Shown: positions 1 through 64,000 of the stretch, piece by piece
Layout of the letters: each line of letters opens with the position of its first letter
Position numbering within the stretch: the stretch's first letter is position 1
From: Thermodesulfobacteriota bacterium
GTDB lineage: Bacteria; Desulfobacterota; Desulfobacteria; Desulfobacterales; Desulfosudaceae
Reading direction: 5' to 3'
DNA length: 64,000 nt
Assembly (NCBI GenBank): GCA_040753795.1
Contig: JBFMDX010000003.1
Coordinates: forward strand, 1-64,000
Translations under genes and position numbers: made by a program
The notes under the pieces: generated by a model
Told to the model about the DNA's origin: nothing
Seen by the model: only the letters and a program-made list of their open reading frames with translations
The model's database searches: none

Positions 1-102
1 ACTACGTTACGTTACCTCGGCGAAAAGACACTGGTGGAAAGGCAAGGCGGAGACCGTGAGCAAAAAACGATTTTTGCTAATAGAGGAGTGTTTTTTGTTG
101 AC

Positions 103-282
103 TCACTTTCTCATAGGCGGCTTGACCCCGGCCTTGTCAAACCGCCGGCGGTTAAAAGGGGTGTGCTCATATTGCCAGTGCAGGGCATTTTTGAGTTTTT
201 CCAGCTGCAGCGCCTTCATTTCCACGGTGTTCAGCTTCGGTTCAATATCCATGTTCCAGTAAGTTCTGTCGCTGTGTTCCAT
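103..282 (-). pseudogene. N-terminal fragment of a phenylacetate-CoA ligase-like protein
   Basis: This 59-residue frame has a good ribosome site (AGGGGAG) before its ATG. It reads like the first 55 residues of PaaK-type AMP-forming CoA ligases: a YWN start, ALQLEKLK, then YEHTPFNRRRFDKAGVKP. Family members are about 430 residues, but here the frame leaves the family right after the AGVKP motif and stops three codons later. Adenylation motifs are absent. The sequence below about position 112 is AT-rich and unlike the gene, which suggests that an insertion or rearrangement cut it. It follows the thiolase gene by 55 nt on the same strand, so it was probably the third gene of an acyl-CoA operon. 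The family match is from memory of the N-terminal pattern. Confidence 0.6.
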
Positions 283-337
283 GATTCTCCCCTATCCTTT
301 ATTGCTTGATATCAACAACCGATTTACCCGGGTCCTG

Positions 338-1561
338 TTACCGTTTGAATATGTGAAGGGCCATGGCCGCCGCGTCAACTCCCAGGATCCCGCCGCCGTT
401 ATGGGTCATACCGATTTTGGCGTCCTTGATCTGGCGCTTGCCCGCTTTTCCCTGCAGTTGATGAACGATCTCGTGCACCTGCCCCAGGCCGGTAGCGCCG
501 ATGGGGTGGCCCTTGGCGGCCAGACCACCGGAGGGGTTGGAGGCGATAGTACCGTCGATTTCCAGCCGCCCTTCATCGATCCAGCGGGGCGCTTCCTCGC
601 CGGGGCAGACACCCAGTTCGATCAGGGTGATGATCTCCGACGGCGAGGTGGCGTCGTGGACCTCGATCACGTTCAGATCCCTGGGCCCGATCCCGGCCTT
701 TTCAAAGGCTTTCGGACCCAGCCGCCGGGTCAGGGTGTCGGACAGGTCATCGCAGATCCTGCCGCTGCCCACTACCGAGGACGCGATCCAGACCGGCCGG
801 GTTGTGAATTGCGCGGCCTTCTCCTTTGAACAGACAATGGCCGCCGCGCTGCCGTCGCTGACCGGGGAACACATCATCCGCGTCAGGGGAAAGGCCACGT
901 CCCCGGAATTGAGCACCTCTTCCAGGGTGACTTCCTTCTGGTACATGGCATGGGGGTTATTGGCCCCGTTCCGGTGACTTTTCACCGCCAGCTTGGCAAA
1001 GTGCTCCTGGGTCAGGCCGTAGCGCTTCATGTACTGCCGGGTATAATAGGCGTACATGTCCATGAATATGCTTTTGCTCTTGCCGCTGTCGTCGCTTAAA
1101 ATCTTCTCGCCGGACTGCTGCCGCTTCTGGAAATCGGCCAGAAATTTTTCCACCATCTGGATATCCACGGCGGTGCCCAGGGCCATGAAGGATTTGAGTT
1201 TGTTCGTATCGTACAGTTTTTCAAACCCCACCACCAGCACGCAGTCATAAATACCGGCGCCGACGGCGGTCCAGGCCAGGTTCAGGGCCGACGACGAACT
1301 GGCGCAGGCGTTCTCCACGTTATACATGGGTATACTGTCGATCCCCATGGCGCTCAGGCAAACTTGCGCCTTGATCTGTTCCTGGCCCGTCATGACACCC
1401 GGCACCGCCGACCCGACATAGGCGGCTTCGATATCGCCGAACTGAATGCCGGCGTCGGCCACCGCCGCCCGGACCGCTTCGGCCACCAGATCCTTGATTC
1501 CCTTATCGGCGTATTTTCCGAACCGCATCATGCCGGCGCCGATTATCGCCACATCGCGCAT
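338..1561 (-). CDS. Thiolase family protein (SCP-2/acetyl-CoA acetyltransferase-like)
   Basis: A 407-residue thiolase-fold protein, the usual length for the family. The nucleophile Cys86 lies in NACASS. A conserved GHPIGATG segment carries a catalytic His near residue 352, and the C-terminal THNGGG replaces the CxG of classical degradative thiolases, as in SCP-2-type members. Thiolases cleave or form beta-ketoacyl-CoA in the cytoplasm. In this subgroup a DUF35/OB-fold partner is common, but none is seen in the window. It sits 26 nt after a 4Fe-4S protein and before a CoA-ligase fragment, which suggests acyl-CoA or aromatic-acid breakdown. The substrate cannot be read from sequence. The start has a GAAGGGAG site upstream. 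Confidence 0.9.
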   Translation of the reverse strand: MRDVAIIGAGMMRFGKYADKGIKDLVAEAVRAAVADAGIQFGDIEAAYVGSAVPGVMTGQEQIKAQVCLSAMGIDSIPMYNVENACASSSSALNLAWTAVGAGIYDCVLVVGFEKLYDTNKLKSFMALGTAVDIQMVEKFLADFQKRQQSGEKILSDDSGKSKSIFMDMYAYYTRQYMKRYGLTQEHFAKLAVKSHRNGANNPHAMYQKEVTLEEVLNSGDVAFPLTRMMCSPVSDGSAAAIVCSKEKAAQFTTRPVWIASSVVGSGRICDDLSDTLTRRLGPKAFEKAGIGPRDLNVIEVHDATSPSEIITLIELGVCPGEEAPRWIDEGRLEIDGTIASNPSGGLAAKGHPIGATGLGQVHEIVHQLQGKAGKRQIKDAKIGMTHNGGGILGVDAAAMALHIFKR

Positions 1562-1587
1562 CGCTTGCTCCCTTCTCTATTCACAGT

Positions 1588-2430
1588 TTATCTTACATTC
1601 ACTTTTTCGTCGCTTAGTCGTTTAACCGACTTGGTCCGCACATCGTAATAGACCTGCCGGGGTTCAAACCCCAGTGCCCGGGTGGGGCAATGCTCCACAC
1701 ACAGGCCGCACCCCCGGCATTTGGACTGATCCACCATGACCTTATCGTCTCCGGCATAGGAAATGGCTTCATGCAGACACCACTTGGAACACTCCCGGCA
1801 GCCGATACAGTCGCCGCGGTTGGAGGCCGAGGCCACCACAAAACTGGGGATGCCGCCCCAGCGGGCTTCCGGCGCCCGGTAGGTGGCGCAACGCCAGTCG
1901 CAGTTGCACACCCAGATGACGTTGGCGTCCCACAGCCAGCCCACGCTCTGCCAGGCCCCCCGGGAGCGCCAACCGGCTACCAGGTCCTTGGCCTCCTGTT
2001 TGTTAAGCGGCTTGACATCGGTGTTGGCCGTATCCTTCATCCAGATATCGGCGGCAATGTTCATGGCAATGCAGCGGTAGAGCGGCGCCTCCCCCTTGTG
2101 CCGGTCCATGACCTGGTGACAGAGGCAGGGCATCAGGGCCAGTTCATTGGCCATGTCGATGGTTTTGAAGGCCGACTCCCGGTCCGGCAGAAACTGCATG
2201 CCGTGGAGGGTCTTGGCAAACCAGCTGAGCAGTTCCCGGCTGACAAACGGCATCTTTTTCGCGGTGTAATCGGGCTGCTTGGCCCGGACCAGGTTCAACC
2301 CGATGCTGATCAGCGGATTCAGTTTCCGGCTGACCAGATCCCGGAACACGCCCAGAGACCGGATCCGATGCTTTTCCTTATCTAGGTACCAGAGTTTTTC
2401 AGCGTTATGCTCGCCGCAGGTCAGGCACAT
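1588..2430 (-). CDS. 4Fe-4S dicluster ferredoxin-type protein
   Basis: A 280-residue cytoplasmic protein. The C-terminal third has two ferredoxin-type cluster motifs, CIGCRECSKWC and CRGCGLCVEHC followed by P. The N-terminal part has scattered Cys (MCLTC, CLCH, CNCDWRC) that may bind another metal or cluster. The ATG at 2430 is preferred to the GTG one codon upstream because AGGAGG lies at a better distance. It is the first gene of the operon with the thiolase and the ligase fragment, so it may carry electrons for an acyl-CoA oxidation step. That role is inferred from position only. I do not recognise the N-terminal domain. Confidence 0.85.
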   Translation of the reverse strand: MCLTCGEHNAEKLWYLDKEKHRIRSLGVFRDLVSRKLNPLISIGLNLVRAKQPDYTAKKMPFVSRELLSWFAKTLHGMQFLPDRESAFKTIDMANELALMPCLCHQVMDRHKGEAPLYRCIAMNIAADIWMKDTANTDVKPLNKQEAKDLVAGWRSRGAWQSVGWLWDANVIWVCNCDWRCATYRAPEARWGGIPSFVVASASNRGDCIGCRECSKWCLHEAISYAGDDKVMVDQSKCRGCGLCVEHCPTRALGFEPRQVYYDVRTKSVKRLSDEKVNVR

Positions 2431-2457
2431 CACTCCTCCTCAAATATGGTTTTCTTC

Positions 2458-2486
2458 TTCATATGCCCAGTAGACCGTTTAGTCAA
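2458..2486 (-). promoter_or_regulatory. Sigma70-type promoter with operator-like half-palindrome, thiolase operon
   Basis: On the minus strand TTGACT (-35), a 17-nt spacer and TATGAA (-10) lie just upstream of the 4Fe-4S gene. The sequence from the -35 box, TTGACTAAACGGTCTA, matches the perfect palindrome at the nitroreductase promoter in 11 of 16 positions. This suggests that the neighbouring TetR-type protein controls both units. Confidence 0.55.
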
Positions 2487-2611
2487 GTAATAATTTAAAA
2501 AAATGATAACTTCTTAATATTTGTTTTAATATCAAATAATTATAAAATAAATGCGATGAGACTGCCTGATGGTCAGTTAGTAGATAGAATGGCCGATGGG
2601 CCGTATGCAGG

Positions 2612-3544
2612 TTATTTTTCAGGAGGAACCGGCAATCGCTCCCCGGCCCCGACCAGGCCGTATGCCAGCAGGTTGTAAATATGGATTTTCATGGCCTCCA
2701 TTGAAAGGTCGCTGTTGATTTCCCGCATGTAATAGGTGTTTTCCACTATCGCAATCATCAGACTGGCCATCATTTCCACATTTACCGGCTGAAAAATCCC
2801 CCGGGTGATGGCTTTTTTAATATCGGATTCCAGCGGCCCGCGGATGGACAGGTATGTCTTCTGCCCCAGTTCCTTCAACTTCGGATCCGTATCCGCCATG
2901 GCCTCTTTGGCCAGCTGAAGAATGATACAGAACTCCTCCAGGGCGTTTAAGGCCAGCTGGAAACGCATCTCCAGACGTTCCACCGGGTTGTATAGTTTGC
3001 GAATATCATCCCAGCCGCTGGAAAACATTTCCTCGAAGATCCGGGGAACGCATTCCAGGAAGAGTTCCTTTTTATCGGAGAAATAGAAATAAAAAGTTCC
3101 TTTCCCGATATCCAGTTCACGGGTGAGATCATTCAAACGCGTATTGTTGTATCCACACTTCCGGAACATTTCGCAGCCCACGGAAAGGATGCGTTCCCGG
3201 GTTTTCTGGCTGTTGCGGCCACGGGTTTTCTTGCGGACGGTATCGGGCCGGACTTCTCCTTCAACGGCATCAACCGTATAATAATCGGACACCTTTCTTT
3301 CGCTGGCCGGGGCAATGTCCTTGACCAGATCTTTAACGGAAAACAGCGACTCTCCCCGCTGCCTGGCTTTCTTGATCACCTGAAGCTGCCGGATATGGGA
3401 GTCGTCATAATAGGCCATGGTTTTTCCCGTCTTTAAAGGCTTGTTCAGCAATCCGGACTGTATATAAAAATGGATCCTTCTTCTGGGCACATCGGTTATC
3501 TTTTCTATTTCCGCGATACGATACAATCGCTGGTGCTTGTTCAT
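2612..3544 (-). CDS. MerR-TetR fusion transcriptional regulator
   Basis: A 310-residue protein with two DNA-binding modules. Residues 6-72 read as a MerR-type winged helix (YRIAEIEKITDVPRRRIHFY, then a wing and helix with YYDDSHIRQLQVIKKAR). Residues 115-165 are a TetR N-terminal helix-turn-helix (TRERILSVGCEMF, then DIGKGTFYFYFSDKKELF). The rest is a helical TetR-type ligand/dimer domain. Ordinary TetR proteins are about 200 residues, so this is an N-terminal fusion. A strong GAGGAGGG ribosome site precedes the ATG. It is divergent from the nitroreductase gene, with a 16-bp perfect palindrome between them, and likely represses that gene and the thiolase operon. The ligand is unknown, plausibly an acyl-CoA. 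Confidence 0.88.
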   Translation of the reverse strand: MNKHQRLYRIAEIEKITDVPRRRIHFYIQSGLLNKPLKTGKTMAYYDDSHIRQLQVIKKARQRGESLFSVKDLVKDIAPASERKVSDYYTVDAVEGEVRPDTVRKKTRGRNSQKTRERILSVGCEMFRKCGYNNTRLNDLTRELDIGKGTFYFYFSDKKELFLECVPRIFEEMFSSGWDDIRKLYNPVERLEMRFQLALNALEEFCIILQLAKEAMADTDPKLKELGQKTYLSIRGPLESDIKKAITRGIFQPVNVEMMASLMIAIVENTYYMREINSDLSMEAMKIHIYNLLAYGLVGAGERLPVPPEK

Positions 3545-3746
3545 AATCCCTCCTCATGCTGCGGTAATGGCCGGTTTTAAATAGTAACTATACATAACAT
3601 GCGCATGGACTGAAAGCAAATAGAAAATCACCTGCACGGAATTTTTTTTAGCAGAGACTAAATTACCATATTGAATAAATTGACAAATAATATTAATCAG
3701 AGCCATAATCGATAAATCAAACGGCTGTCTGGATAAAAAAAACAAC
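3545..3746. other. AT-rich divergent intergenic region
   Basis: This stretch between the regulator and the nitroreductase gene contains no convincing coding frame. It is markedly AT-rich and holds the presumed regulator promoter on the minus strand, though I could not assign clear boxes for it. Confidence 0.4.
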
Positions 3747-3762
3747 TTGACTGGCCAGTCAA
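3747..3762. promoter_or_regulatory. Perfect 16-bp palindromic operator, likely TetR-type
   Basis: TTGACTGGCCAGTCAA is an exact palindrome. Its left half supplies the -35 hexamer of the nitroreductase promoter, so a bound dimer would block RNA polymerase. Length and placement are typical of TetR-family operators, and the regulator gene is adjacent and divergent. Confidence 0.8.
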
Positions 3763-3775
3763 AAAAAAATATAAA
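3747..3775 (+). promoter_or_regulatory. Sigma70-type promoter of the ferredoxin-nitroreductase gene
   Basis: TTGACT (-35, 3747-3752), a 17-nt spacer and TATAAA (-10, 3770-3775) lie about 80 nt before the start codon. The palindromic operator overlaps the -35 box and half of the spacer. Confidence 0.75.
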
Positions 3776-3852
3776 TGCACGATAGTCATATTCAACATGT
3801 CCATCGTTTTCGGAAGATAATATTCGGCATTTTTAGTATTTAAGGAGGCCTG

Positions 3853-4890
3853 ATGCTGTTTGAAAAACACCGGCTGGTGACGTTTCCGCCGGCAACTTAC
3901 TCCCGTTTTGTTCTTGATGAGGAAAAGTGTACCGGATGCGGCCGCTGCGTTAATTCCTGCCCGATTCAATTACTGATGGTCAACGACAATAAAAAAGCGG
4001 CTCCCAATGACCGTTATGATCATTTCCGCTGCATCACCTGCCAGAACTGCATGGCCGCCTGCCCCCAGGGCGCCATTACCATTGAAGGCGATTACCGCGT
4101 CCCCAGGGGGTTCTGGAAAAACGCCCATCTTTTTACCGGCGGCAAGACCGACCCATTGCCGATTCGCGGCAGAGAAAGTTACCAGGCCTGTGAACCGGAT
4201 CTGACCGAAACGGAACGGGTGATTTACAACCGCCGCAGCATCCGGCTTTACAAAAAAAAGCCCGTTCCCCGGGAGTTGATCCACCGGGTCATCGAAGCCG
4301 GCCGTTTCGCCCCCTCGGCCGGCAACAATCAGCCCTGGAAATTTATCGTCATTCAAAATAAGGAGCTGATCGACGAGATCGACCTCAAATGCAAGAAGTT
4401 CTGCCGCCTGGTCATGCGAGGCACCATGCCCCGGCCCTGGATCGACAAACAGGTGCCGGGCGACAAAACCGCGACGCTGAAACCATGGCAGACCGTCCTC
4501 ACCCGGCTGCTGATCGCCCTGCGGGGCCCCAACGAACTCGATCCCCGGGCACGCGGCGGCATCAACGCCATTGTCAGCGACCCGGATTACCACACCTTCT
4601 TTCACGCGCCGGCGCTGATCATCCTGCTGGCGGACCGGCGAGGCATCGGCTCCATCGAGCTGGACACCGGCATCTGCGGTCAGAACATGGTGCTGGCCGC
4701 CCATTCCCTGGGCCTGGGAACCTGCTGGGTCAGCCTGATCGAAGGTCTCCAGGGTTTCCCCAGATTAAGGAAACAACTGGGCATCACCGATCCCTTTAAA
4801 ATCATCACATCCCTGGCCCTGGGGTATCCGCAGGGGAAAATCGACAACATCGTCAAAAGGGAACAGGCCCGGGTGGTATGGCATGAATAG
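3853..4890 (+). CDS. Nitroreductase family protein with N-terminal 2x[4Fe-4S] ferredoxin domain
   Basis: A 345-residue protein. Residues 20-75 carry two [4Fe-4S] motifs, CTGCGRCVNSCP and CITCQNCMAACP. From about residue 125 a nitroreductase (FMN) domain starts with YNRRSIRLYKKKPV and includes the FAPSAGNNQPWKFIV motif. The C-terminal part has the usual LGLGTCW and LALGYP segments. Such fusions pass electrons from ferredoxin to FMN and on to an unknown, possibly enone or nitro, substrate. AAGGAGG lies 5 nt before the ATG. The gene is led by an operator-controlled promoter next to the MerR-TetR regulator. A membrane-protein gene starts 3 nt after its stop, so the two are probably cotranscribed. 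Confidence 0.9.
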   Translation: MLFEKHRLVTFPPATYSRFVLDEEKCTGCGRCVNSCPIQLLMVNDNKKAAPNDRYDHFRCITCQNCMAACPQGAITIEGDYRVPRGFWKNAHLFTGGKTDPLPIRGRESYQACEPDLTETERVIYNRRSIRLYKKKPVPRELIHRVIEAGRFAPSAGNNQPWKFIVIQNKELIDEIDLKCKKFCRLVMRGTMPRPWIDKQVPGDKTATLKPWQTVLTRLLIALRGPNELDPRARGGINAIVSDPDYHTFFHAPALIILLADRRGIGSIELDTGICGQNMVLAAHSLGLGTCWVSLIEGLQGFPRLRKQLGITDPFKIITSLALGYPQGKIDNIVKREQARVVWHE

Positions 4891-4893
4891 CCT

Positions 4894-6516
4894 ATGATTC
4901 ACCGCCGTTTTTCCGACACTGCCGCCATCGGCCTGATCGTTGCCTACTTAGGGCTGCTTTGTTTTCGATATGGCAGCATCCCCGGCGGTATCAGCAACGA
5001 TGCGGCCCAGGAGGTGATGACGGGCTACAATGCCGTCTGGCGGGACGGGTTCCCGGTTATGGCCTTTGACCCGCATACCAACGGCGTCGAGACGCTGTGG
5101 GTCGGGATCGCGGGCGTTCTGGTGGCCGTTCTGGGCCATGACACCCTGGCCGCCGTCATGTCTAGCTGGCTGGCCGTCGTCCTCATGCTGGTTTTTCTTT
5201 TTCTTCTGGCCCGGCAACACCGAAAACACCTTGATCCGCTGATTGTTGTCCTGGTCGCCATGACCCTGCCCTGGCTTTTTCATTACGGCCGCGGCGCGCT
5301 GCGGGGCATATCCTCGGCAACCTTCATGGCGGCCTCCCTGGCGGGCCTGTCCTGCTTCCTGCAAAACCCGCGGGGCTGGCGCGGACCGCTGGCCCTGGGC
5401 ACACCGCTGGCCCTGGGTATCTACGCCTACACCAGTTCCCGGATCCCGCCGCTGGCCTATGCTGTTGTCGCGATCATCCATATCGCCACGGCCCCCGGGA
5501 GACGCCGGGCATGGTTCGTTCAGCACCTGCGGACGGTCATCATCGCGACGATTGTTTCCATTCCCAACATCATCTATGCCGCGGCCAACCCGCTTCTCTT
5601 CTTCTGCCGCGGCGCCTACAATACGCCTGCCTCTCCGGCCGACCGGATTCATCATGTCGCGGACAGCCTGGCGGTACCGCTCTGGTACCGGAACGACCTC
5701 TATAACACGATCATCAAATTACGCGGAGAAGGCCTGCGCTGGGCGTTTGATGCCGCCGCCGTCGTCCTGCCCAAAGCCGGCATCAGTCCCGTGCCGATCA
5801 TCATCGGACTGGCGGCGCTGGCAGGACTGATCCTGTGGCGGATTCGCCGCAGGGAATACGGTCAACTGCATCGCGTTCTTCTATTGGCCGTCTTGACCTA
5901 TCTTGCGGCGGCCCTGCTGATCGGGTTCATGGGACCCAGCCTGACCCGCCTGACGGTCATGATCCCGATTGTCGTACTGCTGGCGTCGCTGCCGCTGACC
6001 CTGCTCGCCCGCAAGTTCGGCGGCGCCGGCCGGGCGGGGGTCATCCTCCTGCTGGCGATCCTCCTGGTTCAGAATACTCATGACTATTTCCGGCTTACGC
6101 CGCAAACGCGCTGGGACTGCACCAGCCATGCGGCCATGTCCGCCGCCCGCGTGGCGGCCCGCATCGCCGGGCAGGGCAATCAGGTGCTGCTGATCGTCAG
6201 CCGGGATCTCAACGCGGCCAGATACTATTCGTTCGATCACCGCCGGCAAATCACCGTCTCCGAATTTCACCAGCGCCCCTTTGATCCCGTTGAACTCGAA
6301 CCGGCAACCGGCCAGGTCGATGCCATCGTTGTGTCCCTCGATCCGATTGGCGGCCCTTACCATCATGCCCCCCAGATGCGGGAAGCCGCCCGCTATTACT
6401 CGTGCCGCTATAAAATCGCCGAAACCGGTGAGGATCCGCCTTATGTCGTGTTTGAGACCGGCAAACCCGGGCGGCGGCCCGGGAGCTCCCCCCCGGGCAT
6501 TCCCGGCGGGCACTGA
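4894..6516 (+). CDS. Polytopic membrane protein, GT-C glycosyltransferase (family 39)-like
   Basis: A 540-residue protein with roughly ten to twelve hydrophobic segments. An early acidic loop follows TM1 (SNDAAQEVMTGYNAVWRDGFPV), resembling the first loop of GT-C enzymes such as ArnT/PMT types that use polyprenyl-phosphate sugars. The last about 120 residues are soluble and presumably periplasmic. The start is 3 nt after the nitroreductase stop, without an obvious ribosome site, so translation is probably coupled. The substrate is unknown, and the membership of GT39 is a pattern judgement. A different multi-pass enzyme is possible. Confidence 0.65.
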   Translation: MIHRRFSDTAAIGLIVAYLGLLCFRYGSIPGGISNDAAQEVMTGYNAVWRDGFPVMAFDPHTNGVETLWVGIAGVLVAVLGHDTLAAVMSSWLAVVLMLVFLFLLARQHRKHLDPLIVVLVAMTLPWLFHYGRGALRGISSATFMAASLAGLSCFLQNPRGWRGPLALGTPLALGIYAYTSSRIPPLAYAVVAIIHIATAPGRRRAWFVQHLRTVIIATIVSIPNIIYAAANPLLFFCRGAYNTPASPADRIHHVADSLAVPLWYRNDLYNTIIKLRGEGLRWAFDAAAVVLPKAGISPVPIIIGLAALAGLILWRIRRREYGQLHRVLLLAVLTYLAAALLIGFMGPSLTRLTVMIPIVVLLASLPLTLLARKFGGAGRAGVILLLAILLVQNTHDYFRLTPQTRWDCTSHAAMSAARVAARIAGQGNQVLLIVSRDLNAARYYSFDHRRQITVSEFHQRPFDPVELEPATGQVDAIVVSLDPIGGPYHHAPQMREAARYYSCRYKIAETGEDPPYVVFETGKPGRRPGSSPPGIPGGH

Positions 6517-6548
6517 TTTTTGCGGGCACGCTACCCGATAAAAATCAG
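6513..6548. terminator. Bidirectional stem-loop between convergent genes
   Basis: CTGATTTTTGCGGG and CCCGATAAAAATCAG form a near-perfect inverted repeat with a 7-nt loop. The A/T-rich arms supply a T-run on each strand. It overlaps the stop codon of the membrane-protein gene and faces the lipase gene, as expected for a shared terminator. Confidence 0.65.
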
Positions 6549-6573
6549 TTCGGCATCCTTATGCCATCCGGAA

Positions 6574-7293
6574 TCATTGGCTGAATTGCCCCTGTTTCAG
6601 GAAAACAATGGTCTGATCGATGGCCTGCCGGTTATCCATGATAAAAGGATGGGTGGCGTGGATAACGATATGGTCTTTCATCCCGTCGACTCGTGTCGCC
6701 GCCACCGACACCTTGCCGTCATCGGGACCGGGAATCATCCGGGACAGAAGCAGATTGACGGAGCGGTCCCCGGCGATCACGCCCGCCTCAAAATTCACCG
6801 GGCCAAGACTGCGGGGAAGGCTGTCGCCGCCGGTGCCGAGCTGCCCGCCGGCCGGACCGTTTAACCATTTGAAGGCGAAATTGTCTTTCAGCCGGTCGAC
6901 CGCTTCGCTGCCGCTGTTGGGCGGCGCCATCATGACCACCCGGCCGAGATCGGGAAGCGGATATCGGGACAGGTAATACCGGACCAGGATGCCGCCCATG
7001 GAATGGGTGACAAAATGGATCTTTCCGGCGCCGTTGCGGCGGCATTCCGCCACGGCCGCGGGGATCACTTTTTCCGCCAGTTCCTGGACGGTCGCCGTCC
7101 GCGAGGGATAGCCCGCGTTCATAACGCCGTAGCCCTCGGCGACAAGCCGGGAGGCAAGGTCTTGCATCGACCGCTCCGTCCGGGCCAGGCCGTGAAGAAG
7201 GATGACATATTCGGTTGGGTCCGCAACGGCACCGCGAGTCTGTGTAAAGCACACCAGACACCCCGCCACCATGATCATCAACCCCGCTTTCAT
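6574..7293 (-). CDS. Exported alpha/beta-hydrolase, triacylglycerol lipase-like
   Basis: A 239-residue protein with an N-terminal signal peptide (about residues 1-25, ending near TRGAVA). An HG oxyanion motif (ILLHGLART) is followed by the nucleophile elbow THSMGG and a late Asp/His pair consistent with a catalytic triad (HATHPFIM near the end). This pattern fits periplasmic lipase/esterase or PGAP1-like hydrolases acting on lipid esters. The ATG at 7293 is chosen because AGAGGA lies 9 nt upstream. A TTG three codons earlier would overlap that site. It is divergent from the channel-like gene. Confidence 0.82.
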   Translation of the reverse strand: MKAGLMIMVAGCLVCFTQTRGAVADPTEYVILLHGLARTERSMQDLASRLVAEGYGVMNAGYPSRTATVQELAEKVIPAAVAECRRNGAGKIHFVTHSMGGILVRYYLSRYPLPDLGRVVMMAPPNSGSEAVDRLKDNFAFKWLNGPAGGQLGTGGDSLPRSLGPVNFEAGVIAGDRSVNLLLSRMIPGPDDGKVSVAATRVDGMKDHIVIHATHPFIMDNRQAIDQTIVFLKQGQFSQ

Positions 7294-7355
7294 GAACGGC
7301 AATCCTCTTGAATAAAATTAAAGCCATCCTGTTTGATACCATGTATAATACTTGC

Positions 7356-8048
7356 ATGGACAGCAAAAATTCAGTACCTCTCTGGCATCATATCACCCGG
7401 CGGCACCCGTCCGCGTTTCTTCTTGCCGCTCAACTGGTGAGCCTGGCGCTTTATGTGATGCTGGAAAATGTGCCCGGGGGGCAGTTTATTCTCGGCATTG
7501 TCGGAATGCTGATCCTTCTGCTGGTGGTCTGGGTCGTTATTCACAGTCCGGCCATCAACTGGATCGCCTGGAGTATTGCCGGAGCGGTATTTCTTCTTTC
7601 CGCCATGGCCTGGCTGCAGGACAACCCCTCCCTGCTGATATGGGCGGCACTGCCCCAGGCCGTCCTTTATTTTTACGGGGCAGGCGGGCTGATCGTCCAT
7701 ATGATGGGAGATGAAAACGTCACCACCGATGATCTGTTTGCCGCCGGCGCGACCTTTACCCTGATCGCCTGGGGCTTTGCCTATCTTTATCTTATCTGCC
7801 AGGCGTGGAGCCCCGGGGCCTTTGCCTATGCCGCCCACTCGCGGGATCCGCTGAACTTCATCGAACTGCTGTTCTTAAGTTTCGCCAACCTGTCGGCAAC
7901 GGGCCTGAGCGATATTATCCCTGCCTCCGCCCCCTCCCGGGTACTGGTGATGCTCGAGCAGTTCGCCGGCGTCGCCTATATCGCCGTGGTCGTCTCACGG
8001 CTGATCGGGCTGACCATCACCCGCCGTCAGGACAGGGGCGCACCCTGA
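7356..8048 (+). CDS. Ion-channel-like (Ion_trans_2) membrane protein with atypical filter
   Basis: About 230 residues from the ATG at 7356, with five to six hydrophobic segments. The last part has the layout of a bacterial K+ channel pore: outer helix, LSFANLSATGLSDIIPASAP pore loop, then an inner helix (VLVMLEQFAGVAYIAVVVSRLIGL). K+ channels usually have TVGYGD where this protein has SATGLSD, so both the Tyr and one Gly are changed. It may pass other ions, or not conduct. The start is uncertain: no clear ribosome site precedes ATG 7341 or 7356, and a TTG at 7308 is also in frame. A cobalamin riboswitch for the next operon begins shortly after the stop. Confidence 0.7.
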   Translation: MDSKNSVPLWHHITRRHPSAFLLAAQLVSLALYVMLENVPGGQFILGIVGMLILLLVVWVVIHSPAINWIAWSIAGAVFLLSAMAWLQDNPSLLIWAALPQAVLYFYGAGGLIVHMMGDENVTTDDLFAAGATFTLIAWGFAYLYLICQAWSPGAFAYAAHSRDPLNFIELLFLSFANLSATGLSDIIPASAPSRVLVMLEQFAGVAYIAVVVSRLIGLTITRRQDRGAP

Positions 8049-8063
8049 TCTTAAAGTTTTGCC

Positions 8064-8093
8064 TTGACAAATCAGACCCCGCCGGCATAGAAA
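8064..8093 (+). promoter_or_regulatory. Promoter of the B12-uptake operon
   Basis: TTGACA (8064-8069), an 18-nt spacer and TAGAAA (8088-8093) lie directly before the cobalamin riboswitch. The -35 box is a consensus match and the -10 box is moderate. Confidence 0.6.
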
Positions 8094-8098
8094 ATATG

Positions 8099-8305
8099 GA
8101 ATCTTGTTCGGGTCTCTCAAAGCGAGAGTAAAAGGGAACTCCGTGAGAACCGGAGACGGGCCCGCCGCTGTAATCCCGCCTTTTCCGGATGAATATGGAA
8201 AAGGACCCCTTTCAGCCATTGTAGGCCACTGTCCGCGCGCGGATGGGAAGGCTGCTGAAAGGGCGGGAGAGTCAGAAGACCTGCCCGGGCAAGACAATGG
8301 CGCCT
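8099..8305 (+). ncRNA. Cobalamin riboswitch (upstream of btuF-cbiZ operon)
   Basis: The B12-box hallmarks are present in order: a GGGAACTCCGTGAGAA segment, CGGGCCCGCCGCTGTAATC (the conserved GCCACTG-type core region), variable stems, and AGTCAGAAGACCTGCC near the 3' end. Cobalamin riboswitches bind adenosyl- or other cobalamins and shut off uptake genes. A rho-independent terminator follows at 8357-8393, so the mechanism is probably transcription attenuation. The downstream operon encodes cobalamin/cobinamide import, which agrees. Confidence 0.95.
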
Positions 8306-8356
8306 GCCGTGGCAGCAGGCCGATCATGATCGATTGACGGATAAAAAAGGGAAATC

Positions 8357-8393
8357 CCGGATCGAAACCTATTTTCGGTCCGGTTTTTTTTTT
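8357..8393 (+). terminator. Terminator in the expression platform of the cobalamin riboswitch
   Basis: CCGGATCGAAA and TTTCGGTCCGG pair around a short loop and are followed by ten T residues. Position between the aptamer and the first gene fits riboswitch-controlled termination. Confidence 0.85.
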
Positions 8394-8430
8394 GCCCGGA
8401 CCCTGACGTGTTGGAAAGGAGACAGCCGTT

Positions 8431-8691
8431 ATGAGGACCGGGGTGATCGTTTACGTCATGGAAAAGAATTTCCCCTTTGACAGAGAGCCTGAACTGGCCG
8501 AGGAGATCAGGCGTTACCATCAGGCGGACGCGGTGGAAATCGTTTCCTGCGGGCAGCGGCACTTTGATGTCATGGACGCCTGGTGGAAACTGACCACCAG
8601 AGGCATGCAGCGGTTTATCTGCGTGTTCGCCGGATACGGCCGCCATTCAACGCCGGCCCAAAACCGGCGCCATCTCAGGCTCTGTAAATAA
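8431..8691 (+). CDS. Small unknown protein, first gene of the riboswitch-controlled operon
   Basis: An 86-residue cytoplasmic protein with no signal peptide or membrane segment. AAGGAGA lies 9 nt before the ATG. It has a basic C-terminus (AQNRRHLRLCK) and two Cys, one in VSCGQRHFDVMDAWWK. I do not recognise the family. It is the first gene after the cobalamin riboswitch and 25 nt before the BtuF-CbiZ gene, so it is probably tied to corrinoid uptake or remodelling. The function is open. Confidence 0.75.
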   Translation: MRTGVIVYVMEKNFPFDREPELAEEIRRYHQADAVEIVSCGQRHFDVMDAWWKLTTRGMQRFICVFAGYGRHSTPAQNRRHLRLCK

Positions 8692-8716
8692 CCGTTCGAT
8701 TGAAGGAGAAAAAGCC

Positions 8717-10756
8717 ATGGGCAAACACCCGGCCGGATTCCCCCGGATATGGATATGGTTCCCGACGATCGTCCTGACCCTGCTGGCCCTGCCTGCGTTC
8801 AGCCTGCCCGTCACCATCACCGACGCGGATGACCGGCCGGTGACCATCACCCGTGCTCCGCAGCGGGTGGTCAGCCTGGTGCCGGCCGTCACGGAGATCA
8901 TTGCCGCCATCGGCGCCGGGGAGGCGGTCAAAGGCATCACCTGCCATGACGCGGATTCCATTGCGGGCGGAAACGTCACCACGGTGGGCGGGTTCGCCTC
9001 CCCGGACCTTGAAATTATCGCCTCGCTGAATCCGGACATCATTTTCATCTCCGACCTGCATCCGTCCGTAAAAGACCGGTGGAAGAACTCCCCCTGCCCC
9101 GTCGTCTGTTTTCCGATCAGTTCCATTGCTGACAGCCTGGAGGTTATCGATCAGCTGGGCCGGATTTTCGACAGGCAGAATCAGGCCGGGGCCGTTATCC
9201 GCGGCATCCATGAAGATATCGACCTGATCGCGAAAAAAACCGCCCGCATCCCGCCCCGGGAAAGGCGGCGGGTCATCCGGCTGATGGGCGACAAAGCCGT
9301 CATGACCCCGGGCCAGGGCTCATTTCAGAACGAAATGATCCGGGCCGCCGGCGGCATTGCCCACGCCATTGACCGGAACGGCACCGTCATCCCCGTCTCC
9401 GTTGAACAGTGGCGGGCCTTTGATCCCCAGGTCATTTACGGCTGCGATGGAGACGAGCGCGTGGCAGCGGCGTTCTTCAATCTTCCCGGATGGAAGGAGG
9501 TGTCGGCCGTAAGGTCGGGCCGGATCACCTATTTCCCCTGCGATCTGACCTGCCGGGCGGCGACGCATACCGGCGAATTCGTCTCCTGGCTGGCCGCCTC
9601 CATTTATACGGATTCTTTCTCCAACCCGGCCAACCTGGTATTAAAGGAAGGCATAATGGAGACCGCCGGCCTGGCCACCGCGACGGATCTGCCCGTTTAC
9701 GTAAAAAACGCCCGCATCGTCCGCAGCCGGCTGTACGACTTTATCCACAAAACGCTGGTTCTGGACTTTGCCAGGCCCACAACCGTCCTCTCTTCGCTGG
9801 AAGGGTGGCGGGACAACATCCGGACCGTGGGAAATCACTACCTGCCCCCGCCCTGCTGGCCCATCAGTCACCAGATCGGGTGGGACCCGTTCCGAAACCA
9901 CGTGCTGAATGTTCTCGGCCAGGACCAGGCGGACACGTCCTTTCTCTATACCGGCGCGGACATGGACCACCTGTCCGCGCGGAAGAAGACATACCGGGAC
10001 CTGACCGTATGGGCCCTGGTCACGGCCGGGGTCTCATCCAACGCCATGCGCATGTCGGCCGACGAAGGACTCTATTATGAGCCGGGGACCATCAATATCA
10101 TCCTGCTGGCGAACACGGCCTTAAGCCGGCGGGCCATGACCCGGGCCGTCATCACGGCCACGGAAGCCAAGACGGCCGCCCTCCAGGACATGGACATCCG
10201 CAGCAGTTACAGCGGGAAAAGCTGCCAGGCCACCGGCACCGGCACCGACCAGGTCATCGTCATCCAGGGCGCGGGGAATCAGGCCCTGGACAACGCCGAA
10301 GGTCACTCCCGCCTGGGCCAGCTCATCGCCGAAACGGTTTACGCCGGGGTCCGGGAAGCGGTGGCAAAACAGAACCGCCTGACGGAGAAACGCGGCGTGT
10401 TTCGCCGTCTGGAAGAACGCGGGATTTCCCTCTACGGCCTGGTCGACCTGACCTCCTGTGAATGCAACCGGCCGGAAAGCGCCATGGTGGCCGAGCTGGA
10501 AAAGCGTCTGCTGGACCCGGCTGTCGCCGGGTTTATCGAACTGGCCCTGGCGGTCAGCGATGACCATGAAAAAGGCCTGCTGACGGATCTGACCGCCTTC
10601 AACCGCCTGGCCCTTGACATCTGTTCGCAGGTAGCGGAAAAAGAGGTAACGCGGATCAGGGATCACATCACCCGGGATGACCTGCCGGTGGTGATGGCAA
10701 CGACATTCAACGCCCTGCTGACCGGGATTTATCAACGGCAGCCGGAACAACCATGA
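8717..10756 (+). CDS. Fusion of cobalamin-binding periplasmic protein (BtuF-like) and adenosylcobinamide amidohydrolase (CbiZ)
   Basis: A 679-residue protein with a signal peptide or anchor at residues 9-30. Residues 35-290 are a class III substrate-binding fold of the BtuF/FepB type (RVVSLVPAVTEIIAAIGAG, later LNPDIIFISD). From about 360 to 550 the sequence matches CbiZ, with GVSSNAMRMSADEG near residue 438 followed by GTINIILLANTAL. CbiZ removes the aminopropanol side of adenosylcobinamide to give cobyric acid, normally in the cytoplasm. A helical tail of about 120 residues follows. If the signal works, both domains would be periplasmic, so salvage cleavage might occur before import. AGGAG precedes the ATG, and the stop overlaps the next gene by 4 nt. 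Confidence 0.9.
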   Translation: MGKHPAGFPRIWIWFPTIVLTLLALPAFSLPVTITDADDRPVTITRAPQRVVSLVPAVTEIIAAIGAGEAVKGITCHDADSIAGGNVTTVGGFASPDLEIIASLNPDIIFISDLHPSVKDRWKNSPCPVVCFPISSIADSLEVIDQLGRIFDRQNQAGAVIRGIHEDIDLIAKKTARIPPRERRRVIRLMGDKAVMTPGQGSFQNEMIRAAGGIAHAIDRNGTVIPVSVEQWRAFDPQVIYGCDGDERVAAAFFNLPGWKEVSAVRSGRITYFPCDLTCRAATHTGEFVSWLAASIYTDSFSNPANLVLKEGIMETAGLATATDLPVYVKNARIVRSRLYDFIHKTLVLDFARPTTVLSSLEGWRDNIRTVGNHYLPPPCWPISHQIGWDPFRNHVLNVLGQDQADTSFLYTGADMDHLSARKKTYRDLTVWALVTAGVSSNAMRMSADEGLYYEPGTINIILLANTALSRRAMTRAVITATEAKTAALQDMDIRSSYSGKSCQATGTGTDQVIVIQGAGNQALDNAEGHSRLGQLIAETVYAGVREAVAKQNRLTEKRGVFRRLEERGISLYGLVDLTSCECNRPESAMVAELEKRLLDPAVAGFIELALAVSDDHEKGLLTDLTAFNRLALDICSQVAEKEVTRIRDHITRDDLPVVMATTFNALLTGIYQRQPEQP

Positions 10757-11607
10757 AACCATTGTTCTCGATATTACTGCTGATCGGGGGATTGGCCGTA
10801 AGCGCCCTGCCGGCCGAGGCCGAGCCTCCCCGGCGCATCGTTTCCCTGGGGCCGGTCATCACCGAAATGATTTACCTGCTGGGCGCCGAGGACAGCCTGA
10901 TCGCCGACACGGTCTATTGCAACGTGCCGGAAGCGGCCAGGGAAAAAACAAAAATCGGCAACATCATTCAGGTGGATGTGGAAAAAATCATCAGCCTGGC
11001 GCCGGACATCGTGCTGGCCAACCCCCTGGACAGCGCCAAACAGTTGGATACCCTGCGGAAGATGGGCATCCGGGTGGTACAGTTTGACAACCCGGCCACC
11101 TTTGACAAAATATGCGCCATGATGGACGAGCTGGGCAGGCTGCTGGGCCGGGAAGATCAAGCCCGGGCCGTTATCGCCGAGGCAAAAGCGGCGGTCGATA
11201 CCGTTGTATCGCGGACCCGCCGATTGCCGCCCCGTAAAGTGTTTATTCAGATCGGCATGAACCCGCTGCACACCTCCCCCGAGGGGACGTTTATCCATGA
11301 ATACATCACCTTTTCCGGCGGCATCAATGTGGCGGCCCATGAAAAATCAGGCAACTACAGCCGGGAAAAAGTGCTGGAGACCAATCCCGACGTCATTCTC
11401 ATCTCCGGTATGGGAACGGACACGGCCGGGGCCGAGCAGGAGAAACGGACATGGCTGAATTATTCCTCACTGAACGCGGCCCGGACCGGGGAGGTCCACG
11501 TCATCGACTCGGAGATCCTGTGCAGCCCGACGCCGGTCAGTTTTGCCGACGCCCTGGCCTATGTGGCTGCCCTGATTCATCCGCCGCATCCGGGTGAACT
11601 CCCATGA
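10753..11607 (+). CDS. btuF: Cobalamin ABC transporter substrate-binding protein
   Basis: A 284-residue periplasmic protein with a signal peptide (residues 1-22, ending ALPAEA). The BtuF/FhuD-type fold is marked by RRIVSLGPVITEMIYLLGA, then LAPDIVLANP and VLETNPDVILISG. The usual length for the family is about 270. It captures cobalamin or a related corrinoid for the BtuC permease, whose ATG overlaps its stop codon. It is the second binding protein in the operon, so the two may differ in ligand or act in sequence. The cobalamin assignment rests on the riboswitch and CbiZ context; the fold alone would also fit a siderophore-binding protein. Confidence 0.87.
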   Translation: MKPLFSILLLIGGLAVSALPAEAEPPRRIVSLGPVITEMIYLLGAEDSLIADTVYCNVPEAAREKTKIGNIIQVDVEKIISLAPDIVLANPLDSAKQLDTLRKMGIRVVQFDNPATFDKICAMMDELGRLLGREDQARAVIAEAKAAVDTVVSRTRRLPPRKVFIQIGMNPLHTSPEGTFIHEYITFSGGINVAAHEKSGNYSREKVLETNPDVILISGMGTDTAGAEQEKRTWLNYSSLNAARTGEVHVIDSEILCSPTPVSFADALAYVAALIHPPHPGELP

Positions 11608-12614
11608 AAAACACGAGAGCCATCAAATACGCCGCCGTCCTGGTCATCCTGCTGGCCGTGCTGGCGTGCGCCTGCCTCCTGTCCCTGTGCGCCGGGTCGG
11701 CGGATATCCCGTTCCGGGACATCCCGGGGCTGCTCTTCGGCGGCGGCGAAAGCATCCAGCGGAACATCCTGATGGATATCCGCCTGCCCCGGCTGATCCT
11801 GGGTATCCTGATCGGCGGCGCCCTGAGCCTGGCGGGCGCCCTGCTCCAGGGGATGTTCCGCAATCCCCTGGTGGAACCCTACACCCTGGGGATATCGGGC
11901 GGCGCTTCCCTGGGCATATGCCTCAATATCCTTTTCAAATGGGACCATGTCCTCGGCGTCATCGCCTACCCCCTGGCCGGGTTCGCCGGCGCGGCCGCGG
12001 TCGTGCTGGCGGTCTATTTTCTCAGCCTGAACGCGGGGTCCCTGAAAACCAACCACATGCTGCTGACCGGCGTCATGATCAGTTTCGTGTCCTCCTCCCT
12101 GATCATGCTGATTATGGCCATTGCCCGTTCCGACGACATCCATACCATCGTGCTCTGGACCATGGGTTCCCTGGACGTGCCGAACATGAAACTGGTCAAA
12201 ATCGCCGCCGCCGGAATTCTGGCCGGGCTGGTCGCGAGCCTTTTCTTCTGCCTGGACTTGAACGCCCTGGCCCTGGGGGAAGAGGAAGCCGCCTCCCTGG
12301 GCGTCAACGTGGACCGGACCAAAAAGTGGCTGTTCGTGCTGGCCTCCCTGCTGACCGGCCTGAGCGTGTCCGTGGCCGGGATCATCGGTTTTGTCGGGCT
12401 GATCGTGCCCCATCTCATGCGGCTGGTCATCGGCCCCGACCATCGGCTGCTGCTGATCGGCTCGTTCCTGGCGGGGGCGTCGTTTCTGGTCCTGTGCGAT
12501 ATCGCCGCCCGCACCGTGATCGCCCCCCTGGAGCTGCCGGTGGGGGTCATCACCGGCATCATCGGCGGGACGGTATTTATTTACGCCCTGGGGAAGAGGC
12601 AGGTCACGTTGTAG
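11604..12614 (+). CDS. btuC: Cobalamin ABC transporter permease (FecCD/BtuC family)
   Basis: A 336-residue inner-membrane protein with about ten hydrophobic segments. Family motifs are visible: IRLPRLILGILIGGALSLAG near the start, then GMFRNPLVEPYTLGISGGAS, and GFVGLIVPHLMRLVIGPDHR near the end. Two copies form the translocation path with BtuD. The ATG overlaps the btuF stop (ATGA), showing tight coupling. A 157-nt gap with a repeat lies before the ATPase gene. Confidence 0.92.
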   Translation: MKNTRAIKYAAVLVILLAVLACACLLSLCAGSADIPFRDIPGLLFGGGESIQRNILMDIRLPRLILGILIGGALSLAGALLQGMFRNPLVEPYTLGISGGASLGICLNILFKWDHVLGVIAYPLAGFAGAAAVVLAVYFLSLNAGSLKTNHMLLTGVMISFVSSSLIMLIMAIARSDDIHTIVLWTMGSLDVPNMKLVKIAAAGILAGLVASLFFCLDLNALALGEEEAASLGVNVDRTKKWLFVLASLLTGLSVSVAGIIGFVGLIVPHLMRLVIGPDHRLLLIGSFLAGASFLVLCDIAARTVIAPLELPVGVITGIIGGTVFIYALGKRQVTL

Positions 12615-12660
12615 AGGGGTTCAAGGGGACAAGGATTCAAGGGGTCGAGGGGTCAAGTAA
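12615..12660. repeat. Short intergenic repeat rich in TCAAGGGG units
   Basis: Right after the btuC stop lie several variants of TTCAAGGGG and GTCGAGGGG. A similar G-rich tract with both orientations occurs at 23281-23375 between pilV and pilW. In both places the repeat sits inside an operon. Confidence 0.55.
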
Positions 12661-12771
12661 CTCCCATAATTACAGGCCATCGAACGTTTGAGAATTCGAT
12701 AGTTGACTGCCCCGGAAATATGATTCACTGGCGAACAACTATCATGGGAAAATAACTGAACAAGAACTTTC

Positions 12772-13575
12772 ATGAATAAGTTTATCATCACACTGAACAA
12801 CGTGACCTGCGGTTACCACGGGAAAACCGTCCTGACGGACATCACCCTGGCAATCGCCGCCGGAGAAATGGTCGGCATCATCGGGCCCAACGGCGCCGGC
12901 AAAACCACCCTGCTCAAAACCCTGGCCGGGCAGTTGAAGCCCCGGCAGGGGGACATCACCGTCGCCTCCCGGCCTCTGTCCGAATATTCCGGTAAAGAAC
13001 TGGCCGCCGTCATGGCGGTGGTGGGGCAGACGGTCCCCCCTTCCCTGCTGACCGTCCGGGAACACGTGCTGCTGGGGCGCCTCCCCTTTTTCCGCCGATA
13101 CCAGTTGTTTGAAACCGCCAGGGACTTTGACATCGCCGACCGGTATATGGAACTGACCGGGATCTCCGACCTGGCCGGAGCCCCCATGAACGAAATCAGC
13201 GGCGGCGAACGGCAGCTGGCGGCCATCACCCGGGCCCTGGTCCAGGAACCGAAGATCCTCCTGCTGGACGAGCCCACCTCGCACCTGGATATCACCCACC
13301 AGCAGCGCATCATGGACCTGATCGCCGGCCTCAACCGCGACCTGGCGCTGACGGTGGTCATGGTCATGCATGACCTGAACCTGGCCGGAGAATACACCGG
13401 CCGGTTGATTCTCCTGAACGGCCGGGAGAAGGGCATTCACCTGGCCGGTCCGGCTGAAACGGTCCTGACCCCGGAAACCATCCGCGCGGTTTACCGGACC
13501 GAGGTGCTGGTGACCCGGAATCCCGTGTCCGGAAAACCCGGCATCTTTCTGTCGGCGCGGCAATCAGATATTTGA
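12772..13575 (+). CDS. btuD: Cobalamin ABC transporter ATP-binding protein
   Basis: A 267-residue ABC ATPase. The Walker A motif is GPNGAGKTT, the signature is ISGGERQL, and Walker B is ILLLDEPTSHLD, followed by an H-loop in VMVMHDLNLA. The family includes FepC, FhuC and BtuD. Gene order with btuF and btuC under a cobalamin riboswitch supports BtuD. The 157-nt gap before it may contain processing or a secondary promoter. No strong ribosome site is seen before the ATG. Confidence 0.92.
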   Translation: MNKFIITLNNVTCGYHGKTVLTDITLAIAAGEMVGIIGPNGAGKTTLLKTLAGQLKPRQGDITVASRPLSEYSGKELAAVMAVVGQTVPPSLLTVREHVLLGRLPFFRRYQLFETARDFDIADRYMELTGISDLAGAPMNEISGGERQLAAITRALVQEPKILLLDEPTSHLDITHQQRIMDLIAGLNRDLALTVVMVMHDLNLAGEYTGRLILLNGREKGIHLAGPAETVLTPETIRAVYRTEVLVTRNPVSGKPGIFLSARQSDI

Positions 13576-13676
13576 TTTTTTGCGGGGGATGCGATAAAAA
13601 TAATTGTAAAAATAGCGGATTAAAAACAAGGGGCGAGGCTCAACAGCCATGCAATCTATTGAGGAGTAAAAATACC

Positions 13677-13883
13677 ATGAACACCTTTACCGCCATTATC
13701 CATCAGGAGGATGACCGCTATGTGGCCGAGTGCCCGGAAGTTGGAACGGCCAGCCAGGGTACAACCATTGCCGAAGCTATCAGCAACTTGAAAGAGGCAA
13801 CCGAGTTATACCTGGAAGAATTTCCTTTAAAGTCGTTCTCCCGCCCCATCCTCACCACCTTCGAGGTCTCCGCTCATGCCTGA
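13677..13883 (+). CDS. hicB: HicB-type antitoxin
   Basis: A 68-residue protein with the HicB partial RNase-H-like fold: FTAIIHQEDDRYVAECPEVG, then GTTIAEAISNLKEATELYLEE. The start is chosen by GAGGAG 10 nt upstream of the ATG. It overlaps the HicA start by 8 nt. HicB normally neutralises the HicA RNase and autoregulates. Here the antitoxin is the upstream gene. The partner toxin carries a frameshift. Confidence 0.85.
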   Translation: MNTFTAIIHQEDDRYVAECPEVGTASQGTTIAEAISNLKEATELYLEEFPLKSFSRPILTTFEVSAHA

Positions 13884-14099
13884 GTTGCCGAAGATTTCCG
13901 GCGATGAAGCCATCAAGGTCTTTAAACGCCTGGGATTTTATGAAGCAAGTCAACGGGGAAGCCATGTCGTTTTGAGAAGAGAGAACAGCGGTTGTGTCAT
14001 TCCCCGGCACAAATCTCTTGCCATAGGCACCTTAAAAGCGCCATCAAACAGTCCGGCATAACCGATCAGGAGTTTCTGGACGGTTATAAGAAGCGGTAG
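13876..14099 (+). pseudogene. hicA: HicA-type toxin with a frameshift
   Basis: The frame opens as a typical HicA mRNA interferase (KISGDEAIKVFKRLGFYEA, then GSHVVLRRE with the catalytic His, and IPRHKSLAIGTLK). After the AAAA at 14034-14037 it reads CCA TCA AAC and stops early at 14059-14061. In another frame the sequence continues exactly as HicA should, AIKQSGITDQEFLDGYKKR, to a stop at 14097-14099. One missing A in the run explains it. It could be a true mutation, a sequencing error or a slippery site. The HicB gene is intact. Confidence 0.75.
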
Positions 14100-14482
14100 G
14101 CCTCCGTGCTCGGGCTTCATCCGCCTGCGGCGGATTTCACTCCCTGCGCGCGGAGCCCGGCTGATTTTTAAATCTATTCCCACCCGCCACCCTCAAAGGT
14201 AGCCGCCGCGCGTTTATTTGGTCATTCCCTGCCTGTCATGCCGCCTGCATCTTCTTACATAATCAAATCTTAATTATCGGCCCTTGCAGCGTTTTAAAAA
14301 GCATTAAGGAACCAAAGGCCGATAATTCTGATTATATAATCAGGCGCAAGCAGCCCGCCAGGCAGGGGACAACGGCCCCGGCAGCAGCGGCGGCGTCTGA
14401 TTTTACCATTCTCCCGGCCACCCTCCCCGGATAAGGTAATGGATCAATTTTATTCTGGATCACCCGGACAAGCCGATATTTG
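14100..14482. other. Intergenic region with an 11-bp inverted repeat
   Basis: There is no credible gene in this 383-nt stretch. AATTATCGGCC (14272-14282) and GGCCGATAATT (14317-14327) form a perfect inverted repeat with a 34-nt spacer. It might be a regulatory or attachment-like site at the edge of the accessory patch, but nothing else supports a role. Confidence 0.5.
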
Positions 14483-14899
14483 TCACAACTTTCTAATCAC
14501 TAAACTAAGGCCACAAATTATAGTACCACCAACAGCCACTACAATTGGACCGGCTTCATTCCAAACGGCTAATTCTTTACAAAAGTAATATAAAATTGCC
14601 AAAACACTAAGCCCATACGCAGTATACAAAAACCATACAGTCTTAACTCTATTCATTGCCTGTAAAACGCTTTGAAGGAGCGCTAATGCTGTTATAAAAA
14701 TAAGCAGTGCCATCAAAAAGGTTGATTCACTAGAAGCAAATGTGCCACGGATGTAATTGTACCCATAGATGGGCACATAAAACACGTGAGCCCAAGGGAC
14801 AATAATAGAGGATAACAACATTAAGCATACGGTGATAAGCAAATAATCATAAAAATTTTTTTTCATAATTTTAAGAAGCTCACTGGCACTTGTTTTCAT
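14483..14899 (-). CDS. Small polytopic membrane protein, possible immunity protein
   Basis: A 138-residue protein with four predicted membrane segments (about residues 17-35, 58-77, 85-103 and 115-133). The gene is visibly AT-richer than its neighbours, a sign of transfer. The ATG at 14899 has AAGGTG upstream, and the gene overlaps the end of the Rhs tip frame by 20 nt, the usual order of toxin then immunity. I do not recognise a family. A membrane immunity protein would fit a membrane-acting toxin, but this is inferred from position. Confidence 0.6.
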   Translation of the reverse strand: MKTSASELLKIMKKNFYDYLLITVCLMLLSSIIVPWAHVFYVPIYGYNYIRGTFASSESTFLMALLIFITALALLQSVLQAMNRVKTVWFLYTAYGLSVLAILYYFCKELAVWNEAGPIVVAVGGTIICGLSLVIRKL

Positions 14900-15461
14900 C
14901 AATCACCTTATTGACGCAGTCGATCCAGTCGTCAATGGCCAGCCCACCGCCAAAAATTGGATTTCCTGTGGGGCATTGTTTTTTAATCTTTTTCTGAATA
15001 TCATCACAACATTTACACTTACATAATTTATCTACACCCTCTTTGCATTTCTGAACGACCTTTTGGCAATATGACTCATTACTTATTGGGTTGTTGTTTC
15101 CATCGACAACAGTTATATTCTTTCTGCATAGTTCTTTAACGGTTGTTTCGCATCGATTATAGCCCTCGTCCCTTTTGGGGCAATCATTCTCATCTTCCAA
15201 ACCTGCGGGATCAATTAGTCTTATGGGATTATTTGACGCATATGCAAATAAATTAATTCCACCTTTTATTCCTATCGGATCCTTCCTCAAATATCTCCCG
15301 GTAGAAGGCTCATAATACCGCCACCAGTTGTAGTGCAGGCCTGTCTCCTCATCGTAGTATTGGCCCGGGAACCTGAGATTTTCCTCGATGATGAAATCCA
15401 GATACTGATGCCGGTTTTCTGCCGCCGGTTTTATTCCGCCTGCCGGGCGACCGCGTTTGAA
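14880..15461 (-). pseudogene. Orphan Rhs core end with Cys-rich C-terminal tip (5' truncated)
   Basis: The open frame runs from a stop at 15462-15464 and lacks a plausible start. It contains the end of the Rhs-associated core: FPGQYYDEETGLHYNWWRYY, then GRYLRKDPIG, and the closing DPAGL. After that comes a 105-residue variable tail with 12 Cys, including a CKCKCC cluster. In Rhs/YD-repeat toxins the tail beyond DPxGL is the toxic tip, and tips plus immunity genes are often left as orphan modules that can recombine back onto a full core. Here the core stub is about 60 residues. The tail matches nothing I know. A second Rhs fragment lies at 30 kb. Confidence 0.7.
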
Positions 15462-16273
15462 TTATACGTTATCCTGCTCCAATAGGCCGCTTGCCAGGTA
15501 TCCTCTAAACATTTAGCCCAGATATCCCAGGTATCTTTCGTCGCTACCGCCATGGCATCATTGACCGCGGCAGACTGGGTAGAACTCATTTTTGATTCCT
15601 GCGCCAGTTTCATCATACCGGCCACATCACCTTTGGCTTTTAACGCTTTCATTTGCGCCTGCAGCTCTTTTGCTTTGGCTTTATCATTATCAGTAAAGGC
15701 ATTGGACGCATCGGCCGCTTTTTTCCTGTCTTTTTCCGGATACGCTTCCTGTTCGGCTCTCTTATAAAGCAGCTTGTCCTCGCTTATTGTTCTGCCGCTC
15801 CCGTCATCTACTTTTCTGAAATACGCTTTGTCCAAAGCCATATACTTCTTTTCCAGCGCCTGGTATTCCTGCTCGGAATGTTTTCCCATAAGACTCTGTG
15901 ATTTCAAGGCGCCGAGCGCATCGACAATATTGTCACCGGCGGATATTTCCAGCATCTCCGCTTCCATGACGACCTGTTCCTTCTGGCCGAGCTTTTCATA
16001 ATAATTGATGCGCCATCCCTTTTCCTGACTTTCCTGAACAGGTTCAAGCCGATCACCTTTTTGCGCCTGCCCTTCAAAAAATTGTTTAACCGTATCTATC
16101 GGATCTTTGGTCAGAACAACATAGGGTTCGCTTTCATTCTGCCTGACGGCGTTTGGATACGGGGATATGGGATGGGCCTGAATGATACCATCACCTTCAT
16201 CCGCCTGTAATGACGACATCATTCCAAGCACCAAACCGGTTGCCACGATCAAAACCAGCCAGCCTTTTTTCAT
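15431..16273 (-). CDS. Exported protein of unknown function
   Basis: A 280-residue protein with a clean signal peptide (residues 1-24, cleavage near LQA-DE). An AGGAG site lies 7 nt before the ATG. The middle and C-terminal part is charged and helical (Lys/Glu/Gln rich, with DKAKAKELQAQMKALKAKGD suggesting a coiled coil). There is no recognisable enzyme motif. Its 3' end overlaps the orphan Rhs frame by 31 nt, so the Rhs fragment may be a later insertion downstream. It is probably periplasmic. Confidence 0.75.
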   Translation of the reverse strand: MKKGWLVLIVATGLVLGMMSSLQADEGDGIIQAHPISPYPNAVRQNESEPYVVLTKDPIDTVKQFFEGQAQKGDRLEPVQESQEKGWRINYYEKLGQKEQVVMEAEMLEISAGDNIVDALGALKSQSLMGKHSEQEYQALEKKYMALDKAYFRKVDDGSGRTISEDKLLYKRAEQEAYPEKDRKKAADASNAFTDNDKAKAKELQAQMKALKAKGDVAGMMKLAQESKMSSTQSAAVNDAMAVATKDTWDIWAKCLEDTWQAAYWSRITYNSNAVARQAE

Positions 16274-16345
16274 TTGTTTTCTCCTGTTTTCTTCAATAAG
16301 AAATTCAAATCAATTACGAGAGCGTCATAATTTCCCGGGTCCGCC

Positions 16346-18307
16346 CTAATACTCGTATCTCACGCCGATAAAGAAGTTTCTGCCCGGCATGGGATATCCG
16401 GCGACATAGGCATAGTCCCGGTCAAAGATATTGCGGATCTCGCCCTTTACGGTCAGCCCGCCGCGTTTGGCAAAATCAAGGATCTTCTGATGAACGGTAA
16501 AATTGGCCACCGTGAACCCGCCGCAGTGGATGATATTCACCGGGTCCGACCAGTTTTCCCAGTCTTCAACCTTTTTGTCCCCGGTATAGGCAAAGTTCAG
16601 ATCAGTGGACAGTCCCTTTTTGTCCGAAAAAACCAGGCCCCAGGAGGCCGTCATGTCTTCGGTGTAAAGAAGGTCTTCATCGGTTTCGTCGTCCTCGTAT
16701 TTCGTCAGGTAAACGATGCTGCCATAAGGCCTGAGGTCATAAGCCCAGCCCAGAAAAGCGCCGGCGTCAAAGGAGATTTCGCTCTCAATTCCCTGGATGC
16801 TGGCCCCGCCGATATTCTTGTAAGACTGTTCAAAGGTCGGCAGGGTATAAACTTCAATCTTGTCTTTAAAATCCGTGACAAAACCGGTTACGGAAAAATC
16901 GGTGAAGGCATGAGTCAGATCAAACCCGGCCTCGTATGTTTCGCTGGTCTCGGGTTTGAGTTCCGGGTTCCCCAGGTAACTGATCCAGGCCACGTAATCG
17001 CCGGCCAGCTGCTCGGCGGTAGGCATCCGGAAGGCCTCGCCATAGCCGGCCCTGGCCTTGACATGGTCGTTGATGATATAGGCCGCGCCGAGATTGGAGG
17101 CGAGATTGTCGTCTTTTTCCCGGCCGCCGTCGCTTTTCATGTCCACTTCGTAGTCGTCGTACCGCAAACCGCCGGAGAGGATGAGCCGCTCGACCAGCCG
17201 GGTCTTGGCCAGGATAAAACAAGCGGGGTTGTCGTATTCGGATTTCTCCGGCGCGGTATTGGAATCAATATCATAATTGACCCAGTCAAACCCGCCGGTA
17301 ACAGTGGTGTTCTCCCAGTTGCCGCTGATCTGGCCCTGGCCGCCCCGGTGATCCGTATCTTTTGTGTAAAGGGAAGCCCAGGTCGGATCAACCCATTTAT
17401 ACTCGTCTTTGCCGGTAAAATACCGGGTGTTCCAGGCCAGAAAACCATCCGACGTCTGACCGTCATAAACAAAGTCGGCGGATTCCAGGCCGATATCGGA
17501 ATAGGCGTCCGGATCGCTCTGGCTCAGATATCCCGCGCTGCCCGCCTCATCGGCGTCAAAATAATGATAGATCAGGCGGAGGTGGTTCCGGGGCAGGAAT
17601 TCAACCCCCAGGTTCAAACTGGCGTTTTGCTTTTTGTCATAGCCGGTATTGTCATAATCGTCCCCATCGGCCGTAACATAATCGTCCATGGACTCACGGG
17701 TGGCGCTGCCGGAAAAATCGAACTTCTCCAGGCTCCCGGAGAAACCGGCCGTCCCCGTTTCATGGTCGAAACTTCCCAGCCCGCCCTCGGCAAAAAAACC
17801 CGGGGGACCTTCCCCCTTCTTGGTGATAACATTGACCACGCCGCCCATGGCCGCGGAACCGTATTGAACCGAGGCGGGCCCCCGGATGATCTCCACCCGC
17901 GCGACGTTGGCGGTCATGATTTTGGCCACGTCGCCGGTGCCGGCCCGCCGGCCGTCAATAAGGATCAGGACCTTGCCGGCCAGGTCGTTGCCGGTGGCGT
18001 CGGTCCGGAAACCGCGGATACCGATGGAGGTGGATATGCCCGGATACTGCTGGATATGGCCGATTCCCTTTTCAGCCAGCAGCTCCCCGAGGTCCGCGGC
18101 CGAAGACATCCGGATATCCTGTTCACTGATCACGACCACGCTCGCGGTGACTTCTTTCTTTTCCTCTTCCGCCCTGCTGGCGGTGACCACCACGTCTTCC
18201 ATGGTTGACAAGGCCGCCTCATCCGACCGCGCCTCTTCCGCCAGGCTCCATCCCGGAATCATCAGCGCCGCGCAAATTGCCAAACTCCCTAACCACTTTC
18301 TCATCAT
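16346..18307 (-). CDS. btuB: TonB-dependent outer-membrane receptor, probably for corrinoids
   Basis: A 653-residue protein from the ATG at 18307, preceded by AAGGAGG. The signal peptide is followed by a TonB box-like EDVVVTASR, a plug domain (GIRGFRTDATGNDL, VEIIRGPASVQYGSAAMGGVVNVITKK) and a 22-strand-type barrel ending in the aromatic terminus VRYEY. The receptor brings its ligand across the outer membrane using TonB energy. The fold does not tell the ligand, but a cobalamin riboswitch immediately upstream makes BtuB-like corrinoid uptake the best call. It would supply the BtuF proteins encoded at 8.7-11.6 kb. Confidence 0.9.
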   Translation of the reverse strand: MMRKWLGSLAICAALMIPGWSLAEEARSDEAALSTMEDVVVTASRAEEEKKEVTASVVVISEQDIRMSSAADLGELLAEKGIGHIQQYPGISTSIGIRGFRTDATGNDLAGKVLILIDGRRAGTGDVAKIMTANVARVEIIRGPASVQYGSAAMGGVVNVITKKGEGPPGFFAEGGLGSFDHETGTAGFSGSLEKFDFSGSATRESMDDYVTADGDDYDNTGYDKKQNASLNLGVEFLPRNHLRLIYHYFDADEAGSAGYLSQSDPDAYSDIGLESADFVYDGQTSDGFLAWNTRYFTGKDEYKWVDPTWASLYTKDTDHRGGQGQISGNWENTTVTGGFDWVNYDIDSNTAPEKSEYDNPACFILAKTRLVERLILSGGLRYDDYEVDMKSDGGREKDDNLASNLGAAYIINDHVKARAGYGEAFRMPTAEQLAGDYVAWISYLGNPELKPETSETYEAGFDLTHAFTDFSVTGFVTDFKDKIEVYTLPTFEQSYKNIGGASIQGIESEISFDAGAFLGWAYDLRPYGSIVYLTKYEDDETDEDLLYTEDMTASWGLVFSDKKGLSTDLNFAYTGDKKVEDWENWSDPVNIIHCGGFTVANFTVHQKILDFAKRGGLTVKGEIRNIFDRDYAYVAGYPMPGRNFFIGVRYEY

Positions 18308-18351
18308 TTTTTCCTCCTTCCCAAAGTTAACTGCCTCTTGGGCCCGGGAGC

Positions 18352-18392
18352 AAAAAAAAATCCCCGGACCGAACTCAATCGATCCGGGGATT
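18352..18392 (-). terminator. Terminator of the btuB cobalamin riboswitch
   Basis: On the minus strand AATCCCCGGATC and GGTCCGGGGATT pair around a 10-nt loop and are followed by a T-run (18352-18360 in complement). It lies between the aptamer and the receptor gene. Confidence 0.85.
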
Positions 18393-18424
18393 ACCCTTTT
18401 TATCCTCAAGATCCGTACCCGGCA

Positions 18425-18640
18425 CCCTCCGTCCGCGAAGGTAATGCCTCCTGCCCAGACAGGTCTTCTGACTTTCCCGCCCTTTCAGCGGCCTTCCCAT
18501 TCCACCGGAACAGTGACGCACAACGGCCAAAAGGGCTCCCTTTTCCGCCCAAACGGGAAAAGGAGGATTACAGCGGCGGGCCCGTCCCCGATTTTCACGG
18601 GGTTCCCTATTAAGCTCCCCAGGGAGCATCTGAACGTTTC
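18425..18640 (-). ncRNA. Cobalamin riboswitch (upstream of TonB receptor)
   Basis: Reading the minus strand, GGGAACCCCGTGAAAATCGG leads to the conserved CGGGCCCGCCGCTGTAATC block and, near the 3' end, to AAAGTCAGAAGACCTGTC. The layout is the same as in the riboswitch at 8.1-8.3 kb, and a terminator hairpin follows. This supports B12-repressed expression of the receptor. Confidence 0.95.
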
Positions 18641-18642
18641 CA

Positions 18643-18672
18643 TCTGTAAAACAACCGGCGCCGCCGCGTCAA
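18643..18672 (-). promoter_or_regulatory. Possible promoter of the btuB riboswitch transcript
   Basis: Minus strand TTGACG (18672-18667), an 18-nt spacer and TACAGA (18648-18643) stand at the expected place just before the aptamer. The -10 match is weak. Confidence 0.4.
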
Positions 18673-18710
18673 GGAAAAAACCGCGCCCGAAATTATTTTC
18701 AAGACAATTT

Positions 18711-18995
18711 TCAGCGGCGACTATTATTATCCGGCTGCGGGGGCTCATGCTCAAGCTCCTTGACCGTCACCCGCCCCTGGTCATCCGTTCTGACCTCCAG
18801 GATAACACCATTGCCGGTTTTAATAATGATCACCCGGGCCTGCTTATCCTCAAAAATAATCGTCCCTTCGGGAACCGGCGACTGACCGGCCAAGGACTGA
18901 CCGGGGCAATAGCTCAAGCCCAGCACTATGGCCAGGGCCCAGGTAAATCCGGACAGGAACGCCAGGCAGCTCACGGAATTACGATATTTCTCCAC
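18711..18995 (-). CDS. Small exported protein of unknown function
   Basis: A 94-residue protein starting with GTG, with AAGGAG 6 nt upstream. A hydrophobic segment (about residues 10-30) serves as signal peptide or anchor and is followed by a small beta-rich domain (GTIIFEDKQARVIIIKTGNG). The tail is acidic and polar with several Pro. I do not recognise it. It lies before the btuB riboswitch on the same strand and after a MITE-like element. Confidence 0.6.
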   Translation of the reverse strand: MEKYRNSVSCLAFLSGFTWALAIVLGLSYCPGQSLAGQSPVPEGTIIFEDKQARVIIIKTGNGVILEVRTDDQGRVTVKELEHEPPQPDNNSRR

Positions 18996-19014
18996 TTGTT
19001 TCTCCTTTACTCAT

Positions 19015-19166
19015 GATGGTCTCGTAAAAAGTCGAAATTTGGATGGCAAAGTAAAAAGTTCAAGATCAAGGCGCGCAAATCCTGAGGAATGGAGTCACGC
19101 CTGAGGCGTGATGAAATTCCGAAGGATGCAGCGCAACGCAGATATTGGACTTTTTACGAAGCCATC
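19015..19166. mobile_element. 152-bp MITE-like element with 19-bp terminal inverted repeats
   Basis: The ends are GATGGTCTCGTAAAAAGTC (19015-19033) and GACTTTTTACGAAGCCATC (19148-19166), which match in 17 of 19 positions as inverted repeats. The inside is non-coding and has a perfect hairpin, TCACGCCTGAGGCGTGA. The right end touches the last codon region of pilY1. Single-end relatives occur at 24936-24949 and, diverged, at 63866-63885. This suggests a dispersed non-autonomous element. Confidence 0.7.
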
Positions 19167-22101
19167 AATCATGAATCTTCCAGTAAAATATTCTGACGCC
19201 TTCCAGATCCGACAAGGGGTCTTCGGCATGAGGCCCGACCAGCAGCTTATCCCCGCTGTCGGTGATAAAAATATTCGGCGAAGGCGCGATGGATATGAGA
19301 CCGTCTAAGATGATTTTAGAGCGGTCCTCCCGGTTGAGCAGCCCGTCACCGTTAAAATCACAGACCGCCGCGCCTGTCCGGTAATCAATCGCGTAAAGCC
19401 GGGTGACGCCTTCTCCCGGGTTGCTGTGCAGGCAGGGATCGGTATTGACCGGTTCAGGGGCAGGAGGCGTGTAGGTTGTAAAATACACGACCCCGTCATA
19501 AACGACCGGTGTGGACAGACATTTTTCCCCGTCATTTCCAAGCGTCAGGAACCAGCCCCGGTTATAATCCGCCTCCAGCGCCAGTCGAGCTGCTTTTTGC
19601 TCATCGGCCGTGCCGTCCTGAATTAAATTGTCGGACACATCGATGATGACCGGATCGTTGTCATTGCCGTCCGGATCCATTCCCGGGTCATCATCCAGGG
19701 TGGGGTAGTCCCCCACCACGCCCGTAACGGTCAGCGGCCCCGTCCGCCAGTCGTTTTTAACACAATAAAAATGATCCGTCTGATTCGTGCGCAGGGGGTT
19801 TTCCCGGTCGCCGGTACCGAAATAGACAAAGTCGCCGGGCGTTCTCTCCCATTTATTGTCTTCCGGATTAAAAAAACGGATCTTTTCCGGTACCACGTCA
19901 ACATCTTCAAATATTTTCCGGCCTCCGGACACCACCGAGAACAACCGTGTCTTCTGCCAGCTGCCATCAAGAGCGGTCCGGTCTTCGGGATGGTCATTAT
20001 CCCGGAAGGCGTAAAGATGACCGTCCAGGTCGGCGGCATAGATCTGGCTGATCAGGAACCGGCCGTCATCGATCATGTCCAGGGCGGAAGCGCTGACGAT
20101 ACAGCTCATCTCCTCAAAATCCCCTGTCCCGGCGGCAAACCCTGTCGCCGCCCCGGTTACGGCATCAATGGTGTAGACGGACCGGCCGCGCTCAGCCGGC
20201 AGGTCACGATCCAGGGAGGGATCATACCCGCCGGTGATCAGAAGCACTTCGGCGCTTTCACCGTCACCGACGGCAACCGGCATGAACTGGGGCGTTTTCC
20301 ACGACTGGCCGTCGGTGGCATGGGTATAAAGATACCGGGGCCGATCCGGCTCGGATATGTCAATGGCATAATAATGGCTCCCGCCCCGTCTTTCTCCGCA
20401 GATAAGAATTTTAGTTCCATCAGATTTATCCGCAACCGCCGGTGAACCGTCCATGAAATAAGAATGTTTTCCGGAGGAAAGCGCCTTGAGACGGCCGAAC
20501 TGCTCGGAAGGGACAAAGGCCCAGGTTTCCTCACCGTCAGCGTCATTAAAGCAGTGCAGCAGGCCGTCATTGGCGCCGACAAAAATACGGGAAGCGCTTC
20601 CTTCGCCGGAGCCATATGTGACAACCGCCGGTCGGGAGTGGTTCAAGTCGCCCAGACGCCAGTTTTTCCCGACCATCCGCACTTCATCGATCAGGGCGTT
20701 CTTATCCGCGACACCGAAAGCATCGGCCGCAATGTTTTCGTTCTCCTTTGAAAAAGCGTTGGCCGGATCCGTTAGATCGGACGTACCGGTAATATTGGCG
20801 TATATCCGCCGGGTGGCGTCTTCCCTCAGGGACAGTTTTTCCCCCACCCCTCCCTTGTCCACGGCGGGCCCGTCCGCCGACGCCGACCAGCAGGACAGGG
20901 CCGTGTCCCGGATATTGCCGTCGGCATCCAGAATGGGCGTTCCAGTGCCGCAGGAAACAAACTGGTTGTCCGCGCCCAGACCGTATTTTTTCAGATTACC
21001 GATCCAGCGCCCTTTGCCGGACGGCTGGAACAGAGACATATAAACATATTCACCAGCGTAGGCCCTGCTGTTGAGGCTGACAGGGACCACCGGCGCGGCG
21101 AACAGGGTCCGGCGCTCGTTGATGTCGAACATGATCGTCGTAAACGCCCGGGACAGGTCCTCCGGGCTGGTGGCGTCAAAATAGGTCCCTCCGCCCCGCC
21201 GGGCCGTCTCGCGCAAAAGATCCGGATCCCCTCCCTGAAAACCGATGGCGTAAACCAGGATATTCTGGGAATAATCCGGGGTGGTAAAATTGGCGTTTAT
21301 ATCATTATCGTGGAGATAGGCGGCCACATCGTCCAGGGCGGGCAAACCGCCGCCGGCGATATAATCGCCGTTGATGTACCTGTTTTTGAGCGTGACCGCG
21401 TTGTCATGGGTCGGCTCGCCGTCGGTCATGAGAATGATGTAATTCTTCCGGCAGCGGTGTTCGATGGGTGGGTGACTCAGCGTGGAGTTATAGGCGTCAA
21501 CGATACTGTCCGGGTATTTCCCTCCCCGGGGGTAATTGACGGTATCGCTGTTAAACCACGACGCCTTTTCCGCGAAATAAAGGCCTGCCTCCGCCAGGGT
21601 CTCGGTCAGGGGCGTGTTGGTCCGCGGCGTCAGCGTTCCGACAAAATTTTTCAAATAAGTTTTATAATCCCTGATGGCCTGGGCATAAGCCTCTCCGGTC
21701 TTGACGCGACCCGTTGCGTCGAGGATGAAGGCGTCCTTGACCTCGCATACCGGATATTTTCCGCTGTATCCAGGAAAGTATCCGCCGTTGGTGTCATCCA
21801 GGCTGTCCCGGTCCGAACCGTCGACATTGTCGTGAAAAATCATGATGCCGAAGCGGTTACCGTCTCCGTAAGCGTCGATGATATTTTTCACCGTCTCCTG
21901 GGCGACCGCCAGCCGGGTTTTGTCATCCACCGCCGTGGACCGCATGCTTCCGGAGTTATCAAAAACGATCAGGATATTCGGTTCCACCCCGACGGAAGTG
22001 GCGCCGAAAATGTCGTTGTCGTCCGCCGCGGCGGTAAAAACCCCGCCGGCTATAAGCGCAACCGCCAATCCGCAACAGATCAAATAGCCTGCTCCTTTCA
22101 T
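19165..22101 (-). CDS. pilY1: PilY1-like type IV pilus biogenesis/adhesin protein
   Basis: A 978-residue exported protein (signal peptide about residues 1-26). The N-terminal half has a von Willebrand A domain with a complete MIDAS start (FDNSGSMRS, Asp48-Ser50-Ser52) and a later DGEP. The C-terminal half is the PilY1 beta-propeller region with WAFVPSE, GSPAVAD, YYAIDISEPDRPRYLY, and a calcium-loop-like DFNGDGLLNREDRS. PilY1 sits at the pilus tip, promotes pilus extension and acts in adhesion. The ATG at 22101 follows a G-rich site; earlier in-frame codons lack one. It ends the minor-pilin operon, and its 3' end touches the MITE-like element. Confidence 0.92.
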   Translation of the reverse strand: MKGAGYLICCGLAVALIAGGVFTAAADDNDIFGATSVGVEPNILIVFDNSGSMRSTAVDDKTRLAVAQETVKNIIDAYGDGNRFGIMIFHDNVDGSDRDSLDDTNGGYFPGYSGKYPVCEVKDAFILDATGRVKTGEAYAQAIRDYKTYLKNFVGTLTPRTNTPLTETLAEAGLYFAEKASWFNSDTVNYPRGGKYPDSIVDAYNSTLSHPPIEHRCRKNYIILMTDGEPTHDNAVTLKNRYINGDYIAGGGLPALDDVAAYLHDNDINANFTTPDYSQNILVYAIGFQGGDPDLLRETARRGGGTYFDATSPEDLSRAFTTIMFDINERRTLFAAPVVPVSLNSRAYAGEYVYMSLFQPSGKGRWIGNLKKYGLGADNQFVSCGTGTPILDADGNIRDTALSCWSASADGPAVDKGGVGEKLSLREDATRRIYANITGTSDLTDPANAFSKENENIAADAFGVADKNALIDEVRMVGKNWRLGDLNHSRPAVVTYGSGEGSASRIFVGANDGLLHCFNDADGEETWAFVPSEQFGRLKALSSGKHSYFMDGSPAVADKSDGTKILICGERRGGSHYYAIDISEPDRPRYLYTHATDGQSWKTPQFMPVAVGDGESAEVLLITGGYDPSLDRDLPAERGRSVYTIDAVTGAATGFAAGTGDFEEMSCIVSASALDMIDDGRFLISQIYAADLDGHLYAFRDNDHPEDRTALDGSWQKTRLFSVVSGGRKIFEDVDVVPEKIRFFNPEDNKWERTPGDFVYFGTGDRENPLRTNQTDHFYCVKNDWRTGPLTVTGVVGDYPTLDDDPGMDPDGNDNDPVIIDVSDNLIQDGTADEQKAARLALEADYNRGWFLTLGNDGEKCLSTPVVYDGVVYFTTYTPPAPEPVNTDPCLHSNPGEGVTRLYAIDYRTGAAVCDFNGDGLLNREDRSKIILDGLISIAPSPNIFITDSGDKLLVGPHAEDPLSDLEGVRIFYWKIHD

Positions 22102-22276
22102 GACAATCCCCCCCCAAATCAGATTCATAATCAAAATCCAACCCGGATGTTTCACGAATTGATTTGGCTGCAGCCGCAAGGCGCGGGACACGAAGCTGTA
22201 GTGAATCTACTGCGAGTGTCCCGCAACACAGTCCCGCTTTAGCGGGACGGTTAAGGCGGCTCGTGAAACATCCGGG

Positions 22277-22828
22277 TTAAAAGGCGTTAAAGACCTTATA
22301 CAACCCCGCCTCCACCGTCACCCCTCCGGCCGGCCGGTCCGGCCTCGATAATCCGTTAGAAAGAACCCCATACCGCCTGATCTCAAAGCTCCTGGCGGAA
22401 TAACCGGCGCCGGACGGCATGGGCGCGCGATGCCCCAGGGCATAAAATTGTTTCGAAAGGGACTCGTCTTCAGGATCACGCTCGATGCGCGCGATGGAAT
22501 AATTTCCCATGGCCGGCAGGTCGTTACCGTCCGGGCCGGAAACGGAAAACCCGTTGACCGTCACGGCAGCGTCCTCCCGTGACAGATCGAATAATTCCGA
22601 ATCCGGGGCCAGCCAGGAATCGGCATGGGTCTCCCGCGCCAGCGTGATGCCGGTTTCCGCCCGATAGAGCGCGTCCCGGTACAGCCGGTTGTTCCTCATG
22701 ATGCTGCTGTCGCTCATGGCCATATTTACCGCCATCACGGCTGTCAGCAGCAATGCCATCATGACCAGCATGGTAACCATGAGGGCCGATCCCCGCATCC
22801 CCCCTGCCCGGTTTTCAGGATGTTTCAT
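22277..22828 (-). CDS. pilX: PilX-like minor pilin assembly protein
   Basis: A 183-residue protein with a PilX-type N-terminus: a short basic leader (MKHPENRAGGMRGSALMV), then a long hydrophobic helix (about residues 13-40). It lacks the Phe of classical pilins but fits PilX, where SAL or GAAL motifs occur. GGGAGGGGG precedes the ATG. It lies between pilV and pilY1. It should form part of the priming complex of type IV pili. The assignment relies on helix pattern and gene order. Confidence 0.75.
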   Translation of the reverse strand: MKHPENRAGGMRGSALMVTMLVMMALLLTAVMAVNMAMSDSSIMRNNRLYRDALYRAETGITLARETHADSWLAPDSELFDLSREDAAVTVNGFSVSGPDGNDLPAMGNYSIARIERDPEDESLSKQFYALGHRAPMPSGAGYSARSFEIRRYGVLSNGLSRPDRPAGGVTVEAGLYKVFNAF

Positions 22829-22854
22829 TTTCCCCCTCCCTTTTGTCGCCGTAT

Positions 22855-23262
22855 TTAATCTCTCATCGCCCGTCGGTAGTAGTTTTCCATCTTCAGATCG
22901 AACGCGTCTCCTTTTTTCACCCACACCCGGAGACCGATGGTCTTGAAATCATCCCGGCCGTTGCCGTCCAGGTCGGCGGCGCCAAACACGGTGATTTCCG
23001 CCTTCTGATTTTCCCGCAGAAGCGTCAGGACGCTGCCGTCTTCCAGTTCCGGAGCGTCCAGAGGGATCCCGGCCAGCCGCTCCGTCATATCCTGGCCCCA
23101 GAAAACCGCCTGGTCCGCCGCGGCGGTCGTGCGGTTCAGCCCTGACGCCGCGATGACACTGGCGGTAATGGCCAGAAACCCGATGCCGCAGATACTCAGG
23201 GCAATCAGGATTTCAATCATCGAAAATCCGGCCATGCTTCCTGCACCTGAAAATACTTTCAT
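22855..23262 (-). CDS. pilV: PilV-like minor pilin
   Basis: A 135-residue prepilin. The type IV N-terminal motif GFSMIEILIALSI gives a cleavage site after Gly and Glu at +5. GGAGGT is upstream of the ATG at 23262. The globular part has a calcium-loop-like DLDGNGRDD. It belongs to the fimT-pilW-pilV-pilX-pilY1 operon, although a 120-nt gap with a G-rich repeat separates it from pilW. Confidence 0.85.
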   Translation of the reverse strand: MKVFSGAGSMAGFSMIEILIALSICGIGFLAITASVIAASGLNRTTAAADQAVFWGQDMTERLAGIPLDAPELEDGSVLTLLRENQKAEITVFGAADLDGNGRDDFKTIGLRVWVKKGDAFDLKMENYYRRAMRD

Positions 23263-23280
23263 TTCCGACCTCCATAGAAT

Positions 23281-23375
23281 GAGGATTCGAGGGTTCAAGG
23301 GGTTAAGGGTTCGAGGGCAAGGAACTGATCTTTACATTCACTTGACCCCTTGACCCCTCGCCCCCTTAAACCCTG
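23281..23375. repeat. Intergenic G/C-tract repeat with inverted arms
   Basis: The left part has GGGTTCAAGGGGTTAAGGG and the right part the opposite orientation, CTTGACCCCTTGACCCC, so the RNA could fold into an imperfect hairpin. It resembles the tract at 12615-12660 and lies between pilW and pilV. Confidence 0.55.
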
Positions 23376-23383
23376 CACCTTTT

Positions 23384-24214
23384 TTACATATTCCGGCATC
23401 GCACCGTCGTCTCCAGCAGCATATGGCCGTAATAATCATCCACGGCGCAGCGCTGGTCGCCGACCACGAATATCCGCTGATCCCGCACGCCTTTCTGCGG
23501 GCTGGCCGATCGAACCAGGAGCCAGACCTTTACCGCCCTGATGCGCCCGGTATCGACCGCCTGCCCCAGGTCATCTCCGCCCGCCGCGTCATCTTCGTCC
23601 ACATCGCCGTCGTCATCCGTGTCCAGTAACGTATCCAGCCGGCCGTCGCTGTCGGTATCAATGGCCCAAACGATGTTGCCGCCGGCGGAAAGATCGAGAC
23701 AGCCGTCATCGTCATCATCAAAGGCATAAGCAAACCGGATGGCCTTTATGTTATCCGCCGCACGGACATTATTAACGATCAAGCCGGTCGCCCCGATTTT
23801 GCCGTCGGCCAGGCCGTCCGGTCCGCCGCCTTCCCGGTCCGCGGACTTGAGCAGATTGATGCTGATCGTCTGGACTTCTTCTATTTCATCGGGATCCGGA
23901 TTGTTCCTGAGAAAAACCATCCGGCCGCCTTCGGCGCACGCGCCACGGGAAAAATCCATGGCGTCAGCCGCGTCCAGATCCCCGGCGGGGCTGAACCCCA
24001 TCATCTGAATACAGCCTTCTACAATATGCATGACATTGCGGGCGGTAATCTGCATTTCAGACCGCTGATCAATATGCGTCATTGTGTTCTGCTGGTTTGA
24101 GAAGGTCTTGACGACAATGGTCATGACAATGGAAAAAATCGCCATGGCGACCATGATCTCGATCAGAGTCATTCCCTGCTCTGACCGACTTGAACCGCTC
24201 CTTGATCCGATCAT
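23384..24214 (-). CDS. pilW: PilW-like minor pilin
   Basis: A 276-residue prepilin with the motif GMTLIEIMVAMAI and a hydrophobic helix. The globular part has an unusual Asp-rich stretch in two blocks: FDDDDDGCLD, and DTDSDGRLDTLLDTDDDGD which looks like consecutive EF-hand or thrombospondin-3-type calcium loops. Three Cys near the C-terminus may form a disulfide. It begins 4 nt after fimT ends. It should be in the pilus initiation complex. Confidence 0.87.
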   Translation of the reverse strand: MIGSRSGSSRSEQGMTLIEIMVAMAIFSIVMTIVVKTFSNQQNTMTHIDQRSEMQITARNVMHIVEGCIQMMGFSPAGDLDAADAMDFSRGACAEGGRMVFLRNNPDPDEIEEVQTISINLLKSADREGGGPDGLADGKIGATGLIVNNVRAADNIKAIRFAYAFDDDDDGCLDLSAGGNIVWAIDTDSDGRLDTLLDTDDDGDVDEDDAAGGDDLGQAVDTGRIRAVKVWLLVRSASPQKGVRDQRIFVVGDQRCAVDDYYGHMLLETTVRCRNM

Positions 24215-24218
24215 GGCG

Positions 24219-24791
24219 TTACACCCAGGTCTTTCCGTTGTCGCTGGACCGCTGAATGACCATGGATCCGGTAGACCTTACCTGGACCCGGCGTAAGTCA
24301 TATCCCGGTTTCTGATATCGCAGGCAGACGGAGCCGGATACCCCGGTTTTAATACCCAGGGAGTTGAAAAAATACTGGTTCTCTGTTTTACCGTCACCGG
24401 TGATCTCGTAAAGATCGATGTATCCGGGCAATTTTATCCGGGAGAGGAGATTCCCGGCGGAATCCGTCATGGAAAACTCGTCTGCTTCCGGGCTGAAGGT
24501 AACAGCGACCCGTTCACCCCGGGCAACGGCCTGGGCCTGGGCCTGCCGAAGCGCGCAATAGAGTTCCCGGGAGGCGCTCATGAGCCGGCGCTCCGGCATT
24601 CCCCGCAGGATACCGATGCCACCGATACCGGCCAAGACGGCCAGAATCGCCAGAACCGTCAATAGTTCCATCAGGGTGACGCCCCGGCAGTCAGAGAAAC
24701 CACCTGCCTTTAAGGAAAAAGTACGGGCCTGATGCTGATAATACGTGTGCTGGTGAAGGGGAATAAAAGAAAAACCATCCGGCGTTTTCAT
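24219..24791 (-). CDS. fimT: FimT/GspH-type pseudopilin
   Basis: A 190-residue prepilin. An unusually long leader of about 36 residues precedes the cleavage motif RGVTLMELLTVLAIL. GspH/FimT features follow (SASRELYCALRQAQAQAVARG). The ATG at 24791 is chosen for GGGAGG upstream; an ATG 33 nt earlier has none. If translation really starts inside, the leader would be shorter. It is the first gene of the minor-pilin operon. Confidence 0.85.
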   Translation of the reverse strand: MKTPDGFSFIPLHQHTYYQHQARTFSLKAGGFSDCRGVTLMELLTVLAILAVLAGIGGIGILRGMPERRLMSASRELYCALRQAQAQAVARGERVAVTFSPEADEFSMTDSAGNLLSRIKLPGYIDLYEITGDGKTENQYFFNSLGIKTGVSGSVCLRYQKPGYDLRRVQVRSTGSMVIQRSSDNGKTWV

Positions 24792-24894
24792 GGGCGACCT
24801 CCCTGTCATGTTGTCTGTCTTCATCCGGGCGGATGAAGTGTATCAGCTGCCGGTTCCGTCTCGTCCGTGAGACCGGAGTCCTGCTATCGAGTGT

Positions 24895-24924
24895 TTAATA
24901 AATAACCGCAAACGGTTTTGTCAA
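24895..24924 (-). promoter_or_regulatory. Promoter of the minor-pilin operon with palindrome in its spacer
   Basis: Minus strand TTGACA (24924-24919), 18-nt spacer and TATTAA (24900-24895). The spacer holds AACCGCAAACGGTT (24904-24917 on the plus strand), with inverted AACCG arms, which could bind a regulator. Confidence 0.55.
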
Positions 24925-24935
24925 GCATTATTAAC

Positions 24936-24949
24936 GATGGTCTCGTAAA
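24936..24949. repeat. Solo end of the GATGGTCTCG-type element
   Basis: GATGGTCTCGTAAA is identical to the first 14 bases of the MITE-like element at 19015. The remainder does not match. It lies between the minor-pilin promoter and hoxE. Confidence 0.5.
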
Positions 24950-25039
24950 TTTTCCCAAAAAACACTTGAAAAGTTCTTCAATAAGATATTTATAGAAACC
25001 TTGGCTCGTTTATTAGAAACCGTTGTTGCCGAGGCGTTC

Positions 25040-25567
25040 ATGCTGACACACGCCACCGTAGAAGAATCGCAAAAACTGGAGGCCGTCCGTTCCCGACTGA
25101 TGGAAGGGCAGAGGAGCAGAGGCTCCCTGATTCCCATCCTCCAGACCATTCAGAAGGAAATGGGCTATCTTCCCGCCGAAGCCCTGGATCTGGTCGCCGG
25201 CCTGCTGAACATCTCCGCCGGAGAAGTTTATGGTGTGGCGTCATTTTATAACCAGTTCCGGTTCAATCCGCCGGGCAAACACCAGATCAAAGTCTGCCTG
25301 GGCACCGCCTGTCATGTCCGCGGCGGCGACATTATTCTGGAAAATTTTGAACGCAAGCTGGATATAAAGGAAGGCCATACCACCGAAGACCGGGAGTTCA
25401 GCCTGGAGCGGGTGGCCTGCGTCGGCTGCTGCGCCCTGGCGCCGGTGGTGCTGATGAACGAGAAAACCCACGGGTACATGTCGCCCAGCAAGGTCGAAGG
25501 ACTGTTTACCCAGCTGGAGATTGCCAAAAAGAAGTCTGAATCGAATAAGACCGATGGCTCAGAATAA
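25040..25567 (+). CDS. hoxE: NuoE/HoxE-like [2Fe-2S] subunit of a NADH-oxidising module
   Basis: A 175-residue thioredoxin-like [2Fe-2S] protein. The cluster ligands are CLGTACHVRGG and, further on, CVGCCALAP, as in NuoE, HndA and HoxE. The ATG at 25040 follows GAGG at 5 nt. It overlaps the next gene by 14 nt. It accepts or passes electrons alongside the flavoprotein subunit in the cytoplasm. HoxE is chosen because the third subunit has the HoxU length. NuoE or HydC are equivalent names for this fold. Confidence 0.88.
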   Translation: MLTHATVEESQKLEAVRSRLMEGQRSRGSLIPILQTIQKEMGYLPAEALDLVAGLLNISAGEVYGVASFYNQFRFNPPGKHQIKVCLGTACHVRGGDIILENFERKLDIKEGHTTEDREFSLERVACVGCCALAPVVLMNEKTHGYMSPSKVEGLFTQLEIAKKKSESNKTDGSE

Positions 25568-27500
25568 CGACCGCATCAATCAGGCGCTCCAGGCCCTGCG
25601 GGAAAAAGCCGCCGGCCAATGGCGGGAATTTACCGGATCAACAATTCCCCGTATCCATATCGGCATGGCCACCTGCGGCCTGGCCGCCGGCGCCCAGGAA
25701 ACCCGGGACGCATTTGAGGCTCAGCTCAAAAAAGACAACATCCAGGCCGTCATCCATCCCATCGGCTGCCACGGCCACTGCTATGCCGAGCCCCTGGTGA
25801 TCATCGACCATCCGGCCTCGGGCCTGCCGCCCATCATGTACCAGAAGGTCAACGAGGGCAAGGCCGTGATGCTGGTAAAAAACTTCCTCAAGGGCAACGA
25901 CCCGCTGCTGGAACACATGTATGGCGCCATGGAGGAGAGTGACACCATTCCCGCGGTCATGCTCTTTCCGCGGTTCAATATGGAAAAGCGGGTCATCATG
26001 GACAAGTGCGGCCGCATCAATCCGGCCGACATCAATGAATACCTGGCCCTGGGCGGGTACGCGGCCCTGGGCGCGGCCTTGAGCCTGGCGCCGGAGGCCA
26101 TCGTCGAGACCGTGACCGCCTCCGGCCTGCGGGGGCGCGGCGGCGCCGGCTTCCCCACCGGCAGAAAATGGCAGTTCGCCGCGCAACAGAACGCGGCCGA
26201 GAAAGTGGTCGTCTGCAACGCCGACGAGGGCGATCCCGGCGCTTACATGGATCGCACCATCCTGGAAAGCAACCCCCACCAGGTGATCGAAGGCATGATC
26301 ATCTGCGCCCGGGCCATCGGCGCCGGCCGGGGCGTCATGTATGTCCGGGCCGAATACCCCCTGGCGGTCAAACTGGTTACCCGGGCCCTGGAACAGGCCC
26401 GGGAGTTGAACCTGCTGGGTCAAAACATTCTGGGCAGCGACTTTTCCTTTGACATCGAGGTGTTTCAGGGCTCCGGCGCCTTTGTCTGCGGCGAGGAAAC
26501 GGCCCTGATCCGTTCGGTGGAAGGATACCGGGGCATGCCCCGCCACCGTCCGCCCTTTCCCGTGGAACACGGCTTAAACGGCCGGCCCACGGTCATCAAC
26601 AACGTCAAGACCCTGGCCACCATCGCCCCGATCATTGAAAACGGGGCGGAATGGTTCCGTTCCATCGGCACGGAAAAGAGCCCGGGCACGGCGATCTTCT
26701 CCATCGTCGGTCATGTCCTCTACCCCGGCCTGGTCGAAATCCCCATGGGCGAGACCCTGCGGTCCCTGATCTTCGACATCTGCGGCGGCATCCCGGACAA
26801 AAGAGAGTTCAAGGCCGTGCAGATCGGCGGCCCGTCCGGCGGCTGCCTGCCCGCGTCCTTCCTGGACACGCCCATTGACTTTGATTCCCTGACCGCGGCC
26901 GGCGCCATGATGGGCTCCGGCGGCATGGTCGTCATGAACGACGAGACCTGCATGGTCAACGTGGCCCGCTACTTTCTGGATTTCACCCAGAAGGAGTCCT
27001 GCGGCAAATGCACCTTCTGCCGCATCGGCACCCGCCACCTGCTGGAAATCCTGGACCGCATCACCAAAGGCCAGGGCAAGCCGGAAGACCTGGCGCGGCT
27101 GGAATGGCTGGCCGCGGCCGTCAAGCAGGGTTCCCTGTGCGGCCTGGGCAAGACCGCGCCCAACCCGGTCATCACCTCATTGAAATATTTCCGGCAGGAA
27201 TACGAGGCCCACATCAACGACGGCGTCTGCCCCGCCCTGATGTGCCGGGACCTGATCGCCTATTACATCGATCTGGACAAATGCGCCCGGGGCTGCGACG
27301 CCTGCGTGGGCTGCTGCCCCACCGAGGCCATCTTCACCACCGCCAACCGCAAGAAGGGCATCGACCAGGAAAAGTGCATCAAGTGCGGGGAGTGCCGCCA
27401 TGTCTGCATTCCGCTGTACAACGCCGTGGGCAAGGCCTCGCCGCCGGGTACCGTGCCGATGATTGAAAAACCGAAGGTGCCGGTAAAAGACAATGATTAA
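25554..27500 (+). CDS. hoxF: NuoF/HoxF-like NADH-binding flavoprotein with N- and C-terminal Fe-S domains
   Basis: A 648-residue protein. Residues 35-110 form a thioredoxin-like [2Fe-2S] domain (MATCGLAAG, GCHGHCYAEP). From about 130 is the 51-kDa core: GRGGAGFPTGRKW for FMN/NADH, CNADEGDPGAYMDR, and the N3-cluster motif ESCGKCTFCRIG. The C-terminus adds a two-cluster ferredoxin (CARGCDACVGCCP and CIKCGECRHVC). This layout matches NADH-oxidising subunits of HydB/HndC/HoxF type, many of which take part in flavin-based bifurcation. The first ferredoxin motif has CxxxC spacing at its start, slightly unusual. It overlaps hoxE and hoxU. Confidence 0.92.
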   Translation: MAQNNDRINQALQALREKAAGQWREFTGSTIPRIHIGMATCGLAAGAQETRDAFEAQLKKDNIQAVIHPIGCHGHCYAEPLVIIDHPASGLPPIMYQKVNEGKAVMLVKNFLKGNDPLLEHMYGAMEESDTIPAVMLFPRFNMEKRVIMDKCGRINPADINEYLALGGYAALGAALSLAPEAIVETVTASGLRGRGGAGFPTGRKWQFAAQQNAAEKVVVCNADEGDPGAYMDRTILESNPHQVIEGMIICARAIGAGRGVMYVRAEYPLAVKLVTRALEQARELNLLGQNILGSDFSFDIEVFQGSGAFVCGEETALIRSVEGYRGMPRHRPPFPVEHGLNGRPTVINNVKTLATIAPIIENGAEWFRSIGTEKSPGTAIFSIVGHVLYPGLVEIPMGETLRSLIFDICGGIPDKREFKAVQIGGPSGGCLPASFLDTPIDFDSLTAAGAMMGSGGMVVMNDETCMVNVARYFLDFTQKESCGKCTFCRIGTRHLLEILDRITKGQGKPEDLARLEWLAAAVKQGSLCGLGKTAPNPVITSLKYFRQEYEAHINDGVCPALMCRDLIAYYIDLDKCARGCDACVGCCPTEAIFTTANRKKGIDQEKCIKCGECRHVCIPLYNAVGKASPPGTVPMIEKPKVPVKDND

Positions 27501-28128
27501 ACTCTATATCGACAACTGGGAGATCCACGCCACCGAAGGCATCAGCGTGCTCCAGGCCGCCCTGGACAGCGAAATTTATATTCCCAACCTGTGCTGGGTG
27601 CGGGAGATGACCGACCCGCCGGCCTCCTGCCGCCTCTGCTTTGTCGAGATCGCCGGCCGGCCCGCGCCCGTGACCGCCTGCACCACCATCGTTGAGAACG
27701 ACATGGAGGTGCACACCGATACCGAGGCCGTGCGGGAACTCCAGCGGACCTCCTTAAAACTCCTGCTGTCGGCCCACCACGTTGACTGCGGCCACTGCCC
27801 GGCCAACAAGAAATGCGAACTGCAGAACCTGGCCAGATTCCTCAAGGTGAAATTAAAACCGGCCGAGTTCCCGACCTATCAGCCGACCGGCCTCATCGAC
27901 ACGTCCCATCCGCACCTGGACTACAACCGCGACCGCTGCGTACTCTGCGGCCGCTGTGTAAACGCCTGCCGGGATAAGAACGGCCGCCCCCTGTTCACCT
28001 TTGCCGGCCGGGGCAGCGAGACTATCGTCACCCCGCTGTTCCCTCCCGCCGGCCAGGCCCTGGACAAGGACGCCAGCCTGGTCTGCGTCGACCTCTGCCC
28101 CACCGGCGCCCTGACCCGGAAAGGATAA
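27493..28128 (+). CDS. hoxU: HoxU/NuoG-N-terminal-like ferredoxin subunit
   Basis: A 211-residue protein equal in length to HoxU and to the N-terminal part of NuoG. It has a plant-type [2Fe-2S] domain (PNLCWVREMTDPPASCRLC, then TACTT), the His-ligated cluster motif HHVDCGHCPANKKCELQ and a [4Fe-4S] with CVLCGRCVNAC. The late CVDLCP belongs with it. It should carry electrons between the HoxF flavoprotein and a catalytic partner. No hydrogenase or formate dehydrogenase gene follows; the next 413 nt are empty. Confidence 0.9.
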   Translation: MIKLYIDNWEIHATEGISVLQAALDSEIYIPNLCWVREMTDPPASCRLCFVEIAGRPAPVTACTTIVENDMEVHTDTEAVRELQRTSLKLLLSAHHVDCGHCPANKKCELQNLARFLKVKLKPAEFPTYQPTGLIDTSHPHLDYNRDRCVLCGRCVNACRDKNGRPLFTFAGRGSETIVTPLFPPAGQALDKDASLVCVDLCPTGALTRKG

Positions 28129-28541
28129 TTTTTTCCTCCTTGATTCCTGTGGCTGGACTGCCATAAATTCTTATCGTTTTACCAACATACCATGGGGGGG
28201 AACCGATGTTTCATCCTTGTTTTGAATTTATCGCCGTGGTGTTCACCCGTTTTACCGGCTGACGTCATGTTTGCTTCAACAGCGTCTGCCTATTCCCGAC
28301 TGCTCCATCCCTATCACACTTTTCTATTCAATCTTTTGATTCAATCGTTGTATGACGCTTGTGTTTACCAATTTGCCGTCAAATTTTGGGAAATCATCTC
28401 CAAAAGACCGTTTTAATCTGACACTTTTGTCATTATACATCATCACAAATAATGATTTATCATCATTGTCGGTCAGGCGGTCAAGATGCCATCTGCCCGT
28501 GGCGGGACAACAGGCTTTCCGCCGACCGTTTTTAACCCTTC
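28129..28541. other. Intergenic region without recognised features
   Basis: The 413-nt stretch after hoxU has no frame with coding character and no ribosome site. I see neither an intrinsic terminator nor an RNA. Confidence 0.5.
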
Positions 28542-29315
28542 CTACCCCGCCGTCAAATTCCTCGGGATATTCTTATACTGCCGGAACAGCACAACGGCCC
28601 CCCAGGCAAATGACATCAGCATGATCAGGGCGCCCAGTTTATGGGACATGTTGGCCAGGAGATGATCGTATTGGGCAAGATGGAGCTCCTTTAAGATGAA
28701 CTCCCAGTCATGAAACCCATAGGGGGCGCTCCGGCCGGTATTGCCGCCCAGCAGCGGCAGGGTCAGGGACCGGGCGTCGTTGATATACGGCGCGATATCG
28801 AGGAAATTATCGCCGATCCACCAGAGCACCACCGCCGCGCCGAAAGTGTCCCGGGTCTGGATCAGCAGCACCACCATGCAGACCGCGGGCATCAGTATCT
28901 GTCCCAGGGTGCCGCCCAGAGAACGCATGATCCGGCCGAGGGGACTGAAGATCAGGTGCCCGGCCTCGTGGAACGGCAGATTGACCAGGTGCATGAAAGA
29001 GTTGCCAGAGGTGCTGCCGGCAATGGGCGCCAGGATCAGTTTCCAGCCCCAGACAAACAACGCCGCCAGCAATACCGCCCGCGCCCAGAAGGAGAAGGCG
29101 TTCACCTCATCCGGAACATGGAACAGGATTTCGTTGATAATGGAAAAGAAACCGTCCCTTTCCTCCTGGATTTGATGACTCGGGGTGACCCGGGACGGCG
29201 GCTGGGGCCGGCGCAGGGCCTGCTGAAAAGCCTCGTATTTTTCAAAGATGACGCCGCACTTCACGCATTCGCGATGGCCGTCATCCTGTTCATGCTGACA
29301 TTTGGGACAAATCAT
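28542..29315 (-). CDS. Zinc-ribbon membrane protein with HEAGH metalloprotease-like motif
   Basis: A 257-residue protein. The N-terminal 25 residues hold a zinc ribbon (CPKCQHEQ, then CVKCG). A hydrophilic linker leads to about five membrane segments. The sequence LPFHEAGHLIFSPLG carries an HExxH-type motif at the start of a membrane helix, as in M50-type site-2 proteases, and DNFLDIAPYINDAR could supply the third metal ligand. It could be an intramembrane protease or an inactive relative. The ATG at 29315 has AAGGTG upstream. Neighbours do not hint at a substrate. Confidence 0.7.
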   Translation of the reverse strand: MICPKCQHEQDDGHRECVKCGVIFEKYEAFQQALRRPQPPSRVTPSHQIQEERDGFFSIINEILFHVPDEVNAFSFWARAVLLAALFVWGWKLILAPIAGSTSGNSFMHLVNLPFHEAGHLIFSPLGRIMRSLGGTLGQILMPAVCMVVLLIQTRDTFGAAVVLWWIGDNFLDIAPYINDARSLTLPLLGGNTGRSAPYGFHDWEFILKELHLAQYDHLLANMSHKLGALIMLMSFAWGAVVLFRQYKNIPRNLTAG

Positions 29316-29518
29316 CAAAACACCTTCGGCGACTATGTGCCATGATTACGCCGAACTCTTGCCTGGATTCTTGTGACTCTCTCTTTATTGCGCAACCAAA
29401 ATAAAAAATATATAATAAAAAATACCTATTAACACCAGCTACCGTCTTTGGGGCGGAAAAACTTACTCCGGAATCACCGGAGAATACGAATTTACTTACA
29501 GGATTGGAAAAGTCGGTT

Positions 29519-29869
29519 ATGAAAAAATTGTTGTTTTTTGCTGCTATGGCTGTGGTTGGCTATTTTGGGTATCAGCAATTTACAGGCAATAAGTTAGAGC
29601 CGCTGTATGAAGAACCATATGTCATCTTATACGGTAACCCCAGGTGCGGCTGGTGTCAGAAGATGGAAAAAGGCTTGCAAGATAATGATATCGATTATAT
29701 TTTTGAAAATATGAACGAACAGGAAGTCCAGGATGAAGTGCTTCCAAGGATGGAAAAGGCGGGATTGAATACCATGAGATTCAACTACCCGATTATGGAT
29801 GTAAACGGCAGGCTTTTTATGAGGCCTGATATTGAAACCGTGGTGGCGGCCTATAACAAGACCAAGTGA
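29519..29869 (+). CDS. Membrane-anchored glutaredoxin-like thiol protein
   Basis: A 116-residue protein with one N-terminal membrane segment (residues 3-22). The thioredoxin-fold start is VILYGNPRCGWCQKMEKGL, with a CGWC active site, and there is the cis-Pro type loop NYPIMDVNGRLFMRP. The soluble part probably faces the periplasm, where it may reduce or isomerise disulfides. The ATG at 29519 has GGAAAAG upstream; an earlier GTG-like start is less likely. The start of the Rhs-related repeat follows 70 nt after its stop. Confidence 0.8.
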   Translation: MKKLLFFAAMAVVGYFGYQQFTGNKLEPLYEEPYVILYGNPRCGWCQKMEKGLQDNDIDYIFENMNEQEVQDEVLPRMEKAGLNTMRFNYPIMDVNGRLFMRPDIETVVAAYNKTK

Positions 29870-29942
29870 ATTCCACGGGTGACGTGGGCAACTCGTTGCC
29901 CGCGGCCGAATCGTGTATTGTCCCCAAGTCGTGCCCAAATTT

Positions 29943-30074
29943 CTGACTGAAACCCCGGAAATCCTCTCTGCCCTGCTCCATGACCTCAAAAAACGGATGA
30001 GATTTTGATCTGATTTTCTGCCTTGAATCCTTTGTACGGCTGATTTTTGGTCCGTTTGATTTTTTGTATAGTAC
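29943..30074 (+). repeat. 132-bp direct repeat, copy A
   Basis: This segment matches copy B at 31247-31378 in 117 of 132 positions without gaps and in the same direction. It starts CTGACTGAAACCCCGGAAAT and ends TTTGTATAGTAC. It abuts the Rhs fragment on its right. The pair brackets the Rhs fragment and the vapBC genes. Confidence 0.85.
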
Positions 30075-30373
30075 TGGGTCAGGCTCCGGTTGTCGGCGGT
30101 GATGGTCTCGTTGGTCAGCCGGCCGCGGACGTCATAAGACAGGGTCTTGACCGTGCCGTTGGGATAGTCGATCTGGTACGGCCAGACCGGTCCGTTGTAG
30201 TGATAGACGGTGGCATTGCGGGCGCCGTCGATGGTTTTGGTGACCCGGCCGCGGTAATCGTACTGGGCAGACACCTGCCGACCCATCTGGTCGGTCAGCC
30301 GGACCGGGTTGTTATCGCTGTCATAAACGGCGGTGATATAGGCGGCCACGGGATCGACAGAAGCCCGGCGGCT
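30075..30373 (-). pseudogene. Rhs/YD-repeat fragment
   Basis: About 100 residues of Rhs-type YD repeats are readable on the minus strand: YDSDNNPVRLTDQMGRQV, YDYRGRVTKTIDGARNAT, LSYDVRGRLTNETITADN. A stop lies at its 5' edge and it has no start, and at its 3' edge it runs into the 132-bp repeat and changes character after SLTQYYTK. It is a remnant of a larger Rhs gene. The core end and tip of such a protein are found at 14.9-15.4 kb. Confidence 0.75.
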
Positions 30374-30384
30374 TTAAAAATCTT

Positions 30385-30413
30385 TTGACATACCCTCAAA
30401 ATTATTGGTAAAT
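30385..30413 (+). promoter_or_regulatory. Possible promoter of the vapBC pair
   Basis: A consensus TTGACA (30385-30390) is followed after 17 nt by GTAAAT, a weak -10. It lies 40 nt before the antitoxin gene. Confidence 0.4.
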
Positions 30414-30452
30414 AATTCTATGACGATCCGCAATACCAGATAAAGGCAAAAC

Positions 30453-30695
30453 ATGGAAACTAACAATATAAATAATGACATATCGAGTCTTCCGCCGGAA
30501 GTTCAGCGGCAGGTATTTGATTTCATAAGTTTCTTAAAAAACCGCTATCAAAAGCCGCGAAAGGCCAGGGCGTCCCGGAAAGGTAAACTATCGGACTCCC
30601 CATTTATCGGGATATGGGAGGATCGAAAGGATATGAATGACAGTTCTAGCTGGGTCCGTAACCTGAGAACGTCCGAGTGGGGCGGATTGTCCTGA
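30453..30695 (+). CDS. vapB: VapB-like antitoxin (DUF2281-type)
   Basis: An 80-residue protein. The N-terminal part SSLPPEVQRQVFDFISFLKNRY is typical of small antitoxins linked with PIN toxins. The C-terminal tail (WEDRKDMNDSSSWVRNLRTSEW) is the usual toxin-binding stretch with an RxxEW ending. It ends 1 nt before the toxin start. It is expected to neutralise VapC and repress the operon. Confidence 0.82.
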   Translation: METNNINNDISSLPPEVQRQVFDFISFLKNRYQKPRKARASRKGKLSDSPFIGIWEDRKDMNDSSSWVRNLRTSEWGGLS

Positions 30696-30696
30696 T

Positions 30697-31086
30697 ATGA
30701 TAATTGTTGATACGGATATTCTGATTGATGCCGGCCGCAATATTAAGGAAGCCGTGACATGTCTTAACCAACTCGAAAAGAATTTTTCCTTGGCAATATG
30801 CAGCATCACCCAAATGGAACTTATTGCCGGATGTGGAAACAAAAAAGAATTAAGTGCGCTTGAGCTTTTTGGGGAACACTTTCAAGTTTTGCATGTTAAT
30901 GAACAGATTTCTGAAACCGCCACGGAACTGCTGAAGCATTATCGGTTAAGTCATGGTTTACTCATACCAGACGCCCTTATCGCCGCAACATCCATAGCCA
31001 AGGGCATCCCGCTGATTTCCAAAAACCAGCGGGACTACAAATTTATAAAAAAGCTGCGCCTTCTTCCATACCCCAAACCGTTTTAA
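30697..31086 (+). CDS. vapC: VapC-type PIN-domain RNase toxin
   Basis: A 129-residue PIN domain. The acidic residues that hold Mg2+ are in place: Asp5 (and Asp7) in IIVDTDILID, Glu41 in ITQMELIAG, Asp92 in LLIPDALIAATS and Asp113. VapC toxins cut tRNA or rRNA. The gene looks intact and forms a pair with the antitoxin. The whole pair lies between two 132-bp direct repeats, hinting at acquisition or loss by recombination. Confidence 0.9.
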   Translation: MIIVDTDILIDAGRNIKEAVTCLNQLEKNFSLAICSITQMELIAGCGNKKELSALELFGEHFQVLHVNEQISETATELLKHYRLSHGLLIPDALIAATSIAKGIPLISKNQRDYKFIKKLRLLPYPKPF

Positions 31087-31108
31087 TGCGGCCGAATCTT
31101 TACCATGT

Positions 31109-31135
31109 AAAAAAGGCGGCCTGACAACAGCCGCC
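31109..31135 (-). terminator. Possible minus-strand terminator
   Basis: On the minus strand GGCGGC and GCCGCC pair around a 9-nt loop and are followed by six T. It points toward the 3' end of vapC and would stop transcripts coming from the repeat side. Confidence 0.5.
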
Positions 31136-31246
31136 ATAGAACAAAGCCGCACATCCATTAAACAACGACAATCGCCGACAGTCTTTGCCGGCTTATCTGG
31201 AAAACCATCGACAAGCGCCCTCAACCTGCCTGCAAAAGCAAAAGCT

Positions 31247-31378
31247 CTGACTGAAACCCCGGAAATCCTCTTTGCCCTGCTTCACGACCCCAAAAAACGG
31301 ATGAGATTTTTATCTGATTTTCTGCCTTTAGCCCTTGATAGGCCTGATTTTTAGTCCGTATGAATTTTTGTATAGTAC
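31247..31378 (+). repeat. 132-bp direct repeat, copy B
   Basis: Same length and direction as copy A at 29943-30074, with 15 mismatches. The flank on its right differs from that of copy A, so only the 132-bp core is shared. No clear coding function. Confidence 0.85.
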
Positions 31379-31548
31379 AGGGGAGATCGACCCCACGCTC
31401 TTGACCGCCGACGAATCTCTTCAGCGACGCATTCAATGTCAGCCGCTTCTCGAATGGAAGGCTCTCAACGTTCGACATCACAAACTAAAAGAAAAAGGAA
31501 TAAGGAAACACATAAAAAACATAGGCGTCCCCATTAGACCCTTTAAAA

Positions 31549-32580
31549 TTATTCCTTACTTCCGGACAATTTCTTTATCCCCATGGTCTGGATCAGTTCA
31601 TTGATATTGGTGGTTTTCAGATTCATGCCGCCTTCGGATACCGGCAGCAGGTAAAACGTTTTCCCCTGCAGGGCCTCGGCGATTTTCAGCTTTACAAAAG
31701 CCTCGCCCCCGGCGCTGGCCATGGCGTTGTTCATTTCACTGATGCCTTTGGCCTCGGCGATCCCTTCGGTTTTAATGGCCTGGGCAATCAGGTTCTGTTT
31801 CTCGTAGTAGGCATCGGCTTCAATCTTGGCTTTCAAATATTCACCATCAACATCGGCCACCATCTTATTCACCTCGCCCCTGGCCTGTTCCAGCTTGCGC
31901 TTATACTCCTCCGTCGCGGCATGCTGGGCAGAACGGTTTTTTTCCACCATCTGGTCGGCGATCTTCTTGTCCTCGATGGCTTTCTGATAAGCGGGATTGA
32001 AGCGGTAGTCCTTTGTCAACACCCTTTCGATGACAATGCCCATGGGATCGAACATGGATTGAAGCATTTCCTTGGCTTTCTGGGCCTGGGCCTCACGGTG
32101 CCTGGCAATATAAAAATCTTCCGTCTTCAATTCGCCGAAGAAATCCCGGGGTTTGCTGCGGGCGATGGTCCTGACGATCTTCTCCCGCAGGGCTTCATCA
32201 TTCCGGGCCACGTTCTGCAAAATATAAGGCGCCTTCTCCGGAACAATGCGATAGGCGATGATCACGTCCAGGCCGATATCATTGCCGTCAATGGTTTTAA
32301 ACAACAGGTCGTCGTGACTAAGGCGGTCGCCCCTGCCCTTCTGAAAGGTCATCTCCATGTTCTGGAGTTTGGTGTCAAACGTGTACCAGTCATTGATGAA
32401 GGGGAGAAAAAAATAGGTGGAACCGGCCGGGAAGATCTTCTCCGAAACCCCCTTCTCCCCCCACAACGCCAGCTTTTTAACCCGTACGCCCACTTCCGTT
32501 TCTCCCGTGGAATGGGGGACACAACCCTGGACGATGATCAACGCGGCCAGCAGCGCCACACTCGCAAGAATCTTTTTCAT
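31549..32580 (-). CDS. SPFH/prohibitin-domain lipoprotein
   Basis: A 343-residue protein. The N-terminus is a lipoprotein signal with lipobox IVQGC at residue 20. The SPFH/band 7 domain follows (about 25-200), then a coiled coil rich in Lys, Glu and Ala (about 205-300). SPFH proteins such as HflK/HflC form large ring assemblies, normally anchored by a membrane helix; a lipid anchor is uncommon. The residue after Cys is Val, not the Asp of the inner-membrane retention signal known in enterobacteria. The start overlaps the upstream SPFH gene by 4 nt, so both are made together. Confidence 0.87.
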   Translation of the reverse strand: MKKILASVALLAALIIVQGCVPHSTGETEVGVRVKKLALWGEKGVSEKIFPAGSTYFFLPFINDWYTFDTKLQNMEMTFQKGRGDRLSHDDLLFKTIDGNDIGLDVIIAYRIVPEKAPYILQNVARNDEALREKIVRTIARSKPRDFFGELKTEDFYIARHREAQAQKAKEMLQSMFDPMGIVIERVLTKDYRFNPAYQKAIEDKKIADQMVEKNRSAQHAATEEYKRKLEQARGEVNKMVADVDGEYLKAKIEADAYYEKQNLIAQAIKTEGIAEAKGISEMNNAMASAGGEAFVKLKIAEALQGKTFYLLPVSEGGMNLKTTNINELIQTMGIKKLSGSKE

Positions 32581-33677
32581 CGGTCACCTCCCTGACGGAC
32601 ATCAAAGAGTTTCAGGGCGTTGTCCAGATCCAGGGGATTGACCCCGGACGGGCCGTCACTGGGCAGAATGATCAGTTCAAGGCCCTGATAAACCTCCGCC
32701 ATCTTGAGACCCACCATCCGTTCAGCACCGGCGCCTTTGAGGGCTTCGTTCTTCAGCCTTGTTTTTTCCGCCTCGGCCAGCTTTACCAGCAGGTCGGCTT
32801 CAGCCCGCTTGCTTCGGGCGTACAGATCTTTTTCCGCGTTCTTTCGGGTGACATAGGCGGCCCCTTTTTCCATTTCCACGGACACGTTGACCTTGCCCTC
32901 CTGCTCGATCTTCTTGAGAATGGCTTCTTCAATGGCCGCTCTGGCCTCGGCCTGATTTTTAAACACCAGCTGATCTTTCAGCTTTTTCTCCTCGATATTT
33001 TTCTGGATTTCATCGCTGTATTTAAAGTAGCGGACAAGAACCTGATCAACGGTGATGCCTTTTTCCTTCAGCTCCTGATTGAGATACTCCCGCGCGTCCT
33101 CGGCCCGTTCCACCCGGAGCGGGCTGTTGTAAAATTCCTCGGTGGTCAGTTTGCCCAGGGCGTCTTTGAGGGCCGGTTCGGTCTTGGGAATGATGCCGTT
33201 GTCCTCGAAGAGGTTGCCCGGACCGATGATGGTAAACACCTTGTACGGGTCGGCGATGTGATAGAGGATGGAGACATCCACGTCCACGAAAAACCCGTCG
33301 GACGTCTGGATATGGGCGGCCCTCTCCTGCCTGGCCTGCTCGGAGGCGGACTGACCGGGGTAGTTGGTCAGTTCCAGCACCTGAATGTCCCGGGGAAGAA
33401 AGTGCATGATTTGCAGCACGGGCAGGATGAAATGCAGTCCGGGAGGATATATTTTCTCCTGAATGCCCCGGGTCATGCCGATCTTGACCTGCTTGATGCC
33501 GTATTCATTGGGTCCGACATAAACCAGAAAAGAGTTGTACAGAGCGATAATGATGGCCAGGATGGCGATGATCAGCCACATCCTGGCCGGCATCTTGAAT
33601 TTCGGGACTTTCATTTTCAGCGGCATTTTCGGAAACCGCTCCGGCACCACATCGATAATTTCCGCGTTGTCTTCCAT
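32577..33677 (-). CDS. SPFH/prohibitin-domain membrane protein (HflK-like)
   Basis: A 366-residue protein. About 30 cytoplasmic residues precede one membrane helix (residues 34-53). The SPFH domain follows (GPNEYGIKQVKIG, DVDVSILYHIADPYKVF), and then a long Ala/Glu/Lys coiled coil (KNQAEARAAIEEAILKKIEQ). The layout resembles HflK, which with HflC surrounds the FtsH protease, but the pair here has one lipoprotein partner. It is the first gene of the pair. Confidence 0.87.
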   Translation of the reverse strand: MEDNAEIIDVVPERFPKMPLKMKVPKFKMPARMWLIIAILAIIIALYNSFLVYVGPNEYGIKQVKIGMTRGIQEKIYPPGLHFILPVLQIMHFLPRDIQVLELTNYPGQSASEQARQERAAHIQTSDGFFVDVDVSILYHIADPYKVFTIIGPGNLFEDNGIIPKTEPALKDALGKLTTEEFYNSPLRVERAEDAREYLNQELKEKGITVDQVLVRYFKYSDEIQKNIEEKKLKDQLVFKNQAEARAAIEEAILKKIEQEGKVNVSVEMEKGAAYVTRKNAEKDLYARSKRAEADLLVKLAEAEKTRLKNEALKGAGAERMVGLKMAEVYQGLELIILPSDGPSGVNPLDLDNALKLFDVRQGGDR

Positions 33678-34025
33678 GGCTCCTCCTCCATTTTCGAATC
33701 ATAAAACATCGGGGTCACCCCGGATATTGCACAAATTCAACAGGTCGCGGTTGCGGGAAAAAGAAAACAAAAATCATGGAATATCCGGGCAAAGCAGAAA
33801 CAGTATGCCTTTTTTCCGGAAGCATGGATATGAAAAAATTATATTCATCTGTGACCGGGGGAAATGGGGGATGTCCTTATCTGCGAGGCGGCGGGCCAAC
33901 ACCGTGGCAAGGGGCGCCGGGTATGATTCAAAATCCAAACCGCATGATACTTGCAATCCCGGGCCGTATGGCTTAAATTTCTGTCATTATTCATCTTGAA
34001 TTGGCCTGAGGCCCGTTAATAAAGA
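33678..34025. other. Divergent intergenic region
   Basis: The 348 nt between the SPFH pair and the outer-membrane protein gene contain no believable frame. Promoters for both sides must lie here, but I could not define boxes with confidence. Confidence 0.45.
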
Positions 34026-35630
34026 ATGTTTCCCTTCCTCCCCAAATTATACAATTTTCCATTCTTCATTGTATTCTTTATTTCGATATCATCCGCGTTC
34101 GCATCGCAGCAAACGCCAATGGTTCCTGATCCTGCTGCAAACAAGATAGAAAAGGCAACCGTAGAAGACGCGGCCCTCAAAACGGAAAAAGGGCTGCTCA
34201 TGTGGGATTATGAAAGGATCCCGGTTCCTGATAATGAATCGTTTGATCTACTGGGCTTTCATTATCTTCATCAGACCAATAATTGGCTTTTTCTGGGTTT
34301 CGGCGTCCACGCCCCTCTGGTTGATGGAAATTGCGGCGGCTTTATGGCGGTTGATGGAACAGTACATGCGCAACGGAAAATATGGAGAAACTCATTTGTC
34401 GATGCCGGCGTCTCGCTTGGCGGCGGCGGCGGGGGATCCAGCATAGAACAGAGCAAAGAGCTTTCCGGAAAGGGGGGTTACATCAAAAGTTACGCGGGGC
34501 TGGGATACGATTTCCGCGCTTTCTCCCTGGGCATTAACTATGCACACTTTCAATTCATGGATTCCTCCATAAACCACTCGCAATTTGATTTTTTCATCCA
34601 GAAACCGATTTCATTCTCGCTCAGCCCATATGCGTTTTCAGGTAAAAAGAGCGCCTTTGATCTTAGCCTTCCGGAATCCCGGGAAAAGATATTAACATTT
34701 GAATTGAACAATTTATTTCAAATCCAACCGGAAGGATCGAACACGGAAACGATTAATACGTTATCCCTTCAATTCACCCGCTTCCTGAATGAAAAATATT
34801 ACCTGTTTCTTGCAGGGGATGTCGGCTATTACGGCCTTCCCCTTTATAATCAACTGGTCGGTGGCATCGGGTATAAGTATTCCATCTCTCCCCGCGTCCA
34901 TCTATATCACCAGATAGGGGCCGGCTCCGGAGGGTATTCACCGGATATCATCGATACCGGTTCCGGGCTGCTGGTTTATCCGAAATGTTCGGCTGAATAC
35001 TTATTGAACAACCATATGGGGCTATCGGTTTCAGGCGGCTATCTGTTGGCGCCCGAGGGATCCTCCAGAAATTTAACCCTGGGTGCCGCCATAAATTATC
35101 ACCTTTCGACAACAGGACATATCCCCGATCAGTTCCGCCTTGACAGGGTTCTGACGTTTAGAGGGTTCCGCCTCAACGCGTTCCAGCAAACTGAATTTAA
35201 CGTTAAGTTCGGGGACGACCGTCTTGACGACATCAACCTGTTATCATTCCAGCTGGACAGTCTGGTAAATGACAACTGGTATGTACCCGTTCAGGTCAGC
35301 GTCGCGTATAATGATTTTCTCGGGTACCCGGGGTATGGAGAATTATTGACCGGATTAGGACGGCAGAATAAATTTACTGAAACAAACAGATTCCAGGGCT
35401 TTTGCCAGGTGCTGGTCGGCGTTAATGTTCTCAGCATATTGTTAAAGCCTTCGATTGGAATCAATTACAGCTTGAGTGACAACCTGGCGATCTATGCCCA
35501 GATCGGCAAGACCCTGTCAGTTTATAAATTATCCCTGCACAGTAATATTGACGTGGATAACGAACGATTAGACGCCAACCATATCGGAATCGGGCTGACC
35601 TATCGTTTTTCGGTGCTGGACATCCTGTAA
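34026..35630 (+). CDS. Outer-membrane beta-barrel protein of unknown function
   Basis: A 534-residue protein with a signal peptide (about residues 1-27, ending SAFA). After a short linker, alternating aromatic beta-strands run to the end, and the last residues (IGLTYRFSVLDIL) suit a barrel closing strand with a short tail. The sequence has two related halves: FTRFLNEKYYLFLAGDVGYY with GLPLYNQLVGGIG, and DSLVNDNWYVPVQVSVAYND with GYPGYGELLTGLG. This hints at an internal duplication. No family recognised. Convergent with modA, 15 nt apart. Confidence 0.7.
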   Translation: MFPFLPKLYNFPFFIVFFISISSAFASQQTPMVPDPAANKIEKATVEDAALKTEKGLLMWDYERIPVPDNESFDLLGFHYLHQTNNWLFLGFGVHAPLVDGNCGGFMAVDGTVHAQRKIWRNSFVDAGVSLGGGGGGSSIEQSKELSGKGGYIKSYAGLGYDFRAFSLGINYAHFQFMDSSINHSQFDFFIQKPISFSLSPYAFSGKKSAFDLSLPESREKILTFELNNLFQIQPEGSNTETINTLSLQFTRFLNEKYYLFLAGDVGYYGLPLYNQLVGGIGYKYSISPRVHLYHQIGAGSGGYSPDIIDTGSGLLVYPKCSAEYLLNNHMGLSVSGGYLLAPEGSSRNLTLGAAINYHLSTTGHIPDQFRLDRVLTFRGFRLNAFQQTEFNVKFGDDRLDDINLLSFQLDSLVNDNWYVPVQVSVAYNDFLGYPGYGELLTGLGRQNKFTETNRFQGFCQVLVGVNVLSILLKPSIGINYSLSDNLAIYAQIGKTLSVYKLSLHSNIDVDNERLDANHIGIGLTYRFSVLDIL

Positions 35631-35645
35631 ATTTTTTTTACGTTG

Positions 35646-36446
35646 TCATCGATCCCGCAGCGGTCTGAAACCATTGTCTGCCAATATCTTCAGACCGGCT
35701 TCGCTTACGACAAAGTCGACAAACAGCCGCGCCGGAGCTTCGTGCCTGGTTCCCTTGACCACCGCGATGGGGTAGTCGATGGGTGTATGGCTTCCCTCCG
35801 GAGCGGTGGTCACCACCTTTACGTCGGCGGGTCGGGTGGCGGCATCGGTGGCGTAAACGACTCCGGCATCCACTTCACCCCGGGCCGTGTAATCCAGCGC
35901 CTGGCTAACGTTTTCGGCCGGCATGAGCTTGTTTTTCAAGTCATCGAAAATCTTCAGATAATGGAACACGTCATCGGCATACCGACCGGCCGGAACCGTA
36001 CGGGGATTGCCCACGGCGATCTTTTTAACTTTTGCTTTGGTCAAATCCTCGAAGGAAGAAACGACCACCCTGGAAGAGGCCGGGACGATCAGGACCATGC
36101 CGTTGGAGGCAAAAACGCTTTTTGTTTCCCATTTTATTCTACCCTCCGCCAGAAGTTCATCCATCTCTTTGGCCGCGTCGGATGCGAACACATCCACCGG
36201 CGCGCCGCCCCGGATCTGCGACTGGAGATCGCCGGAAGCGCCGAAATTCAGCCTGACTTTTATCGCAGGATGGGACGCTTCAAATTGTTTGCTTATCTCC
36301 GTAAAGGCGTCTTTAAGGCTGCTGGCCGCGGAAACCGTTATCTCCTCCGGCTCCACCGCCCCCACATCTTTAACGGCCGGTAAAAAAACCAGTACAGACA
36401 ACAGAACTATAAAAGCAGCTTTTTTGAACTCCAGGTTCATGATCAT
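35646..36446 (-). CDS. modA: Molybdate-type ABC transporter substrate-binding protein
   Basis: A 266-residue periplasmic protein with a signal peptide (about residues 1-29). The ModA pattern is clear: TVSAASSLKDAFTEISKQFE, then NFGASGDLQSQI, GAPVDVFASA-like VFASDAAKEMD, and TVPAGRYADDVF. Family length is about 250. It would bind molybdate or tungstate. The ModB and ModC genes are not in this window, so it may work with a remote transporter. Four tandem GTATAC boxes lie 70-100 nt upstream. Confidence 0.9.
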   Translation of the reverse strand: MIMNLEFKKAAFIVLLSVLVFLPAVKDVGAVEPEEITVSAASSLKDAFTEISKQFEASHPAIKVRLNFGASGDLQSQIRGGAPVDVFASDAAKEMDELLAEGRIKWETKSVFASNGMVLIVPASSRVVVSSFEDLTKAKVKKIAVGNPRTVPAGRYADDVFHYLKIFDDLKNKLMPAENVSQALDYTARGEVDAGVVYATDAATRPADVKVVTTAPEGSHTPIDYPIAVVKGTRHEAPARLFVDFVVSEAGLKILADNGFRPLRDR

Positions 36447-36516
36447 CGCAAATGCCCTCCCTCTTTTGATAAAGTTATCCCTGTTTTTTCGTCATTTATT
36501 GTTTTATCCTTCATTC

Positions 36517-36543
36517 GTATACGGTATACAGTATACGGTATAC
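36517..36543. promoter_or_regulatory. Four tandem GTATAC boxes, likely GntR-type operator array
   Basis: GTATAC occurs at 36517, 36524, 36531 and 36538, each 7 nt apart with one base between. Each hexamer is a palindrome. GTATAC-type sequences are frequent in operators of FadR/VanR-type GntR regulators, and such a gene lies next to it. The array is upstream of modA. Confidence 0.6.
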
Positions 36544-36698
36544 AATAAAACACGCTGCGATTTTACTGTCAAGTGTAAAAATGGTTAATAAATTCAATAA
36601 CTCGAAGTAAGATGCCCTTTAAAGGGGGTGACAATGAAAAGTGCGGGGTGGAGGATCTGTTATATGATGGTTACAGGTTGGACTTCGGGGAAAAGAAA

Positions 36699-37373
36699 TT
36701 ACCGATTCGGCTCTTCGATACTTAATTTTTCAACCGTCATTTCCTTGGCCAGCAATACTGTGCTGTGGAATAAAACAATGGCTTCCTGACTGTTTTTCTC
36801 TAATATTTTTTCATATATTTTTTTCACACTTCTCATGAGGCGTTCCGGAATATCCGGGGCATTGGTCACCGCCGCCCACATGATACGGCTACCGATGGGT
36901 ATGAGTTCCCTGGTTATTTTTTCGATTATCGGGTTGCCTGTTTTTGTGACCAGAAAAAGAATGATATCATTCATCATCTGGATATAGGCATCGAAATCCG
37001 TTTTCTGTATGCTCTCTTCCATTTGGCGTATCATTTTTTCCATTTGGCGTTTGTCGGGTTCCGACAAATCAATAAAATGAGACATCGAGTAGTCCAGCAG
37101 AATCCTTACCGTATCATAAAAATGGCCTATATACTCGACGGATAACGTGGTTACCTGATAGCTGCCGTTGGTCATTCGTTCCAGTAACTGTTGCTGCTCA
37201 AGCGCCCGCAACGCTTCCCGAACCGGAGTCCGGCTGACGTTCCACTCCTTTGACACCTGGGTTTCCCGAAGAATCTCGCCGGATTTATACTCCCCGTGAA
37301 CAATTCTGGCACGAATCATCCTCAAAAGCTTATTGGCGTAATTTTCTCTGGTAAACAAATCGGCGTTATTCAT
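36699..37373 (-). CDS. GntR family transcriptional regulator (FadR/FCD subfamily)
   Basis: A 224-residue regulator. The winged helix is at residues 12-75 (IRARIVHGEYKSGEIL, SKEWNVSRTPVREALRALEQ). The helical FCD-like domain follows to residue 210; in this class it binds a metal and a small acid effector, but the usual His ligands are not all obvious here. It reads toward modA with the GTATAC array between, so it may control modA or itself. The effector is unknown. Confidence 0.87.
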   Translation of the reverse strand: MNNADLFTRENYANKLLRMIRARIVHGEYKSGEILRETQVSKEWNVSRTPVREALRALEQQQLLERMTNGSYQVTTLSVEYIGHFYDTVRILLDYSMSHFIDLSEPDKRQMEKMIRQMEESIQKTDFDAYIQMMNDIILFLVTKTGNPIIEKITRELIPIGSRIMWAAVTNAPDIPERLMRSVKKIYEKILEKNSQEAIVLFHSTVLLAKEMTVEKLSIEEPNR

Positions 37374-37493
37374 TCCAACCCATTTAAAATCGTTGCGTGG
37401 TTGACTGGATCTGACCCGCGATTTATTGTGAAAACGATATATTATTCAGCCGATAGAATCAAGCAAGCATCCACCCGCATAGCGTGGCCTGGC

Positions 37494-38582
37494 CTATTCA
37501 TCCACCGTATAGTGATAAACCTTGTCGTATTTCTGCCAAACCGCCAGATCAACGGTCTTCTTCGTGTTGTTGTACAGGGCGCTCCACGACGTATTGCAGA
37601 TCGCACCGGTTTGGGGGTCTTTGACATTATGCATCCTGGCTTTGGCCAACAAGTCGATGCCCTCCCGGGTCGTCATTATCCCGTTCGTTTCCCGCAGGCG
37701 GTTCAAGATGATCTGGTAGCGGTCATGGCCATCTCCGATATTAAACTTCCTGCCCGGCGTCAGGTAGAAGTTGGTGGCGGCCTGGTATTTCCCGTCCGGT
37801 TTCAGGACCTGCATTTCATTATCGACGTACTCGACAATGACACTGTTGCCGGCCGCGTCGGTTATCTGATAGTGGTAGCAGCTATTGGCCGAGCTGCACA
37901 TGTCATATTTTTGCAGCAGGGCGACCGCTTCATCCACGGTGGCCGCCTTGTCCAGCAACAGGCGGATGGCTGTCGTACTGGTAATCGCCACCTTGCCCGT
38001 CTCCTGCCGGGTGGGCGGGTCAAAAAGCTGAAGGATGCCGACCGCCAGTCCTTTTTCATTGATACCATCCAGGGGCAGGTAGGGCGCGGACATGGCCAGT
38101 CCCTTGCTCCATAACGCTTCCACTATATTGCCCCCTTCCCTGTACCCATCGATGAACGCCAGGTTGACCATGGAGACGCTCCGGTAGCCCTTATCCGGTT
38201 TTGTATATACCAGCATAACGATCGATTCATAGTCGAAGTTTCTTCCAAAAACGCGGTCGCCATCCGGTGTAACGGCATTAAACGTACTGCAGCTCAAATC
38301 AGGCGTTTTCATCTCAATGGCAAATCCCTTCAGGATCTGCCGGGACACGAATTCAACCAGCTCGGCATCATTGCTGGCGCCGACGTTGAGGAAATCGTCA
38401 AATCCGTAGTCGCCATGATATGTCATCACATAGAAATGGTCATCGACCTTTTGAATGCTGTTGGCCGTCTTGATCTCATTGCGAAAAACAAATCCGACCC
38501 CGGCCGCCGAGATCACCAGTACCGCCAGGATACCGATTAACGCCTTTTTCACAAACCCGTTCTGCTTTTCCATGACACGCAT
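37494..38582 (-). CDS. Membrane-anchored linear amide C-N hydrolase (choloylglycine hydrolase/Ntn-like)
   Basis: A 362-residue protein with an N-terminal membrane segment (about residues 12-33), so the enzyme domain is probably periplasmic. The likely nucleophile is Cys98 in LSCSTFNAV, followed by FGRNFDYES, the conserved RNxD of bile-salt hydrolase and related acylases. Later ILQLFDP and AATNFYLTP support the fold. Such enzymes cleave amide bonds of N-acyl amino acids, lipids or bile conjugates. If it were processed, a propeptide would be removed before Cys98. The ATG at 38582 or 38573 could be used. Confidence 0.8.
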   Translation of the reverse strand: MRVMEKQNGFVKKALIGILAVLVISAAGVGFVFRNEIKTANSIQKVDDHFYVMTYHGDYGFDDFLNVGASNDAELVEFVSRQILKGFAIEMKTPDLSCSTFNAVTPDGDRVFGRNFDYESIVMLVYTKPDKGYRSVSMVNLAFIDGYREGGNIVEALWSKGLAMSAPYLPLDGINEKGLAVGILQLFDPPTRQETGKVAITSTTAIRLLLDKAATVDEAVALLQKYDMCSSANSCYHYQITDAAGNSVIVEYVDNEMQVLKPDGKYQAATNFYLTPGRKFNIGDGHDRYQIILNRLRETNGIMTTREGIDLLAKARMHNVKDPQTGAICNTSWSALYNNTKKTVDLAVWQKYDKVYHYTVDE

Positions 38583-38872
38583 CCGATTAGCTTAAAGTTG
38601 AAGGTTTATCAGCATAGCATATTGATATAAAAAAGACAGCTTCAGAAATCTCATCCGGTTAAGATGCCGCAGGAACGATCCCGGGATCAACCAGGATCTT
38701 GACTCTCCATATCGGCCTTGTTATTAATGTCGGCCATAAACAATTGCTTTTGTCAAAACGCTACCGTGTATGGCGACATCACCCAAACCCGCCTGTTGTT
38801 TAAACCTGAAGCACATGGGCTACAGTGACTTGCTTAGCAGCATTCCCCGTCGATGCAGGAGTTGAAAGACCG

Positions 38873-39694
38873 ATGAACTACAGGATATCCGGCAACGTCC
38901 TCGCCGTATACATGGCCTGTCTGGGAACGGCCGGTTTCCTGCTAGGCGCCATCTGTGCGGCGTTTGCGGCCGGAACGGTCCACAGCGACGAAACCACCAT
39001 ACTCCAGAGGATTCTTGGAACCCTTTTCGGCCTGACGCTGATGGCCGGCTCGGGGACGGCGCTGTGCCTGCTGGCGAAGGCGCTGGCCAGGGACCTCGCC
39101 TCCTCACCAGTCCGCCGGTCATTGACGGGACTTTTCGCCTATATAAAAGCCCAGATAACCGGGCGCAGCCTGGCGTCGTCCGCGCTGCTGTTCGTCACCA
39201 TGCTGGATTGCCTGGCAGCGCTGAGATACCGCTCTGTGTTCCCGGCGAATATCATGGATATCGAGTTCCTCGCGATTCACGCTTCCCTTTTTCTCGGCCT
39301 GATCGCCGCGGCGCGCCCGGCCACCCGGCGGGGCGCAGCCCTTAAATACGCGGCATTTGCCTCGTTATTGGGCATTTACGCGGCCATCGCCGTCAGGAAC
39401 ATCGACGCCTACTCGGCCGCGGTTTTCCTTTTCCTGGTTCTTGGCAAGTTCGCCGGAATGTACTTCAACCCTCCCGACACCGATGAGCGGGCGATCACGG
39501 CCGCACGGTGGATCATGAACCTGGTCATCTTCATGTCCGTGGTCATGATCGGGCGTGCCGTTGGCGCCGACGGCCCTGGCCCGGCGGCCGCCGCCGTCTA
39601 TTTCGGCGCCCTTGGCCTTCTGGAAGCGGTGAATTTCTATGGTATTAGATTCTCAGAAGAGACCGCCGCCTTCATCAGATCACGGCTCAACTGA
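38873..39694 (+). CDS. Multi-pass membrane protein of unknown function
   Basis: A 273-residue protein with seven or eight hydrophobic segments spread over its length. AGGAG lies upstream of the ATG at 38873. Short loops carry Arg-rich turns (positive inside). No motif recognised. The following gene starts 19 nt after its stop and also has membrane helices, so they may form a complex. Confidence 0.65.
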   Translation: MNYRISGNVLAVYMACLGTAGFLLGAICAAFAAGTVHSDETTILQRILGTLFGLTLMAGSGTALCLLAKALARDLASSPVRRSLTGLFAYIKAQITGRSLASSALLFVTMLDCLAALRYRSVFPANIMDIEFLAIHASLFLGLIAAARPATRRGAALKYAAFASLLGIYAAIAVRNIDAYSAAVFLFLVLGKFAGMYFNPPDTDERAITAARWIMNLVIFMSVVMIGRAVGADGPGPAAAAVYFGALGLLEAVNFYGIRFSEETAAFIRSRLN

Positions 39695-39713
39695 CGCGTC
39701 AGGAATGGAAGGA

Positions 39714-40814
39714 ATGACTGACATCGACGGCTGGGAAATCGATCTTCGCCAGATCTACGGCGGCCGGTGGCGCGACCGTAAACGTTTCGGCCTGGGCGAA
39801 TCCCTCTGGGAAGCGCCTGATGGCAGCTATGCCGTGCTTCTCTATGGCATCGGTGAAATCGGCATAAACAAAGAGGTCGGTCATCTGGCGGTGTTCCGGG
39901 ACAAGCAGGCGCCGGTGACGGTCGCGCGGTTCGGACGACAGTTGTTCTGGCATCGCGACGACGATACGGCGCAGTTCGGCGAGGGCGGCCTGTTTCTGGT
40001 CCATCGCTATGACGTCACGGGTAAACGGCTCATGGCGACGCCACTGCTTGTCGATACGACTCGCGGCGCCTGGGCAATGCCACCGGACTTGCCAGGGGTT
40101 TTCCATCGCCTGCACCGGCTCCGGTCAACTGATTGCGTCCTGTGCCGCGATGACGAGACGGCAGCGCCCGCTGTGTCCCTGGACCCTTCAGCCCTGCGCT
40201 GGCGGACCTGTCGGCCCGGAGGCGGCATTCTGGTTTCGGCGTTCGCCTGGGGCATACCGGCGGCAATTTCGACCGGCTATCTCTGGGCCTTAATACGCTT
40301 TGCCGCGCTACCGGTCGTCGGTACCATAGATCAGATGTTGCCGGATGGCCCACTGGCGGACGAGACCCACTTCGATCAACTCTGGCAACCGCTGATGGTG
40401 GCCGGGCCGGCGTTCGCTGCCTATGTCCTCGGGTTGGCGGGGCTGGTGCGCCGTGCCGTCCTGGCCACCGGGCGCGCATATGGTCTGGCGGTCTGGGCGC
40501 TGGTGCTGGTCTGCTTAAGCCCTCTCGTGTTCATGGGACTCAATGCAGTGCTGGACCGGTCGCCTGCCGCGGTTCGGGAGGTTGTCGTGCTTAATAAATA
40601 TGAGAGCACCGATCCGAACACCGGTGCTAACCCGATGTGGCGCCTGACGCTTGCTTCCTGGCGCCCCGGCCGCGAGTTGGAAATCCTGCCGGTCAGCGAG
40701 AATGAATACCGCGCCGCCATTCCTCAGCAGACTAAAGTGGCCCTGACCTTGCACACGGGATACTTCGGCCATAATTGGATTGCGTCCTACCGTCTCCAGC
40801 CTCCGACCCGATAA
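39714..40814 (+). CDS. Unknown protein with N-terminal soluble domain and three membrane segments
   Basis: A 366-residue protein. About 170 residues are soluble (WEIDLRQIYGGRWRDRKRFG, with a DCVLCRDDE motif near 145). Membrane segments follow around 185-205, 235-255 and 270-295, and a C-terminal soluble domain of about 70 residues. The start is chosen for AGGA 9 nt before the ATG at 39714. No family recognised. Its neighbour upstream is another membrane protein. Confidence 0.6.
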   Translation: MTDIDGWEIDLRQIYGGRWRDRKRFGLGESLWEAPDGSYAVLLYGIGEIGINKEVGHLAVFRDKQAPVTVARFGRQLFWHRDDDTAQFGEGGLFLVHRYDVTGKRLMATPLLVDTTRGAWAMPPDLPGVFHRLHRLRSTDCVLCRDDETAAPAVSLDPSALRWRTCRPGGGILVSAFAWGIPAAISTGYLWALIRFAALPVVGTIDQMLPDGPLADETHFDQLWQPLMVAGPAFAAYVLGLAGLVRRAVLATGRAYGLAVWALVLVCLSPLVFMGLNAVLDRSPAAVREVVVLNKYESTDPNTGANPMWRLTLASWRPGRELEILPVSENEYRAAIPQQTKVALTLHTGYFGHNWIASYRLQPPTR

Positions 40815-40870
40815 GCGATCTCAAACCGGAAGCGGCCGGTTTTGCAGATTGGTTTGAGGTCGTGAAAATA

Positions 40871-40899
40871 TTGACACGCAAGGCCTTGCCATGGATAAT
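40871..40899 (+). promoter_or_regulatory. Promoter of the octahaem cytochrome gene
   Basis: TTGACA (40871-40876), 17-nt spacer, GATAAT (40894-40899). The spacer holds the palindrome CAAGGCCTTG and is nearly the same as that of the CBS gene promoter at 43115-43143. Confidence 0.75.
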
Positions 40900-40950
40900 G
40901 ATCGGAACGAAAGACCAATGTTTTCTTGAAGGCCGCGGGGAGATGCTGAA

Positions 40951-42921
40951 GTGCCGCTCTTTTTTTCCATATCGTTACTTTTATGTTTTCTTTTCTCCTT
41001 GCCATTGACCCCGCCGGCGATTTGCGGTGAAATCGCGTCCCCGGATTCGGGCTATTGCCTTTCCTGTCATTTTAATAAAATCAACCCCGCCGGAAAAGAA
41101 TCGCCGGCAAAGCATCCCGGCGCTCTTCTCGATCAGCACCCGCCGGACCGGTTTCGGTGCGTCTATTGTCACGGGATGAAGCCCGATTCGGATCCGGCCG
41201 GCCAATCGGACCCATGCCCCTCCCGTGAACCCGGAATGTTTATCCCCCGGCCTCATAGCCAGGCCGCCTGCCTTCGCTGTCATGAGAGTACCTACCGGCT
41301 CGCCGGCGCGGAGCGTCTGGAAGACGCGCGCGCACTGCTGGACAAGCATGGATGTTATGCCTGCCATTATTCGGAAGGCGTCGATTACCAAAAAAAATTC
41401 GCCCCACCCCTCAATGGCCTGCGCAAGAAACTGGCGGACAGACGCTGGCTCTTAAGCTGGCTGAGCGGCCCTTCCGGGATGAGGCCCGGAACGGTCATGC
41501 CGGATTTTCATCTTCCGGAAAACGAAATCCAGACCCTGGCCGCTTTCCTGCTGAAACTGCCGTACCCGGAAACGTTTGCGCCCATCGACCTCGGCAACGC
41601 TTCGGTTGAGCGGGGGCGTCAATCCTTCCATCGTCGCGGATGCATCGCCTGCCATGTGATTCAACGCCATGAATCGCAATCCATGCGCCGTATTCCGGTC
41701 CTTTTCGACGCCGGCATCAAGCTCAAGCCCGAATGGATCTGGGTCGAGCTCGAAGATCCCCGCCGGTACAATCCCGATGCCCGCATCCCCCTGCTTATCC
41801 TTCCCCGGGAAGAGACCCTCGACATCATCGCGTACCTGGTTTCCGAGACATCGGGAATCGAGGACGTTCAAATAAAAACCTTTCAGAAAGCGGTTCCCGG
41901 AACCCCGTCAGGTGAACAGATCATCCGCGCCAGGCGGTGTTACGCCTGCCACCGGATCAGCGGTTTTGAAAAGGACGAGCTGCCCCCGTCCGCGGGCGAT
42001 AAACCGGCAAAAACACACACCCTGACGGGGATTCATGGATACCGGCCCGGTGCGGGCAATACGCAAACCGGACAGGGCGTCAACCTTCCGGACTTCGGTC
42101 TGAATTCCGGAGATACGGAGAAATTGCTGACGCTGTTCTTTTCTCTGCCTTCGACGGACATACCGGAGGCGTTAATGGTTCCGGCCTCTCCGGACCGCCA
42201 GCGCGGCCAGGCCGGTCATCGCCTGGTGGCTGATTATGCCTGCGGTGATTGCCATCTATTGGAAGATCCGATCAAACCGCGGGCAGGCCGATATGTCGAC
42301 CGCACCAGCCTGATGCCGCCCCGGCTGGATTTTGAGGGAGAAAAAGTTCAGCCCCAATGGCTGGCCGGCTACCTGGCATCGCCCTCCCGGCTCCGGATAT
42401 GGCTGGAAATGCAGATGCCGCTTTTCTATCTGGATGACAAAAGCATCGGCATGATCATCGATTATTTCCGGGACCGTTCCGGCCTGCCCGTGTCCGTCCC
42501 CCGGCAATACGCCCTCCCCTTTGACCCGGTCGGCCTGTCAGCGACCGACCGGGAGATGGGGCTTTACCGGTTCCGGAACGACCGGTGCATGCAGTGCCAC
42601 CCGGTCAGCGCCGCGGCGGAACTGCCGCCGGGCGTATCCCTTGATGACCTGGCCGTGGACCTCATGCTGGCCAAAAACCGGCTCACCTATGAATGGACCG
42701 TCAATTTTCTCAAAGACCCGGTCCGTTTCGCCGGAGCCCGCACCCGCATGCCGTATGTCTATTTCTCGCCGGAAGGCCTGCCGAGGGTGAGCGATGCGGA
42801 ATTCTGGATGGAAAAAGTGGCGCGGTTTCTTTTTGTCATGGAAGAGCCCCCGGCACCTTTAACACCGGAAGAGCACAGGCGATCCGTGCCCGATACCGAC
42901 TGGCTTCATACGGATTATTAG
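40951..42921 (+). CDS. Exported octahaem c-type cytochrome
   Basis: A 656-residue protein with a signal peptide (about residues 1-25, ending AICG). Eight CxxCH haem-binding motifs are present: CLSCH, CVYCH, CLRCH, CYACH, CIACH, CYACH, CGDCH and CMQCH. The first three lie close together, the others are spread with class I cytochrome-like segments (RGRQSFHRRGCIACH, TVMPDF, RMPYVYF) that supply Met ligands. It starts with GTG and a GGGGAG site upstream. It should carry electrons in the periplasm, but the partners are unknown. No membrane anchor other than the signal. Confidence 0.88.
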   Translation: MPLFFSISLLLCFLFSLPLTPPAICGEIASPDSGYCLSCHFNKINPAGKESPAKHPGALLDQHPPDRFRCVYCHGMKPDSDPAGQSDPCPSREPGMFIPRPHSQAACLRCHESTYRLAGAERLEDARALLDKHGCYACHYSEGVDYQKKFAPPLNGLRKKLADRRWLLSWLSGPSGMRPGTVMPDFHLPENEIQTLAAFLLKLPYPETFAPIDLGNASVERGRQSFHRRGCIACHVIQRHESQSMRRIPVLFDAGIKLKPEWIWVELEDPRRYNPDARIPLLILPREETLDIIAYLVSETSGIEDVQIKTFQKAVPGTPSGEQIIRARRCYACHRISGFEKDELPPSAGDKPAKTHTLTGIHGYRPGAGNTQTGQGVNLPDFGLNSGDTEKLLTLFFSLPSTDIPEALMVPASPDRQRGQAGHRLVADYACGDCHLLEDPIKPRAGRYVDRTSLMPPRLDFEGEKVQPQWLAGYLASPSRLRIWLEMQMPLFYLDDKSIGMIIDYFRDRSGLPVSVPRQYALPFDPVGLSATDREMGLYRFRNDRCMQCHPVSAAAELPPGVSLDDLAVDLMLAKNRLTYEWTVNFLKDPVRFAGARTRMPYVYFSPEGLPRVSDAEFWMEKVARFLFVMEEPPAPLTPEEHRRSVPDTDWLHTDY

Positions 42922-43114
42922 CCTGTAGTAGGGCACACGATCATCTGTCCGCCGCGCTGCCGCATGGAGGCGAGCACGCCGGAAGAACGGGCCGCGGTAG
43001 GCGTTCGTGGCCCACAAGCAGGGGGCTTTGGCCTGACAGGAACGCCTGGCAGACGCATTGCGGCCGTTTAAAAAGCGCGGGACAGCAAGAGAAGCGCTCT
43101 GCGACTAAAACAAG

Positions 43115-43143
43115 TTGACACGCAAGGCCTGCCCTGGTATAAG
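43115..43143 (+). promoter_or_regulatory. Promoter of the CBS-domain protein gene
   Basis: TTGACA (43115-43120), 17-nt spacer, TATAAG (43138-43143). The first ten bases of the spacer, CGCAAGGCCT, also occur after the -35 box of the cytochrome promoter. Confidence 0.75.
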
Positions 43144-43210
43144 GTATTTGCTTAAAAAGCAATCTATTATCCTTATTTTTAGTTTATCCGGCACGAAACA
43201 GGAGTCCGTT

Positions 43211-43585
43211 ATGGTCACGGCAAAAGAGGTCATGTCCGCCTCCGTAATGACTGTCAACACCGATGTGAAAATAAACGACGTCATCAAACTGCTGGTGAAG
43301 CACAATGTAACCGGATTGCCTGTGGTTGATGAGGAAATGAATCTCCTTGGAATGGTTACCGAAAAAGATGTATTAAAAGCGTTGTATAATAAAGAAAAAG
43401 TCAAGACAGTTCAGGATTTGATGTCGCCGAACGTTACAACATTTGATGAAAATGAGGATCTGATTAAAGTATTCAAGTGCCTGGTTGAAAACAGCTTCAG
43501 AAGAGTTCCCATAACCTCATCCGGGAAACTGGTGGGGATAATAAGCCGGCGCGATATTATCCGGTTTCTTCACAAAAAATTATAA
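43211..43585 (+). CDS. Small protein with two CBS domains
   Basis: A 124-residue protein made of a CBS pair (Bateman module): MSASVMTVNTDVKINDVIKL with GLPVVDEEMNLLGMVTEKD, then LMSPNVTTFDENEDLIKVF with RRVPITSSGKLVGIISRRDI. CBS pairs bind adenosine nucleotides or related ligands and sense energy or ionic state. No other domain is attached. GGAG precedes the ATG at 43211. Its promoter resembles that of the cytochrome gene upstream, so the two may respond to the same signal. Confidence 0.9.
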   Translation: MVTAKEVMSASVMTVNTDVKINDVIKLLVKHNVTGLPVVDEEMNLLGMVTEKDVLKALYNKEKVKTVQDLMSPNVTTFDENEDLIKVFKCLVENSFRRVPITSSGKLVGIISRRDIIRFLHKKL

Positions 43586-43657
43586 CTTAAAGCAATTTTT
43601 AAATTTCTCGTTTTTACCTTTTTTATCCGTTTTTCCGCCAGAAGGCTTCCGCTGTCG

Positions 43658-45553
43658 ATGAATAAAAAGTATGGTTATCTTGTCATCTTCGCCTTAATCG
43701 CCGCTTCCCTGGCCGCCTTTGGACGGATAGCCGGCAATGATTTTATTAATTTCGATGACACCGGATACATTACCGAAAACGCTCATATCCAGTCGGGGAT
43801 AACGGCGCAAACCGTTAAATGGGCCTTTACCTCGGTTGTTCTGGTCAACTGGCACCCCCTGACCCTGCTCTCGCATGCCCTGGACTGGAGCCTGTTCGGA
43901 TCAAACGCCGGCGGCCATCATATTATCAGCCTGATGCTGCACATCGGTGCCGTCCTTTTCCTGTTTCTTTTTTTAAACCGGGCTACCGGCAGCCTCTGGC
44001 CGGCGGCCTTTGCCGCGGCCTTGTTCGCCCTGCATCCCCTGCGGGTGGAATCTGTGGCCTGGGCCGCCGAGCGTAAAGACGTGTTGAGTATGTTTTTCGG
44101 CATGGCCTGTGTCTACACCTACGCCTGCTATGCCGAACGTCCCGGAGCAGGCCGCTATCTGCTGTGCCTGGTCCTGTTCGCCCTCTCGCTGCTGTCCAAG
44201 TCGATGCTGGTCACCCTGCCCTTTGCCCTGCTGCTGCTTGATTACTGGCCGCTTCAACGCTGGCGCAGTGCCGCGGCCGGGCCCGGCATCAATGTAACGG
44301 GCAGACTGATTCTGGAGAAAATACCCTTTATCTGCCTGACGGTCGCCATCAGCATGGTGACCCTCTGGTCTCAAAGCAAAGGCGGCGCGGTGGTGGAATT
44401 TGAAAGCCTGCCGTTTACCGAAAGGCTTTTAAACGCCATTGTCTCCTATGCGGCCTATCTGGGAAAAACCCTCTGGCCGGTTAACCTGGCTATTTTTTAT
44501 CCTCATGAAAAGACGCTGCCCTGGGGACAGGTAGTGATTTCCGTCCTTGTCCTGACGGCCATCACCACAGCGGCTGTTTGTTATATAAGAAAGCTGCCTT
44601 TTCTGTTCGTTGGCTGGTTCTGGTATCTGGGCACGCTTGTTCCCGTAATCGGGTTGGTGCAGATCGGCGGTCAGGCCATGGCCGACCGCTATACTTACCT
44701 GCCTTCCATCGGTCTGGCCGTTATGCTGGCCTGGGGGATGCCGCTTCTATTCCCGCGCCGGGATACCCGCGAAAAACTCCTTTTCCCGTCGGCGATTGCC
44801 GTTCTTCTGGTTCTGGCGGGTTTGACCTGGAGACAATGCGGTTACTGGAAAGACAGCTTCAGTATTTTCGGTCACGCGCTGGCCGTGACCAGAAACAACC
44901 CGCTGCCGCATTTTAACCTGGGCCACGCTTATTCCCAGCAGGGCGATAACGAAAAGGCCCTTTATCATTACAACAAAACCATCCTGATGAATCCCGGCAA
45001 CCACCTTCCCTACAATAACCGGGGAAAACTATACGAGGACCAGGGCCTTTATCAGCAAGCCCTTGAAGATTACAACATGGCCGTGCGGCTTAAACCGGAT
45101 TATGCCGATGTTTACAATAACAGGGGAAATGCCTACATCAAAACCGGTCAGTATCAACAGGCCCTCAGAGACTACGACGAGGCCATACGTCTGGCCCCGG
45201 ATAACGCTGAGGGATATTACAACCGGGGAACCGCCTACGGTAAAGTCTTGAGGCTGTACCGGGAGTCAATTGAGGATTTAAACAAGGCCATCAGCCTTAA
45301 CCCTGATCACACTAAAGCCCACAGCAACCGGGGCAACTCCTATCTGGTGCTGGGCGATTATCAGCTTGCCATCAGGGATTACAACCACGCCATCCGTCTT
45401 CAACCGGATTACGCCGACGCCTATAACAATCGGGCTTTTGCCTATTTAAAGACAGGAGACATTTCCTCCGGTTGCCGCGATGCGCAAAAAGCGTGTGAAT
45501 TGGGAAACTGTTCGGTCTTAAATGGCGCGCAAAAAGGTGGATTGTGCCGTTGA
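43658..45553 (+). CDS. Membrane glycosyltransferase-like protein with C-terminal TPR repeats (TMTC-like)
   Basis: A 631-residue protein. About ten membrane segments lie in residues 1-400, with an early acidic loop NFDDTGYITENAHIQSG and HPLRVESVAWAAERKD, both typical of the O-mannosyltransferase-like TMTC group. Six TPR repeats follow (residues 415-620), five of them close to consensus with NRGxAY and AxxDYxxAIRLxP. One repeat is irregular (KVLRLYRESIEDL). The TPR part may bind the acceptor protein. A spermidine-synthase-like gene lies convergent after it. Confidence 0.85.
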   Translation: MNKKYGYLVIFALIAASLAAFGRIAGNDFINFDDTGYITENAHIQSGITAQTVKWAFTSVVLVNWHPLTLLSHALDWSLFGSNAGGHHIISLMLHIGAVLFLFLFLNRATGSLWPAAFAAALFALHPLRVESVAWAAERKDVLSMFFGMACVYTYACYAERPGAGRYLLCLVLFALSLLSKSMLVTLPFALLLLDYWPLQRWRSAAAGPGINVTGRLILEKIPFICLTVAISMVTLWSQSKGGAVVEFESLPFTERLLNAIVSYAAYLGKTLWPVNLAIFYPHEKTLPWGQVVISVLVLTAITTAAVCYIRKLPFLFVGWFWYLGTLVPVIGLVQIGGQAMADRYTYLPSIGLAVMLAWGMPLLFPRRDTREKLLFPSAIAVLLVLAGLTWRQCGYWKDSFSIFGHALAVTRNNPLPHFNLGHAYSQQGDNEKALYHYNKTILMNPGNHLPYNNRGKLYEDQGLYQQALEDYNMAVRLKPDYADVYNNRGNAYIKTGQYQQALRDYDEAIRLAPDNAEGYYNRGTAYGKVLRLYRESIEDLNKAISLNPDHTKAHSNRGNSYLVLGDYQLAIRDYNHAIRLQPDYADAYNNRAFAYLKTGDISSGCRDAQKACELGNCSVLNGAQKGGLCR

Positions 45554-45622
45554 AAGCGGCGACTCCGGTAGCTTCAGGCGACAGCCTTAAGGCCTCTCTA
45601 AAAATTTACGCCCGCCCCACGC

Positions 45623-47974
45623 TTACCAGAGGCTTATCGGAAACATCTTCTGCCTGCCTCCCCGGAGCGTGCGAAGCAGGTAAAACTCCAGATAAGGGTT
45701 ATCATCCGTCAAGTCCGGCAATTCAGGGGCTCTGCCCGAAAGTTGCGGAAAAGCTAAAAAAAAGTCGAGGGGTACGGGATCCCACTCAAGAAGGTCCGCG
45801 GCCACCGGCGGGCTGTAATATCGCATCTCTATTTCACTGGGGCTCGTTTTGACAGGTTCCGCTGCCCCGATTACATGCAGTCCCATTTTATTGTAACCTT
45901 GTTTGATATAAACGCAGGGGAAAGCGCTCGAGAAGGTCTTGACAAGCGACATGAACGTCTCTCTGTCGTCGACCCCGCTACCGGTCCCGACAAAAGGATA
46001 CCAGTGAGCCATGATCCCGCCATCTTTCAGCCGGGACCTTGCCAATTCTATAAACTCCCTTGAATACAGATTGACTACTCCGGCCGCATCGATCGGGGGG
46101 GGAGGGTCAATGGTGATAACATCGAATTTCTCCCGTGTCAGTTTCAAAAAATTCCGTCCATCATTGACAATCATGCGCCCCCGAGGGTAGGCCCTTATCT
46201 GGTCGGCATCGGCATAAAAATGGGGGAACGCTTCAAAGACCTCCGGGACAAGCTCGACGACGGTAACGTTTCTCCCATGAGAAACGGCCGAACGATAGGT
46301 CGTCCCCATTCCAAAGCAGATTACCAGTACGTTTTCAGGGTTAGGATGAATCAGCAAAGGAAGGTGGGCCATGATCTTCGTATCCGTTGCCTTAACGGTC
46401 ATGCCGATTCCGTTAACCAGCAGCTTGTCATAAAGGCCGTTCGACCATAATTTGACTACCGTTACCACCCCCTGCATCCCCGGTTTATGAAAAGGAATCG
46501 TTAAACCAGGGGATTTCTTTTTGATGTGCCGCACAAAACAGCTTTCCGCCTTCGTACCGTTTATCGATATAACGATCACGACCAGTGCCGCGATTCCCGC
46601 CGGCAAAAGAAGTACAGCCTGGCGCCGGAACGACTTTCTCTCAAACCATATCAAAAAGAGAAGCGCCACCAGGCAGATCAGTCCGTAACAAAAAGCCAGC
46701 AGAAAAAGAGCGTTGAAGTAATCATAGCGGGGGGCCACAATGAAACCGGCTGTCAGAGAACCGGCAACCGCTCCGATGGTATTCCAAGAGTAAGCCCGGG
46801 CAACCGCTTCCCCTCTCGGATCAACCGATCCGGGGTCAAGCATCCGCGCGGCCAGCGGGAAACACGCTCCGGAAAAAAGCGAAAGCGGCATCAGCATCAG
46901 CATCGCTTTCAGATACGCCAGAAAGATAACAGCCAGGTGAACCATAGCCGAGCTGTTAGTGGCGATACCTGTCGCGAGCCTTTCGAACAAGATAATGGAA
47001 ACAATGCCCCACGCCCCCATGGCCAACTGAAGGCCTGCCAGCCAGATTGGCAAATCGTCCTGCCGTAACCGGTTGACAAACAGCGCCATCAGCCAGCTGC
47101 CGAGGGCGATCCCGACCAGGTAGAGCAGCACAATCGTGGCAAAGGCGTAAGTCGAGTTGCCCACCAGCGTTTCCAGTGTGCGTGTCCATAACACTTCGGA
47201 AGCCAGAGCGACGGCGCCGCTGCCCGTCAGTACGGCGATAGCCACTTTACCGTGAAAAGAAAGGCCCTTCACATCAATATTGTCACCGCTGGTATCAGGG
47301 GACGGCGGCGGCGGGCCTTTCTGCGCCAGGTCTCCCGAACCCGTTTCCCGGCGTGAGAGGAGAAAGCCCGCAAACGCAACGGAAAAATTCATGAAAGCAG
47401 CGATCATATTGGTTGCTGAAACACCGGCCAACTCTATCAGGACGAAACTGGCCGCTATGATGCCAATGGCCGCGCCCAGGGTGTTGGCGGCGTACAGCAA
47501 ACCGGCCCGGAAACTGAAAGTCCGGCGGGGGTTACGCCGGAAGTATTCGGTCAGCAGCGGCAAGGTAGCACCCATAAACGTGGTCGGTACCATCAACAGC
47601 AGGAAAGAAAAGATCGCCCGCACCGACAGGCTGTAGGCGGGAGAAGAATCCGCGCTCATTATAATTGAAAAGATGGTGTCCCCGAGGCCGAACAGCCACG
47701 GAAAGATCAGGGCAAATGAGCCGATGCCCAGTTCCATGACGGCATACCATCTCATCACGTTTGTCACACGGTGCAGCACGCGTCCGGCGACATGGCTCCC
47801 CAGCGCGAGCCCGATCATGAAACAGCCCAGGACAATGGAAACCGAAGCGGTGGTGGTCCCAAGGGAAAGGCTCAACCAGCGCGACCAGATAATCTGATAA
47901 ATGAGAGCGCTGGCACCTGAAACTGTAAAAATACCGTATACACTGAAATTTCGATATAAAGATTGACGCTGCAT
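45623..47974 (-). CDS. Fused MFS-type membrane protein/spermidine synthase-like domain
   Basis: A 783-residue protein. About twelve to fourteen membrane segments fill residues 1-480. The C-terminal part has a SAM-dependent Rossmann fold of polyamine-synthase type: NVLVICFGMGTTYRSAVSHG, VTVVELVPEVFEAF, VNDGRNFL, and DVITIDPPPPIDAAGVVNLY. Such fusions are common in bacteria, but their products are mostly unknown. GMGTT replaces the GGGxG of true spermidine synthases, so it may not make spermidine. Divergent from a second protein with the same architecture. Confidence 0.85.
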   Translation of the reverse strand: MQRQSLYRNFSVYGIFTVSGASALIYQIIWSRWLSLSLGTTTASVSIVLGCFMIGLALGSHVAGRVLHRVTNVMRWYAVMELGIGSFALIFPWLFGLGDTIFSIIMSADSSPAYSLSVRAIFSFLLLMVPTTFMGATLPLLTEYFRRNPRRTFSFRAGLLYAANTLGAAIGIIAASFVLIELAGVSATNMIAAFMNFSVAFAGFLLSRRETGSGDLAQKGPPPPSPDTSGDNIDVKGLSFHGKVAIAVLTGSGAVALASEVLWTRTLETLVGNSTYAFATIVLLYLVGIALGSWLMALFVNRLRQDDLPIWLAGLQLAMGAWGIVSIILFERLATGIATNSSAMVHLAVIFLAYLKAMLMLMPLSLFSGACFPLAARMLDPGSVDPRGEAVARAYSWNTIGAVAGSLTAGFIVAPRYDYFNALFLLAFCYGLICLVALLFLIWFERKSFRRQAVLLLPAGIAALVVIVISINGTKAESCFVRHIKKKSPGLTIPFHKPGMQGVVTVVKLWSNGLYDKLLVNGIGMTVKATDTKIMAHLPLLIHPNPENVLVICFGMGTTYRSAVSHGRNVTVVELVPEVFEAFPHFYADADQIRAYPRGRMIVNDGRNFLKLTREKFDVITIDPPPPIDAAGVVNLYSREFIELARSRLKDGGIMAHWYPFVGTGSGVDDRETFMSLVKTFSSAFPCVYIKQGYNKMGLHVIGAAEPVKTSPSEIEMRYYSPPVAADLLEWDPVPLDFFLAFPQLSGRAPELPDLTDDNPYLEFYLLRTLRGGRQKMFPISLW

Positions 47975-48333
47975 TCGTGCCTGCCTCTACAGATAGTTCT
48001 CAGAAAAAATTTGAAAATGCGGACTTTATTTAATATCAGGCCCTTCTTTATCTACGGCATTGAATATATTGAATTTAACACGACTGCGGGTATACTAAAC
48101 TTCTTTTCCACTGTCAACCGCTCTTCTGCTGCCCATACATGGCGTGTAGCCGCAAAAACTTTGACACCTGAGAGCGACCTTGTTATAGATACCCGTCAGG
48201 AAGGACCCCGCTATCCTTTATCAACAACAGCACACCCCACCGCAAGCAGCGGGATATTTATCAAGGTTTATGGTGATCTTATCAAAGCAAGCTGCGAGGA
48301 AGTAAACCCGAACATGATCAAAAAGGCCAGATA
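47975..48333. other. Divergent intergenic region
   Basis: The 359 nt hold no convincing gene. A possible plus-strand promoter lies at 48069-48096, which would give the downstream gene a leader of about 230 nt. Confidence 0.45.
48069..48096 (+). promoter_or_regulatory. Possible promoter of the second spermidine-synthase-like gene
   Basis: TTGAAT, 16-nt spacer, TATACT (five of six matches to the -10 consensus). Confidence 0.4.
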
Positions 48334-50562
48334 ATGGACGATAGCCGGTTATCGATAATAACACCCGCGGCGTCGGCATCTGATGAAAGGCGGGGGGCAT
48401 CCCGGACAATTGTTCTATGGCAGCTTTTCGTGGCCAGCTTCATCTCGCTCTTCTGGGAAATCTTGCTGATACGATGGATCCCCTGTGAACTTCCTTTTCT
48501 GGCGTTTTTCCGATCGCTGGTGTTGCTCGCCTGTTTTCTGGGCTTGGGGCTTGGCTGCATTGCTTTCTCTCGAATAAAGGTTAGCAAAGGCACCCTGATT
48601 GCTCTTTTCCTGACGGGTTTGTTGATCGGCACGATTACCATACGGATGGCCGGTGAGGATTTGAGAGCAAGGGGGTTCGGCAAGAATTCCGGTATATACC
48701 AGCAAACCGGAGAAAGCGCCGACCGTCAGCGGAATAAACCGGACCAGCTTGATTTTACGATCGAGTTCGAGGGGACAAAAGGCCTGGGAGAATTCGTCAT
48801 CATCGGTGTTTTTATCTTTGTTTCTCTGCTGATGGTCCCCATCGGGGTAATTATCGCCAGATGTTTCTGCCAGATCCCCCCGCTGCAGGCCTATCTGATC
48901 AACATCTCCGGAGCGATTTCCGGATCGATTGCTTTTATCGTCATATCGTTTACGGGGCTTTCTCCCGAATTCTGGTTTGCGATCGGACTTCTCCCTTGTG
49001 TTTTTCTCGTTTCCCGAAACGTAAAAAAGCAGGCGCCTTTCTGGGTGATGGTCTGTGCTGTTTTTTTTATTGTATGGCAGCATGTCAACAGCACGACATA
49101 TCCGGTCATATGGTCCCCCTATCAGCGGGTTTCATGTAACTTCTGGTATGTCCGGCTATCCGGCTTTCCCCTGGATCTCAATGGCCGGCACCTGATGGAG
49201 GCGCCGGTTTTTGTCAATTACGACTATCACCAGAGCATCATGGATTATTCCTACGCCAAAAACGCCGATCCGGAAGGCATCAGGAATTCCCAGTGGGCAC
49301 TGGACACCTATAACCCCAGGACATCTATCTTTTATCGGACTTATACAACGCCTTATCGGTACAAGCCCCATCCGGAAAGGGTTCTGATTATCGGGGCCGG
49401 CGTGGGGAATGAAGCGGCCGCGGCAATTCGTGCCGGCGTGCCGGAAATCGATGCGGTTGAAATCGATCCCGGTATAGTGGAAATGGGCGTTCGGTACCAT
49501 CCGGAGCGCCCTTATGCCAATCCCCATGTCAATGTCATCCGCAGGGACGCCCGGTCCTTTCTTGAACAAACGGATAAGCAGTACGATCTGATCGTAAAGA
49601 ATATTGTGGATTCTCATACCCAGTTTGCCGCCAGCGCAGGACTGAGGCTGGACAGCTATATCATGACCATGGAATTTTTTGAACAGATCCGGAGACATCT
49701 TAAACCGGATGGCCTGTTCGCCATGGAGTTCAGCGGCTATCACTGGTCCTTACCCTGGACGCAGGCGAGAATCCGGGAAATCCTGTGGCGGGTGTTCGGG
49801 TTTTCGATCTCCGACCCGGCAAAGCTGGTCTGGGGAGGAGGCCCCATGCTCCTTATCGGCAAAGGGTCGCCTCCGCCGAAGGCGGAATACGACCAATCGA
49901 TCCCGGTGAGTACGGATGACTGGCCCCAGTTTTTCCTCAAAAAACCGATGATCCCCAGAGCGTATCTGTTTTTAATATTGAGCGTAATGCTCATCTCACT
50001 GGTCGGGATCACGATTGCGAACCCCCGCAGTTTGAAACAGGTTGATGCCCACTTCCTGCTGCTGGGCGCGGCTTTCATGATGCTCGAGATCAAGAGCATC
50101 ACAGAGCTCTCGCTGATTTTAGGGGCAGACTGGCTGGTGAATTCAATCGTTATTGTCGGTGTGCTGATTGCGGTAGGATTATCCAATATGGTGATTCTGC
50201 TTTATCCGCGATTGCCCTACTGGCCGAGCTATCTGATTATATTCGCGTCCCTGGCGTTGGGGTTCGTTTTTCATCCCGGATTTTTTCTGGGTTATGATTT
50301 CCCGACGCGCGGCCTGGCCGGTATACTGCGCGTGGCGCTGCCCGTTTTCGGGGCTGGATTGGTCTTTTCCTCTTCTTTCCGCCAGGCGACCAACCCTCCT
50401 GTCGCGCTGGGATGGAACCTGCTGGGCGCCATGATCGGCGGACTTGGGGAGTACTTGAGCCTGATCACCGGGGTCCGTCTGCTGGGCGCTGTAATTATCC
50501 TGTTGTACCTCCTGTCACTGCCGCCTGTAACCAGACATTGCGCTTGCCGCGCTTCCGGGTAA
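48334..50562 (+). CDS. Membrane protein with spermidine synthase-like methyl-/aminopropyltransferase domain
   Basis: A 742-residue protein. The SAM-type domain is in the middle (about residues 345-515: RVLIIGAGVGNEAAAAIRAG, DAVEIDPGIVEMG, VIRRDARSFLEQ, KPDGLFAMEFSG), with six or seven membrane segments before it and about six after. That order differs from the neighbour at 45.6-48.0 kb, whose domain is at the C-terminus. A long extra loop (about 115-155) is hydrophilic. Function unknown; the two divergent genes may work together. Confidence 0.82.
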   Translation: MDDSRLSIITPAASASDERRGASRTIVLWQLFVASFISLFWEILLIRWIPCELPFLAFFRSLVLLACFLGLGLGCIAFSRIKVSKGTLIALFLTGLLIGTITIRMAGEDLRARGFGKNSGIYQQTGESADRQRNKPDQLDFTIEFEGTKGLGEFVIIGVFIFVSLLMVPIGVIIARCFCQIPPLQAYLINISGAISGSIAFIVISFTGLSPEFWFAIGLLPCVFLVSRNVKKQAPFWVMVCAVFFIVWQHVNSTTYPVIWSPYQRVSCNFWYVRLSGFPLDLNGRHLMEAPVFVNYDYHQSIMDYSYAKNADPEGIRNSQWALDTYNPRTSIFYRTYTTPYRYKPHPERVLIIGAGVGNEAAAAIRAGVPEIDAVEIDPGIVEMGVRYHPERPYANPHVNVIRRDARSFLEQTDKQYDLIVKNIVDSHTQFAASAGLRLDSYIMTMEFFEQIRRHLKPDGLFAMEFSGYHWSLPWTQARIREILWRVFGFSISDPAKLVWGGGPMLLIGKGSPPPKAEYDQSIPVSTDDWPQFFLKKPMIPRAYLFLILSVMLISLVGITIANPRSLKQVDAHFLLLGAAFMMLEIKSITELSLILGADWLVNSIVIVGVLIAVGLSNMVILLYPRLPYWPSYLIIFASLALGFVFHPGFFLGYDFPTRGLAGILRVALPVFGAGLVFSSSFRQATNPPVALGWNLLGAMIGGLGEYLSLITGVRLLGAVIILLYLLSLPPVTRHCACRASG

Positions 50563-50685
50563 TTTCAGAATGAGTTCCCGGCAGCGGGAATTCAGTTGAC
50601 AATTGTGATACCGGGCATGAATATTAGCTCTTATAATTTTTAGGATACGGTTACTTTTCATCAATATATATGAGAGGCGTAAATC

Positions 50686-52086
50686 ATGACTTTTTCGCGT
50701 GCAGGGGTTGTCAAAACCCGACGACAGGTATTGGGTTGTTTATTCGTTATTGTTGCATTAGCCGTTCAACCGGCCGTTGTCACCGCGGCAGACAGCGGTT
50801 CTTCAGACACACAGGCCACCCTGCGTGACAGCCTTGAGGCGATCTGGACCGGGAATGAATTCAGCCCGGAACTGGTCAAACGTCAGCAGGCGCTGAAGGC
50901 CCTGTTAAAATCCGGGACGCTGACACAGAACGATCTTCGGTCCGCCGCTGAAAAAAACATCCTGTCTCTGATGAACAGTCAAAAAACCTCCCGCTATCTT
51001 TTAAAAGCATGTCCCGACCGCATCAACGGTCTGTTTTCTTCTTATCTGGAATGGAAGGACGTCAAAGAAATCATCTGGCGGGTGGCCTCAACCCCGGCCT
51101 CGGAAAGCGATCCCATCCTGGTCAACCTCGGCACACTGGCCCCTTCCGGAACACCCTGGTTAAGCGTACCGGAATCGGTTTTCTTTCCGGAGATCAAACG
51201 ATTAAGCGGCGGCAGGGTCCAGGTAAAGATATACGCCGGCGGTGTCATGGGCGAGGACACCGACATCCTGCGAAAAATGGACATCGGCCAGCTTGACGCC
51301 TGCGGCTGCACGTCGCTCGGTGTCTGGTCCGCCTCGCCGGACACATCGGCGCTGTTGATACCCGGCCTTTTCAATAATTACGATGAAATTGACTACGTAT
51401 GCGAAAAATTCCGGAAAAGACTGGATGAGACTTTTGAACAGAGAGGGTACATCCTGGCGGCGCTGATCGATACGGGCTTTTTTTATATGTTCTCCAAGAA
51501 CAAAATCACCGGGCTGGCGGATTTAAGAGCCCGCAAGCCGCTGATGTGGTTCCCGGCCATCGAAGCGCCTTTATATAAGGAACTGGGCATTAACGCCACG
51601 CCGGTGGCGGTCCCGGAAATCGTTTCCGCGCTGAGTACCGGCATGGCGGATACCAACCTGGCGCCGGCGGCCTGGATGCTGGGTATGCAGGCCTACCAAT
51701 ATTCAAACTACTATTTGACCCCACCGTTGTTCTACTCCCCGGGCGCCGTCATTGTCAGCACCCAGTTTCAGAAAAGAATTGAGAAAAAATACGGCATATC
51801 GCCGGTATTTTCCCATAATTTCAAGGAAGTTTTTGTGCATGAATTAAACTCCATTGAGCCGGAATGGCGGATCCAGCTCCGAAGCTACGAAAAGAAGTGC
51901 CTGGAGGCGTTTGAGTCCAAATGCGGCATCAAAGTGATGACGTTTTCTCCCGAAGACCAGGAGACGCTAAAAAAGGCGGGCAAAGCCGTTCAGGAGCAGC
52001 TGGCCGGCCAGGATTTTTCAAAAGATTTGATGAACGACATGCTCAAGGCGCTGGAGGAGTACCGGGCGGCCCATCCATCAAGATAA
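50686..52086 (+). CDS. TRAP-type (DctP-like) substrate-binding protein with N-terminal extension
   Basis: A 466-residue exported protein. The leader has a twin-arginine-like TRRQVLG before the hydrophobic stretch, and ends near VTAADS. A helical region of about 85 residues follows. From residue 145 comes the DctP fold: ILVNLGTLAPSGTPWL, GGRVQVKIYAGGVMGEDTD, then LMWFPAIEAPLYKELGINATP and EIVSALSTGMADTNLAP. DctP proteins are usually about 330 residues; the extension is unusual. No DctQ/DctM genes are adjacent, so it is an orphan here. Confidence 0.82.
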   Translation: MTFSRAGVVKTRRQVLGCLFVIVALAVQPAVVTAADSGSSDTQATLRDSLEAIWTGNEFSPELVKRQQALKALLKSGTLTQNDLRSAAEKNILSLMNSQKTSRYLLKACPDRINGLFSSYLEWKDVKEIIWRVASTPASESDPILVNLGTLAPSGTPWLSVPESVFFPEIKRLSGGRVQVKIYAGGVMGEDTDILRKMDIGQLDACGCTSLGVWSASPDTSALLIPGLFNNYDEIDYVCEKFRKRLDETFEQRGYILAALIDTGFFYMFSKNKITGLADLRARKPLMWFPAIEAPLYKELGINATPVAVPEIVSALSTGMADTNLAPAAWMLGMQAYQYSNYYLTPPLFYSPGAVIVSTQFQKRIEKKYGISPVFSHNFKEVFVHELNSIEPEWRIQLRSYEKKCLEAFESKCGIKVMTFSPEDQETLKKAGKAVQEQLAGQDFSKDLMNDMLKALEEYRAAHPSR

Positions 52087-53169
52087 ACCGGCAGGCTGTT
52101 TCTCTCTTTTGTATCGGTAGCCCGGGGGCCAGAGCATGAATTTCATGGCATACGGCAGGGAATCGGGATCATAGGTAGCAAGGATGGCCTGGGTCAAGGG
52201 CTTCAGCAAGACGTGAGGCAGGTATTCCCTGAGTTTGCGGAAGACTGACTGCGGCCGGTAGAGGGGCGCCATCCGCTGAAACTCGCGCCGGGCCGCGTCG
52301 GGATCAATAACCGCCAGGGCGGCTATTTTCCCGGACACCAGGGCGCCGTTGACACCGAAGAGGAGCACCGGGCTGATCAGCCCGGCCAGGGTGCCGGCCA
52401 GGATCTTGCCTCCCTGAAAGAGACGCAGGTTGCGACGCCCGCCCAGGGGCCAGGCGGCCCAGGCGGCGACATGGTCATCCCAGCGGTCGAAAGCGATACC
52501 GTCCCGCTCCCCCAGGCTGGTTTTAAACGCCTCTTTTTCCTCTTCGGTCATGGGCCGCCGCAGACTGAAGACCAGTGCCCCGGCCGCTTCCCCCCGCTGG
52601 AAGTAATAGCCGTACTCGTGCGTGTAACGGTCCAGATGGATGATCACACCCGGCCGCGACGGGTCACCTTTGCCGGTGGCCATGTGACAGAAAAAACGCC
52701 GGCAAGGCAGGCCAAGAGATTCAAAAGTCTGCCGGTCCAAACCGGTGGCCAGAATGGAACCGACAGGCAGATCCCTTATCTCCTGCCCGGAGAGTCTGCT
52801 GCCCAGACGGACTTCCACCCCCTCCCGCAACGCCTGCTGGTAAAGCACGTTATCCAGCGAGTGCTCGCCCCTGCCGCGTTCCACGGTAAAGCCCTCCACG
52901 CCTCGCGGCAGTTCGAACTCGTATTTCTTTCCGTAAGCCCAGGCCCGGGTGATGGTCCAGGGTTCCAGGGACTCCTCCACCTCAAGCCCCAACTCCCTTC
53001 TCACCGCCGGCACGTCCATGATGGTGGAATCCGCGTAGGAGAGATCGCCTCCCGGACGCTTCCGTCCTTCGTGAACCGTAACCTTGAAACCCCGGCGGGC
53101 CAGGGTTATCCCCGCCGCCAGGCCGGCCAGGCCGGCGCCCACGATTTCCACCTTTTCAAATGTTTTCAT
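52078..53169 (-). CDS. FAD-dependent oxidoreductase (geranylgeranyl reductase-like)
   Basis: A 363-residue flavoprotein. The N-terminal dinucleotide motif is EIVGAGLAGLAAGITLARRG, followed by EGRKRPGGDL. A later ILAGTLAGLISPVLLFGVNG (D-loop position) matches the geranylgeranyl-reductase/monooxygenase group. It overlaps the end of the convergent TRAP protein gene by 9 nt. The ATG at 53169 gives the usual distance to the FAD motif. A small ferredoxin gene lies 77 nt upstream on the same strand and may be the electron donor. Confidence 0.85.
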   Translation of the reverse strand: MKTFEKVEIVGAGLAGLAAGITLARRGFKVTVHEGRKRPGGDLSYADSTIMDVPAVRRELGLEVEESLEPWTITRAWAYGKKYEFELPRGVEGFTVERGRGEHSLDNVLYQQALREGVEVRLGSRLSGQEIRDLPVGSILATGLDRQTFESLGLPCRRFFCHMATGKGDPSRPGVIIHLDRYTHEYGYYFQRGEAAGALVFSLRRPMTEEEKEAFKTSLGERDGIAFDRWDDHVAAWAAWPLGGRRNLRLFQGGKILAGTLAGLISPVLLFGVNGALVSGKIAALAVIDPDAARREFQRMAPLYRPQSVFRKLREYLPHVLLKPLTQAILATYDPDSLPYAMKFMLWPPGYRYKREKQPAGLS

Positions 53170-53246
53170 TCCGGATCCCATCAAAGAGGCTAAAAGTCGG
53201 GGATAAGGCCCTCACGATAAAGAAGCGGTCATAGAATATCACTGGG

Positions 53247-53477
53247 TCAGGACACCTGTTTCATGGAAACGGCCCCCAGGGGGCAGGCATCAATGCAATC
53301 CCGGCAGCCCATGCACATATCCTGGAAAATAACGGGCGATTCAAAGGCGCCGTCGATCTGTTTGATGACCTTGTGGGAGCAGGCCGCGGCGGAAGCGCAC
53401 CGTCCGTCTTCCGGATCGCATTGACCGGGGCGGCATTTCTCATAAGCCACAACGGCAAAAATTTTTTTCGGTTGCAT
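53247..53477 (-). CDS. Small 4Fe-4S ferredoxin-like protein
   Basis: A 76-residue protein. The C-terminal half has CMGCRDCIDACP, one full [4Fe-4S] motif. The N-terminal half has Cys in CRPGQCDPEDGRCASAAAC, which may provide a second, non-standard site. It precedes the FAD-dependent oxidoreductase on the same strand. Together they may reduce an isoprenoid or similar double bond. Confidence 0.82.
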   Translation of the reverse strand: MQPKKIFAVVAYEKCRPGQCDPEDGRCASAAACSHKVIKQIDGAFESPVIFQDMCMGCRDCIDACPLGAVSMKQVS

Positions 53478-53814
53478 GCTCCGTTACCTTCACCCGGATC
53501 CTCTTCGATTATAGCGGCTGGCGATCAGTAACGCCCCACATCAAGCAGACGGTTGCCGGGCCGGAATGCATTACCATCAATGGTTTTCTCTTACGCAACC
53601 ATACCATGGAAAGCGCCGCTTATCAAGACGGGCGCGGTTGGAATTTGTACGGCATGACGAAAATGATGGGTGGCGCCCTTTAAGATTAACGCGGTATTTT
53701 TTAAGTACTTCTTAATTATGTTTGCCACCGGCTGCCACCCATGCTAAATTAATCAAAAATTTTCAGGATCAGTCCCTTCCATTATCCGTAATGTCAATTT
53801 AAAAGAGGTTTGCC
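53478..53814. other. Divergent intergenic region
   Basis: The 337 nt hold no gene. A plus-strand promoter candidate lies at 53722-53750. The minus-strand promoter of the ferredoxin gene could not be placed. Confidence 0.45.
53722..53750 (+). promoter_or_regulatory. Possible promoter of the 188-residue protein gene
   Basis: TTGCCA, 17-nt spacer, TAAATT, 65 nt before the start codon. Confidence 0.45.
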
Positions 53815-54381
53815 ATGGATACCGCGCAGAGAAAGCTGACCGTCATCACGTCCCTTGGAAAACGATATTCCGGCCTGGTGGATTTGCCCAATGCCAATTA
53901 CAGAACCACCGATCTGTTTAACAGCGCCTATACCTTCTGGAAAAATCCAGATGAAAAATGTTTTGACAATTCGATCATGATGCATGATGCCCGGCTGATG
54001 CTCGATGATACGTCCGTTTACCGGCAGTTTGAAAAAATCCAGATACGGATTTCCGAAGTCTTCTTGTTTTATGATGATGTGCCGACCGTGGGAGACCAGT
54101 CGGAAAAAAAACGGGCAACAACCGTGGCCAAAAGGACGCCGGATAATGCGCAGGAGATCAGCATCATCACGCATCAGGTGGCCGGTTCCTTTTATGACAT
54201 CACCGGAAAATTTTTCGGGATATTCCGCCAGCGGGCCAAGGACAAATTTGTCCCTCTGACCCAGGCCGGTATCGCCGAGATATATAAAAAACAGGACAAA
54301 TGGATGAAAAAGACCGTCGTCCTCCCCCATGATTTCATCTGCGTCAGCACCGCTCACATCGAATCCGTGACGATCAAGTAA
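53815..54381 (+). CDS. Cytoplasmic protein of unknown function
   Basis: A 188-residue protein with no signal or membrane segment. The first part looks beta-rich (KLTVITSLGKRYSGLVDLPN, TTDLFNSAYTFW, SIMMHDARLML) and the middle has a Lys/Arg-rich linker (SEKKRATTVAKRTP). The C-terminal part ends with FICVSTAHIESVTIK. AGAGG precedes the ATG. Not recognised. Its end overlaps the next convergent gene by 8 nt. Confidence 0.7.
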   Translation: MDTAQRKLTVITSLGKRYSGLVDLPNANYRTTDLFNSAYTFWKNPDEKCFDNSIMMHDARLMLDDTSVYRQFEKIQIRISEVFLFYDDVPTVGDQSEKKRATTVAKRTPDNAQEISIITHQVAGSFYDITGKFFGIFRQRAKDKFVPLTQAGIAEIYKKQDKWMKKTVVLPHDFICVSTAHIESVTIK

Positions 54382-54865
54382 CGGATCCGGTTGAGAGTAT
54401 TATGTTGACGGTCTCCGTGTCCAGCTCGCGGCTTCTGTCGTAGGTCACGTCACGATCCCAGTATTTACCGCACATCCCGCACTGGTGCAGTTCACCCAGG
54501 CCACCGTCCAGATACTTTACAAAAATAAAGCCGGCACAAAAGTTCCGGTATCCGCCCCCGCACCGGGGGCAGGGTTGGCCCTGCCCGGGTGACCCGCCGT
54601 TCTCCTCTTGATGGCCGGAACCGGGGGCCGCCTCCGGTTCCGGTTCAGGGATTTTGTGTTTTTCAGGGACAGGAACAAAAGGCGTGCTCCCGCTTTTTTT
54701 CACCCTGTCCGGCTTTTTTTCCCCCGGTCTCGCCTTCTTCGGTTTTACTTTAGGCGCCATCATTTCCGGATATTTGTAGTGCAGCCAGTCCAGAAAACCT
54801 CCCAGCAGGACCAGGACAAGAAACAAGACCACATAGATAATGTTCTGCTTCCACTCTTCCATCAT
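54374..54865 (-). CDS. Membrane-anchored zinc-ribbon-like protein
   Basis: A 163-residue protein. One membrane helix (residues 8-26) is followed by a long Pro/Lys-rich linker (to about 95). The C-terminal domain has CPRCGGGY and CGMCGKYW, plus another Cys in NFCAGF, suggesting a zinc ribbon. The soluble part is presumably cytoplasmic. No function is evident. A ribosome site is weak. Confidence 0.65.
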   Translation of the reverse strand: MMEEWKQNIIYVVLFLVLVLLGGFLDWLHYKYPEMMAPKVKPKKARPGEKKPDRVKKSGSTPFVPVPEKHKIPEPEPEAAPGSGHQEENGGSPGQGQPCPRCGGGYRNFCAGFIFVKYLDGGLGELHQCGMCGKYWDRDVTYDRSRELDTETVNIILSTGSVT

Positions 54866-54944
54866 GGTTCAACCTCCCGGGAAAGGCAACTGCTTGTCCT
54901 TTTGACGCACCGATCCCGAGACGGCTCCCTTGAAGGCCAAGGAT

Positions 54945-56054
54945 TTAGTCATCCCCGGAGAGCAGGGCGGCACGGTCTTCTTCGCAATCGGAGAATTCCA
55001 GGGCGATGTTCCGGAAGGTGTCCTCGATTTCAAGAAACCCCCGGCACACGTCCGGGTCGAAATGGGAGCCCAGTCCATCTTCGATGATGGCCACGGCTCT
55101 GTTGTGGGCAAAGGCCGGTTTGTAAACGCGCCGGGTCACCAGGGCGTCATAGACGTCGGCCACGGCCATGAGCCGGCCCGATACCGGGATGTCCTCCCGA
55201 AAGAGCCCTTCGGGGTATCCGGAGCCGTCCCATTTTTCGTGGTGGGTGTAGGCGATCTCCCGGGCCAGCCGCAAAAAGGAAGACCCGGTGTCTCCCTCCA
55301 GCCGGTCTTCCGCCCGCCGGATGGCGTCTCGGCCCAGGGTGGTGTGCTTTTTCATCTGCGCGAATTCTTCGCCGGTGAGTCGGCCGGGTTTGAGCAGGAT
55401 GGCGTCAGGCACGCCCACCTTGCCCACGTCGTGGAGGGGGGCGGACTTGAATAAAAGATCGATGTAGCGGTCGTCCAGGAGGGAGAGAAAATTTCCCCGG
55501 GAGCGGAGATGCTCGGCCAGGGCCCGCACGTAGCGCTGGGTGCGCAGGATGTGGCCGCCGGTCTCATTGTCCCGGGTTTCCGCCAGGGAAGCCAGGCTCC
55601 TGATGGTGGCGTCCTGGGTGACGGCCAGTTCCCGGGTGCGGACCCAGACCAGTTCTTCCAGGTGGTCCTGGTGGAGCTTGAGGCGGATGTGATTGTTGAC
55701 TCGCGCCCGGACTATGGGGGGAGAAACCGGCTTGGTGATGTAGTCCACCCCGCCCAGTTCCAGGCCCCGGGTTTCGTCCTCCACGTCTCCCATGGCCGTT
55801 ACGAAAAGAATGGGAATCTCCCGGGTTTCCGGATCGTCCTTGAGCCGGCGGCAGACCTCGTATCCGTCCATTTCGGGCATCATGATGTCCAGGAGAATCA
55901 GATCCGGCCGGGCCGGGCCCCGGACGATCTCCAGGGCCTCGGCCCCGTTGATGGCAACGCTCACGGCGTAATCCTCGCGGAGGATGTCGTTCAATATCTT
56001 TATATTGGACGGCATGTCGTCCACGATGAGAATTCTTCGTCTGGCATTATTCAT
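54945..56054 (-). CDS. Response regulator with HD-GYP phosphodiesterase domain
   Basis: A 369-residue protein. The receiver domain (residues 6-122) has the Asp pair, phospho-acceptor LILLDIMMPEMDGYEV and Lys in YITKP. The HD-GYP domain (about 145-350) has the metal-binding HDVGK, HHEKWDGSGYPEG (GYP motif) and MAVADVYDAL. HD-GYP enzymes degrade c-di-GMP. It starts 3 nt after the upstream hybrid kinase gene ends, so both form one unit, and the kinase or its phosphotransfer domain should phosphorylate this receiver. Confidence 0.95.
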   Translation of the reverse strand: MNNARRRILIVDDMPSNIKILNDILREDYAVSVAINGAEALEIVRGPARPDLILLDIMMPEMDGYEVCRRLKDDPETREIPILFVTAMGDVEDETRGLELGGVDYITKPVSPPIVRARVNNHIRLKLHQDHLEELVWVRTRELAVTQDATIRSLASLAETRDNETGGHILRTQRYVRALAEHLRSRGNFLSLLDDRYIDLLFKSAPLHDVGKVGVPDAILLKPGRLTGEEFAQMKKHTTLGRDAIRRAEDRLEGDTGSSFLRLAREIAYTHHEKWDGSGYPEGLFREDIPVSGRLMAVADVYDALVTRRVYKPAFAHNRAVAIIEDGLGSHFDPDVCRGFLEIEDTFRNIALEFSDCEEDRAALLSGDD

Positions 56055-56057
56055 GAG

Positions 56058-59000
56058 TTAGTCCCGCGGTGACCCCGCCTCCGCCTCTTTTTCCAGGAGG
56101 CTGACAATTTTTTTCAGCGATTCCAGGGCGCCCTTGAAATTGAAGTTCCGGATGTTCTTCTCCAGTTCCCCGGCCTCCCCGGAAGCCGCGGCAAAAATGG
56201 CCTCCCGGACTTCTTCAAAGGCTTCCTCCGTGCCCGTGTCATTGATGCTTAACAGTTCCGCCAGACGGTCGAGGGCGCCTTCGGCCAAAGGCGGCGGCTG
56301 GGCGCCGGAACCGCTCCGGGAGGGCGGTGCCTGTCCTGAGAAAAAGCGCTCCAGGGCCTCCAGCGGGGGGGCAAGCGCCGCGGCCAGTTTCCCCAGGAGT
56401 TCCGGAAGGACTTTCTCCCCCTGGGCGATGGCCTGCTCCATGTCCCGGGCCGCGCTTTCCACCGCCCCGGCCCCCAGGTTTCCGGCCACGCCTTTGATGC
56501 CGTGGACGTGATGGCGCAGGGTTTCCATGTCCCCCGACTCCAGGAGGCGGGCCAGTTCTCCGGCCGCGTCACGGTAGTCGTCGGCAAAGCGCTTCAACAG
56601 ATCCGCATAGGTCCCGGCGTTGCCGGAGAGACGGTCGAGTCCGGCGTCCAGATCAAATCCCGGGAGGCTCCCGGGCAGAGGGGCCCGGGTCGGCCGGGAA
56701 GCGGCGGCGGGTTTCGTGCGGTTCCGGGGCCCGATCCAGCGGGCCAGGGCTGAAAGGAGTTCCTGGGGATTGACGGGTTTGGTGACGTGGTCGTTCATGC
56801 CCGCGTCCAGGCTCTTCTGGCGGTCCCCGGCCATGGCATGGGCGGTCATGGCGATGACGGGCAGCCGGGAGATGTTTTCGTTCCCCCGTATTTCGCTGGT
56901 GGCGCGGTAACCGTCCATGACCGGCATCTGCACGTCCATGAGCACGGCGTCGAAATTTCCGGCCACGGCCATGTGGACGGCTTCCAGCCCATTGTCCGCC
57001 ACCTCCACGGACATCCCGGCGTTTTCCAGGATCTCCCGGGCCACCTGCTGGTTGATGGGGTTGTCCTCCGCCACCAGGATCCGGGCCCCGGCCAGGCAGG
57101 AAAGGGTGACTTTCCCCATGTCGCCCGGGCGTTTCCTGCGGGTGGACGGGGGAAGGTCTTTTCCGAAGGCCTGCATGATGGTATCGAAAAAGATACTGTG
57201 ACTCACGGGTTTTAACAGAAACCGGTCGATGCCGATTTCTTCGGCCCGGCGCATGACCTCTTCCCGGCCGTAGGCCGTGAGCATGATGATTTTCGGCCTT
57301 TGCCCGCCCTTTTCCGCGGCTCCGGCAATGATCCGCCGGGCGGTCTCCAGGCCGTCCATGTCCGGCATTTTCCAGTCCATGATGATCAGCTCAAAGGGCT
57401 TTTCCGGTCCGTTTTCAGACAGGAGCTCCAGGCACCGGGCGCCCGAGTCCGCCAGCGTCACGTCAAAGGTGAAGGAGGCGAGCATGGAATCCATGATTTC
57501 CCGGGCGGAGGCGTTATCGTCCACCACCATAACGCGCATACCCCGGAGGTCCGGGGCGGGAACGAAACGGTCCGGCCTTCTCTTCTCGGTCTGCTGCCTT
57601 TTTAAAACCGCCGTGAAGGTGAAAACCGATCCCCGGCCGGTTTCGCTTTCCACGCGGATGTCGCCGTCCATCATGGTCACCAGGCGTTTGCAGATGACCA
57701 GGCCCAGGCCCGTGCCGCCGAACTTCCGGGTGGTAGAGGTGTCGGCCTGGGTAAACGCCCGGAAAAGCCCTTCCACCTGCTCCTGGTTCATGCCGATGCC
57801 CGTGTCCCGGACGGAAAACTCCAGGGTGACGCTTTCCTCGGTCTTGTCCCGGGCCCGGACTTTCAGGATGATCTCGCCGCTGGGCGTGAATTTCACGGCA
57901 TTGTTGGTCAGGTTGATGAGCACCTGGCCCAGGCGCAGCGGATCGCCCTTGAGGGAGTAGGGAACTTCCGGGTCCACGTGGATGAGAAATTCCAGCCCCT
58001 TTTCATGGGCCTTCAAAGCGATGAGGTTGGTCACGTCGTCCAGGACCTCTTCCAGCTGAAAGGGCATTTCCTCCAGGTCGAGCTTGCCCGCCTCGATTTT
58101 GGAAAAGTCCAGGATGTCGTCGATGATGCCCAGCAGGCTCCGGGCCGCGGACTGGACTTTTTCCAGATAGTCCTGCTGCTTGGGGGTCAGGTCCGTTGAA
58201 AGCGCCAGGTGGGTCATGCCCACGATGGCGTTTAAAGGTGTGCGGATTTCATGGCTCATGTTGGCCAGAAATTCGCTCTTGGCCTGGTTGGCGTTCTGGG
58301 CAGCGTCCCTGGCTTTCCGGATGGCTTCCTCGGCCAGCTTACGCTCGGTGAGATCGATGACGGTCACGATGTTGTGGTACCCGGAGTCTTTGTGGACGTC
58401 GGCCCACTTGAAGGCCAGGATTCGGGTCTCCCCGTCCGGGCGGGTGACGGGTCTTTCCATGAAAAGCCCCGACGGCAACTCGTTGCACTTGACCCGTAGA
58501 AGGGAGTCGGCCATCTCCGCCTGGATCTGGTCCATGAAATGATGGGATACGTAAGGCCCGAACGCCTTCTGCAGATCTTCCAGGCGTTCGAAACCCAGAA
58601 GCTGGAGAGCGGCCCGGTTGGCGCCCACCAGCCGGGCTTCCCGCACCATTTTCTTGACCTTGTCCGGATGTTTCTGCAGCAAATCCGTCAGGACGCAGCC
58701 CGTGGACGGGGTCACGTCCCCGGCCCCTTCCACGGTCCCGGTCCAGTCCATCTCCATGATGCCCACGGGAGACAGCTCAAACAGGTCCCGGAACCGGGTT
58801 TCGGCCCGGCGGCGTTCGGCCACCTCGGCTTCCAGCGCCCGGGTCCGGTCGGCCACCTTCTGCTCCAGGTTGCTCCGGGCCTGGATCAGGTTCTCGGCCA
58901 TGCGGTTCAGGTCATTGGCCAGGTCCTCCAGCTCGTCACCGGTGGGAACGTTCAGGCGGTATTCCAGGTCTCCGGCGCCGATCCGGGCGGAACCCTCCTG

Positions 59001-59594
59001 AAGCAGCCTGACAGGGCGGAACAGCTTTACGGAAAACTTCAGGGCCAGAAGCGCCGGCAGCACCAGAATGATGAGAACCGCGAAAACAGCGTATATGGCC
59101 CGGAACTGGAACTGCTCTTTGAATAGTTGCGCCAGGGACAGGGACACATGAAGCACGGCCTGCCGGTCATCCGCGACCGGGACACGGAAGTAGATGAGAT
59201 GGGGATCACGGTGCCAGTCCGTATCCGAACGTTCCAGGTTGCCGGAGACGGGCTTGCCCAGTCCGTTCATCAGGCCCGGCGGCGGGTTCCCGTCCGGAGC
59301 CTGGGCGACAGCCTTTCCTTCCACGTCCAGCACCAGATGGGTAAGCTGGGGATTGGCCCGGTGAAAGGTCCGGAGCACCATCAGTGCCCCGGCCCAGTCA
59401 TCTTTGGCCACCGCCGGCGCGATCAATTCGCCCGCGGTCAGCGCCAGGTTCTCAAAATGGCCCATCCGCTCATGGACGCCTTTCTTGATCCAGAAAAAAT
59501 CGCTGACCCCGCCGCCGCAGATCAATGTGAAGGTGATGGCAGCGAAAAAATAAAGGAACAGTCTTTTTTTGAAGGGAAGTCGCAAACGCTTCAT
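56058..59594 (-). CDS. Hybrid sensor histidine kinase (HAMP-PAS-HisKA-HATPase-REC-REC-Hpt)
   Basis: A 1178-residue membrane kinase. TM1 is at 12-30 and TM2 at 166-187, with a periplasmic sensor between. HAMP and a coiled coil run to about 262, then a PAS-like domain (about 265-415) with an unusual insert. HisKA has His448 in [14 protein letters not shown]. The HATPase follows with [12 protein letters not shown] and GTGLGL. Two receivers (about 690-810 and 845-960) have MRVMVVDDN and ILVAEDNP. An Hpt domain has [15 protein letters not shown]. This is a BarA/TorS-type phosphorelay. The final output is probably the HD-GYP gene 3 nt downstream. Confidence 0.95.
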
Positions 59595-60041
59595 GAAAAG
59601 CTCGCTGTGTTGTGGGGAACGGGGAGGAAATGTCTCCCCTGTCCGGATTGTCAGAAATCAGCTCGGCCCAGAGCCATAGCGATAAAAAGTTGCTTTTAAA
59701 ATAGTTATTTATATCAAAACAGGCCTTTTCTGTCAATGGTTTTCCGGCCGCCGGGCTTATGTGGACGCCATGTGACCCAGACCACAAGCGGATCGTTCTG
59801 TCCCAGAAATCCGCACGCCCGGTGCATGCGTCGCGGCAAAAACGGAACGCGGGAGAATTCCGGTGCCATCCATGAATATCTGTTCCGTTAGTCCGCTCCA
59901 TTTAGCGCAGAGGGAAAAAGTTAAACGAACGAATCGGGGGATATATCTATTGATGATTTATGAAATTGTAATATCGAGTTGAAATACGTATTCTGCCCAC
60001 CGATTTCCTGGGTATTTCAGGCGGGCGGTAATGATGAATCA
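59595..60041. other. Intergenic region upstream of the hybrid kinase
   Basis: The 447-nt stretch has no credible gene. It holds the kinase promoter at 59708-59736. The rest shows no repeat or RNA that I recognise. Confidence 0.45.
59708..59736 (-). promoter_or_regulatory. Sigma70-type promoter of the hybrid kinase/HD-GYP operon
   Basis: Minus strand TTGACA (59736-59731), a 17-nt spacer, TATAAA (59713-59708). Both boxes are near consensus and lie about 115 nt upstream of the ATG. Confidence 0.75.
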
Positions 60042-60330
60042 TTATCCCAGGGGACGAAAGAGTTCGCCGTTTCTATCCAGTTGGACCAGAAGCGCGGCAG
60101 TAATTTCCGCGCCTGCGCCAACGCGTTCAACGCATTTTTCCCGCTCGGGAGAAGAATAGAAGGCGATGGCCTGATTAAGATCGCTAACGTCATACCCGGT
60201 GAGGTCTTTACAGGTATAGGCGCCCATATGTTTATGCAGGCGTTTCATCAGCCTGGCGGCGGGAGTGAGGATGGGGAGCAGTGCTTCTCTGTCGGACTCG
60301 GCTAACCCAATCCGTATCCTTCGGCAACTG
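60042..60330 (-). pseudogene. Probable gene remnant, Cys-containing small protein
   Basis: An open frame of about 90 codons reads with protein character: ILTPAARLMKRLHKHMGAYT, CKDLTGYDVSDLNQAIAF, REKCVERVGAGAEITAALLV. This resembles the C-terminal part of C_GCAxxG_C_C-type putative redox proteins, which end with a similar Cys-x-LTG segment and an EKC-type motif. There is no start for a full-length protein, and the first part of that family is missing. An ATG at 60248 would give 68 residues. The family guess is from memory. Confidence 0.4.
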
Positions 60331-60435
60331 CATCCCTTTTTGATCAGCGGACATTTTTACACCTCAGTTCGCAATATGGCATACGGACACGGCTCTCCTG
60401 CCACTTTCCTAAAAAACCGTGACCTGGCAAATATT

Positions 60436-61929
60436 TTAACTTTTATTCTTTTTCTGAAAATACATGTTGTTGTCAGCCTCGGACATCATTGAATCACAGG
60501 AAAAAGCGTTTTTGGAACCAGCGAAGGATATTCCGTAACTCATGGAAATCGTATAAGGCTTTTTTGAATGCGCGTTATATTCGCCGATAAGTTTTTCAAA
60601 TTTTTCATTGATACGAGAAGTGATGGCATCCACGTCCTTATCTTCCGTTACCATGCCGAAAACAGCAAACTCGTCTCCACCGATCCGTCCGATAATATCT
60701 GATTCTCTGAAAGCATTTTTTAAAATACTTGCGGCACCGATCAACGCCAGGTCACCTTCCGCATGACCGTGCAGATCATTGATCTGTTTCATGCCATCCA
60801 GATCTATATAAAGTAACATGGCATTGTTTTTGACCCGTTTGGCGATGGCGCATTGCTGTGCCATTATGGATAAGAACCCGCGACGATTATAAAGGCCGGT
60901 GAGTTCGTCCTTTAATGACAATTCTTTAAGTTCTACGACAAGTTTCTCGCGCTCCTGTTCCAACCGTTTCTGCTTCATTATCCGCCACATACTGTTCATG
61001 AACAGGTTAATCTGTCGGGCATCGGATTCATCATACGGTTCTTCTTTATTGCCCACCCCGGTAACGCCCACAATTCGATTTCCATCAAAAATCGGAATGC
61101 CCAGATGGCGAATTAAATGGAAATGGCCTTCCGGGTATCCTTTTTTATTGGCCAGTGATTGATAATCGTTATGAATAACCACCTTTCTGAATCGAACGCT
61201 GTCCGCCCACAATCCGGCGGCTTCCAGGGGATAATGATGATCCTGTGCTGCCGTACATGTTTTCAGTACGTCTTTTGACCATGCATAAAGATGGATGGTT
61301 TGTTCGTCTTCATTAAAGAAATGAAGATAACCGCCTTTGCTTTTCGTCAGCCTGACCCCTTCTTCCAGTGCAAAATCCGTAATCTCCTGCTCAGATGTAA
61401 AATCCATCCGGGAAAGCGTCAGTAATGCCTCGAGGCGTTCTTCATCAAGCTTCAGGGATTTCTCCATCCGCTTGCGGTCTGTTATGTCCATGAATGTTAT
61501 GACAGCGCCTGTAATCTCTCCGGCTTCCATGACAGGGGTGCTGGTATATTGAACAGGGAAACAAGTGCCGTCTTTCCTCCAGAACACCTCGTCATCTGCA
61601 CTATGGGTCTTACCATCTTTATATGCGGCATAGATCGGACATTCTTCTTCAGGATAAGCGCTTCCATCAGATTTTTTGTAGTGCCATAGTGAATGGCTTT
61701 GATTTCCTGTCAGTTCAGTGACTGAATAGCCCAGCATTTTTGCCGCGGATGGATTGATAAATAATTGTTTCCCCTGAGTATCCAAGACGATAAAGCCTTC
61801 CCCGGCGGCATTTAAAAAAAGTCCGTGCTTATCCGCCAGACTTTCCGCGAAATCCGTTTTATTGATTTGTTTTCGCAGTTCCATCAATTCGTTGATGAGC
61901 TGCTTTTTTGTTTTGTATTCGTCTTTCAT
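60436..61929 (-). CDS. Diguanylate cyclase with PAS and GAF domains
   Basis: A 497-residue cytoplasmic protein. A coiled helix is followed by a PAS domain (about 30-150, with ITGAVITFMDITDRKRME), then a GAF-like domain (about 165-320, KSKGGYLHFFNEDEQTIHLY), then GGDEF (about 330-495). The active site is RIGGDEFAVFG, and the segment LTGLYNRRGFL is present. No RxxD inhibitory site is obvious five residues before GGDEF (SDIIGRIGGDEF). It should make c-di-GMP, opposing the HD-GYP protein at 55 kb. The ATG at 61929 is chosen; a longer TTG start is possible. Confidence 0.92.
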   Translation of the reverse strand: MKDEYKTKKQLINELMELRKQINKTDFAESLADKHGLFLNAAGEGFIVLDTQGKQLFINPSAAKMLGYSVTELTGNQSHSLWHYKKSDGSAYPEEECPIYAAYKDGKTHSADDEVFWRKDGTCFPVQYTSTPVMEAGEITGAVITFMDITDRKRMEKSLKLDEERLEALLTLSRMDFTSEQEITDFALEEGVRLTKSKGGYLHFFNEDEQTIHLYAWSKDVLKTCTAAQDHHYPLEAAGLWADSVRFRKVVIHNDYQSLANKKGYPEGHFHLIRHLGIPIFDGNRIVGVTGVGNKEEPYDESDARQINLFMNSMWRIMKQKRLEQEREKLVVELKELSLKDELTGLYNRRGFLSIMAQQCAIAKRVKNNAMLLYIDLDGMKQINDLHGHAEGDLALIGAASILKNAFRESDIIGRIGGDEFAVFGMVTEDKDVDAITSRINEKFEKLIGEYNAHSKKPYTISMSYGISFAGSKNAFSCDSMMSEADNNMYFQKKNKS

Positions 61930-62260
61930 TGGCGTGTACCGGTTTGGGGTCGGCCCAGGCAACAATTTGATTAAAGAAAATAATTAAAAAAATAGCTTTT
62001 TTTTACCTTTAAGACAACCCTTTTGGGAAAAAACAGAATTCCGGCGCGAGTCCTTTATCGGTGTCGACTGCAAGGCCGGCGAAAAAAGTTCTTCCACTGC
62101 CAGATGTGTGACATCAGGCAAGACGGCCGGTCCCGGCAACTGGGCAACTGCGCTGTCTGAAAAGATTATATCTGCGACAAGCTGGCCTTACTTCGCACGC
62201 CGGCGCCGGAATAGGTCAAAGGCTGGCGGGACGGCGAGGTTGAGTCTTTCAGGACTTTCT
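61930..62260. other. Intergenic region, possibly with a decayed small Cys-rich gene
   Basis: No intact gene is seen in these 331 nt. From about 62053 a plus-strand frame reads GVDCKAGEK, and after a one-base shift FHCQMCDIRQDGRSRQLGNC. This may be a frameshifted relic of a small Cys-rich protein. The region at 61970-62020 is AT-rich and probably contains the promoter of the GGDEF gene. Confidence 0.35.
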
Positions 62261-63853
62261 TTAAAGGCGGCCATAATGCCGGATGCGCGTGGGCGGCTGG
62301 AGGGCGTCTCCGGTCAGACGGGTTCTGATCTCTCGCGCGCGGCCGAACAGGGCCATTCCGGCGGCCGCGGCTTTTTCAAAGACGGTGGCCGGCCCGAAGG
62401 CGCTCTCGATATCGGCCAGCGTGTCAACCGCCATTTGCCGCATTTCCGGGCGGGGCAACAACCGGCCCATGGCCAGGAGCAGAATCCGGTACTTGCCCAT
62501 ATCAGCGGCCAGGTCGGCCGCCCGGGCAACCAGATGCTGTTTGGAAGAATCCTTTAAAAAACGCCAGGCCTCGACATCCGTCCGGATATAGCGCAGCAGG
62601 GACGGCCCCAACTCGTAAAAATCCCGGTCATAGGCCCGGTTCTGGATTATCTCGGCTTCCTTGAGGTTAAATTCCGGATGAACGAACCAGGGTTGTTTGA
62701 ACGCGTGCCACTCCTCATAGGGAATGGCCGTCAACAGCCGACCCGTGGATTTCACGCGGTCATAAAGAGGTGTGCCCGGCAGGGGGGAATAAAAGGTGAA
62801 CTGGCTGAACGTCGGCCGGCAGGCCAGGTGATCGTTGATGTCGGCCTCGATGTTCTCCCGGGTGTGTTCGTCCACCAGCAGGATGGAGCTTAAGATGACC
62901 TTGATCCCGTATCGACCGAGCTCGGCCACCATCTCCCTGATGTTCCGGCCCAGGTTCTTCTGGTACGGGGAATAAATGCTTTCCCGTCCGATCCAGATCA
63001 GGTTGACGCCCATCTCGGCCAGTTTTTCGGCCCCGAACTCCGCCACCCGGTCGGCCGAGCCGAACGTAAACAGGCGGTAAATTCGTCCCGACCGGATCAT
63101 GCATTGCCGCAATTCTTCGGCCCGATCCAGATCCAGCAGGAAGTTATCGTCGCCGATCAGGCTGACGGCATTGGTTTTGTAACGCGCGGCCACCTTCTCG
63201 ATTTCGCGGAAAAGCGCCTGGCCGGTCTGAAAAAACCGGATGTGACGCTTGCCGAAAAAATGGCTGGGGCAGCAGAAGTCGCAACCATAGGAACAGCCCA
63301 GCCCCACCACGATATGGGGCGCGCCCACCATTCGCAGGGGGATGCCCATGACCTCCCGCAACTGGCTGACCACGTCCGGATTTTTAAAGGCAAACGCCTC
63401 CGGCAGGCCCAGGAGCCGGCGCATGAAACTGATGCCTTCGCCCACGCAGACGTGGTCCACGTCCATGATCTTGTCGATGTCGGGGATGGTGGCGCAGAAA
63501 CCGCCGATCACGACGGTGGACCGGGGAGACAGTTCCCGGACCGTCTCCACCATTTTCTTGACTTTCAGAAAATTGGGAACGATGGCGCCGATGCCGACGA
63601 TATCATAGCCCTTGCGGACCTCCCGCCGGAACCGGTCCAGGGACGGGAAATCCAGCACCGTCACGGGCGTGTCGTCCAGGTTTTCGGCAATGGCGTGCAG
63701 GCCAAAGGAAAAAAGGAAAAACCGCGGAGAATAAATGCCCTGGTTCTTGGTCAACTGGTTGTGAAACAGCTCGACCTTGGATTCTTTCCTGGCCTCGACC
63801 GTGTCCACGCCAAAAGGCTTGAATACCGAGGACAGCAGCACCTTTCTGGTCAT
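62261..63853 (-). CDS. B12-binding-type radical SAM protein
   Basis: A 530-residue protein. The N-terminal part has a Rossmann-like cobalamin-binding-type domain (VIGGFCATIPDIDKIMDVDH, GEGISFMRR), though no clear DxHxxG motif is present. The radical SAM cluster motif GCSYGCDFC (CxxxCxxC) is near residue 188. Later IYSPYQKNLGRNI and SPLPGTPLYDRV are usual in BchE/HpnR-like proteins. They carry out methylations or rearrangements, mostly unknown. The protein may depend on the corrinoids imported by the btu genes, but this is inference. Confidence 0.85.
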   Translation of the reverse strand: MTRKVLLSSVFKPFGVDTVEARKESKVELFHNQLTKNQGIYSPRFFLFSFGLHAIAENLDDTPVTVLDFPSLDRFRREVRKGYDIVGIGAIVPNFLKVKKMVETVRELSPRSTVVIGGFCATIPDIDKIMDVDHVCVGEGISFMRRLLGLPEAFAFKNPDVVSQLREVMGIPLRMVGAPHIVVGLGCSYGCDFCCPSHFFGKRHIRFFQTGQALFREIEKVAARYKTNAVSLIGDDNFLLDLDRAEELRQCMIRSGRIYRLFTFGSADRVAEFGAEKLAEMGVNLIWIGRESIYSPYQKNLGRNIREMVAELGRYGIKVILSSILLVDEHTRENIEADINDHLACRPTFSQFTFYSPLPGTPLYDRVKSTGRLLTAIPYEEWHAFKQPWFVHPEFNLKEAEIIQNRAYDRDFYELGPSLLRYIRTDVEAWRFLKDSSKQHLVARAADLAADMGKYRILLLAMGRLLPRPEMRQMAVDTLADIESAFGPATVFEKAAAAGMALFGRAREIRTRLTGDALQPPTRIRHYGRL

Positions 63854-63865
63854 TTATAACTCCAT

Positions 63866-63885
63866 GATCGTCTCGAAAAAATCGA
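63866..63885. repeat. Diverged end of the GATGGTCTCG-type element
   Basis: GATCGTCTCGAAAAAATCGA resembles the left end of the MITE-like element at 19015-19166, with two substitutions and a one-base deletion in the first 20. It lies just upstream of the radical SAM gene. Confidence 0.4.
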
Positions 63886-64000
63886 GGTTGGTCGCTATGT
63901 TATCTCAACCAAGGTACCTCGCACGGCTGTTATGTGACAAGCCTTTTGTGAGCAACATTTGATTGTTTTGAGAAAAAAGGTCGCCAAGTCCCCGGCGTTA

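Follow-up and report, generated by a model that had tools for sequence, protein, structure and literature searches.

Polymorphic toxin cassettes are already known, and thus the layout of the locus which we describe here is in itself ordinary. In Salmonella Typhimurium LT2 orphan rhs-CT/rhsI modules with their immunity genes are functional (PMC3967940). According to that account, a Salmonella orphan rhs-CT is located next to the main gene, has 522 bp at 95% identity in common with it and comes into use once recombination has taken place (PMC3967940). For bacterial teneurin-like proteins the report describes a C-terminal domain which must be exported to inhibit E. coli and which permeabilises the cells (PMC13018210). 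The locus lies in the window, by which we mean the whole stretch of DNA that was analysed, namely the initial 64 kb of contig C3 from a genome of 4.75 Mb (41 contigs, 99.76% complete). Like the Salmonella orphan rhs-CT/rhsI modules, as far as the account at hand portrays them (PMC3967940), it combines an rhs fragment, a DPxGL motif, a distinct C-terminal domain, the lack of a translation start and a linked small gene. Its value lies in a candidate toxin domain of unusual composition for which no relative was detected. The locus is built up as follows.

14456..14475, plus strand: one half of a REP-like palindrome that borders the module on its 3′ side (comparison with copies on C4 and C17)
14483..14899, minus strand: immunity candidate, a protein of 138 residues in which three hydrophobic segments are clear and a fourth is marginal (hydropathy, model)
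14883..15197, minus strand: Cys-rich tail of 105 residues, toxin candidate, with 12 Cys, no His and no Met; stop at 14880-14882
14904..14909, minus strand: AAGGTG, resembling a ribosome binding site, 4 nt before the ATG of the partner gene (by eye)
15198..15404, minus strand: Rhs core end that matches positions 12-76 of TIGR03696 and has its closing DPAGL at 15198-15212 (profile match)
15405..15461, minus strand: upstream part of the tip frame, before the core match; no Met, stop codon directly upstream
15431..16273, minus strand: upstream neighbour of 280 aa, outside the cassette; its 3′ end is the 5′ edge of the tip (homologue comparison)

The tip is a minus-strand frame of 193 residues, open from 15461 to 14880 and preceded directly by a stop codon. 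Its residues 25-88 match the profile TIGR03696 (Rhs_assc_core) with E = 4.6e-26 and 91.1 bits (cut-off 32.5), which confirms the short Rhs core end closing with DPAGL that had been read from the sequence; this portion represents about the last 65 residues of the core. After NNPIRLIDPAGL, the IDPAGL junction, follow exactly 105 residues with 12 cysteines, just as in the original prediction. An open tail frame is unlikely to arise by chance, as a fraction of only 0.0002 of 20000 mononucleotide shuffles is open and the other two sense frames carry 4 and 16 stops across the tail. The tip frame contains not a single methionine, and its only in-frame ATG, GTG or TTG codons are TTG at 15290, TTG at 15200 and GTG at 14906, all of them within core or tail. 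Promoter-like sites occur at chance level (5 found against 5.0 expected). Because there is no methionine in 193 residues, we regard the frame as a displaced, that is, orphan Rhs tip. This assignment is supported, and the layout of a displaced module proposed earlier finds its counterpart in the missing methionine, the stop upstream and the overlapping gene for a membrane protein.

This gene starts with the ATG at 14899 and overlaps the tip end, including its stop codon, by the predicted 20 nt. Its GC content is 36% compared to 56% in the TonB-receptor-like gene at 16346-18409, and hence the description as AT-rich is appropriate; the tail is also low in GC (40% against the same 56%). The four transmembrane segments which had been proposed are found in part. 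Three segments are clear, with a Kyte-Doolittle mean above 1.6 over 19 residues, and the fourth, around residues 85-106, is marginal with 1.5 only. A single-sequence AlphaFold2 model has four helices at low confidence (pLDDT 63.4). From its position and context the protein of 138 aa is a candidate immunity protein.

The tail has 18 basic and 19 acidic residues, and its cysteines are found at positions 8, 18, 26, 46, 53, 61, 63, 65, 66, 77, 96 and 106 of the 107-residue query. It is devoid of a membrane-spanning hydrophobic segment, the maximum mean hydropathy being 0.91 over 19 residues, which speaks against a membrane-spanning pore former or ionophore. HExxH proteases and His-dependent nucleases require histidine, and the absence of this residue speaks against both identities. 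The lack of histidine is not rare in itself because 12 of the 60 collected Rhs tails of 80-140 residues have none. A Tox-PLA2 identity is also disfavoured; the catalytic histidine motif of this family is CxxHxxxYxN (PMC3482391), and the tail has neither a histidine nor a PLA2 match at E ≤ 1. A single-sequence model of the tail has four helices (11-26, 42-61, 66-76, 90-103; mean pLDDT 71.8, pTM 0.51). Foldseek finds nothing for it at E ≤ 0.001 in PDB and BFVD, and in a further structure comparison the best hit is a designed repeat protein with Z = 6.5, which is in the range of a common arrangement. The models of tail and partner are of modest or low confidence, and we draw no conclusion on the fold from the tail model. 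A disulfide-stapled helical domain would fit since the number of cysteines is even and the cysteines are spread along the chain. The tail is a candidate toxin and probably rich in disulfides.

We searched for relatives of the tail and of its partner. In the HMM search of Pfam, NCBIfam, PADLOC and PHROGs only sub-cut-off matches or matches with E = 0.03 to 0.9 appear besides the Rhs core, in line with the earlier remark that the tail could not be matched to a known toxin family. A single match was obtained among the PDB sequences (E = 0.86) and none in plasmids and phages (tblastn, E ≤ 1). Pattern matches to the tail, three in the viral contigs and 43 in the genome_contigs collection, could not be confirmed in any case. 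With the whole tip as query, the genome_contigs collection yields 20 pattern matches, of which five at four distinct loci are confirmed. Three of these loci (L023, L024 and L025) align as far as tip residue 89-94, which is the core end. The fourth, L022, aligns up to tip residue 158; its tail reads metalloprotease-like with one cysteine, and we judged it unrelated. In whole genomes, the own genome included, the tail gives matches in 3 of 395 (E ≤ 0.01), 6 of 242 (E ≤ 0.1) and 2 of 350 (E ≤ 0.005), the three draws overlapping. At seven of the weak loci (L013, L014, L046-L050) there is no frame of at least 40 aa with an Rhs core at E ≤ 1e-3. Judged by eye, L014 resembles a metallo-hydrolase and L013 an anti-sigma factor. 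Compared with the other 125 Rhs tails which we collected, the best match of the tail has E = 0.24.

The partner gives matches in 7 of 395 (E ≤ 0.01) and 22 of 242 (E ≤ 0.1) whole genomes, the own genome again included. Its best non-self match (E = 7.6e-4) falls into a stretch with stops, and we presume these matches to be chance. The best match in the PDB has E = 0.31, and none was confirmed in viral contigs or plasmids. In the databases and genomes searched there is no second locus at which relatives of tail or partner would link the pair. Because no relatives were found, the pairing is seen once and the designations toxin and immunity derive from position and context. Among the titles and abstract openings of the literature searched, none describes a comparable Cys-rich Rhs tail.

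One could argue that the tail is no toxin but a disulfide-rich terminus with which a surface Rhs protein serves a structural or adhesive role, and that the membrane gene beside it is unrelated. This would agree with a tail which lacks histidine, a recognised catalytic motif and a toxin family match, and with the single locus joining both genes. However, a domain placed after DPxGL and followed by an overlapping small gene is how toxin and immunity genes are usually arranged (PMC3967940, PMC3482391), and other tails of the same genome match enzymes, namely a transglycosylase SLT domain (2.4e-14) and PLA2G12. In our view a structural role is improbable.

For comparison we assembled 126 distinct Rhs tails from the own genome, from the four genome_contigs loci, from 30 listed loci and from 60 further stretches, 59 of which are from other genomes. 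Stop-closed frames with a core match within 8 positions of the profile end were kept and duplicates dropped. The sample is uneven, as core ends occur in 61 of 116 genomes, the tails stem from the matches listed and a single genome (G422) supplies many. In this sample the median cysteine fraction is 0.0097 and the window tail ranks second with 0.114. The first rank is held by L025 from a deltaproteobacterial MAG (VGRB01000021.1, frame 1349-1684), whose tail of 52 residues contains 11 cysteines, and the third by the tail of the Rhs protein on contig C17 of our genome. The nine readable tails of the genome have a higher cysteine content than the 112 tails from other genomes in the order (Mann-Whitney p = 0.003), whereby the tenth core end, a contig-end fragment, is left out and related tails are not independent.

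The supplier genome deserves a remark of its own. G422 has at least 44 Rhs core ends, many in short frames on small contigs, and is an unusually large store of orphan tips. One of its tails (L117, G422:C803) has 12 cysteines in 118 residues together with a HEWAHSCGWDHG motif and appears metalloprotease-like by eye. A remote link between this tail with its HEWAH motif and the window tail was considered and given up, as no tool supported it.

We also asked what follows the tails. The next gene has at least 60 residues and starts within 60 nt of the stop for 78 of the 126 tails. When at least one hydrophobic segment is required, the neighbour qualifies for 15 of 16 tails with at least 4% cysteine against 38 of 62 of the remaining ones (p = 0.015). 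The corresponding numbers are 17/19 versus 36/59 at a threshold of 3% (p = 0.024) and 12/13 versus 41/65 at 5% (p = 0.051). The difference vanishes if two hydrophobic segments are required (p = 1.0, 0.57, 0.13). Leaving out the window pair, the test at 4% gives 14/15 versus 38/62 (p = 0.028), and leaving out the own genome 10/11 versus 38/59 (p = 0.15). Cys-rich tails with membrane neighbours thus favour an action outside the cytoplasm as a trend and not as proof. Membrane neighbours do not prove an envelope toxin because they are also present after 38 of 62 Cys-poor tails.

The latter number would also suit a toxin acting in the cytoplasm, with cysteines that bind metal or are reduced; its membrane partner would then block entry, and the CKCKCC cluster might be a metal site. 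Against such a toxin speak the even number of the cysteines and their spread over the tail, the signal-peptide-like starts of the two largest Rhs proteins of the genome and the result for VipB, the sheath protein of the type VI secretion system. VipB (PF05943) was the sole marker of this system which we searched; it gave no match in the genome at E ≤ 0.01, with E. coli as positive control. A cytoplasmic toxin is in our opinion very improbable, even more so than the structural end.

In total, the genome has 10 Rhs core ends including the window tip, several of them on frames of about 200 aa and some closely followed by small genes. The full-length Rhs genes reside on contigs other than C3. The largest Rhs protein is encoded by a frame of 4,203 residues on C17 with a hydrophobic start resembling a signal peptide (by inspection), followed by beta-helix, fn3, Ig-like and Rhs repeats. 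Its tail has 99 residues with 11 cysteines and matches PLA2G12 with 36.3 bits (cut-off 34). At +36 nt there is a gene for 86 residues with four hydrophobic segments. The Rhs frame on C13 comprises 4,099 residues and again has a signal-peptide-like start by inspection. Orphan tips on C13 and C15 carry different tails, one of which is the transglycosylase SLT domain mentioned above. The genome context suggests that the Cys-rich tails of Sec-exported Rhs proteins are adapted to oxidising surroundings, and the window tip might by analogy belong on such a protein and act outside the cytoplasm. The proposal of an envelope-acting toxin is therefore favoured on circumstantial grounds, these being the missing VipB match and the C17 protein with its signal-peptide-like start, its Cys-rich PLA2-like tail and its neighbour of 86 aa; the argument from the membrane neighbour, which was the original one, is by itself no proof.

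The region around the C13 gene (L009, G000:C13:98000-117900) shows a further arrangement. The 4099-aa Rhs frame is followed by a primase-like frame of 907 aa, then by two tandem frames resembling tyrosine recombinases (all by eye) and finally by two orphan Rhs tips with neighbours. Over 179 nt, the stretch upstream of the first tip and the one upstream of a C15 tip have 92% identity.

We then inspected the edges of the module. The tip starts at the 3′ end of the 280-aa gene at 15431-16273, for which matches turned up in 5 of the 241 other genomes searched within the order. In three cases the match spans residue 3-8 to residue 273-274 of 280, and the one homologue with its end read terminates at about the same place. 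Judged by this comparison, the upstream gene appears essentially intact. On the other side the REP-like palindrome is present in the window as a half only, whereas its copies on C4 and C17 run on into the second half and one copy on C3 is continued by a sequence closely similar to that half. On C13, about 0.8 kb from a second orphan-tip array, there is a 90% identical copy of a 68-nt segment whose end lies at the half palindrome.

Two observations concern the sequence beyond this edge. Nested inverted repeats at 14227-14367 form a palindromic insert of about 146 nt (14261-14406), to which only short partial matches are listed elsewhere in the genome; on C13 (104765-104850) both sides of the insert are contiguous. 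On the plus strand at 13572-14100 a HicB-like gene (sub-cut-off Pfam matches) is followed by a HicA-like frame which stops early at 14061. The HicA-like sequence resumes by eye in another frame and looks frameshifted.

How does the tip relate to the full-length genes? With the C17 Rhs gene it shares 112 nt at 84% with a longest exact run of 25 nt, with the C13 Rhs gene 116 nt at 76% with a longest run of 24 nt, and with the contig-end fragment on C22 the longest run is 27 nt. Recombination with a full-length Rhs gene is possible but less favoured by these lengths. Because the exact runs with the full-length genes are so short, decay has to be considered a serious rival. The locus would then be a remnant of an old rearrangement whose tip is no longer expressed or recombined, next to a gene that either is still useful as an orphan immunity gene or is also decaying. 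The missing methionine, the stop just upstream, the location of the full-length genes on other contigs and the module edge at a half palindrome would all be consistent with this. On the other hand both frames are intact, the overlap and the sequence resembling a ribosome binding site are kept, and short core-end frames are common in the order, many being below 400 aa among the matches listed. We consider decay rather unlikely, yet clearly more probable than the structural end. The absence of methionine together with the short identity to the full-length genes is the reason why the cassette may be either silent or decaying.

We prefer the silent cassette. With a probability of roughly 60%, the locus is a displaced Rhs C-terminal toxin/immunity cassette that is silent at present; if recombined, its exported tail would act outside the cytoplasm and the partner would protect kin. 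We suggest the following steps. In the current state the toxin half would be silent as the tip has neither start nor export signals, and the gene for the membrane protein has a putative ribosome site of its own, from which translation might start. The cassette might then recombine onto one of the giant Rhs proteins with signal-peptide-like starts. The 105-residue tail would thereupon be exported and released at DPAGL and, stabilised by disulfides, would attack a neighbouring cell at a site outside the cytoplasm. The target site might be the periplasm or the membrane surface. Protection of kin would fall to the multi-TM partner, which could guard a target at the inner membrane or trap the toxin there. 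Going further, the tail may be the first seen member of a family of His-free helical toxins stapled by disulfides between 12 cysteines, deployed on Sec-exported giant Rhs proteins which favour oxidised extracytoplasmic domains and neutralised by a four-TM protein of the inner membrane; this wider idea is tentative and we give it less credence than the silent cassette itself.

Finally, we compare the locus with the known systems. Unlike the Salmonella orphan, for which the available part of the account gives 522 bp at 95% in an adjacent gene, the window tip shares 112-116 nt at 76-84% with genes on other contigs. The tail sequence and the membrane partner also set it apart from that module as far as the source describes it, the window tail being a candidate toxin. 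Tse5, a pore-forming Rhs toxin, and the CDI ionophores have membrane-acting C-terminal domains in the portions of the reports at hand (PMC10684867, PMC11630599), whereas the window tail has no membrane-spanning helix and the genome no VipB match. The CDI ionophores are described there with small membrane immunity proteins built as two-helix hairpins (PMC11630599); the window partner has three to four segments. Compared to the PLA2-like tail on C17 of the same genome the window tail lacks histidine and a PLA2 match, and the partner gene, which overlaps the tip, codes for a longer protein (138 aa). Both tails are, however, Cys-rich, about 100 residues long and located after the core, and both have a small neighbour with several hydrophobic segments (Tox-PLA2, PMC3482391, as excerpted). 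The C-terminal domain of the teneurin-like proteins differs in being hydrophobic with a predicted transmembrane region, according to the sections available (PMC13018210). With these proteins, as portrayed there, the locus would share an exported YD/Rhs shell whose C-terminal domain is polymorphic and is accompanied by a linked gene for immunity (PMC13018210).
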